Shown here one piece after another: positions 1 through 29,664 of a stretch of 29,664 bases of DNA. The position numbers and the translations under genes were made by a program. The notes beneath the pieces are model-generated. The model ran no database searches. It was not told the DNA's origin and saw nothing but the letters and a program-made list of their open reading frames with translations. Position 1 is the first letter of the stretch; each line of letters starts with the position of its first letter. This DNA comes from a virus, in IMG/VR virus record IMGVR_UViG_3300042352_000050, positions 1 to 29,664 of that record. The stretch is one strand, 5' to 3'.

Positions 1-127
1 TAGGCACACCAACTGCACTGACTAAGGATGGAATACTAAGAGACTCAACAAAGGTCAATATAGTAGTGTTACCCGTTGGTAATGGTGATGCCGCAGGATA
101 GTAAGCTACTCCACTTGTTGTGCCATA
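1..127. repeat. Terminal direct repeat, left copy (contig circularity)
   Basis: These bases are identical to 29538-29664. The repeat lies inside one open reading frame that continues in phase when the two ends are merged, so the molecule is circular or circularly permuted with 29,537 unique bases. A length of exactly 127 equals a k-mer size commonly used in short-read assembly. The overlap is therefore more likely an assembly signature than a biological terminal repeat. Confidence 0.95.
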
Positions 128-1144
128 AACTTTTAAGTTGCCATATCCTTGCACAAATATCTCAGCAAAAACTCTATATTTATTTTTAACTATGTATCCA
201 CCTACAATATACTCAAGTACAGCATTACCTCCACTATTATTGTCAAGGATAATACTACCTCCAATCTGTAATTGATAAGTGTAATGTTCACCTGCCAAAG
301 GATTGATACTAAATGGTGAACTGTACTCTCCATTGGTAGGATTGAATAAAGATTGTGCATCAACTATCTCTGTCCATCCAGAGTCAATATCCTCTTGAAA
401 TGTATAGTTTAAACCTGTAGGCTGTACATAACTTGTTGTCCATGTGTTTGTTGCCTCAACTCTATAGTCATTGTAATCAAAGTTATTAACATCCCCATTG
501 TAAGGTATTAACAATTTATCAAAGTGAGCATCTGTTAATCCTGCCCATGTGTAAGTGAATCCAGCGTTACTGAATATCCTATCAAAGTAAGTCTGAGCAT
601 AGATAGCAGGTTTGAACTCATTAGCTTGATAGACATTAGTGCCTGTGCAATATGGCATTACGTACTTATATCCATCTGTTACAGTGTTGCTGAATGTAGC
701 TGCTATATCAGTTGATGAGAATGTATGATCTAAGTCTGAGAAATCTAAGTCATCAAGATTAGCATTAGTGATAGCACTAAAAAACTCAGCTCTGCTATCC
801 TTAATCAATACAGTATAGTTAACCTCCTCCTCATAAGCATTAGTATATTGTGCCTTGTTGACACTTACCAACTGCAATAATGCGTCATCTAAGATAGGCA
901 CTCCATTCTGTATCACTTGACATCGAGTCAACGTGTTGATGTTAAATGTTCCTGCCTGAATATTTACATCATAGTAATTCCCAAGCAACTCATGATTGTT
1001 CTTAGTTCCCTCAAGGACAATGGTTTTGGAGAAAGTTCCTTTGCGAGATGTTAAATCTCTAATATCACCAATGTTAAATGTTATCGGAAAATTAGTCTTC
1101 TCAGATACATCTAAGACTCCTGTCTCAAGTATTATCTTAACCAT
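1..1144 (-). CDS. Tail tip / baseplate hub-like protein, N-terminal part (gene continues at 29537)
   Basis: The ATG at 1144-1142 opens a frame with no stop before base 1. Joined across the circle to 29537-27898 it gives 2,784 nt, or 927 residues, with no frame break. The N-terminus (MVKIILETGVLDVSEKTNFP, then a segment with DLTSRKGTFSKTI and LEGTKNNHELLGNYYD) resembles a domain I associate with large tail-tip proteins of Bacteroidota phages and prophages. That recognition comes from memory and is not proven. The start overlaps the 3' end of the 499-aa tail gene by 8 nt, and the tape measure gene follows at the other end. This places the protein in the distal tail, perhaps as baseplate hub or fibre base. 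No catalytic motif or membrane segment is evident. Confidence 0.85.
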   Translation of the reverse strand, partial: MVKIILETGVLDVSEKTNFPITFNIGDIRDLTSRKGTFSKTIVLEGTKNNHELLGNYYDVNIQAGTFNINTLTRCQVIQNGVPILDDALLQLVSVNKAQYTNAYEEEVNYTVLIKDSRAEFFSAITNANLDDLDFSDLDHTFSSTDIAATFSNTVTDGYKYVMPYCTGTNVYQANEFKPAIYAQTYFDRIFSNAGFTYTWAGLTDAHFDKLLIPYNGDVNNFDYNDYRVEATNTWTTSYVQPTGLNYTFQEDIDSGWTEIVDAQSLFNPTNGEYSSPFSINPLAGEHYTYQLQIGGSIILDNNSGGNAVLEYIVGGYIVKNKYRVFAEIFVQGYGNLKVYGTTSGVAYYPAASPLPTGNTTILTFVESLSIPSLVSAVGVP

Positions 1145-2636
1145 TGATTATGTCGTTATTAGATAACCTTACTTGTATTGACTGCTTTATTAGGTTGTTG
1201 TTGCGTTGCTTATATACCTCAAAGTTTGTGTTAAGTACATTACAGCTCACATACTCAGTTGACTCAGGGACATGTATGATACATCCACTCTCATCATAAA
1301 GGTTATCCAAGTCCTCTGTAATACGATACACTACGTTTTTAACATAGGTTTGTGGAGAAGTTAACAACTGCTGAAAGTATGTACCCTCTGCCTCACTCAT
1401 CCAGTTAGTGTTGAGGTCGTATGTCTTAACTACTTGAGTGTTGAAATTAACTTGACCTTGTTCATAAGTTTTGTACTTCCACTGAGATGAGGTAACATAT
1501 CCTGGCACATCCTTGTTGTATGTATCCCTCTTGATAGTGCCCTTCTCATAGCTCTTAAGTTGGAAGGCAAAGCTACCCCATGAGCCCATCCTATCTAAGA
1601 ATAAGATATGACTCTCAGAGATTAATGTCCTTGTATCTATGTTCACCTTGTAACTCACTGACTTAGGGTCAATGAATCCGGGAGAGCCATCTCGATAAGT
1701 TACTGTGTACCACTTAGTATCTTGTTTAACAAGTGGAGCTGTGCCACTCACTAAGGTAAGTGAGCCATAGTTATTAGGACCAACTGCCACACCTTTAATA
1801 TATTCAATTCCACTCACTGACTTGTAGAACACATCCCCGTCATCATTAATAAAGTACACCCTCTTGTTAAGTGCTATGCCGACATCCTTGAAGTTGAGCC
1901 ATAAGTCCTGACCAAGTGTACATGTAAAGTTCAAAGGTTGATCAGTGAGCCACAGTCCAGATGTGTTATTAAGTGTGTAGTCAGTCTGATCATAGAATGG
2001 CATATCTATCCAAGGAATAGCTCCATTAAATACATACTTATCTAAGGTGCTAATCTCATTGAGGTTAATATCCTTCCTGTTGTCAGCATACTTGATACTT
2101 CCATTGATAGTGGCATCTGTTACCTCTGACCATAGCGCATTGATAGTGAAGTTAGTTGTGCCTGTGATTGCTATCACTGTATGCAATCCTTCAACTCCCG
2201 GGTTGGCCACACCTAAGTCTGCCTGTGTTATGTTTATCTGATCACCAACTTGAAAGGCATGCGTTGCTGTGATACGAACGTTGCCTCCATTGTTCACCAA
2301 TGAAGCTGTGTAAGATAATGTGTAGATATACTCCTCACCTATCTTAACATCAAAATTGTAATATGAGTTAGCCGCATCATAAAAGGTTGTGATTGTAGGA
2401 TTGAAGTCATAGCTTACCATGTTGCTCAATAGCTTGCTCAAGTCCTGCTCCCCATATCCTGTGCCATAGGTAGGCAGTGCCTTGTAGTATCCTATCCTGT
2501 TTAATGTGCCTGACTCAAATATCTCAAAGATATATCGGAAGCCATCATTGTTGACATTAGTTGAGTTAACTATGAACTTGCACTCATTGTAAGCAGGAGT
2601 GAAATCTTGAGGTTCTGCTATGATTGTCATTGCCAT
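1137..2636 (-). CDS. Distal tail / baseplate structural protein (499 aa)
   Basis: This is a long beta-rich protein with many Thr, Asn, Tyr and Gly residues and no enzyme motif, typical of virion tail components. Its N-terminal segment (PAYNECKFIVNSTNVNNDGF, then RYIFEIFESGT) resembles a Bacteroidota phage structural family that opens with an immunoglobulin-like or distal-tail-like fold. This is family-level recognition, not a firm assignment. It is the first gene of a late operon: the start codon at 2636-2634 forms the end of a TACAATATAGGTATG element, which favours this ATG over the in-frame ATG two codons later. It lies 29 nt after the large terminase stop and overlaps the 927-aa tail gene by 8 nt. 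Confidence 0.8.
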   Translation of the reverse strand: MAMTIIAEPQDFTPAYNECKFIVNSTNVNNDGFRYIFEIFESGTLNRIGYYKALPTYGTGYGEQDLSKLLSNMVSYDFNPTITTFYDAANSYYNFDVKIGEEYIYTLSYTASLVNNGGNVRITATHAFQVGDQINITQADLGVANPGVEGLHTVIAITGTTNFTINALWSEVTDATINGSIKYADNRKDINLNEISTLDKYVFNGAIPWIDMPFYDQTDYTLNNTSGLWLTDQPLNFTCTLGQDLWLNFKDVGIALNKRVYFINDDGDVFYKSVSGIEYIKGVAVGPNNYGSLTLVSGTAPLVKQDTKWYTVTYRDGSPGFIDPKSVSYKVNIDTRTLISESHILFLDRMGSWGSFAFQLKSYEKGTIKRDTYNKDVPGYVTSSQWKYKTYEQGQVNFNTQVVKTYDLNTNWMSEAEGTYFQQLLTSPQTYVKNVVYRITEDLDNLYDESGCIIHVPESTEYVSCNVLNTNFEVYKQRNNNLIKQSIQVRLSNNDIING

Positions 2637-2668
2637 ACCTATATTGTATTTCAGTTGGCATCCTGTTA
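2634..2668 (-). promoter_or_regulatory. Late promoter-like element, site 1
   Basis: On the minus strand TACAATATAGGTATG occupies 2648-2634, and its last three bases are the start codon of the 499-aa tail gene. A TAACA box sits at 2668-2664, 15 nt before TACAAT, overlapping the large terminase stop codon. It is one of five copies found only before late operons. This copy would serve the 499-aa protein, the 927-aa tail-tip protein, the tape measure and the 148-aa gene. Confidence 0.6.
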
Positions 2669-3814
2669 GAAGGATATATATGAGTCATCTGTAAAGTATT
2701 CCTCCTTGATATGAGTGGCAGCATATCGGATGGCATCCATTGCATCATCCCATAACTTGACAGGCTCATCTGTAATGGTATCACCTATTTTTTTCCACTT
2801 GTAATTCTCATACTCCTTCTTAAGTTGAGGATGGTCCTCACAGAATATACCAAAGGACTTGATGTTGTTAATGCCTTGCTTGACTACCTTATTAGCATTT
2901 TCAATATAGTAACCTGCTCTGTCTATCTCAGCAATGATTTCTGGCCTTGAATAGTCAGCAAGGATGTTGATACTCTTCTCTATGCCTAACTGTTCCATCC
3001 GTGCAATGAGATCAGTGGTAGTCAAGTAACTCTCATAGATGATAGGCTCAATGTATAGATCCTTATCTCTCCAATATACTCTCACCAATGCAGTGGGGTG
3101 ATTATAACCAAAGTCAAGGCCATAGACAAATGATGTGAACTTAGCAGGCCTGTGCTTGACAAATGTCCAATTGGAGTAGATGTTACTCTTGGATATGGCT
3201 TTCTCACCTAAGGCATAGATTTGATACTGAGCCTCATCGGTTCGTTTCAAGTCCTCAATCTGTTTCTTAATAGACTCAGGTAGAAATGGGTTGTCCTTGT
3301 AGGTTGACTTGATTAGTATTGACTCATCAGATGGAAGTTCATACAGCCATGAGTTAGACTCAGATGGGTTGTAATCAAAGATTAGCTTACCCTCTGTTCT
3401 CATGTTCAACTGAGTGAAGTCATCATAGTATAACTCATTAGCCTCATTGCACCATGCAAGGTCTCTCTTCCTACCTCTTATCTTTTGCTCATCATCCACT
3501 GAAAAGAACTCAACTATGCTGCCATTGTCAAAGGAATAGATATGCTCACTCTTGTTATGCTTGTTAACATCGTATATCTCAAGGCTCTTCATGATCTCAA
3601 GGAAGTCTCTCATCACTGTGGCTCTGAGTGCAGGGAATGTTTTACGTATGATACTCACTACCTTGTTTCTGTTCTGTAGGCAGTAGACTATGACCAACTG
3701 ACATAGTGAGTAGGTCTTAGAACTCCTTGAGCCGCCCTCATTGATTATAAACCTTTGCTCTGAGTTGAGAGCATTAAAGTTCTTTTCAAATATGACTGTG
3801 CTATTAATCTCCAT
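2666..3814 (-). CDS. terL: Terminase large subunit (packaging ATPase and nuclease)
   Basis: TerL pumps DNA into the prohead and cuts the concatemer. An ATPase domain (about 1-200) carries a Walker A motif GGSRSSKT at residues 27-34 and a Walker B-like LAWCNEANE at about 119-127. An RNase H-fold nuclease (about 225-370) shows acidic residues in GLDFGY (Asp234), LADYSRPE (Asp287) and DDAMDAIRYA (about 356-365). At 382 residues it is compact for the Terminase_3 (SPP1/PBSX-like) group. It lies 72 nt after the small subunit, an AT-rich gap with no promoter-like element, so both are probably read from site 2 at 4.7 kb. The circular assembly fits headful packaging, but the sequence does not prove it. 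Confidence 0.96.
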   Translation of the reverse strand: MEINSTVIFEKNFNALNSEQRFIINEGGSRSSKTYSLCQLVIVYCLQNRNKVVSIIRKTFPALRATVMRDFLEIMKSLEIYDVNKHNKSEHIYSFDNGSIVEFFSVDDEQKIRGRKRDLAWCNEANELYYDDFTQLNMRTEGKLIFDYNPSESNSWLYELPSDESILIKSTYKDNPFLPESIKKQIEDLKRTDEAQYQIYALGEKAISKSNIYSNWTFVKHRPAKFTSFVYGLDFGYNHPTALVRVYWRDKDLYIEPIIYESYLTTTDLIARMEQLGIEKSINILADYSRPEIIAEIDRAGYYIENANKVVKQGINNIKSFGIFCEDHPQLKKEYENYKWKKIGDTITDEPVKLWDDAMDAIRYAATHIKEEYFTDDSYISF

Positions 3815-3886
3815 TTTTTAGGCAATAGTTAAGCTATAACACTATATTTAGTATTATGACAATTAACCTATCTTACTATATATATA

Positions 3887-4306
3887 TTAAGTAGGCTTTA
3901 TAATATTAACCTTGACCTCATTGATAGCTTGACCTTGAGTGGTCGTATCTACTCTTTCAGTTAGGTTGTTTAATCTTTGAGTTATGGAAGGGTTGTACTG
4001 CCCTGCCATGCCGCCTGTAATCTGATCCTCTCTGATAACTCTCTTTATACGCGAACAGATGGCAACATATTCAGAATATCTCCTATCTCTATTCTCAAAA
4101 TACTGATCTATACATCCTATCTTATCATAGCAATAATTATAGAACCCTTCAAAAATAAGTGGTCTTTCCAATGGGATAGCAGTAGCCTCCCCTGTTTTAG
4201 TAGAAAGTGAGTATTGATATCTTGGATTAGCTTTGCACCAATCTCTGTAAGATTCAAATAGCTCCCACATTTTCTCAGGAGTCTCTATGTATTTATGCTT
4301 GCCCAT
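3887..4306 (-). CDS. terS: Terminase small subunit
   Basis: TerS recognises the viral DNA and recruits TerL to start packaging. The N-terminus (KYIETPEKMWELFESYRDW), the central segment (PLIFEGFYNYC) and the C-terminal segment (GGMAGQYNPSITQRLNNLTE) match the pattern I know from the gp3-like DNA-packaging small subunits common in Bacteroidota phages. The length of 139 aa is normal. It overlaps the preceding 88-aa gene by 14 nt and lies just before terL, the canonical arrangement. In this family the region around residues 70-120 is helical, followed by an oligomerisation segment. Confidence 0.85.
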   Translation of the reverse strand: MGKHKYIETPEKMWELFESYRDWCKANPRYQYSLSTKTGEATAIPLERPLIFEGFYNYCYDKIGCIDQYFENRDRRYSEYVAICSRIKRVIREDQITGGMAGQYNPSITQRLNNLTERVDTTTQGQAINEVKVNIIKPT

Positions 4307-4559
4307 CTTGAGCAGGTTTTTTCTTACGTTTCTTTTTAGGTGCTACCTCTACTGACTCAGCAGGGATAGGTGGATCAACTGCCTCATACTTGATAACTGT
4401 AGGCACTTCCTCGAATATATACCCAAGTCCTATTGATTGATAGTATGCTATCTTATTCATATCAATCTTAGCCACTACAATAGAACGTTGGCCTAAGATG
4501 CGATCATATACTCTGACAGTTTTGTCAATGTATTCTGTTTTAATTTTAAAATTGCTCAT
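4293..4559 (-). CDS. Small protein of unknown function upstream of terS (88 aa)
   Basis: I do not recognise this protein with confidence. The first 60 residues form a small mixed domain (TEYIDKTVRVYDRILGQRSI, then a GLGYIFEEVPT segment), followed by a Pro/Val linker and a strongly basic patch (PKKKRKKKP) near residues 74-82. The basic tail suggests contact with nucleic acid or with an acidic partner. It overlaps terS by 14 nt and shares 14 nt with the 53-codon gene before it, so it is part of the packaging operon. A role in packaging or head assembly is inferred from position only. Confidence 0.75.
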   Translation of the reverse strand: MSNFKIKTEYIDKTVRVYDRILGQRSIVVAKIDMNKIAYYQSIGLGYIFEEVPTVIKYEAVDPPIPAESVEVAPKKKRKKKPAQDGQA

Positions 4560-4707
4560 ATTCTTTAACTATTATAAATACTAAATATAGTGCTAAGGTA
4601 ATGCTTGATAACTTAAATAGCAAATATGTGTTTTCATTCCACAGTGCCATTACTACTCCAAAGGCCATTATGTAAGTCATTAAGCCTAAAAAATTAGCAT
4701 TCCTCAT
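4546..4707 (-). CDS. Small two-helix membrane protein (53 aa), first gene of the packaging operon
   Basis: The ATG at 4707-4705 is the end of the second TACAATATAGGTATG element and lies inside the 3' end of the sigma-like gene in a different frame. The 53-residue product has two hydrophobic stretches, about residues 6-22 (FLGLMTYIMAFGVVMAL) and 35-47 (SITLALYLVFIIV), separated by a short polar turn (NENTY). It ends inside the next gene. Function is unknown; a membrane-inserted accessory protein is plausible. The start element and the overlap with the downstream gene argue that it is real despite its size. Confidence 0.6.
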   Translation of the reverse strand: MRNANFLGLMTYIMAFGVVMALWNENTYLLFKLSSITLALYLVFIIVKEYEQF

Positions 4708-5236
4708 ACCTATATTGTATTTGATTAATATTTTCTTTAATTTCTTTTATCAGGAAGTAGGCAGATGTACTGTTGATGTTAAAATACTTAGCGAGTGCAG
4801 TCTGAGTTGAGTGCCCTTTGTCATAATATGCCTCAAATACTATCTTTTTTATCCTGTCTTTTTGTTCTGTTCTATATATCTCAACAAGAGCCTTTTTAAA
4901 GTTATACCTATCCTCTATCTCAATCTTGTGCTCAAGGTCTGTAGGGTCATCAATGACATCCATTGTGTACTCTTGAGACCTGTATAAGTCCTGTTTCTTA
5001 GTCTTAGATCCTTGAGTCCAGATAAGATCACATTTAATGGTGTTGAGTAGATAGCTCTTAGCCTTATCCTCTGTCATATCTTGAGCATTGAGTCCTGCAC
5101 AGTGTAAGTAAGCATTGTTAATAACTGCATCTGCATCTATTGAGGTTGGTATATTGAGCACATCTAAGAAATGTCGAGTGTACTTGAGCACCTCAAGGTA
5201 GTTACGAGAGAGATATCTATCCAAGTGCTCCTTCAT
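4694..5236 (-). CDS. RNA polymerase sigma factor-like protein (ECF type), candidate late regulator
   Basis: The 180-aa protein has the layout of a minimal two-domain sigma factor. A region 2-like helical part spans about 25-80 (DADAVINNAYLHC, then KAKSYLLNTIKCDLI and a basic TQGSKTKKQ). An acidic linker follows, then a region 4-like helix-turn-helix at about 125-172 (RIKKIVFEAYYDKG, then ALAKYFNINSTSAYFLIKEI). I chose the ATG at 5236, which overlaps the preceding gene by 20 nt. An in-frame upstream ATG at 5284 would overlap by 68 nt. It is the last gene before the first late operon, and its 3' end carries the first late element. Directing host polymerase to the five late sites is a strong but unproven inference; another HTH regulator is the alternative. 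Confidence 0.7.
   Translation of the reverse strand: MKEHLDRYLSRNYLEVLKYTRHFLDVLNIPTSIDADAVINNAYLHCAGLNAQDMTEDKAKSYLLNTIKCDLIWTQGSKTKKQDLYRSQEYTMDVIDDPTDLEHKIEIEDRYNFKKALVEIYRTEQKDRIKKIVFEAYYDKGHSTQTALAKYFNINSTSAYFLIKEIKENINQIQYRYEEC
4705..4739 (-). promoter_or_regulatory. Late promoter-like element, site 2
   Basis: TACAATATAGGTATG at 4719-4705 ends in the start codon of the 53-aa gene. The upstream box here is TAAAG (4739-4735), 15 nt before TACAAT, the weakest of the five. The whole element lies within the coding sequence of the sigma-like gene, where it encodes part of the C-terminal QYRYEEC. It would drive the 53-aa gene, the 88-aa gene, terS and terL. Confidence 0.55.
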
Positions 5237-5423
5237 ACCATTGAGTGAAGTCTTTGAGCCATACCTTCCTGCGTACTGATGCACAGAAACACTCCTTATC
5301 TCTTTGTCCTGTAACTCTGTTCTTAACTTGTTGTAGTTGTATAAGGCTTCTCTTAGTGAGCACCTTCTCCTCAGGTTGATTGAGGATGGTGTCTATGAGT
5401 TGTATATCAGTTTGTTCAAGCAT
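5217..5423 (-). CDS. Conserved small phage protein with CFCxxxRRKxW motif (68 aa)
   Basis: The C-terminal half carries ECFCASVRRKVWLKDFTQWY, a pattern I recall from short proteins in flavobacterial phages and prophages, where it has no known function. The N-terminal half (QLIDTILNQPEEKVLTKRSL) looks like a single helix-rich domain. I start it at the ATG at 5423-5421; a longer frame opening at 5528 would lie over most of the preceding membrane-protein gene. The two Cys residues three apart could bind metal, but two more ligands are not obvious. It overlaps the gene before it (31 nt) and the sigma-like gene after it (20 nt). Confidence 0.65.
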   Translation of the reverse strand: MLEQTDIQLIDTILNQPEEKVLTKRSLIQLQQVKNRVTGQRDKECFCASVRRKVWLKDFTQWYEGALG

Positions 5424-5623
5424 ACAGCTGTGAGTGATGTGGCACAAGCCACAGTGAATGATTGTGAGTAGGCCCAAGTCCCCCAGAAGCTGAGACACTT
5501 CCAGCAGCCAAGTGAAGTATGTAGCCAATCTGGGAGGTTGAGCTTGTTATCTATGTAGTTCTGTAATGGTTCAAAGTGAGTGAACCACCAGGAGATTACT
5601 AATGGAGTTAAATATCCTATCAT
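5393..5623 (-). CDS. Small membrane protein with CxxCLxFW motif (76 aa)
   Basis: Hydrophobic segments lie near residues 3-14 and 45-70, around a short amphipathic region. The motif GCWKCLSFWGTW (about 39-50) resembles the Cys-x-x-Cys-Leu-x-Phe-Trp signature of small phage membrane proteins of the DUF1360-like type. The similarity is from memory and moderate. The protein probably sits in the host inner membrane. Its role is unknown, and the paired cysteines could be redox-active or bind metal. It precedes the 68-aa gene and follows a 114-nt leader containing a hairpin. Confidence 0.6.
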   Translation of the reverse strand: MIGYLTPLVISWWFTHFEPLQNYIDNKLNLPDWLHTSLGCWKCLSFWGTWAYSQSFTVACATSLTAVCLNKLIYNS

Positions 5624-5656
5624 GGTGCTAAGATAATAAAAGTTATTAACATGACA

Positions 5657-5680
5657 AAGGAGAGCTGTTACACTCTCCTT
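5657..5680 (-). terminator. Intergenic hairpin, weak terminator or RNA processing signal
   Basis: A perfect 8-bp stem (AAGGAGAG / CTCTCCTT) closes an 8-nt loop in the 114-nt gap between the 40-codon fragment and the 76-aa membrane protein gene. On the minus strand it is followed by TTGTC rather than a long T run, so termination would be inefficient. It may attenuate or stabilise the transcript leading into the sigma-like gene. The rest of the gap shows no convincing promoter. Confidence 0.4.
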
Positions 5681-5737
5681 ATATGACCCTATGACATAGT
5701 GCCGATCTAAGTGATAGGGGGTTGGCTTACCAGAGCC

Positions 5738-5860
5738 TTATACCTTGAAAGGTGGATTGCCTATAATACAATCGGTGTTGAGCTTATCAATCAGTTCCTT
5801 AGGTGTGTAGTATATCCCATCTAAGTGTAAATCATGGATCAGTTGTTCTAAGTAGTTCAT
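5738..5860 (-). CDS. Short ORF (40 aa) with adenine-methyltransferase-like NPPF motif, possible remnant
   Basis: The ATG at 5860-5858 overlaps the stop of the HTH gene (ATGA), which suggests coupled translation. The product contains YYTPKELIDKL (residues 17-27) and ends in CIIGNPPFKV (31-40). TPxxL near the N-terminus and (D/N)PP(F/Y) are hallmarks of N6-adenine DNA methyltransferases, but in whole enzymes they are separated by an SAM-binding region of about 100 residues that is absent here. It cannot be a working methyltransferase as it stands. Either it is an internally deleted remnant or the resemblance is chance in a genuine small gene. Confidence 0.45.
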   Translation of the reverse strand: MNYLEQLIHDLHLDGIYYTPKELIDKLNTDCIIGNPPFKV

Positions 5861-6072
5861 TTCATCAAGTATTTAAACACCTTATCATAAAACTTACCTG
5901 TTACCTCTTGACCATGCATGAATCGGTACATTTGAAACTTATCAACTCCAACGTCCTCTGCAAGGTGAACAACCTTATACCTCCTTGACAGTTTATCTTT
6001 GAGCTCACCTCTAATTGAGTCAGTGAGTGTTTCACCATCTTTGATGTACACAGTCTTAGAACGGGAAGCCAT
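5857..6072 (-). CDS. HTH DNA-binding protein (71 aa), probable regulator
   Basis: The C-terminal two-thirds reads like a Cro/XRE-type helix-turn-helix: VVHLAEDVGVDKFQMYRFMH, then a helix VTGKFYDKVFKYLMK. The N-terminal part (KTVYIKDGETLTDSIRGELK) is a short extension. The start could be the ATG at 6072 (used here) or 6081, because both lie in the overlap with the SSB-like gene. Placement between the SSB-like gene and the sigma-like region suggests a regulator acting in early or middle infection. The operator is unknown. Confidence 0.65.
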   Translation of the reverse strand: MASRSKTVYIKDGETLTDSIRGELKDKLSRRYKVVHLAEDVGVDKFQMYRFMHGQEVTGKFYDKVFKYLMK

Positions 6073-6373
6073 CGTCATCATTATTTGTTGTTTGAGCCGC
6101 TTGACCTATGATTTGCACCTTCCATGCATCAAGAGTATTATAATACCTCCCATTGAACTCCCTGCCTCTCACATTGTAAGATACTTCCACTTGCTGACCT
6201 ACACCCAATGACTCTAATACAGCCATCTTATCGTTGACTGTTTGGAATAGTATATCCTGTGGATACTTTTCATCTGGGGTTGTTACCACGAACTCTCTCA
6301 CTGAGAACTTATCACTGATGACTTTTACTGGGTTGATGAGCTTGATAGCTCCTTTGATTGTTGAATCTGACAT
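6056..6373 (-). CDS. DUF3127-type single-strand DNA-binding-like protein
   Basis: The sequence follows the DUF3127 pattern: SVREFVVTTPDEKYPQDILF, a central LGVGQQVEVSYNVRGREFNG and YYNTLDAWKVQIIG, all suggesting an OB-fold. It ends with the acidic tail DDDGFPF, like the partner-binding tip of bacterial SSB. DUF3127 proteins are common in Bacteroidota phages next to recombination genes and are thought to replace SSB. Here it follows the ERF-exonuclease pair, which fits a replication and recombination role. Length (105 aa) is close to the family norm. Confidence 0.82.
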   Translation of the reverse strand: MSDSTIKGAIKLINPVKVISDKFSVREFVVTTPDEKYPQDILFQTVNDKMAVLESLGVGQQVEVSYNVRGREFNGRYYNTLDAWKVQIIGQAAQTTNNDDDGFPF

Positions 6374-6390
6374 TTATTTATTGTTTATTA

Positions 6391-7215
6391 TTAGTATCTA
6401 AGGCTTACTTTATTTCTACTTCTATAATTGTAAATATCTTCAATTAATGTTTTGTATTGCTCACGATTAGCACAATCAACTAATGCGGTTGGTTGTAATC
6501 TTAATTTATGCATAAACTCATTAAAATCAAAATTTTCATTTTTAAATAATACAATCATTGTTCCAACAAATGCTGTTCGATTGTATCCTAAATAATATGT
6601 TTTAACCATTCGTATTTTATTAGCCCAATCTTGAGCCAAATTAAAATTTTTACCTTTCCAAGTTCCTTCTTCAAAAATTTCAGTCATATTATATGTTTTT
6701 TTATCAGCAGTTCTTATTTTTTGGCTTGCATCAGAAGAAGATGAACCTGATAAATTAGAACATAATGCAATGCAATCATTAAAAGTATAATCATCATTTT
6801 TTATTGAAAAATCACGAAGTTTAATATAAGATTCTATTCCCATATTAGCGTAACCATCCATAAAATCTTTTTTAGTCCAATTCTTTTGATTAAGATTTAA
6901 TGTATGAACTTCATTTAACGAATATCCATTTACAATAATGTAGTAAACAAATGATTCAGCTTCTTTAGCAGCCATCAAACGATGTTGACCGTCAATCACT
7001 TCCATCTTTTCATTTACTAAAATTGGATTGCATTTCATTCCATAAACACGAATTGAATCAGCTAACCGATTAATGTGTTGTAAGTTTGGAACTCTGTTAC
7101 CATCAATAGATTTGAACATTGACAAATCATTTGTTTTGTAAACCTTGTTTACTTCTGTTTTTAGTTGCACGTGGGTACTATTATTCCCCATTGGTGCTGT
7201 TGTTGTGTTGAACAT
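6391..7215 (-). CDS. ParB/Srx-fold protein (274 aa)
   Basis: Residues about 35-85 carry the ParB N-terminal signature: HINRLADSIRVYGMKCNPIL followed by DGQHR (75-79), the nucleotide-binding motif of the ParB/sulfiredoxin fold. The remaining 190 residues are helical and not recognised. Proteins of this type in phages of this group have been linked to partition-like or regulatory DNA binding; a CTPase activity is possible but not shown. Composition is distinct: 12 of 14 Glu codons are GAA, whereas 11 of the first 12 in terL are GAG. The gene is also visibly more AT-rich than its neighbours, which suggests recent acquisition. It starts 2 nt after the exonuclease gene. Confidence 0.8.
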   Translation of the reverse strand: MFNTTTAPMGNNSTHVQLKTEVNKVYKTNDLSMFKSIDGNRVPNLQHINRLADSIRVYGMKCNPILVNEKMEVIDGQHRLMAAKEAESFVYYIIVNGYSLNEVHTLNLNQKNWTKKDFMDGYANMGIESYIKLRDFSIKNDDYTFNDCIALCSNLSGSSSSDASQKIRTADKKTYNMTEIFEEGTWKGKNFNLAQDWANKIRMVKTYYLGYNRTAFVGTMIVLFKNENFDFNEFMHKLRLQPTALVDCANREQYKTLIEDIYNYRSRNKVSLRY

Positions 7216-7217
7216 AA

Positions 7218-7841
7218 TTATTTATTATTTAATTCATTTACATATTGAGCATAATATTCAGAGCATGCTATTAATCTCTCTTTAATCTGTTCCTCAATGA
7301 CTGTATCTCTCTCATATCTTAACACAGTCACCCTATGGTGTGCAGGTATGTGTTTGACCTTATGAATTGATTTGTTATCCCAATCAGTGAGCAGAGTATC
7401 ATCTGTATCATACATGGTGTACACTAACTCAAATGATGGCCTATCATACAGCCACATGTATGCTCTACCCTGCCACTCATAATCTGAGTTCTCACCTTCT
7501 GATGGTGTTGCCGGGAAGGTCTCTAATGACCAGGAACTCTTGATGTCAATGATCACCTCATCAAGTAATATATCACAACACCCTGACATGAGCTCATTAG
7601 TTACTCTGATTGTGTTCTTACTGTACTTTTTAGTGAAACGAACATCATTGAGTAGATCAATACCATCCTGCTCCCAATCAGTTCCTTTGATCATTGGCTT
7701 AGTCTTAATATCTGAGCTGTATCCAAAGAAGTCCTGCTTAGCAATTTTTCTAATCTCAGACTTAGCAGTCTCAGACAATAGCTCAGACTTACTCCTGGAG
7801 TTAGTCATGAGCTTACCTAATTGTGATGGCCTCCATTTCAT
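7218..7841 (-). CDS. PD-(D/E)xK exonuclease (lambda Exo / YqaJ-like)
   Basis: The N-terminus (MKWRPSQLGKLMT) is the RxSxLG-type opening of YqaJ/lambda-exonuclease proteins. Catalytic residues are visible as Glu57 in TDWEQDG, Asp90 in GCCDILLDE and the DIK triad at 99-101 (VIIDIKSSW), followed by YEWQGRAYMWLYD (Gln124). The enzyme should resect one strand of duplex ends to give single-stranded DNA for the ERF protein encoded just upstream, with which it overlaps by 4 nt (ATGA). Length (207 aa) suits the family. Confidence 0.85.
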   Translation of the reverse strand: MKWRPSQLGKLMTNSRSKSELLSETAKSEIRKIAKQDFFGYSSDIKTKPMIKGTDWEQDGIDLLNDVRFTKKYSKNTIRVTNELMSGCCDILLDEVIIDIKSSWSLETFPATPSEGENSDYEWQGRAYMWLYDRPSFELVYTMYDTDDTLLTDWDNKSIHKVKHIPAHHRVTVLRYERDTVIEEQIKERLIACSEYYAQYVNELNNK

Positions 7842-8392
7842 AGTTGTGCCTCCTGTTCTTTGGTTAAATAGAACTTAGCTTTTAACTGATCAGTTGTGAA
7901 CTCACCTTTACTGATTGACTCAAGAGCAGCCTTGAAACGTGCATCTGACAATGACTCTTTTTTAGTCTCAGTTGGTTGCTCCTTAGATGCCTGTTGACCA
8001 TCATCATCCACTGCCTGCAATGAGAGAGCACTTTGAAGGGTGTACCTACGATAGTAGGTTATGGCAGACCCCATCTGTTGAGGTGTAATACCTTGAGGTA
8101 AGTCCATACATGACTCGAGCATTGCACCTGAGTCAATATCTACTATCTGAGTGCAGACACTGTTACCTTGGATAGGTTGAATAAGTAGCAAGCCATTCTC
8201 TAAGAGTACAGGCTCAACAGTGCTAAGGATAGCATTAAGGTCAGCGTACTTTGAGTGATGACTCATAGCGTTCTTAGTTACCTTACCAATGGCTAACTTT
8301 GCCCGGTGTAGTTTTTGGTGTAGAGTCAAGGTGTTACCTAACTCATTTAGCTCCTTGATTTTCTCAGTAGCTGTTTTGATTTCTTTTTCCAT
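7838..8392 (-). CDS. erf: ERF family single-strand annealing recombinase
   Basis: The core has the ERF signature: a KYADLNAILSTVEPVLLENG block near residues 48-67 and GITPQQMGSAITYYRRYTLQ followed by AVDDDGQ. ERF proteins anneal complementary single strands and support recombination-dependent replication or end repair. The C-terminus is a charged linker plus a short helix, probably contacting the SSB-like protein. I start at 8392, not at the in-frame ATG at 8434. The 8392 ATG has the same leader (AAAAACAGTATG) as the zinc-ribbon gene at 14860, and a promoter lies between the two candidates. It overlaps the exonuclease by 4 nt. Confidence 0.88.
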   Translation of the reverse strand: MEKEIKTATEKIKELNELGNTLTLHQKLHRAKLAIGKVTKNAMSHHSKYADLNAILSTVEPVLLENGLLLIQPIQGNSVCTQIVDIDSGAMLESCMDLPQGITPQQMGSAITYYRRYTLQSALSLQAVDDDGQQASKEQPTETKKESLSDARFKAALESISKGEFTTDQLKAKFYLTKEQEAQL

Positions 8393-8412
8393 ACTGTTTT
8401 TATTTATTGCAT

Positions 8413-8443
8413 CAAAGTTAATAAAAGATTGCATAAGTACAAA
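8413..8443 (-). promoter_or_regulatory. Host-type (Bacteroidota) promoter for the erf operon
   Basis: On the minus strand TTTG (8443-8440), a 19-nt spacer and TAACTTTG (8420-8413) match the known Bacteroidota primary promoter, TTTG then 19-21 nt then TAnnTTTG. The start codon of erf lies 20 nt further on. The -7 box and the leader end AAAAACAGTATG are shared with the promoter at 14.9 kb. Confidence 0.65.
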
Positions 8444-8452
8444 ATAAAGTTA

Positions 8453-8803
8453 TTAACATTTGTATGTTAGTTCCTTTCCAGTCAGTGCAAAGTACAGGTT
8501 TTCAAGTTGATGAACGTATTTGAGCTTCCATTGACCAAAGGCAATTTCATTATCAGCATATATCCATATATCTATACCATTTAATTGATAGTTAATACAA
8601 TTATGAAAATTGCCTTTATAAATAAACCCTAATCTAACTAACCAGAGTTCATCTATCTCCATTGCTTGATAGAAGTCATCAATCTCATCATCTAATAAGT
8701 TGCTAAGGTCTTCTAAATTGATGAGGTCACTCTTATAAGTGCCATCTCCCATCTCTATTTTGTAGGTGTTACCTAATCTAATTTCATGTGAGTCTAATGT
8801 CAT
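8453..8803 (-). CDS. Conserved flavobacterial phage protein with C-terminal YVHQLENLYFALTG motif
   Basis: The opening EIRLGNTY and the end KYVHQLENLYFALTGKELTY match a family I know from many Bacteroidota phages and prophages, whose function has not been worked out. The middle is acidic (DLSNLLDDEIDDFYQAMEID) and is followed by a short beta-rich part with a WLVRLGF motif. At 116 aa it is a little shorter than typical members. It lies between the small basic ORF and erf. No enzymatic residues are apparent. Confidence 0.75.
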   Translation of the reverse strand: MTLDSHEIRLGNTYKIEMGDGTYKSDLINLEDLSNLLDDEIDDFYQAMEIDELWLVRLGFIYKGNFHNCINYQLNGIDIWIYADNEIAFGQWKLKYVHQLENLYFALTGKELTYKC

Positions 8804-8806
8804 AAT

Positions 8807-8908
8807 TTAATCTATTTCGTTATTGATACCCTTCACAGGGTGTTTATATTTCTTTCTAAGATGTTTCAATTTTACTTTGAACTTTGGCATTTTTAGTTTG
8901 ATTCTCAT
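8807..8908 (-). CDS. Very small basic protein (33 aa)
   Basis: The ATG at 8908-8906 overlaps the TGA of the 70-aa gene (ATGA), so translation is probably coupled. The peptide is rich in Lys and Arg (MRIKLKMPKFKVKLKHLRKK) with a short neutral tail, consistent with nucleic acid or ribosome binding. No family is recognised. It fills an otherwise empty gap of about 100 nt. Confidence 0.5.
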   Translation of the reverse strand: MRIKLKMPKFKVKLKHLRKKYKHPVKGINNEID

Positions 8909-9117
8909 AGTAGTTCTATTTCTTGTTTTACCCAGTTATACCATGTTGGAATATAATTTTCACCTAAACCTAATAAACTTATTTCTTGTTTAATCAACTC
9001 ATCCACAGCTATCAATGCACATTGTTTTGACCAATAATGTCTATTAAGAATATCTGACTGCAATAAACAATACCAATAACTATCATAAATATCTTTTGCT
9101 TTCTCTCTTGCTGTCAT
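8905..9117 (-). CDS. Conserved small phage protein (70 aa, CALIAVDELI type)
   Basis: The sequence REKAKDIYDSYWY, then KQCALIAVDELIKQEI and a final WYNWVKQEIELL matches a short all-helical family widespread in flavobacterial phages. Its role is unknown. The start overlaps the VRR-NUC gene by 4 nt and its stop overlaps the next tiny ORF. Glu codons are mixed GAA/GAG. Confidence 0.72.
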   Translation of the reverse strand: MTAREKAKDIYDSYWYCLLQSDILNRHYWSKQCALIAVDELIKQEISLLGLGENYIPTWYNWVKQEIELL

Positions 9118-9593
9118 ATCCCTAATGTAAATTGTTCATACCACTCAACAAAATCATCAAATGTTCTCACAATGATATACACACCTCCTGCCCTTTCAAT
9201 GGAGGCTTGATATTCCTTTTGAACATCTGACTGTCTGTCTTTTCCATATTTTATCTCAATCTTAACTGACCGCCCTCTGATCGTGGCAGAAATATCTGCA
9301 GTTCCTTTGGTTGACTGTCCAGGTGTCCATTTGCCAGGTAACTGTTTTGTATGTGCCATGATGCCGGAACCAACCTGTATCTTTGCTCCTTCCCTGTACT
9401 GACCCTGTGAGCTTATTCTCTCAGCTTGACCGCCCATGAACTGTATCCATGCAATGACACATTTTGTCAAGGCATTAGCAGAGTTATCTGTCCAATCAGT
9501 CTTTGGTATGTATGCCTCTGGCATGTTAGGATACTTCTGTTTCAACTGCTCCATCATAAGAGCATTGAGTTTGTCTTTGTTAATTCGTTTCAT
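9114..9593 (-). CDS. VRR-NUC domain nuclease
   Basis: Residues about 95-150 show the VRR-NUC core: GTADISATIRGRSVKIEIKY with Asp100 and the EIK triplet at 113-115, then DRQSDVQKEYQ (Gln125) and AGGVYIIVRTFDDF. This PD-(D/E)xK nuclease family includes structure-specific enzymes that can cut branched DNA, so a role in resolving replication or recombination intermediates before packaging is likely. The N-terminal 90 residues are not recognised. It lies just after the primase-helicase and its small neighbour, in a replication operon, with 4-nt overlaps on both sides. Confidence 0.85.
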   Translation of the reverse strand: MKRINKDKLNALMMEQLKQKYPNMPEAYIPKTDWTDNSANALTKCVIAWIQFMGGQAERISSQGQYREGAKIQVGSGIMAHTKQLPGKWTPGQSTKGTADISATIRGRSVKIEIKYGKDRQSDVQKEYQASIERAGGVYIIVRTFDDFVEWYEQFTLGI

Positions 9594-9808
9594 GATTCCT
9601 GATAATTATTAATATTAAAATGAGAATAAAATAATAACTCAAGTGATGGACATACATTTGATAAAAAATTTTCTTTGCCAATTACCAAAGTACATTCAAT
9701 TAAAAATCTATTTTCAATCAATTTGTTTTCAATTTTCCAATAAAATTTCATTAGTTCAGAATGATTTATTCCTAAATTTTCTGCAATTTGTTTTGATGTT
9801 TTATTCAT
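9590..9808 (-). CDS. Small HTH-like protein of unknown function (72 aa)
   Basis: The first 25 residues (MNKTSKQIAENLGINHSELM) look like the start of a helix-turn-helix, as in sequences that test whether a promoter or origin is occupied. The rest (LIECTLVIGKENFLSNVCPS) is not recognised. It sits one base after the primase-helicase stop and overlaps the VRR-NUC gene by 4 nt. Seven of its eight Glu codons are GAA, unlike most of the genome, which hints at separate ancestry. Confidence 0.6.
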   Translation of the reverse strand: MNKTSKQIAENLGINHSELMKFYWKIENKLIENRFLIECTLVIGKENFLSNVCPSLELLFYSHFNINNYQES

Positions 9809-9809
9809 A

Positions 9810-12203
9810 TTAAAATGGTGTTTCTGTTTTTACTTCAATATTATCCCATACATCCTCATCTTGAGGAGGTTGTACATTATCACTCTCAAATACTATCCAT
9901 CTGATATTATTTGTTTTACCTTCAAAAATCTTATACTTATGATACTCAGCAAATACATGCAGCCATTGAGTAAATTTCTTTTTACTTAGCTTAGTATAGT
10001 CAGTGTACTCCTCAGTAAATAATCTATGCAACTCATCTTTGTACAGCCTTGTATTAAGTGGTAAATGGTCATCTTTTGACCATTCATAGAACTCAAATGA
10101 TGTCTCTTTTATAAACTTCCTTACATCAAGATTAGTGAAGTCATGAGATACAAGTCCATTCTTAAGATAGTATTGACAGCAGTTAATCATGTAACTATCA
10201 AATCTTGCCCACTCCTCCTCATTCCAATCATCAAATAACATGTGGCCAAACTCATCAAGAGGTGAACGGTGGTATCCAAAATAATCAGACATCTCTACCT
10301 CAAAATTTCTGCGTTCAAATGACCCACCTACTCCTCCGATGGTGTAATTTGTAGTGATGACTATCTTAGGTGATTTTGTAACAGGTAACTTGATAGCATC
10401 TTGACCTTTATACTCAAGAGTAATACCTTCTGTTATCAATGAGAATAGATTTTCAAAGTTAAAATGCTTTTTTACATCATCAAATACTAATAATTGAGTA
10501 TCAGTTGAAACAGTCTGATAAGGAAATGACTTAGTAAACTCAAAAGTTTTACCATCTATTGAGGATACTTTCTTAAGTTTGGCAAGAGCATTCCAAAATA
10601 AACCCTTACCACTTCCCCCATTAGGATTCTCAGAAATAGTCTGATCATTGAAAATAATTGCTTTGTTATTTGCTGAGGTCTTATAAGAATGCATCAAGTA
10701 TCCTATCACTGACTTAAAGCTATTGTATTTTGCTGAGTCCTTACCACTAATGAGCCATAAAAAAGTTCTAAATTCTGATTTATGATGATCACATTTTTTA
10801 TATTCTCTATCAACTATCTGTTTTTTCCATACATATCCATTCAAATCAATGTACTCATGCTCTTTAATTCCTTGCTTTGTAATCTCAATACAGCTGTTTC
10901 TATAGTATAAGTAACACTTATCAGCAGTATCCTCAAGCATATCAACTTCTGAGCTATCAAGCATGGATAAAAATTCAGATGTGAAATACTTTGAACTACC
11001 TGCCATCAAGTCATAAGGTTGAAATCCTATCTCTTCTCTGGATAAAAGAGAGCTAAGAGTAAAATCTTTTATTCTCTTCTCATTTGTCTCTTCAATTAGA
11101 TTCTGCTCTTTGCGAATAAAGGTGTAAGTATTACTGTCAGTTGGAAAGTACTTAAAAAAGTTGTTTTGTTGTAGCCAAAATTTAAACTGATGGATGCTAA
11201 GTTGTATTTTATTTTGCTTTGTGTAAGTCCAAAAGTCATCAATGTTACCTGTATCTTTTATAGAGTCAACACACTTCTCAATCTCATCTTGAGAGAACTC
11301 AGGCAATGACTTAACTATATCAGATGTTTTTTTACCTGCTCTTATTTGTTTCTCAATCTTTTCTTTTGAGATAGCATCCTCAAAAAACTTAGTGCCAAAC
11401 TGTGAGCTTTTAGAATAGGCACTTTTAATTATTTTAAGTATCTCCTTATCCTTACCTCCCTCATCAAATTTAAGTAACACATTCTCACACTCAGATTTAT
11501 TGATGCCATAATCATTAAAAGCAGAGGCCAGGATAAAAAGATTATTATTCTTAGCTCCTGCCACCATGCCATACTTTTTATCCCACCATTTTAGTAAGTT
11601 TTCTATTATTCTATTATCTGACTTAATGGGTATTGTAACATCTGAGCTACCAATATCATCAAGGTCAGGCTCTTCAATCTGAGTCCATTCTAATGAGTTT
11701 ACATTGAGGTATAACTCTGGATCATAAGACTCAAAACAAAATCTATCAATATTACTTCCTGTATTATCCCAATACTCTGAGTCAAAGTATGACCTTAATG
11801 AGTCAAAATATCCTTTGAAGTTACCTTCCTTTGGTATCTTAACAAGAGCTTTTACTCCCTTCCCAGATGGTGATATCCATGCAGAGAATATATAGTTATC
11901 TTTTATTAACTCATCTTTGAATTGCTTAGCCTCATCTTTATAAGCCATGTCATCAAAGTCCAAAACTATCAATCCTGACCTTTGATTGAGCCCTGATATT
12001 TTTCTATGAGTAAATGTGCCATTGAAACACACTCCAGGAAGTTCATTCTTATAAGGTTTTTGCTCATCCTTTGTAGCAAATGACCTTACTTTGTCAACTA
12101 ATTCTTTTGATTTTCCTTCCTTGATTCTTTGGAGGCAATATAAAACATCCTTATTATAAGGGGTGGTGGTATCAGTTACCTTTTTAAATATAGATACAAT
12201 CAT
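9810..12203 (-). CDS. Primase-helicase: BT4734-like N-terminal domain plus SF3-like helicase
   Basis: This is the main replication enzyme (797 aa). Residues about 1-165 form a BT4734-like/VirE N-terminal domain with GLIVLDFDD (77-85) and SPSGKGVKAL (111-120), the acidic and glycine-rich motifs of primase-like folds. A linker and helical region (about 195-330) follow. A helicase domain (about 500-680) has Walker A NGGSGKG (528-534), Walker B LLVFDD (571-576), the sensor ITTNY (616-620) and paired Arg near 631-632. A C-terminal winged-helix-like part ends the protein. It should unwind and prime DNA at the adjacent origin-like region. Two copies of a 14-bp repeat directly precede its start codon. 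Confidence 0.88.
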   Translation of the reverse strand: MIVSIFKKVTDTTTPYNKDVLYCLQRIKEGKSKELVDKVRSFATKDEQKPYKNELPGVCFNGTFTHRKISGLNQRSGLIVLDFDDMAYKDEAKQFKDELIKDNYIFSAWISPSGKGVKALVKIPKEGNFKGYFDSLRSYFDSEYWDNTGSNIDRFCFESYDPELYLNVNSLEWTQIEEPDLDDIGSSDVTIPIKSDNRIIENLLKWWDKKYGMVAGAKNNNLFILASAFNDYGINKSECENVLLKFDEGGKDKEILKIIKSAYSKSSQFGTKFFEDAISKEKIEKQIRAGKKTSDIVKSLPEFSQDEIEKCVDSIKDTGNIDDFWTYTKQNKIQLSIHQFKFWLQQNNFFKYFPTDSNTYTFIRKEQNLIEETNEKRIKDFTLSSLLSREEIGFQPYDLMAGSSKYFTSEFLSMLDSSEVDMLEDTADKCYLYYRNSCIEITKQGIKEHEYIDLNGYVWKKQIVDREYKKCDHHKSEFRTFLWLISGKDSAKYNSFKSVIGYLMHSYKTSANNKAIIFNDQTISENPNGGSGKGLFWNALAKLKKVSSIDGKTFEFTKSFPYQTVSTDTQLLVFDDVKKHFNFENLFSLITEGITLEYKGQDAIKLPVTKSPKIVITTNYTIGGVGGSFERRNFEVEMSDYFGYHRSPLDEFGHMLFDDWNEEEWARFDSYMINCCQYYLKNGLVSHDFTNLDVRKFIKETSFEFYEWSKDDHLPLNTRLYKDELHRLFTEEYTDYTKLSKKKFTQWLHVFAEYHKYKIFEGKTNNIRWIVFESDNVQPPQDEDVWDNIEVKTETPF

Positions 12204-12231
12204 ATTAATCTCGTTTTATTAATCTCGTTTT
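12204..12231. repeat. Tandem 14-bp repeat at the primase-helicase start
   Basis: ATTAATCTCGTTTT occurs twice head to tail (12204-12217 and 12218-12231), abutting the start codon at 12203. A short inverted copy of its core (AACGAGA) is at 12251-12257. The position fits an operator controlling the primase-helicase or part of the origin. Confidence 0.75.
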
Positions 12232-12296
12232 AAAAAAATAGGGGGAAAGGAACGAGAACAAACCTTTTACTGGGCAGCTAACCGCAAACCCCTGTA

Positions 12297-12330
12297 CAAA
12301 ATTAAAAATAAATTCCATAAATATGACAAA
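12297..12330 (-). promoter_or_regulatory. Possible host-type promoter for the primase-helicase operon
   Basis: On the minus strand TAATTTTG (12304-12297) fits TAnnTTTG, and a TTTG lies at 12330-12327, separated by 22 nt, slightly beyond the usual 19-21. The second match TAGATTTG (12334-12327) overlaps the TTTG and lacks its own upstream box. The transcript would have a leader of about 85 nt that runs through the tandem 14-mers. Confidence 0.4.
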
Positions 12331-12345
12331 TCTATAAAATTTTTT

Positions 12346-12369
12346 ATTTGTACCTATATTTGTACCTAT
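12346..12369. repeat. Tandem 12-bp iteron-like repeat
   Basis: ATTTGTACCTAT occurs twice without spacing (12346-12357 and 12358-12369). Related GTACCT sequences occur inverted at 12405-12410 and direct at 12511-12516. Read on the minus strand as TAGGTACAAATA it resembles binding repeats of origin proteins. Confidence 0.65.
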
Positions 12370-12526
12370 TAAAATCCTTTATTTATAAGGTTTTCATTAA
12401 AATTAGGTACACAAATACACTTTATTTTGCTATTTTATAGATGTTGAAAAAAAATATTTCTTTAAAAAAAATAATATATAAGGGATATACATGAGAAAAT
12501 GTGTACTTAAGTACCTAAATAGGCAC

Positions 12527-12557
12527 AAAAAAACCCTTCCAGCAGTGCCAGAAGGGT
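12527..12557 (-). terminator. Rho-independent terminator after the first early operon
   Basis: On the minus strand a 7-bp stem (ACCCTTC with its partner at 12539-12533) encloses an 11-nt loop that can pair further. It is followed by seven T residues (12533-12527). It lies just past the DnaA-domain gene and would keep early transcription out of the origin-like region. Confidence 0.8.
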
Positions 12558-12587
12558 CAAACAAATAATTAATCAAAACAGTATGGA

Positions 12588-12956
12588 CTACAAATTTAAT
12601 TCTTTGTAGAGATTATTCTTAATTCTGAACTTAATTTTTCGTAATTGTTTTAAACAAAAACAGTTCATCACGTCATCAACAAGGTTATGATCTTCATTAT
12701 AATTCTCAAAGATCAACATGAGCTCCTCAATATAGTCAAGGTATATTTTATCCTTAATTGAGATTAGATCATGGTGAGTTTTAAGTCCATGTATCACACT
12801 TGCATGATCTCTGTTAAACATTGCCGCTATCTCATACAGTGTAAGTCCTTCCTCTCTAAGTAGGTTGTAAAGATAGAAACGTTTGTAAGTGTAGTGTCTA
12901 TATCTGTGTCGTGCTTTGAGGTTGTTATCCTCAATGTATTGTATTATGTCAGTCAT
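12588..12956 (-). CDS. DnaA domain IV-like DNA-binding protein
   Basis: Residues about 36-60 read LTLYEIAAMFNRDHASVIHG, matching the signature of the DnaA C-terminal domain, in which RDHxxVxH forms the DnaA-box recognition helix. The AAA+ ATPase part of DnaA is absent: the whole protein is 122 aa with an ordinary N-terminal helix region and an unrecognised C-terminus. It probably binds a DNA repeat, either at the phage origin just downstream (12.2-12.5 kb) or at host DnaA boxes. It is the last gene of the first early operon, ahead of a terminator, and starts with ATGA coupling to the small membrane ORF. Confidence 0.75.
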   Translation of the reverse strand: MTDIIQYIEDNNLKARHRYRHYTYKRFYLYNLLREEGLTLYEIAAMFNRDHASVIHGLKTHHDLISIKDKIYLDYIEELMLIFENYNEDHNLVDDVMNCFCLKQLRKIKFRIKNNLYKELNL

Positions 12957-13048
12957 TTTTCGTTAAAGTAATTATAAATTAATCCTATTCCAATTATTAA
13001 AAATCCCATTGCAAAAGTAAATATTGCCATTTTTGCCTCCTCAGCCAT
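12953..13048 (-). CDS. Single-helix membrane peptide (31 aa)
   Basis: The ATG at 13048-13046 overlaps the 3' end of the preceding gene by 8 nt, and the TGA overlaps the next ATG (ATGA). The peptide starts MAEEAK and then has one hydrophobic helix (AIFTFAMGFLIIGIGLIY) with a charged end (NYFNEK). Function is unknown. It may act on the host membrane early in infection. The tight overlaps on both sides argue for a real gene. Confidence 0.55.
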   Translation of the reverse strand: MAEEAKMAIFTFAMGFLIIGIGLIYNYFNEK

Positions 13049-13307
13049 TGTTCACCTCCTCTACTTTATAACCCCATTGCAGGAATTGTTCTAATGAGTC
13101 ACGCTCTTCATTAGGATACTTAGGATCAAATAGACATCCATTAGCATCCATAAGGCAATACCACCATGTGCCACCTTCCTCTTCAACTGTATCCTCAAGC
13201 CATACTCTATATTGTTTCATTCTATTCTGATTTAAAGGTTTTATATTTTCTTGATTGTAAAATACGTCTGCTAATTGCTGACCTACTTCAAATAAATACT
13301 TTTTCAT
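13041..13307 (-). CDS. Small protein with duplicated start region (88 aa, or 59 aa from an internal start)
   Basis: The main domain is the last 59 residues (MKQYRVWLEDTVEEEGGTWW and a WYCLMDANGCLFDPKYP segment), a compact acidic fold that I do not recognise. The frame also has an earlier ATG at 13307, one base after the stop of the preceding gene. The region around that ATG is repeated 87 bp later around the internal ATG at 13220. So either ATG could start the protein, and the first 29 codons may be an insertion produced by the duplication. It overlaps the 31-aa gene by 8 nt. Confidence 0.65.
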   Translation of the reverse strand: MKKYLFEVGQQLADVFYNQENIKPLNQNRMKQYRVWLEDTVEEEGGTWWYCLMDANGCLFDPKYPNEERDSLEQFLQWGYKVEEVNNG

Positions 13308-13327
13308 TCTATTCTGATTTAAATGTT
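13215..13327. repeat. Direct repeat pair of 26 bp (one mismatch) at two start codons
   Basis: The block reads, on the minus strand, TTTAAATCAGAATAGAATG plus AAA. Copy one is at 13215-13240 and copy two at 13302-13327, with a single mismatch. Each covers an ATG, and the upstream copy also covers the stop codon of the 134-aa gene. The copies are 87 bp apart, exactly 29 codons. Confidence 0.8.
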
Positions 13328-13713
13328 TCTTTGTAGTATTGTTCAAATGATTCACAAGTTACTGCTATATTCCATAATTCAATCATCTGCTCCCTCTCCA
13401 TTTCTTTGGCTTTATTAACTATATCATTTAATCCATTTGGAGTTAAAGGCATCCACCTGTTAATGGTAAATATTTCATAAACAAACCATTCTACTGCTGT
13501 CTGTTTCATTAAACCTATATCCTTCAAATACTGCTCATGTTTCTCTGGAGTATCTAATCCCTCTGGCATTCCATACTTATCCATTCCTATTGCTATGCGA
13601 ATAGCTCCTCTAATGACTGAGTCTGGGTGTATTGAGTTACCATTTTGCAGCATTACCTCTATACTTTCAAGTAGCTGTAGCATTTCTAAGTTTTGTTTTT
13701 TAAGTTCTTTCAT
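13309..13713 (-). CDS. Conserved phage protein (134 aa, QTAVEWFVYEI type)
   Basis: The C-terminal half contains QTAVEWFVYEIFTINRWMPL, then DIVNKAKEMEREQMIELWNI and SFEQYYKETF, a recurring helical pattern in Bacteroidota phage proteins of unknown role. The N-terminus is a coiled helix (KKQNLEMLQLLESIEVMLQN). No catalytic or metal-binding residues stand out. It lies within the first early operon. Its stop is one base before the next candidate ATG. Confidence 0.7.
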   Translation of the reverse strand: MKELKKQNLEMLQLLESIEVMLQNGNSIHPDSVIRGAIRIAIGMDKYGMPEGLDTPEKHEQYLKDIGLMKQTAVEWFVYEIFTINRWMPLTPNGLNDIVNKAKEMEREQMIELWNIAVTCESFEQYYKETFKSE

Positions 13714-13714
13714 G

Positions 13715-13786
13715 TTAACTAAATTTAGTTGTGTAATAAAGTGCTTTTAATGCTAATACTAATCTTATGGGGTTTCTAACTATCAT
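13715..13786 (-). CDS. Possible tiny ORF (23 aa)
   Basis: The ATG at 13786-13784 overlaps the TGA of the HTH gene (ATGA). The product would be MIVRNPIRLVLALKALYYTT plus three residues, basic and hydrophobic. It may be a leader-like peptide or chance. Only the coupled overlap and the fit into the gap before the 134-aa gene support it. Confidence 0.3.
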   Translation of the reverse strand: MIVRNPIRLVLALKALYYTTKFS

Positions 13787-13974
13787 TTTTCTATTCTTAT
13801 TTTATTAAACTTATCTTTTATTATCTTGTATCCAAGTGATTTATATAGACTTAGATATCTATATACTGTCCTTTCAGTAACATTGAGATATCTTGCTATG
13901 GTATGGATGTTCCTGGACTTACTTTGGAGGAGCTCCATGAGTCGGATGCACCTGTACATTTTGTATTGGTTCAT
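13783..13974 (-). CDS. HTH transcriptional regulator (63 aa)
   Basis: Nearly the whole protein is one winged helix-turn-helix: RLMELLQSKSRNIHTIARYL, then NVTERTVYRYLSLYKSLGYK and a wing (IIKDKFNKIRIEK). It resembles the DeoR/HTH_11 DNA-binding domain but has no ligand-binding part. It may control early promoters. Its start region shares a 19-bp sequence with the start of the preceding gene. Confidence 0.78.
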   Translation of the reverse strand: MNQYKMYRCIRLMELLQSKSRNIHTIARYLNVTERTVYRYLSLYKSLGYKIIKDKFNKIRIEK

Positions 13975-14199
13975 ACTCTCTCAATTTTCATTTTAAATCA
14001 GTTGAGTCGTTAAAAAATAAACTTATATGTCTACCATTACTCATGTGTTCAACAACAACCTCAAGAAAATTTTTAAGATTATCATAATCTTTAAATGATA
14101 ATTGTTTCTCTGTCTGAGTTGTGAATGTTTGTTCAAAATAATGAACTCCAGTTCTTTGGTCAAAATGTTCTTCTTGTATTTTCATACTCTCTCAATTTT
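13970..14199. repeat. Repeated 19-bp translation start region (13970-13988 and 14181-14199)
   Basis: The sequence AAAATTGAGAGTATGAA (minus strand, read with two more bases as a 19-mer) occurs exactly at the starts of the 63-aa HTH gene and the 65-aa gene. It includes a GAGAG that may help ribosome binding. The two copies probably arose by duplication of an intergenic junction. Confidence 0.7.
13988..14185 (-). CDS. Protein of unknown function (65 aa)
   Basis: I do not recognise this protein. It is short and polar, with a central FKDYDNLKNFLEVVVEHMSN helix between two beta-like strands (GVHYFEQTFTTQ and HISLFFND). No motif suggests an enzyme. It follows the 71-aa gene in the first early operon and shares its start-region sequence with the next gene. 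Confidence 0.6.
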   Translation of the reverse strand: MKIQEEHFDQRTGVHYFEQTFTTQTEKQLSFKDYDNLKNFLEVVVEHMSNGRHISLFFNDSTDLK

Positions 14200-14413
14200 A
14201 ATTATTAGTTTCTCCCAAAGGTTGCTCATCCTTCGTGCCTCCCATTCTGAGTCTGCTTGCACAGTCTTTTTTAATATCCTCCAAGCTCCTCCCATGTATC
14301 CTCGATAGTGTATTGTCCACATTTTTTAATACTCTTAAATATTTATAATATCTGATTTCATCAAAGCTATCCCAATAGCTTATAATTGCTAAGTTGATTT
14401 TAGGCTCTCTCAT
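14198..14413 (-). CDS. Protein of unknown function (71 aa)
   Basis: The protein is helical and basic in its middle (DEIRYYKYLRVLKNVDNTLS), followed by RIHGRSLEDIKKDCASRLRM and a polar tail. No family is recognised. It starts one base before the stop codon of the 32-aa membrane peptide gene and belongs to the first early operon. Confidence 0.55.
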   Translation of the reverse strand: MREPKINLAIISYWDSFDEIRYYKYLRVLKNVDNTLSRIHGRSLEDIKKDCASRLRMGGTKDEQPLGETNN

Positions 14414-14414
14414 G

Positions 14415-14513
14415 CTATCCTACTACTCCGATATACATCAACACAAAAGTGATAGCTAATAATGCAGCAGAGAACACTAAAACGTCTCTCACAGCCTTTT
14501 GATCTTCTGTCAT
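14415..14513 (-). CDS. Single-helix membrane peptide (32 aa)
   Basis: The ATG at 14513-14511 opens a 32-codon frame: a charged N-terminus (MTEDQKAVRD) and one hydrophobic helix (VLVFSAALLAITFVLMYIGV). Its start lies 2 nt after the stop of the zinc-ribbon gene, and its stop lies 1 nt before the next start. Layout and hydrophobicity resemble the 31-aa peptide at 12953-13048, though I see no sequence similarity between them. Function is unknown. Confidence 0.5.
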   Translation of the reverse strand: MTEDQKAVRDVLVFSAALLAITFVLMYIGVVG

Positions 14514-14515
14514 GA

Positions 14516-14860
14516 TTAATAAGTTTTAAGGTTTGACAAATAAAGTTCTAATCTTGCAAGAGCTCTTGACTGAATATTAAGTCTATGCTTATACTTAGGA
14601 AGTAACTCATAGAACATACCTCTACTCAAATCTTTTAAAGTATCAGATGTTACTCTGATTCGAGTTAACATGCCCTCAATCATCCACTCAACATCCTCAA
14701 CACGCTCAGTTAATAGTTCATAGTCAAGGTATTTGCCCTCACCTCTACACTCATTGCAAATATCAGACTCACTGTGAGATGGATGCTCATAAGCACTGCT
14801 AATTAATACTGAACCTGACCCCCAACAAGTGTCGCATTCTTTGATAAATTCTGTTTTCAT
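14516..14860 (-). CDS. DnaJ-type zinc ribbon protein (114 aa), first early gene
   Basis: Two CxxCxGxG repeats near the N-terminus (CDTCWGSG at about 10-17 and CNECRGEG at about 36-43) form a small zinc-binding ribbon like the central domain of DnaJ, but the J domain is absent. The rest is a helical region (YELLTERVEDVEWMIEGMLT). In phages such proteins may act as protein-protein or RNA-binding adaptors. It is the first gene after the early promoter at 14.9 kb, with the same AAAAACAGTATG start as erf. Confidence 0.75.
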   Translation of the reverse strand: MKTEFIKECDTCWGSGSVLISSAYEHPSHSESDICNECRGEGKYLDYELLTERVEDVEWMIEGMLTRIRVTSDTLKDLSRGMFYELLPKYKHRLNIQSRALARLELYLSNLKTY

Positions 14861-14886
14861 ACTGTTTTTGTTTATTATTTATAGAA

Positions 14887-14918
14887 CAAAGTTAGTAAGT
14901 TTTTTTTATATATGCAAA
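14887..14918 (-). promoter_or_regulatory. Host-type (Bacteroidota) early promoter
   Basis: On the minus strand TTTG (14918-14915), exactly 20 nt, then TAACTTTG (14894-14887) is a perfect match to the Bacteroidota primary promoter. The first early start codon lies 26 nt after the -7 box. It should fire on entry, using host polymerase, for the operon ending at 12.53 kb. Confidence 0.75.
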
Positions 14919-14952
14919 TAATTAGCGTAATTTATAATGATTCTAAATAAGG

Positions 14953-14972
14953 AAAGCCCACCTAAGTGAGCT
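14953..14972 (-). terminator. Terminator after the lysis operon
   Basis: On the minus strand a 7-bp stem (AGCTCAC / GTGGGCT, one G-U pair) with loop TTAG is followed by TTTCCTTATTT. It lies 23 nt after the stop of the last late gene (14996) and before the early promoter. Its sequence is related to the stronger terminator at 18.4 kb. Confidence 0.65.
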
Positions 14973-14995
14973 AAAAAGCTATATGTATAAAGGGT

Positions 14996-15268
14996 TTATT
15001 TAGATTTCTTAAATCGCTTTACAACAAACTTAGATGCTAATGTCGCAATAGCTTTAAGGAATTTATTTTCTGACTCCACAGTTACCTTAGTTCCTGTCTC
15101 ATCTTTTTTGATGTTGACATCTACTTTCTTACCATCATAATCAAGCTCTTGATTGATACCATCTTTGTGGTATTCTATCTCAGCCTTATTTGTTTTTACA
15201 ATTACATCAATTTTGTCATCCTCAATGTTAACCTGTACTTTCTTAGGTCTGCCTACTTTTTTTGCCAT
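14996..15268 (-). CDS. Small basic protein after the endolysin, unknown function (90 aa)
   Basis: The N-terminus MAKKVGRPKKV resembles an AT-hook (GRPKK). The centre is a run of short alternating strands (VNIEDDKIDVIVKTN, then KKVDVNIKKDETGTKVTV). The C-terminus is an amphipathic cationic helix (NKFLKAIATLASKFVVKRFK). The position between the M15 peptidase gene and the operon's terminator suggests it is expressed late. It could bind DNA, or the cationic helix could perturb membranes during lysis. Both are inferences. Confidence 0.65.
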   Translation of the reverse strand: MAKKVGRPKKVQVNIEDDKIDVIVKTNKAEIEYHKDGINQELDYDGKKVDVNIKKDETGTKVTVESENKFLKAIATLASKFVVKRFKKSK

Positions 15269-15274
15269 AATATA

Positions 15275-15649
15275 TTATTTACTCCAACGTGCTTTAACAT
15301 TCCTGTGGTCATAGTGCACCCAGGTGCTATAGATACCAATACCACCCTCTTCCATCTTACCTGCTGCAATCAGTTTCTCAATGACTGCTGCCACCTCTTT
15401 TGGTGTCATGCCGGCAATCTTAAAATCTGCTGCCTCACCTGTAATATGCTTAGAGGATTTCACTCCACCTACCTTAGCATTGTGCTCAGGTGATCTATAT
15501 CCACTTGTGATTTTGATAGGCTTTCCTACCTCATCTCTCAACACTTGTAAATTCTTAGCAAGTGCAAAGATGTTTTGAAATACTGTATCTGAGATCACAA
15601 ATCCATGCTTGTTAAACTCAGACAGGTTAAAATTAGTTGTTAGTTTCAT
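15275..15649 (-). CDS. M15 family peptidase, probable endolysin
   Basis: The protein matches the peptidase M15 (D-Ala-D-Ala carboxypeptidase-like) fold. SGYRSPEHNAKVGG at about 49-62 is followed by SKHITGEAAD (66-75), with zinc ligands His68 and Asp75, and a third ligand His112 in TWVHYDH. It should cut peptidoglycan peptides at lysis. It has no signal peptide, so release needs a holin, and the two-helix protein encoded just upstream is the candidate. Length (124 aa) is typical for the phage subfamily. The start overlaps the preceding gene by 17 nt. Confidence 0.88.
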   Translation of the reverse strand: MKLTTNFNLSEFNKHGFVISDTVFQNIFALAKNLQVLRDEVGKPIKITSGYRSPEHNAKVGGVKSSKHITGEAADFKIAGMTPKEVAAVIEKLIAAGKMEEGGIGIYSTWVHYDHRNVKARWSK

Positions 15650-15851
15650 TGGTTTTTATTGTTAATTGTGATAGTGTTGCTGCTACTGTTCCTGCTGTTG
15701 CTACATATCCTGCCACAGTTATGACCGCTGCAGGTAGTGTGATAGGTGCAGCAAGGATAACTCCTGCTATTGCACCCACTGTAATGGCTGCCTGTTGTAC
15801 TCTCTTCCAGAATTTTGGAGTGGGAGCGTTCCATCTTTGTGCTAATGTCAT
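15633..15851 (-). CDS. Holin-like membrane protein (72 aa)
   Basis: The protein has a basic N-terminus (RWNAPTPKFWKRVQQ) and then two closely spaced hydrophobic helices (about 19-38 and 41-62, rich in Ala, Val and Thr), ending in a polar tail (KTNETNN). Two transmembrane helices, small size and the position just before the M15 peptidase fit a class II-like holin. No family-level motif is visible. It overlaps the genes on both sides, so the lysis genes are translationally coupled. Confidence 0.65.
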   Translation of the reverse strand: MTLAQRWNAPTPKFWKRVQQAAITVGAIAGVILAAPITLPAAVITVAGYVATAGTVAATLSQLTIKTNETNN

Positions 15852-16138
15852 CTTAAATTTATTTCTATTAGTTTCTTTACTGATTGAGTGAGCTCACTTA
15901 TCTGCTCAGCAAGATGCTTGATTTCAAGTTGTGTCATTTTCTCAATGGCTTCATATTTAAACCTTGCCTCATTATCAACAAGCTCAATCTTGCCTTTCAA
16001 TCTGCCTTGAGTTTCAATTATTTGTTTTTGTTCCTTCATAACACTTCTTAAGTCACTATGTAAACTCTTTAAAAAATACCCTATGCCGGATATGAGTATT
16101 GTTATTACTGTAAATGCTACTTCATTAAATCCCATCAC
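15848..16138 (-). CDS. Membrane-anchored coiled-coil protein, lysis accessory (96 aa)
   Basis: One N-terminal membrane segment (about 6-23, EVAFTVITILISGIGYFL) is followed by a long charged coiled coil (LHSDLRSVMKEQKQIIETQG to the end). This layout occurs in spanin-like proteins and in some phage holin partners. It may be an inner-membrane spanin component or a holin regulator. Its place, 4 nt overlapping the connector gene and next to the holin-like gene, supports a lysis role. Confidence 0.6.
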   Translation of the reverse strand: MMGFNEVAFTVITILISGIGYFLKSLHSDLRSVMKEQKQIIETQGRLKGKIELVDNEARFKYEAIEKMTQLEIKHLAEQISELTQSVKKLIEINLR

Positions 16139-16701
16139 AAAATCAATATGCTGTTATTATATCCATTCTCTCTAAATCCTCCACAAGGACAGTCAAATCT
16201 ACACACTTCCCCACAGTTGCAGCCACAATGATCAATCATAGGTCTTAGGTCAGTATCTCTGTTCACCTCTGCTGTGAACTCAGGATATAAGTCCTTATTA
16301 GCTATCAAGTATCTTGTTAACCTGGTCTCAAAGAATGAAGCCTTTTGTGCGTAGTGCTCCATCCCAAAGGCAACCTCTGATCGAGTTACTGAGCTTGAGA
16401 AATCCCCAAACTGAGTCTGCAGTCCTTTGTTTTTAAGTTGATATGTCAAGCCAAACACAGCATCCTCTGCACTCCTCCAAGCTATAACAGGTTGAATGTA
16501 TGCCACAAGTGCCTCCTCATCATTAGTCAATGTTTGAGCATTGTACTTAGTTAGTAGATAGTTGTAGAATGTAGTGCCTAAGATAGGCATAACTCTGAGC
16601 TGGGCCTGTGTTGCTATATATGGAGTAACATCTGTCACATCAACATTGGCTGTGATAGGTGTGTTAGTCTTTAAATAGGTCTCTGTTATAAAGTATATCA
16701 T
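16135..16701 (-). CDS. Head completion / connector protein with Cys-rich C-terminus
   Basis: The N-terminal two-thirds (MIYFITETYLKTNTPITANV, then a PILGTTFYNYLLTKYNAQ helix and AVFGLTYQLKNKGLQTQ) match a helical family I associate with Bacteroidota phage head-tail connectors (DUF6712-like; not certain). Its place directly after the portal supports that role. The last 35 residues contain HCGCNCGEVCRFDCPCGG, with six Cys and a His, unusual for a connector and suggestive of a metal site. It overlaps the portal gene by 4 nt. Confidence 0.7.
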   Translation of the reverse strand: MIYFITETYLKTNTPITANVDVTDVTPYIATQAQLRVMPILGTTFYNYLLTKYNAQTLTNDEEALVAYIQPVIAWRSAEDAVFGLTYQLKNKGLQTQFGDFSSSVTRSEVAFGMEHYAQKASFFETRLTRYLIANKDLYPEFTAEVNRDTDLRPMIDHCGCNCGEVCRFDCPCGGFRENGYNNSILIL

Positions 16702-18011
16702 GGTGCTGCAGGTGTTTCTGTTTGTATAACATCACCTCCCTCAATTGGAGGCAGTTGAGCCAGTGCTCTGATTTCATTAGGTGTCATGCTTCCAAGTACC
16801 TTAGTAGCTACTAATGGACTCAATGAGTTCAAAGCATCTGATGTCTTAGATGTATCACCTTCAAGCTCAATGATGGTCTCATTAATTATCTGGAAGTTGT
16901 TAATTGAGAACTTGCCAGGTATCTTAGCAATGGTCATTATCTCATTAACTATCTCCTCAACTTGTCTCCTCAATGGCATGACTACATTTTTCTCAAATAC
17001 AACATAAGCCTGCTTGATATCACTGCCTGATCCAAGAGATCCTTGAGTGCGAACTCCCATAAGGATGGGATCTATTGTGTGAGCAAAGCATATCTGCTCA
17101 GTGTTAAGGCTTGATGCCTCTTGAAACAACTTATCATTGCTGTTAGTTGGTAGGCTTTCAATCTTAGGTAACTGATCTTGATTATTAGCAAAGAATGCAA
17201 CAGCCTTCCCGGCATTAGCTGCACCTTTCAACCTATCAATGGTCTGCTTAATCATGTGTTTCTCCTCCTCTGATTGTGGTCTCTTAGGGAACATCATAGC
17301 AAAGGATGGGAATATTGAGTTTTGAATGTTACTCTTAGCAAAGTATGACAATTCGCCTGATAAAAATGCAAAGTTTAAAGCAGATGTGTACTGAGGCAAA
17401 GGATACCACTCCTGGCCCAAGGTCATTAACTCATAGCAATATAGTTGTTCAAGGTCAGTATTGGCAGGATGATACTTTTTTATCTCTTTCACATCAATGC
17501 GAGCTGTCCAATCCTCACAAATAAAGTATGTTTCTTTATCTCTTGAAATTCTAACTCTCTCAGGTGATATGTTTTCAATCTTATAGATTTCTCCTTTCTT
17601 ATTGTAGCATAGTTTGAAGTACACTCTATGGTGAACTATCAACTGTTGAGCTATGGCTCTGATTGTTTTACCTAACTTGAGCTTTCTCTCAAAGGTATAT
17701 AACTTGAGTTTATCCTCTTGAGACATTTTCTCAGTCTCAATAGTGTATCCTCCACCTGTTGCTGAGTTAGTCTTAAAGTCAACGATAGCACCATGCAAAG
17801 GTGATGAGTAATATAGTTGATTAAGTAACTCTGGATAGAGGTTATCCTGCCCAAATGGAATGTATCCTGCTATCTGATAGCGGCCATTAACATAAGGGAG
17901 TGATAGGTTAGCTCCACCTACCTTTTGAAATGGAGTAGAGAAGGACTGATATCCCTCCACTACTTCTGTTGCTTGTGGCTTGCTGCCTATAAATCTGTTA
18001 TACCATGCCAT
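16698..18011 (-). CDS. Portal protein
   Basis: The dodecameric portal forms the DNA entry channel at one head vertex and docks TerL. Residues YIPFGQDNLYPELLNQLYYS and PLHGAIVDFKTNSATGGGY (about 50-90) are typical of phage portals, which start with a stem-linked segment after a short N-terminus. A wing-like region follows, then FAHTIDPILMGVRTQGSLGS (about 310-330) near the clip/stem. The C-terminus is Pro-rich and probably flexible. 437 aa is a normal size. It overlaps the 111-aa gene by 1 nt and the connector by 4 nt. Confidence 0.9.
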   Translation of the reverse strand: MAWYNRFIGSKPQATEVVEGYQSFSTPFQKVGGANLSLPYVNGRYQIAGYIPFGQDNLYPELLNQLYYSSPLHGAIVDFKTNSATGGGYTIETEKMSQEDKLKLYTFERKLKLGKTIRAIAQQLIVHHRVYFKLCYNKKGEIYKIENISPERVRISRDKETYFICEDWTARIDVKEIKKYHPANTDLEQLYCYELMTLGQEWYPLPQYTSALNFAFLSGELSYFAKSNIQNSIFPSFAMMFPKRPQSEEEKHMIKQTIDRLKGAANAGKAVAFFANNQDQLPKIESLPTNSNDKLFQEASSLNTEQICFAHTIDPILMGVRTQGSLGSGSDIKQAYVVFEKNVVMPLRRQVEEIVNEIMTIAKIPGKFSINNFQIINETIIELEGDTSKTSDALNSLSPLVATKVLGSMTPNEIRALAQLPPIEGGDVIQTETPAAP

Positions 18012-18346
18012 TAGTCATAGATTGAATTAGTTTGTATCCCTGCCACTACCATGCGGCCCTCCTCTATCATAGTCAATCCTGTAGGATCAACTGTTGGAGT
18101 AGGACTCTCATAAACTTTATATCTGTATTGGCCCTTAATAAAGTCTATATCAGTAGGCTCATCGATAGTAAATAGGTTATATCTTGAAGGCCATGAGGAA
18201 CTATCAACTCCCTGCCAATAGATAGGGTTAGCTGTAGTGTCAAACTCATCCTCAAATTCAAATAAATAGTAAGGATTGGAGATTGTTGTAACCTCTGTAA
18301 GTGTCAACACAAAGGTGTTAACTGTATCCTTCTCAAGATATATCAT
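18011..18346 (-). CDS. Small structural protein upstream of portal (111 aa)
   Basis: The protein is beta-rich (VNTFVLTLTEVTTISNPYYL, FEFEDEFD and QYRYKVYESPTPTVDPTGLT) and resembles a short family found beside portal genes in Bacteroidota phages, with no assigned role. I start at 18346, where the ATG is the last part of the third TACAATATAGGTATG element. An ATG six codons earlier (18364) lies within that element. It opens the portal-to-lysis operon and overlaps the portal gene by one base. A role in connector or neck assembly is possible. Confidence 0.65.
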   Translation of the reverse strand: MIYLEKDTVNTFVLTLTEVTTISNPYYLFEFEDEFDTTANPIYWQGVDSSSWPSRYNLFTIDEPTDIDFIKGQYRYKVYESPTPTVDPTGLTMIEEGRMVVAGIQTNSIYD

Positions 18347-18378
18347 ACCTATATTGTATCTCAAAGAAATAATTATTA
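18344..18378 (-). promoter_or_regulatory. Late promoter-like element, site 3
   Basis: TACAATATAGGTATG at 18358-18344 ends in the start codon of the 111-aa gene. A TAATA box lies at 18378-18374, 15 nt before TACAAT. It sits immediately after the terminator that closes the capsid and major tail operon, which makes a promoter function more likely. It would serve the portal, connector and lysis genes. Confidence 0.6.
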
Positions 18379-18402
18379 AAAAAGCCCCACCGAAGTGAGG
18401 CT
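18378..18402 (-). terminator. Strong terminator after the major tail protein gene
   Basis: On the minus strand an 8-bp stem (AGCCTCAC / GTGGGGCT, one G-U) with a TTCG tetraloop is followed by six T residues (18383-18378), a textbook terminator. It ends the protease-capsid-tail operon, and late element site 3 follows directly. Confidence 0.88.
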
Positions 18403-18426
18403 CTTAGTTTATAATCTATGGCAAGA

Positions 18427-18948
18427 TTAAAGGAGACTTGGTATGATAGTAGCATCAACCTCATAAGCCAAAAACTCATTCTCAGCTACAAGTGTTACAC
18501 TGTACTTAGAGCCATCTGCTCTTGTAGTTCCTGATCCTTCACCTGTTGCAGATAATTGCAAAAATGGGAAGTACCAATATTTACCATTAGCATCCTCAAC
18601 AATACCTGCTAAGTACTGTTGTCCTGCTCCTAATACTTTAATAGCTTTTGATTTCTCTTGATCTCTTCTATGGAACATCAAATTAATAGTTGCAGTTACA
18701 TAGCTTGAGCCATTAATTAAATCAATAGCAGAGTCCTCTGTAAATGAGGATACGTTTCTTCTGAACTCTAACTCAATGAAGGGGTCAGCTGTAGGTATAA
18801 ATGTAATACCATCAACAATCCAATTAGTTCCTGTCTCATCTGTAGAGATAGATTGGATGTTATCTTGTTGGTTTACATAGAACTTATAGATACCTCCTGA
18901 GTTATTGTCACAGCTTTTTAAAATTGTTTCTAAAGTTGCACAGCTCAT
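18427..18948 (-). CDS. Major tail protein (tail tube subunit)
   Basis: The fold looks like a beta-sandwich tube protein. A central stretch (SSYVTATINLMFHRRDQEKS, then GQQYLAGIVEDANGKYWYFP) and a C-terminal part (GTTRADGSKYSVTLVAENEF) follow the pattern of tail tube proteins in Bacteroidota siphophages. The place directly after the capsid gene and before the terminator supports a highly expressed structural gene. An alternative is another abundant tail or head protein, but the fit is good. Confidence 0.72.
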   Translation of the reverse strand: MSCATLETILKSCDNNSGGIYKFYVNQQDNIQSISTDETGTNWIVDGITFIPTADPFIELEFRRNVSSFTEDSAIDLINGSSYVTATINLMFHRRDQEKSKAIKVLGAGQQYLAGIVEDANGKYWYFPFLQLSATGEGSGTTRADGSKYSVTLVAENEFLAYEVDATIIPSLL

Positions 18949-18976
18949 TTTAGTTGTTTTTTAATGTTTTAAAATA

Positions 18977-18994
18977 GGGGGCATTTCTACCCCC
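18977..18994 (-). terminator. G/C hairpin between capsid and tail tube genes
   Basis: On the minus strand GGGGG, an 8-nt loop and CCCCC form a short strong stem followed by TATTTTAA. The T run is imperfect, so it may be a partial terminator or an mRNA-stabilising hairpin at the 3' end of the capsid message. It lies 8 nt after the capsid stop. Confidence 0.5.
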
Positions 18995-19002
18995 GTTATA
19001 TT

Positions 19003-19935
19003 TTAGATATAGAATGCGTTATACAATACTATCTCTGCAGGGTTAACATAATGGAATCCTACTTTCATGTTAGCACGAGTTCTCAAATAAGGCTCAGCTA
19101 CAGTGTCAGATAAGTTAACAGCTTTCAATGCTTTGTCATCACCCTCTGCATCAAATGCATAGATAAGGTTATTTCTCAAAGTCAACAAGATAGTGTTATC
19201 TGGCATCCCTTCACACACAACTACATTGATTCCTAAGAATGTTAAACCTAATGGAGTAGTAACATAAGTCAAAGTGTTACCTTGTGCAGCAGCAAGCTCA
19301 TAAGCGTTAGCTACATTAGTAGATACATAAAATCTTAACTCTGATTTTCTTCTGCTAATAGTTGAAGGAGCAGCAGCAAGTACAGCACTCAATTGGTCAA
19401 GTACATTTGATGTATCAATAGCACCATCATATAAACCAACTACATCTGTATCATAGAACAGTGGAAATAAGTATCCAGTACATAAAGACAACAATGGATC
19501 CTCAGACTCAGTGTTACCTTGCCATCTCAACAACTCGATATCTTGACCGATAGTCAATGCCATTTCATTCCAGTAGTATGACATAAAAGATGCAACAGTG
19601 AAATCACCATTAGATCCTTTTGCCATTTGCAATGCTAAGAATGATTGCTCTAAGTCAAACTGACATAATTGAGCCATAGCTGACAAAGGACATACATCGA
19701 TATCAACTGCATCCAATGAATCATTAGGAGCAGTAAAATTACAAGTAGATGCTTGTAAGATGTTACCAAAAGTTACATTAGCTAACTTAGTCTTAGACTT
19801 GATGCCCGGCAAAGAGCGAAAGTTAGATGCAATATCCTCTGATTGAAGATATGCTTTGGAGTAGAACTCCTCAGGGTTGGCACACAATAATGCGTTAGTC
19901 TCAACCTCTAAATTAAATTTTAAATTACGGTTCAT
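19003..19935 (-). CDS. Major capsid protein (HK97 fold)
   Basis: At 310 aa, following the protease-scaffold gene by one base, this is the main head subunit. The N-arm region (YLQSEDIASNFRSLPGIKSK) and later segments (FMSYYWNEMALTIGQDIELL around 124-143; ELAAAQGNTLTYVTTPLG; NNLIYAFDAEGDD near the P-domain) fit an HK97-type capsid as seen in Bacteroidota phages. A short polar N-terminus may be trimmed by the protease. The Shine-Dalgarno region is A-rich, as expected for the host. Confidence 0.88.
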   Translation of the reverse strand: MNRNLKFNLEVETNALLCANPEEFYSKAYLQSEDIASNFRSLPGIKSKTKLANVTFGNILQASTCNFTAPNDSLDAVDIDVCPLSAMAQLCQFDLEQSFLALQMAKGSNGDFTVASFMSYYWNEMALTIGQDIELLRWQGNTESEDPLLSLCTGYLFPLFYDTDVVGLYDGAIDTSNVLDQLSAVLAAAPSTISRRKSELRFYVSTNVANAYELAAAQGNTLTYVTTPLGLTFLGINVVVCEGMPDNTILLTLRNNLIYAFDAEGDDKALKAVNLSDTVAEPYLRTRANMKVGFHYVNPAEIVLYNAFYI

Positions 19936-19936
19936 T

Positions 19937-20920
19937 TTATTTGGTTTTTGAAAATTTTACAAATTCTTTAAATAGCTCTCTTGAGCTCATCTTTTGGTTC
20001 TTAGCCTCAACCTCAATCTCCTCATCTCTTGGAGCTAAGTACTCCTCCATTTGGTTCTTAAGGTCAGCTATGATAGCAAGTAGTTGATTAACTTGCTCCT
20101 CAATCACAGGTGATACTATTGCAAGTACAGCCTCAGCATCAGTAGTTGGGTCAACTGCCATCTCAACATCCTCAGCGGCAGCATCTGCCTCCTCCTCTTG
20201 CACATCCTCAGCAGCTTCATCAACTGTAGTCTCAGCCTCTTGCTCAGCCTCTTCTGTGGCAGGTTCTTCTGCTGCCAGTTCTTCTTTGTCTTTGATCTCG
20301 ATAACCTCTCCGTCTTTTACAACATAGATTTTATCCTCAATCAAGTGTTCTCCATCAGGTAACTTCATTGTATTTAGTTTTAATAATTCCGATAGTTTAA
20401 GTCCTAAGAATCCCTCAATAGAGTAACCTACTTGACCTGACTCAACAAGGCTATCATAGTACTCCTTATCAGTTACTTGACTTGTTAGCATTAATGTGCC
20501 CTTAGGTACTTCAATACCATAGGTAGTGAATGCTTTGTCCTTTTTAGGGTTCTCAACTATCCAAGCCTCAAGGATGTAAGCAGGGACTTTCTCCTCTGCC
20601 TCATGCTCTAAGTTAAAGATATCTTTGTTCTGTAGGTTCTGCATGAACTTAGCATGAATAGACTCAATGACCTCCTCTGTGAATAGCACGTCATACTCAG
20701 TGCCATCCTCATCTCTACGATATATTGACATTGGTATCATAGCAGGTGCTACAATTCTCATCTTAATATCATCACTGAATGTCATTGGAGTAGCTTGATT
20801 GAATGCCATACCCTTTACCTTAATAGCAGGCTTGGCAGTGAAGGCAATCATTTCAATACCTAACTCCTCCCCATCAGAGTACTCAGGGTCAATAGTTATC
20901 TTATAGACAGGTCTATCCAT
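19937..20920 (-). CDS. Prohead protease (XkdF-like) fused to a scaffold
   Basis: Residues about 60-175 match the XkdF-like serine protease domain (peptidase S78-2): YRRDEDGTEYDVLFTEEVIE, then NLEHEAE (His106 a likely catalytic residue), EAWIVENP and GYSIEG (Ser167 the likely nucleophile). Residues about 205-260 are strongly acidic (EELAAEEPATEEAEQEAETT and onwards), and about 265-295 form a coiled coil, typical scaffold features, with a basic tail (FVKFSKTK). It should build the prohead and then degrade itself. The start codon is the end of late element site 4, and the gene opens the capsid operon. Confidence 0.88.
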   Translation of the reverse strand: MDRPVYKITIDPEYSDGEELGIEMIAFTAKPAIKVKGMAFNQATPMTFSDDIKMRIVAPAMIPMSIYRRDEDGTEYDVLFTEEVIESIHAKFMQNLQNKDIFNLEHEAEEKVPAYILEAWIVENPKKDKAFTTYGIEVPKGTLMLTSQVTDKEYYDSLVESGQVGYSIEGFLGLKLSELLKLNTMKLPDGEHLIEDKIYVVKDGEVIEIKDKEELAAEEPATEEAEQEAETTVDEAAEDVQEEEADAAAEDVEMAVDPTTDAEAVLAIVSPVIEEQVNQLLAIIADLKNQMEEYLAPRDEEIEVEAKNQKMSSRELFKEFVKFSKTK

Positions 20921-20951
20921 GCCTATATTGTAAATAGTGTTATATTTGTTA
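20918..20951 (-). promoter_or_regulatory. Late promoter-like element, site 4
   Basis: TACAATATAGGCATG at 20932-20918 (C instead of T before the start codon) ends in the start codon of the protease-scaffold gene. TAACA lies at 20951-20947, 14 nt before TACAAT. It would drive protease, capsid and major tail genes and faces the start of the plus-strand pair. Confidence 0.6.
20941..20948 (+). promoter_or_regulatory. Possible host-type -7 box for the plus-strand gene pair
   Basis: TATATTTG on the plus strand fits TAnnTTTG and is 16 nt before the start codon at 20965. No TTTG lies at the expected distance upstream, so the match is partial. It overlaps by two bases the TAACA box of late element site 4 on the other strand. 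Confidence 0.35.
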
Positions 20952-20964
20952 AAAATTAAAATCT

Positions 20965-21513
20965 ATGGTAAAAATTTTAGACAAAGAAATTCCTAATCAA
21001 TTGAAGGAGTTAACAGTGCAACAGTTTGAGGATATCACATCTATCCATGCACAACAGGACTTAGATGCTATTGAGAAACATCTTAAAGTATTTGAGTTGT
21101 TTGGTATTACTGAGAATGACTTTGAGCATACCACTATTGAACAGTTCAAAACTTATGTCAAGGATTTTAACAACATCAAAGGTAAGCCAGAACTACAGTC
21201 AACTATTGAGCTTGATGGATACAAGTACACAGCCTTTGAAGGTGAGGAGTTCAAGTTATCAGTGAGAGACACTAAGCACATTGAGAAGGTCATGAACTCA
21301 AGGCATAAAGGATATATCTCTGAGATGTTAGGTATCTTATTCAAGAGAGATGATCTAAGCAAGGCAGAACACTATGATACTACTCATATCAAGCATAAGG
21401 CAAAAATGATAAGAGAGCTCAAGTCAGAGTTAGCAGTTCCTTACTTAGTAGAAATTGGACAAAAACTGTCCAAAGAAATCAAGAGAAATGAAGCTCCCGA
21501 AATCGTGGAGTGA
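20965..21513 (+). CDS. Tail assembly chaperone-like protein, first paralog (182 aa)
   Basis: The N-terminal part (PNQLKELTVQQFEDITSIHA, then KVFELFGITENDFEHTTIEQ) reads like tail assembly chaperones, in which a short LTxxQFxxI motif precedes helices. It matches the next gene in the same order (LKELTVQQFEDI vs WSEIDVLQFKEI; KLSVRDTKHIEKVM vs KLTCGEFIDLEYFF). In siphophages these proteins coat the tape measure before tube assembly, often as a G/GT frameshift pair; here two tandem genes take that place. It is on the plus strand, unlike all other structural genes. Confidence 0.65.
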   Translation: MVKILDKEIPNQLKELTVQQFEDITSIHAQQDLDAIEKHLKVFELFGITENDFEHTTIEQFKTYVKDFNNIKGKPELQSTIELDGYKYTAFEGEEFKLSVRDTKHIEKVMNSRHKGYISEMLGILFKRDDLSKAEHYDTTHIKHKAKMIRELKSELAVPYLVEIGQKLSKEIKRNEAPEIVE

Positions 21514-22219
21514 GATTGATGTCCTGCAGTTTAAAGAGATAAGAGAGTTATATTCTATTGAGGAGGTATTTGCCAGAGAGATAGAGATACTCTCAGCTCT
21601 TGCAGGAGTGAGCTCAGATCAACTTGAGGACTTAGATGTAAGTGAGGTTAGTAATATGCTCAATGATATTACATTCATTAACTCTGAGCCATCTAAAAAC
21701 TACAAGAGAGACATTGAGCAATGGAAGGTCAAGCCACTATCTAAGCTGACCTGTGGTGAGTTCATTGACTTAGAGTATTTCTTTGCCAATGACTATATTA
21801 AGCATCTTTGTCATATAGCATCTATCATGTACAGGCAACATACCACTAATGAGTGGGGGCAGTTGAGCTTTGAGCCTTATGAGTTCAATCCATTTGACCG
21901 GCATGAACTATTTGATGAGTACTGTATCAATGATATCTATGGTATCATACCTGAGTACCTATCATTTAGACAGGATTTCATGGATAAGTATCACTTACTT
22001 TTTAATGAAGAGGATGGAGATGAGGAGGATGATAATAAACCAATGACATCCGATGAGTCTAAGGCACAAGCTGAACAAAAGTCTGCTGTAAAGTGGGGAT
22101 GGGAACGCCTGCTCTACTCACTTTGTAATGAGGATTTGACTAAGTTTAAGCAAGTCACTGACCTGCCTCTTATCCTTACCTTTAATATGCTGTCAATGAA
22201 AAAAGAGCTTAATCTATAA
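21488..22219 (+). CDS. Tail assembly chaperone-like protein, second paralog (243 aa)
   Basis: Start chosen at the ATG 21488, 26 nt inside the previous gene and in the +1 frame relative to it; an upstream TTG at 21455 is less likely. The N-terminal half parallels the first paralog. The centre has KLTCGEFIDLEYFFANDYIK and IASIMYRQ, and a later FEPYEFNPFDRHELF, which I recognise from long tail assembly chaperones of Bacteroidota phages. An acidic linker (EEDGDEEDDNKP) separates a C-terminal helix (DLPLILTFNMLSMKKEL). Its stop abuts the stop of the convergent 145-aa gene (shared 6 nt). Confidence 0.68.
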   Translation: MKLPKSWSEIDVLQFKEIRELYSIEEVFAREIEILSALAGVSSDQLEDLDVSEVSNMLNDITFINSEPSKNYKRDIEQWKVKPLSKLTCGEFIDLEYFFANDYIKHLCHIASIMYRQHTTNEWGQLSFEPYEFNPFDRHELFDEYCINDIYGIIPEYLSFRQDFMDKYHLLFNEEDGDEEDDNKPMTSDESKAQAEQKSAVKWGWERLLYSLCNEDLTKFKQVTDLPLILTFNMLSMKKELNL

Positions 22220-22651
22220 CATACCTCTGAATGATAGAGGAGCTGAGAAATCTCCACCTATAGGCTCAAATGTATAAATGATAGAACGCTTATCCCCTAA
22301 TATATTTGCCACTTGTAATATAGGATACCTTTCAACCATCCACTCAGTATATTGAGAATATATTTCTGTTGTTATACCTTCTGAGTCTAATCTCCTGGAT
22401 AGCTCTGCACAGAAGTCATAAGGTGTTATGTAGATAGTTCCATTATTAAGAAACCCAAAATAATACATTGCAATAATCTGTATCTCAAGTTCACCTAATG
22501 CAGGGATTTTAGCATTGATACGCACTGAGTCATACATAGCTCCTGTATCAATAGCACCATCCTCAGATATTATCTGCTGCAGAATGCGTTGTATCTTTCT
22601 CCTTGTAGGATACTTGACATTGAATATACCATTATTTGCGTAGCGTGCCAT
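22214..22651 (-). CDS. Putative neck / HK97 gp10-like protein (145 aa)
   Basis: The segment IDTGAMYDSVRINAKI (about 34-49) resembles the DTGALRxSI motif of HK97 gp10-type head-tail connector and tail completion proteins. The rest (AMYYFGFLNNGTIYITPYDF, then RRLDSEGITTEIYSQYTEWM) is not recognised. It is the last gene of the fibre operon and meets the plus-strand pair tail to tail. The assignment is tentative; it could be another tail component. Confidence 0.5.
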   Translation of the reverse strand: MARYANNGIFNVKYPTRRKIQRILQQIISEDGAIDTGAMYDSVRINAKIPALGELEIQIIAMYYFGFLNNGTIYITPYDFCAELSRRLDSEGITTEIYSQYTEWMVERYPILQVANILGDKRSIIYTFEPIGGDFSAPLSFRGML

Positions 22652-22875
22652 TATTCAATTGGTGGAAAAGGTGAAGGCTTAGGCTCAAACGGACTCAAAG
22701 GAATATCTAATAAGTAGGCATATTCAGTTGGTGCAATATCTGCCTCGTCTGAGCTACTCAAAAATAAGAAATATACATCATTAATATCTTGAACAAAATT
22801 AAAGAATGTATCTGCGTCAAAGAATACACCTTGTAAATCTTGAGCTTGTTGGTTTGTTACTATTCTACCTTCCAT
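22651..22875 (-). CDS. Small acidic protein of the fibre operon (74 aa)
   Basis: I do not recognise this protein. It is acidic with an amphipathic middle (DADTFFNFVQDINDVYFLFL) and a Pro-rich C-terminus (SPFEPKPSPFPPIE). The one-base overlaps with both neighbours put it between the receptor-binding protein and the gp10-like gene. It could be an assembly chaperone or a minor fibre component. Evidence is positional. Confidence 0.6.
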   Translation of the reverse strand: MEGRIVTNQQAQDLQGVFFDADTFFNFVQDINDVYFLFLSSSDEADIAPTEYAYLLDIPLSPFEPKPSPFPPIE

Positions 22876-23951
22876 TATACTTGTCTTGATAAAGTTGTTT
22901 GATATGCTTGAACTGCTGTATAAAAATTGGCTCCGTCTGTGTCTGATAGTCCATCACCTATTGAAGCAAAGGCTATTTGTCTGTCTGAATAAAAGTCTTT
23001 AAAACCTCTATTTCTTGCCATAATGGTAATAGTTGAATTATTTTTAGCAACACTATTACCACTTGTTAATTTTAAAACTCCATTTTGAAAATTACGTGTT
23101 TCTGTTGACCCTACTCTATTTGCTACAAATAAACCAAAAGATGAAGTAGAATTAGCTATTCCTGTATTTTCATTGTGAACTCTTCCGAAAAACGTATTTG
23201 TATATTTAGAAAAAATATTAATACCTGAAATAGTACCTGCATCAAAAATACCAATATCACACATTAAAGCATCTTTATTTGTTCTTGAATATATAGATAT
23301 ATGAGCGCTATTAAGAGCTAAATCTGTATTATCATTTAAATAAGTTTCAGCATAACCACTTGAACCATTGCCTTGCATTCCAGTACTTGAATGAGTAACT
23401 CCAGTTGCAAAAGTTAATCTAAATGCAGCATCTAAATCTCTTGGGTCTTTCAAGTTAAATTTATGACTTGCTGCTGTTCCACCTACAATTGGATAAATAG
23501 CTTTCATTTTAGTCCATAAACCATCTGCTTTTAATCCTATTACAAGGTTGTTTATTGCACCTTGTTGAGTAGGGTTGGTGATACCAGCCGCTGTTATGAA
23601 TGCTTGTGCATCTGGGTCAAGTGCTGCTGTTGGTGTAATGGTGTTTGATGTTGCACTTGCACTACCTGACCCATTAGTTGCTGTAACTTGACATGTAATT
23701 GATTGACTTACATCTGCAGTAACAAGTGTGTATGTTGAGTTTGTAGCACTACCAATATTTGAGCCATTACGCTTCCACTGATATGCAAAGGTTATAGTAG
23801 GTGTGCCTGTCCATGTTCCTGTTGAACAAGTTACTGTTTGACCTTCCTGTGCTGTTCCTGTTATAGCAGGAGCAACAGTGTTGACAGGAGGAACTCCTCC
23901 ACTTACTTCCCAAGCTGTGCGTAAAAAAACGCTGTTACCATAGCCAATCAT
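22875..23951 (-). CDS. Ig-like and lectin-like receptor-binding protein (358 aa)
   Basis: Residues about 18-108 form a bacterial immunoglobulin-like domain with a repeated strand pattern (NTVAPAITGTAQEGQTVTCS, then YQWKRNGSNIGSATNSTYTL and SITCQVTATNGSG). The C-terminal part (about 110-355) resembles a jelly-roll lectin-like domain found in Bacteroidota phage adhesins (MKAIYPIVGGTAASHKFNLK, FGLFVANRVGSTETRNFQNG and a C-terminal GDGLSDTDGANFYTAV). It probably sits on the virion surface and binds the host. All five Glu codons are GAA, unlike the neighbours, suggesting a swapped-in receptor-binding gene. Confidence 0.78.
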   Translation of the reverse strand: MIGYGNSVFLRTAWEVSGGVPPVNTVAPAITGTAQEGQTVTCSTGTWTGTPTITFAYQWKRNGSNIGSATNSTYTLVTADVSQSITCQVTATNGSGSASATSNTITPTAALDPDAQAFITAAGITNPTQQGAINNLVIGLKADGLWTKMKAIYPIVGGTAASHKFNLKDPRDLDAAFRLTFATGVTHSSTGMQGNGSSGYAETYLNDNTDLALNSAHISIYSRTNKDALMCDIGIFDAGTISGINIFSKYTNTFFGRVHNENTGIANSTSSFGLFVANRVGSTETRNFQNGVLKLTSGNSVAKNNSTITIMARNRGFKDFYSDRQIAFASIGDGLSDTDGANFYTAVQAYQTTLSRQV

Positions 23952-24220
23952 TATGCAAGTATTAGCAATGCACTTCCAGATGTTAACTTAACTCCACTGA
24001 ATTGTTGAGCCGCTGTAGCTCTGATGATAGTACCTGCTTTCACAGCTGTTGCCGGTGCAGCAATATAAGTTGACTTAACATCTACACCTGCTATCTTAAT
24101 AACATTAAACACAGTATCCTCAAGTACTACAATAGCATTGACATCTACTGTTTTCTCTGTTGTGTTATTAAGTACAAAAGTTCCTTTCTTAGCTATTAAG
24201 ATTTCATTATCTGTTGCCAT
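23951..24220 (-). CDS. Small beta-rich virion protein (89 aa)
   Basis: The sequence is almost entirely short beta strands with conserved small residues (KKGTFVLNNTTEKTVDVNAI, then AGTIIRATAAQQFSGVKLTS). This suggests a compact trimeric or decorating domain of a virion protein. No exact family is recognised. It sits between the 217-aa protein and the receptor-binding protein in the fibre operon. Fibre tip or head decoration are both possible. Confidence 0.6.
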   Translation of the reverse strand: MATDNEILIAKKGTFVLNNTTEKTVDVNAIVVLEDTVFNVIKIAGVDVKSTYIAAPATAVKAGTIIRATAAQQFSGVKLTSGSALLILA

Positions 24221-24222
24221 TT

Positions 24223-24876
24223 TTAATATGTTTTATTTAAAGTGAATATTTCCGAGTATATTGAGTCGCCAGCGTTGGCAGTGCCCCATTGAGCTGTGAT
24301 TGATAGTGTGTTGCTTATGGTTGTATCAAAACCTGTTGTTGTCTCAGTGCTAAAGTTAGTGCCCTCAAAGTTAGTAGAGGCATTCTTTGTGTACATGAAA
24401 GTACCTGCAGTTGCTATTGATGCAACACCTGATACACCTAATGTCCTAACAGTAAAGTAAACTTCTAACTTCCAATGCTTGCCAGTTGTTCCTGCCATTG
24501 TGATTGCTCCTGTTGTTGCCAATACAACACTACCAGCCTTTATCCTTATAGTTAATGTATGGTTGTTGACAGCTGAGATATGGCCTGTTAGTATAGCATG
24601 GAAGCTATCACCTACATTGAAACCATCAGCAGGGATACTTAAACTACCTAAGCCGCCATCAAGGAGGGATGTCTCAGTAGTTGTGTTACTAACAGGTGTG
24701 CTTGATGCTGTCTGAGTGTACAGTCCATAAGAGCCTGCAGAAATTATCTGCTGACCAGTGATAGAACGTGTCTCATATCCTGAGCCAGTGTCAATACTTA
24801 CTTCAAGTAAGTCAGTCGCATCAAGTTCTGACCCCTTCGGAGTCATCTGAGATATTTTCTGTCTATTGATAGCCAT
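24223..24876 (-). CDS. Fibre / appendage protein (217 aa)
   Basis: The N-terminus (KISQMTPKGSELDATDLLEV, then GYETRSITGQQI) is a virion-attachment motif seen in many aquatic phage fibre and appendage proteins. The rest is a beta-rich domain (about 60-215; DGFNVGDSFHAILTGHISAV and KHWKLEVYFTVRTLG) that could bind a surface glycan. The start codon is the end of late element site 5 (24874-24888), which identifies the real start and the first gene of the operon. Confidence 0.68.
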   Translation of the reverse strand: MAINRQKISQMTPKGSELDATDLLEVSIDTGSGYETRSITGQQIISAGSYGLYTQTASSTPVSNTTTETSLLDGGLGSLSIPADGFNVGDSFHAILTGHISAVNNHTLTIRIKAGSVVLATTGAITMAGTTGKHWKLEVYFTVRTLGVSGVASIATAGTFMYTKNASTNFEGTNFSTETTTGFDTTISNTLSITAQWGTANAGDSIYSEIFTLNKTY

Positions 24877-24908
24877 ACCTATATTGTAATTAACTTATGA
24901 TTCTGTTA
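24874..24908 (-). promoter_or_regulatory. Late promoter-like element, site 5
   Basis: TACAATATAGGTATG at 24888-24874 ends in the start codon of the 217-aa fibre protein. TAACA lies at 24908-24904, 15 nt before TACAAT, within the 3' end of the 148-aa gene. It would drive the fibre, receptor-binding and gp10-like genes. Confidence 0.6.
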
Positions 24909-25341
24909 TAATAGGGACTTGACAATCTGTCCAATTACTCATGTCAACATCTAATGTCATGACCCACCCTGCTGCATAGTCTAACACTTGATTATTCAAT
25001 GGCACTATGGCAGGTTGTCCTAATACATCAAAGCTATAGTCATCACTGAAAGTAAAGTAGTTCACTAAGTCAACCAATATTTGATGGCAGTCTGAGAGTA
25101 TTACAGTGATATTAGCTCTATCCTTCTGGATAATGTCAAGGCAGGTTATCTCTAAGCTCATTGTATTAGTGTTCTCAGTTGCTATAGCTGTGATAGGTGC
25201 TATAAACACAAGAGGATATTTCTCATCCTTTGTCGCAAAGTTAGGTAACTGCTCCACAAAGTCGCTGCCTACTTTTTTTACTTGTAGATGTGCGTTATAA
25301 AATGCCTCTATCTTGTTGATTAATGCTTGATAACTTGTCAT
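24895..25341 (-). CDS. Putative tail completion / terminator-like protein (148 aa)
   Basis: A compact alpha/beta protein starting MTSYQALINKIEAFYNAHLQ, with a central YPLVFIAPITAIATENTNTM segment and a C-terminal part (YAAGWVMTLDVDMSNWTDCQ). The pattern resembles the small tail-terminator or tail-head joining proteins of Bacteroidota siphophages, but I am not certain. It overlaps the tape measure gene by 4 nt (ATGA), so it is expressed with it. Confidence 0.55.
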   Translation of the reverse strand: MTSYQALINKIEAFYNAHLQVKKVGSDFVEQLPNFATKDEKYPLVFIAPITAIATENTNTMSLEITCLDIIQKDRANITVILSDCHQILVDLVNYFTFSDDYSFDVLGQPAIVPLNNQVLDYAAGWVMTLDVDMSNWTDCQVPIITES

Positions 25342-27905
25342 AGTTCTGCGTTCTTTTGTATCTTATTAATTTTGTTCTGTGTATCAGTCATCTCAGTCTC
25401 ACTCACTATAGCATTGACTGTGATAGTCTGACCTTGCTGTGCTCCCTCTCCACCTACATTATTGAGTTGATTGCCTTGACCGAATAGACTAACTGATGGA
25501 GTTGCCATTCCACCTGTTGTGCTACCTCCACCTGTGAAACTATTTGTATCTGCAGTTGGAGCATTACCTCCACCCTCAAAGGATGTGCTTGCTATTGTTG
25601 CTAAACTTGTAGCTGTTGATATTACTGAGCCAGCTATTGCAGCGGCCATAGCAAAACCTCCATCAAACTTAGGATACTGAGCAAGGATTGATACAATGGC
25701 TTGAGCACCGTTGATAACAGCCATTGCTAACTGCATTTTTTTCTGTTGCTCAAATTGTTGCTTAAGTATTTTCTCCTCTTCCTTACTTCCTTGCTGTACT
25801 CCTTTAAGTTTCTTTTTTGTGTTGATATCTTGTATTGATGCAATAGCCCCTGCTGCTGTTGTAGCAAGTTGAAATCCAGCCTCAATATTTGCATTAAGTT
25901 TCTCTCTTGCTTTCTCATCTATCTCAACCAACTTAGCGGCCTTAGTCTCTTCTGCTACTATTTCAGCTTGACGATATTTTTCTTTTATGGCTGCTATCTC
26001 TGACTCTGATAAGTCTTTTGCTGCAAGCTCAGCAGTTCTTTGAGCATCAAGTGTATCTAATGTAGTTTTAAGAAATGCCTCATTTGCTGCAATCTCTTCC
26101 TCCTTAGTACCTTTAAATCTTTCAAGTTCAAAGGCTTCCTTAGATAATTTAGTCTCTGCTGTAAGTTGTGCAGCTGCTAAAATCTTTTGTTGATTCTCAA
26201 TCTTTTTAGCTGTGATTTGGTCATCAATTTCTTTTAACTTTTTAGCAGTCTCATCCTCAAGCAATCCTCTCTCCTCTGAGCCTACCTCAAGTGAGTCCAT
26301 CTTTATCTTTGCCTCTGCTGCAAGTAGTTCCTTTTGTGCCTCAAATTTAGCAATGTCATCTGCTGCATTAAGTTCCTTTCTTTTTAGCCTTGCAATTAAC
26401 TCCTCATTCTCTGCCTTCTCTATATCCGCTGCATTCTTATCTCTTGCTTTCTTAAGGTCATTGTCAATCTTTGCGAGTGCTGCCTTTTGATCAACTTCCT
26501 TTTTATAGATTTTAGCAAGATTATCAAACAAATATTTTCTCTCAGCTTCAAGTTGTGTTATGCGTAATTCTCTAAGCTCTTGCTCTGACTTACCTGCATT
26601 CTCTGCCTCTTGCAAAGCTACCTCATTTTTTTTGCGTAGGTCAGCAAGTGCCTCAGAATATTTATTCTTTACCTCTTTATTAGTAGTACTTACACTTGTT
26701 GTGGTAGCCTTAGCTGCTGCTGCATTTCCTTTGTTAGTTATCTCTAACTCCTGTCTCTTAAAGTCCTGGATAATCAAGTTCTTTAACTGCTGAGCCTTAG
26801 CAAGTGCAGTGCTATCACCTAACTGTTGAGCCTCTTTAATCTGCTGCTCTACCTTAGCAAGTGCCTCCTTTTGTTGAATGTCAAGCATTGCCTTAGCACG
26901 CTCAGACTCTCCCTTGATTTGCTTGGCTTGTAGTAACTCAATCTGCTTATCTAAGCTGACATTGAGATTCCTTATAGCGTTAATCTTGTTTATCTCATTC
27001 TGCACTTGTTGATTAGCGAGGTCTGCTTGAGTTTTAGTCAAGTCAGCTAATCTCTTCTTATCCTCTTCTGTAAGTTCCTTCTTTAAGTTTAATGAGTCAA
27101 TCTCAGCTTGATTAATAGCCATGTCTCCCTCTATCTGTTCCCTCTTAAGGTCAAATATACTTTGACTTGTATCTATCTGGATTCCTAACTTTTCCTCAAT
27201 AGCAGCTATCTCCTCATCACTTAAGTCCTTAGTAAGGTTATATAGTTCCTGCCTTGCTTGACTTTCTGCCTTGAGGCTTTCTCTATTTTTCTCACTTGCC
27301 TCTTTAACTGCCTCAGCATTTTCCTCTGCTGCATTATCTGTTAAACCCATCCAATCAGTCAAGTCCTTAAAGCCTTGTATCACTGCATTGATAGGTATCA
27401 TGATTGCCTCTAAGATAGCATCAAGTACTCCTATCTTTTTTAAGAATATACCAATGGCTACAACTATAGCAGTTATTATTGCCACTAATAAAAAGATAGG
27501 ATTCATTAAGATGGTTGCTCCAAGTTTTACGAATGCTCCACCCACTGTAGATAGAGTACCCATGAACCCTTTGAAGCCCTTTGCTAAGTCTCCAGGATTG
27601 AGCTTGCCCATTACATTACTAAATACTTGAGCCTTCTGTTGAGCCTCCTCAAAGTCTAAGCTCATCAATGAGTCCTTGATACCTCCGATAGAATTACTCA
27701 CCTGCTCAAATTTAGAGCCTGATGCAAATACATTCACTGCATCATTAGCATCTGCAAGTTGATCTTTAAGCTCCCCTGCTCTTGCAGCAAGTTGTGCCAT
27801 TTGTTCCGGGTCAGTTGCATCTGCAATAGCTCCTTTGAGTTCTCTTAATTCAGCTTTGATAGCACCAATGCCGGTTATCTTTAATGGTATTTCAACTTCA
27901 TTCAT
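25338..27905 (-). CDS. Tape measure protein (855 aa)
   Basis: The protein sets tail length and is ejected with the DNA. After an N-terminal coil, residues about 128-157 form a hydrophobic segment (LVAIITAIVVAIGIFLKK). A very long Lys/Glu/Ala coiled coil follows (about 195-690, for example KKARDKNAADIEKAENEELI). A second hydrophobic segment near 735-775 contains KKMQLAMAVINGAQAIVSIL, typical of the C-terminal part of tape measure proteins. At roughly 1.5 Å per residue it would give a tail of about 128 nm (inference). It overlaps the tail-tip gene by 8 nt and the 148-aa gene by 4 nt. Confidence 0.9.
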   Translation of the reverse strand: MNEVEIPLKITGIGAIKAELRELKGAIADATDPEQMAQLAARAGELKDQLADANDAVNVFASGSKFEQVSNSIGGIKDSLMSLDFEEAQQKAQVFSNVMGKLNPGDLAKGFKGFMGTLSTVGGAFVKLGATILMNPIFLLVAIITAIVVAIGIFLKKIGVLDAILEAIMIPINAVIQGFKDLTDWMGLTDNAAEENAEAVKEASEKNRESLKAESQARQELYNLTKDLSDEEIAAIEEKLGIQIDTSQSIFDLKREQIEGDMAINQAEIDSLNLKKELTEEDKKRLADLTKTQADLANQQVQNEINKINAIRNLNVSLDKQIELLQAKQIKGESERAKAMLDIQQKEALAKVEQQIKEAQQLGDSTALAKAQQLKNLIIQDFKRQELEITNKGNAAAAKATTTSVSTTNKEVKNKYSEALADLRKKNEVALQEAENAGKSEQELRELRITQLEAERKYLFDNLAKIYKKEVDQKAALAKIDNDLKKARDKNAADIEKAENEELIARLKRKELNAADDIAKFEAQKELLAAEAKIKMDSLEVGSEERGLLEDETAKKLKEIDDQITAKKIENQQKILAAAQLTAETKLSKEAFELERFKGTKEEEIAANEAFLKTTLDTLDAQRTAELAAKDLSESEIAAIKEKYRQAEIVAEETKAAKLVEIDEKAREKLNANIEAGFQLATTAAGAIASIQDINTKKKLKGVQQGSKEEEKILKQQFEQQKKMQLAMAVINGAQAIVSILAQYPKFDGGFAMAAAIAGSVISTATSLATIASTSFEGGGNAPTADTNSFTGGGSTTGGMATPSVSLFGQGNQLNNVGGEGAQQGQTITVNAIVSETEMTDTQNKINKIQKNAEL

Positions 27906-29664
27906 ATACTCTAATTTCTATTGTGTTATTCAATAATGTGTTATCACCACCTGTGTATGCAAAGTCATACCATTCAACAAGTATTCTGTCGGCATTAACC
28001 CATGTAATATAGTAAACACCTTGTGAAGAGTTAACTTGACTTATCATTAAGTAAGTTCTATTAGCATCAGGGAATGCTCCAATTAACACACCCTCATATT
28101 GACCAACTCCAACTCTTGACCATATAATATCACCTATTGTGTTTTCAAGTACAATTACTGTAGGATCTAATATTCCTGTCTGACTAATAGTTGCAATATA
28201 TTTCTTATACCCTACAACAGGAGCTCCATTGATACTCTCAGTCACAGTCAAGTTAGGTACTACCATACCATCATGCTCAAGTATCTGGCCATCACCTATC
28301 ACTACTCCCTTAACACCCGGACTCACAGCATTTCCCTTACCAAAGATTAGAACATCTGAGCCGGGCACAACTACATTGTTAACTTGAGCACTCTTCTTGA
28401 ATACCTCCGCATTACCAACTGCCACAATAGTATCTCCAATAGGCTTGCCGCCTGCAGTCTTATAAGGTGCTAAGTCAATCTCAGTATCAATACTTATCAA
28501 CTCTACCTTTGTGAGGCTGTTGTTGTTAGCATTGTAATCTTGCACCTTGTTAATGTTCCACCATGAATTGTCAATGTAAATCTTATCATTGAGCTTTAAA
28601 GATTGTATATCAACCTCACTCAAATCAAAGTAAGCTATCAACATCTTACCTACGTTTATCTGATTGACTGTCCTTCTCCAATATAAGTTATAAAGGTTGT
28701 TAGCCGTCAGAGTTGCTACCTCATAAAAGTAGTAATCATTCGTGCCAAAGTTAATATCAAATGTAGGATACAATGGATTATTGAAATGACCAATCATAGG
28801 ATAGTCAGTCAAGCCTATCTCACCTGTTGTGCCAAAATCTATGATGTCAAACGGTTGGCATGTACCTAAGCCTCCATCATATAAGATACGGATGTTAGTA
28901 TTAGGTGCAGCTCCATTTATTGCAGGAACATAAGCTCCAAACAATGTCTGATACACAGGAGTAGGTGAGAATAGTAGCTCCTTAGTATCAACATCCTTAA
29001 CATATTCATTGTCAAAGGTGTATTCTATCTGACCATAAATCTCTCCTGTAGCTTGTGTGTAAAGTACATTAGACTGATCCTCATCAGGTGCATAAGTGAG
29101 TTTTAATTTTTTCTTAGTTACATCTGGAAGGAACATCAACTCTTGAGCCTTATCCTTAGCTAATTTCTGACTCCAATCCTTCTCAGCTCCTGAGTCGTAA
29201 TACTCATCTCGATGTCTTAGAATAAGGTTGTATGGATTGTCAATATCTTGCTCAACATATAAGTTGTACATCTGAAATATTGACTTAACAAAATCAGACT
29301 GCTTAATCTCAACAGGCACATATGAGTTCATGATTAGAGTACCTCCTGTAGTCTGCACATTCTGACTTGGCAATATCACCATGTTGATAGATGCTAAGTT
29401 CAAAACAACATTAACATCAACAGGAGTGAAACCGCCACCTGCTGCAATCCAGATATTTGCTCCATTACTGTTAGCACTACCATAGTTCTGAATTACATCT
29501 ACACCTATTGATAGGATCTGTATATCGGTTGCATCTATAGGCACACCAACTGCACTGACTAAGGATGGAATACTAAGAGACTCAACAAAGGTCAATATAG
29601 TAGTGTTACCCGTTGGTAATGGTGATGCCGCAGGATAGTAAGCTACTCCACTTGTTGTGCCATA
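27898..29664 (-). CDS. Tail tip / baseplate hub-like protein, C-terminal part (continues from 1144..1)
   Basis: This is the downstream 545-odd residues of the 927-aa tail-tip protein whose start is at 1144. Within the window the frame runs off the right end; the apparent start TTG at 29595 is an internal Leu codon. The segment is beta-rich with a central QYTEFLFLP-like framework not recognised as an enzyme. It includes DNPYNLILRHRDEYYDSGAE, later SINGAPVVGYKKYIATISQT and a C-terminal DFAYTGGDNTLLNNTIEIRV, suggesting a base for fibres. It ends with an 8-nt overlap into the tape measure gene. Confidence 0.85.
   Translation of the reverse strand, partial: YGTTSGVAYYPAASPLPTGNTTILTFVESLSIPSLVSAVGVPIDATDIQILSIGVDVIQNYGSANSNGANIWIAAGGGFTPVDVNVVLNLASINMVILPSQNVQTTGGTLIMNSYVPVEIKQSDFVKSIFQMYNLYVEQDIDNPYNLILRHRDEYYDSGAEKDWSQKLAKDKAQELMFLPDVTKKKLKLTYAPDEDQSNVLYTQATGEIYGQIEYTFDNEYVKDVDTKELLFSPTPVYQTLFGAYVPAINGAAPNTNIRILYDGGLGTCQPFDIIDFGTTGEIGLTDYPMIGHFNNPLYPTFDINFGTNDYYFYEVATLTANNLYNLYWRRTVNQINVGKMLIAYFDLSEVDIQSLKLNDKIYIDNSWWNINKVQDYNANNNSLTKVELISIDTEIDLAPYKTAGGKPIGDTIVAVGNAEVFKKSAQVNNVVVPGSDVLIFGKGNAVSPGVKGVVIGDGQILEHDGMVVPNLTVTESINGAPVVGYKKYIATISQTGILDPTVIVLENTIGDIIWSRVGVGQYEGVLIGAFPDANRTYLMISQVNSSQGVYYITWVNADRILVEWYDFAYTGGDNTLLNNTIEIRVYE
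29538..29664. repeat. Terminal direct repeat, right copy
   Basis: These 127 bases are identical to 1-127. Removing one copy gives the 29,537-bp circle and restores the reading frame of the tail-tip gene. Nothing inside the repeat resembles an attachment or packaging site. Confidence 0.95.

Follow-up and report, generated by a model that had tools for sequence, protein, structure and literature searches.

The question raised by this locus is how replication is controlled from a 384-bp intergenic stretch (12204-12587) that lies between the gene for a DnaA-like protein and the gene for a primase-helicase. The window, by which we mean the whole stretch of DNA that was analysed, is the virus record IMGVR_UViG_3300042352_000050 with its 29,664 nucleotides. 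The record ends in a terminal repeat of 127 bp, which makes a complete circular map of about 29.5 kb probable, and from the promoter type and the named hosts of the primase relatives the phage host is probably a member of the Bacteroidetes. A preliminary description had read the stretch as a gene-free, iteron-type origin with two classes of repeats, isolated by a terminator and bound by the DnaA-like protein. The tandem 14-mers, the tandem 12-mers with their relatives, the palindrome and the A/T tracts named in it are all present, and so is the terminator, at 12558-12532 on the minus strand with 12 pairs and a U-tract. In our judgement it is likely that this replication-control region consists of two independent modules, which are DNA boxes, most likely an origin or initiator site read by the C-terminus of the primase, and a leader RNA that would tune translation of the initiator. 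The gene order around the region, on the minus strand, is DnaA-like gene, terminator, intergenic stretch and primase-helicase, and the framing features are as follows.

12588 to 12956, minus strand: stand-alone DnaA domain IV-like protein of 122 amino acids, without an AAA+ domain (Pfam, AlphaFold2, Foldseek)
12532 to 12558, minus strand: intrinsic terminator of the upstream operon, directly 3' of the DnaA-like gene
9810 to 12203, minus strand: primase-helicase of 797 amino acids, with BT4734-like_N and PriCT_1 (Pfam) and a GGSGKG helicase

The DnaA-like protein matches Pfam Bac_DnaA_C with an E-value of 7.6e-6, which is under the curated cut-off. Its AlphaFold2 model has a pLDDT of 89, and the best three folds found with it in the PDB by Foldseek are DnaA DNA-binding domains, 3pvp and 1j1v among them, with probabilities of 0.99-1.00 but E-values of 0.09-0.45. 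In the primase-helicase a winged-helix-like region is predicted by AlphaFold2 at the C-terminus (about residues 700-773; pLDDT mostly about 80-92 over 711-770), the helicase part is modelled poorly, and the fold matches to the SaPI5 primase-helicase, D5 and RepB' are weak. The terminator scan gave 2 terminator-like sites compared to 0.4 expected from shuffles, and the hairpin after the DnaA-like gene is kept in relatives. At least two versions of the hairpin sequence, CTTCTGGCACTGCTGGAAG and CTCTTTGCACTGCATGGAG, are swapped among otherwise similar phages. Elsewhere in the genome the only evident plus-strand genes are two overlapping ORFs of 182 and 254 amino acids at 20965-22219, of which the 182-amino-acid ORF has no PHROG match, and a ParB-like protein (phrog_12305, E 4e-31) is encoded at 6391-7215 on the minus strand beside exonuclease and Erf annealing genes. 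No ParA, integrase or repressor was recognised beside the ParB-like gene, and no integrase or repressor among the window genes searched. GC skew, which had been proposed as a check on the origin, has no switch at 12.3 kb, and this is uninformative because nearly all genes are on one strand.

The stretch is free of protein genes over 12204-12587, as had been claimed, but it is not free of genes altogether, since a leader RNA is encoded at 12292-12204 of the minus strand. The two repeat classes are likewise both real but belong to two different modules, one to this RNA leader and the other to the DNA boxes. The leader and its promoter have the following parts.

12327 to 12330, minus strand: TTTG, candidate -33 element, 22 nt from the -7 element (sequence and comparison)
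12297 to 12304, minus strand: -7 element TAATTTTG, Bacteroidetes type (TANNTTTG; comparison of leaders)
12204 to 12292, minus strand: structured leader RNA of the primase-helicase mRNA, with P1, P2, P3, a U-tract and two loop complements (covariance model, covariation)
12289 to 12292, minus strand: 5' strand of P1, GGGG (with A12293 at -1), pairing with CCCCU at 12244-12240
12271 to 12286, minus strand: P2 hairpin UGCGGUUAGCUGCCCA, with two-sided changes in all five pairs
12246 to 12267, minus strand: P3 hairpin AAAGG-UUUGUUCUCGUU-CCUUU, its loop (12262-12251) hypervariable
12232 to 12238, minus strand: U-tract after P1, a terminator tail or a linker (from sequence)
12218 to 12231, minus strand: copy 1 of the loop complement, AAAACGAGATTAAT, in which AACGAGA pairs with UCUCGUU of the loop
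12204 to 12217, minus strand: copy 2 of the loop complement, AAAACGAGATTAAT, adjoining the start codon

Relatives share one order of parts, namely TANNTTTG, 4 nt, GGGG, P2, UAAAAGG-loop-CCUUU, CCCC, U-tract, two loop complements and ATG. In all 61 distinct leaders, which were selected without requiring a promoter, TANNTTTG is found 3-5 nt before P1, and in 51 of them exactly 4 nt before it, compared to 1% in shuffles; TTG is found 17-24 nt upstream in 34 of the 61. Given this 4-nt spacing, and given that in Flavobacterium position -5 is the G of the -7 element (PMC6847099), the transcript is predicted to start at 12292 (minus strand) on the first G of P1. An earlier candidate for the -7 element, TAGATTTG at 12335-12328, gave way to TAATTTTG at 12304-12297 once the leaders were compared. 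The promoters here are of the Bacteroidetes type, and a sigma-70 scan found promoters no more often than in shuffles. When 132 nt including the upstream A/T region were folded plainly the element was hidden (z = -0.15), and when the short RNA was folded alone the minimum-energy structure was P1-P2-P3; the leader fold is visible only with comparative data and the correct start.

An alignment of 31 sequences (A1) was made by MAFFT without structure and from it the covariance model R1 was built, against which the window, itself one of the building sequences, scores 80 bits. The matches of R1 were realigned (A2, 61 rows; A5, 59 rows, with diverse members from two further pattern scans). In A5, 95.4% of the cells pair compared to 77% in shuffles and 45-63% when the partners are slid, and there are 117 two-sided cells compared to 29 in shuffles; alignments fitted to a structure lean towards it, and the structure-free A1 shows the same P2 exchanges. 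Ten of the 15 pairs, which are all the pairs of P1 and P2, change on both sides (55 distinct aligned sequences). In P1 this holds for all five pairs (for example GGGAG/CUCCC and GGCAG/CUGCC), and in P2, the loop of which is UUAGCU or in many relatives GGCA, 98% of the cells are paired. The P3 stem hardly varies, nor does the UAAAAGG before it, and the support for P3 is conservation and not covariation.

The tandem 14-mers had been taken for iterons. The 14-mer TATTAATCTCGTTT is present in two exact copies at 12203-12230 that abut the ATG at 12203, and AACGAGA, which is in both copies, is absent from the rest of the genome on either strand outside the loop and the copies. Among the 95 distinct forms in which the leader was found, all in uncultivated phage contigs, the P3 loop has 36 distinct versions, and loop and copies change together. 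When the 36 loops were compared outside any alignment, the complementarity of loops to their own copies was 682.5 and the maximum in 20,000 permutations was 490; leaders in the later selection had been admitted only with 5 or more complementary bases downstream and a TANNTTTG box. The first 21 loops, for which complementarity had not been demanded, gave 413 compared to 317 in permutations. Copy 1 is usually the stronger partner, and some members have a weak copy 2 or none. From these comparisons the 14-mers are complements of the P3 loop, predicted to pair with it at the RNA level, and not iterons, and the leader structure, the loop-copy pairing and the promoter position are all supported by comparison.

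The window matched no family of Rfam 15 at the gathering score, C4 antisense RNA included, and a relaxed Rfam search gave sub-threshold hits alone, due to chance or to a terminator, three of them on the upstream terminator. The leader had no match in the phage and plasmid record collections, and a covariance-model search of 395 genomes, sampled from one bacterial class that contains a Prevotellaceae MAG, found none under strict filters and with no positive control. Nine pattern hits in genome contigs were due to chance, as none had the P3 hairpin or the complements. The literature on structured leader RNAs in Bacteroidetes phages consists, in the part of it that was covered, of general surveys, and an earlier description elsewhere is possible. 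Within the literature and databases searched, then, the leader appears to be a folded RNA without earlier description.

The leader is found before genes of several kinds, which are the primase-helicase family of the window, the PrimPol/DUF3987 primase-helicase, and DUF6291, DnaD-like, Lin1244_N and DUF7833 proteins. It is always on the sense strand of the downstream gene, and the same loop types recur before unrelated genes. In one case (L314, 1120-1209, minus strand) the leader precedes an HNH-like protein and not a replication gene. Loop types also differ where the surroundings do not, since in 30 of the 127 pairs of loci with both flanks at least 90% identical the loops are less than 70% identical. 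Two such loci, L011 and L015, are identical in 641 nt of upstream and 417 nt of downstream sequence and differ in 14 columns within the 43 nt of loop and copies, with complementarity kept in both; these two are metagenome assemblies, and the loop types are met again in many independent contigs. No leader is present in relatives whose primases are at most 68% identical, and at five loci an HNH-like ORF replaces it, so that it is not essential for the primase-box module; judged by sequence, leader and boxes are independent modules. At L059, L060, L061, L063 and L068 an HNH/homing-type-endonuclease-like ORF, recognised by eye, is present between boxes and primase, where the leader RNA is missing and the boxes remain. 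Five other loci (L014, L025, L027, L028 and L030) have a DnaA-like protein 95-99% identical and a primase 47-48% identical to those of the window, and a different leader, with a GGTCTGAC...GTCAGACC stem, directly after the TANNTTTG box (about 6716-6826 in L014), while L095 has yet another hairpin leader. Other classes of leader RNA may exist.

What the pairing of loop and copies does can be read in two ways, both of which are versions of the leader module. The reading that we hold somewhat the better of the two, at a little short of an even chance, is a translational pseudoknot switch that acts only in cis, in which the loop pairs with one or the other copy in its own mRNA and thereby hides or frees the start codon. 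Such a switch would perhaps be controlled by a ligand or a protein on P2/P3, and the loop types would be ordinary compensatory drift together with recombination. The covariation, the position of copy 2 at the AUG and the near invariance of the P3 stem and UAAAAGG while the loop varies are consistent with it, structure at the start codon lowers translation in Flavobacterium (PMC6847099), and a pseudoknot is described as controlling IncI-alpha repZ in a reference cited in PMC10724649. By itself, however, a cis switch leaves unexplained why whole cassettes are switched in identical backgrounds and why there are two target copies. These are the observations that speak for the second reading, which we regard as possible but less probable than the first and which is compatible with the box module: that transcription mostly ends at the U-tract and leaves an RNA of about 60 nt, which would act in trans, for immunity or incompatibility, when its P3 loop pairs with the two sites at the start of an initiator mRNA, be it from that phage or from another in a co-infection. 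The target would be a phage of the same loop type, and loop types would mark groups of immunity or incompatibility, like those of P4 CI RNA, P1/P7 C4 RNA and plasmid antisense RNAs. The loop types are exchanged as cassettes where the surroundings are otherwise the same, identical types are found before unrelated genes, the U-tract is behind a G/C helix and there are two target sites; one loop nucleotide sets IncK plasmid compatibility (PMC10724649) and C4 RNA sets P1/P7 heteroimmunity (PMC12197685). Against this, termination at the U-tract is putative, the covariation is explained equally well by pairing in cis, and a prophage state is not indicated, as no integrase or repressor was recognised and the leader was found in 0 of the 395 genomes (no positive control). 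Action in cis and action in trans give the same signal in the sequence, which by itself cannot separate them.

No antisense -7 element was found at 12001-12260 of the window, and in relatives an antisense promoter was found for 5 of 89 leaders compared to 11.5 expected. With no antisense promoter, it would therefore be the leader itself that pairs, either within its own mRNA or as a short RNA released by termination. For the leader module we propose that the transcript would start at the first G of P1 and fold into P1, P2 and P3, and that the P3 loop would pair with the two complements further downstream, of which the second adjoins the AUG. Most likely this pairing tunes, and probably represses, translation of the initiator, which would limit the initiator and the copy number of the genome. 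In Bacteroidetes, which lack Shine-Dalgarno sequences, initiation is reduced by structure around the start codon (PMC6847099), which is why the pairing of copy 2 would be expected to repress; copy 1 may be a competitor of copy 2 or its helper. The steps that we infer are the regulation, its being repression, and the mode of action of the loop, which may be a pseudoknot in cis or a short terminated RNA in trans.

The second module is upstream of the promoter; the 384-bp intergenic stretch has 4 AGGTAC sites compared to 0.14 expected, and 3 AGGTACA sites compared to 0.03 expected. Its features are these.

12345 to 12368, minus strand: two exact tandem boxes, the 12-mer TATTTGTACCTA / TAGGTACAAATA, at 12-bp spacing just upstream of the promoter
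12403 to 12417, plus strand: inverted box TTAGGTACACAAATA, an inverted relative of the tandem 12-mers
12419 to 12497, no strand: A/T-rich core between the boxes, a candidate unwinding element, A/T-rich at the same place in relatives
12498 to 12518, no strand: box pair TTAGGTAC-TTAAGTACACA surrounding the palindrome GTACTTAAGTAC (12503-12514), with a counterpart in relatives

At the position of the tandem boxes relatives have tandem AGGTAC, GGGGCA or GTTTACAGT boxes. Viral contigs were scanned with the DnaA-like protein and with the primase, which gave 117 loci, and among these relatives the DnaA-like gene and the primase are freely recombined. Loci with DnaA-like proteins at least 95% identical have four different box families: AGGTACA boxes with primases 98-100% identical, AGGTACTT boxes with primases 75-76% identical, CAGTACAAA boxes with primases 47-48% identical, and GTTTACAGT boxes with a DUF3987 primase-helicase downstream. 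AGGTAC boxes accompany DnaA-like proteins that are only 30-72% identical when the primase is of the window type. Since box type in both directions tracks the primase and not the DnaA-like protein, the boxes, as far as sequence comparison goes, belong with the downstream replicase and not with the DnaA-like gene. Repeated boxes are upstream of 58 of the 67 leader-bearing primase-helicases, the other 9 being under the box threshold, and upstream of 0 of the 20 other leader-bearing genes (p = 4e-13, which is optimistic through the relatedness of the loci). Within the primase, residues of about 661-797 alone clearly track GGTAC versus GGGGCA boxes (partial r 0.70 and 0.69, 0 of 300 permutations) and other windows of the protein have a partial r of at most 0.26; the switches behind this correlation that count as independent are few, all GGGGCA loci fall in one clade, and relatedness is not taken out by the permutation. 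At the C-terminus of the DUF3987 primase there is a weak HTH match. From the correlation, the predicted fold and the analogues considered below, the boxes probably bind the phage's own primase-helicase through its C-terminal winged-helix-like region. Of the iteron-type origin as it had been proposed, the 12-mer/AGGTAC boxes and the A/T-rich core, which recur upstream of the primase-helicases of relatives, are retained as a plausible candidate for an iteron-type origin or initiator-binding region, and the 14-mers are not.

It is doubtful, to our mind, that the AGGTAC boxes are instead operators for a transcription regulator of the primase promoter. Replication initiators commonly autoregulate, and the tandem boxes are directly upstream of the -33 element, as operators might be. 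On the other hand, the same promoter is found without boxes before replication genes other than primases (0 of 20), the boxes also flank the A/T-rich core further upstream, and box type tracks the primase C-terminus, although the primase could still autoregulate through the boxes. The preliminary description's own reader, the DnaA-like protein bound to an iteron or DnaA-type origin, we now consider very improbable. The neighbouring gene does encode a DnaA domain IV-like protein, but box type dissociates from it both ways, the DnaA box TTWTNCACA occurs 0 times in the whole genome compared to 4.7 in shuffled sequence, and RNA pairing accounts for the 14-mers. Least credible of all is that the 14-mers and the hairpin act as DNA, as a cruciform, a recombination site or a single-strand initiation site, because the complementarity is there in DNA too but a promoter is 4 nt before P1, P1 and P2 have G-U pairs and the leader is always on the sense strand of the downstream gene. 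We return to the boxes around the A/T-rich core as a candidate origin or initiator-binding site, which would be read by the C-terminal winged-helix-like region of the downstream primase-helicase.

The closest known systems bear on both modules. SaPI Rep and Cch2 recognise iterons through a C-terminal domain (PMC7581432), and like SaPI Rep and SCCmec Cch2 the window has a primase-helicase initiator beside short repeats, whose C-terminal region may be linked to the box sequence, as the few independent switches suggest; the weak fold match to the SaPI5 primase-helicase is a further likeness. Unlike in those systems, where the repeats are downstream of rep, the boxes here are upstream, between the promoter and the preceding gene, their sequences are AGGTAC, GGGGCA or GTTTACAGT, and the N-terminus of the initiator is BT4734-like. 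By analogy the arrangement is consistent with an origin that is recognised by its own replicase, of the SaPI or P4 kind. In P4 the CI RNA of the alpha operon leader is a leader of a primase-helicase gene, with a stem-loop complementary to two other leader sites. The window leader resembles it in preceding a primase-helicase and in the complementarity of its loop to two other leader sites, but it differs in sequence and fold, both complements are downstream with one at the AUG, and no lysogeny genes were recognised in the window. C4 RNA of P1/P7 has loops complementary to the ribosome-binding region of its target mRNA and type specificity (PMC12197685). The window loop is similarly complementary near the start of the target mRNA and has types, but it has no Rfam match and its target is a replication gene and not an antirepressor. 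In the IncI/B/K repZ leader a hairpin loop pairs near the start of the initiator and its sequence sets compatibility (PMC10724649); the window loop is likewise complementary, by its sequence, to the region just upstream of the initiator start, but unlike with IncI/B/K RNAI no antisense promoter is present, no leader peptide was seen and the partner is the sense leader itself. We do not class the leader as a member of the IncI/K repZ, C4 or P4 CI systems, which are its closest working analogues.

What had appeared to be an iteron origin has thus become two testable modules. That many phage contigs from metagenomes have the leader in front of replication genes of several non-homologous kinds suggests a general control of phage replication, and the correlation of boxes with the primase C-terminus offers a route to predicting origin-initiator pairs in uncultivated phages. 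As a tentative suggestion, and one that we think rather unlikely as it stands, the leader may be a new phage RNA class, distributed over unrelated replication modules, whose swappable cassette of loop and complements defines groups of replication incompatibility or superinfection exclusion, probably in Bacteroidetes phages. If this were true, two phages that share a loop type would each shut off the initiator of the other in trans, and selection would favour rare types. The exchangeable loop types resemble specificity groups, and therefore RNA-based competition of co-infecting phages would be testable by an exchange of 40-60 nt.
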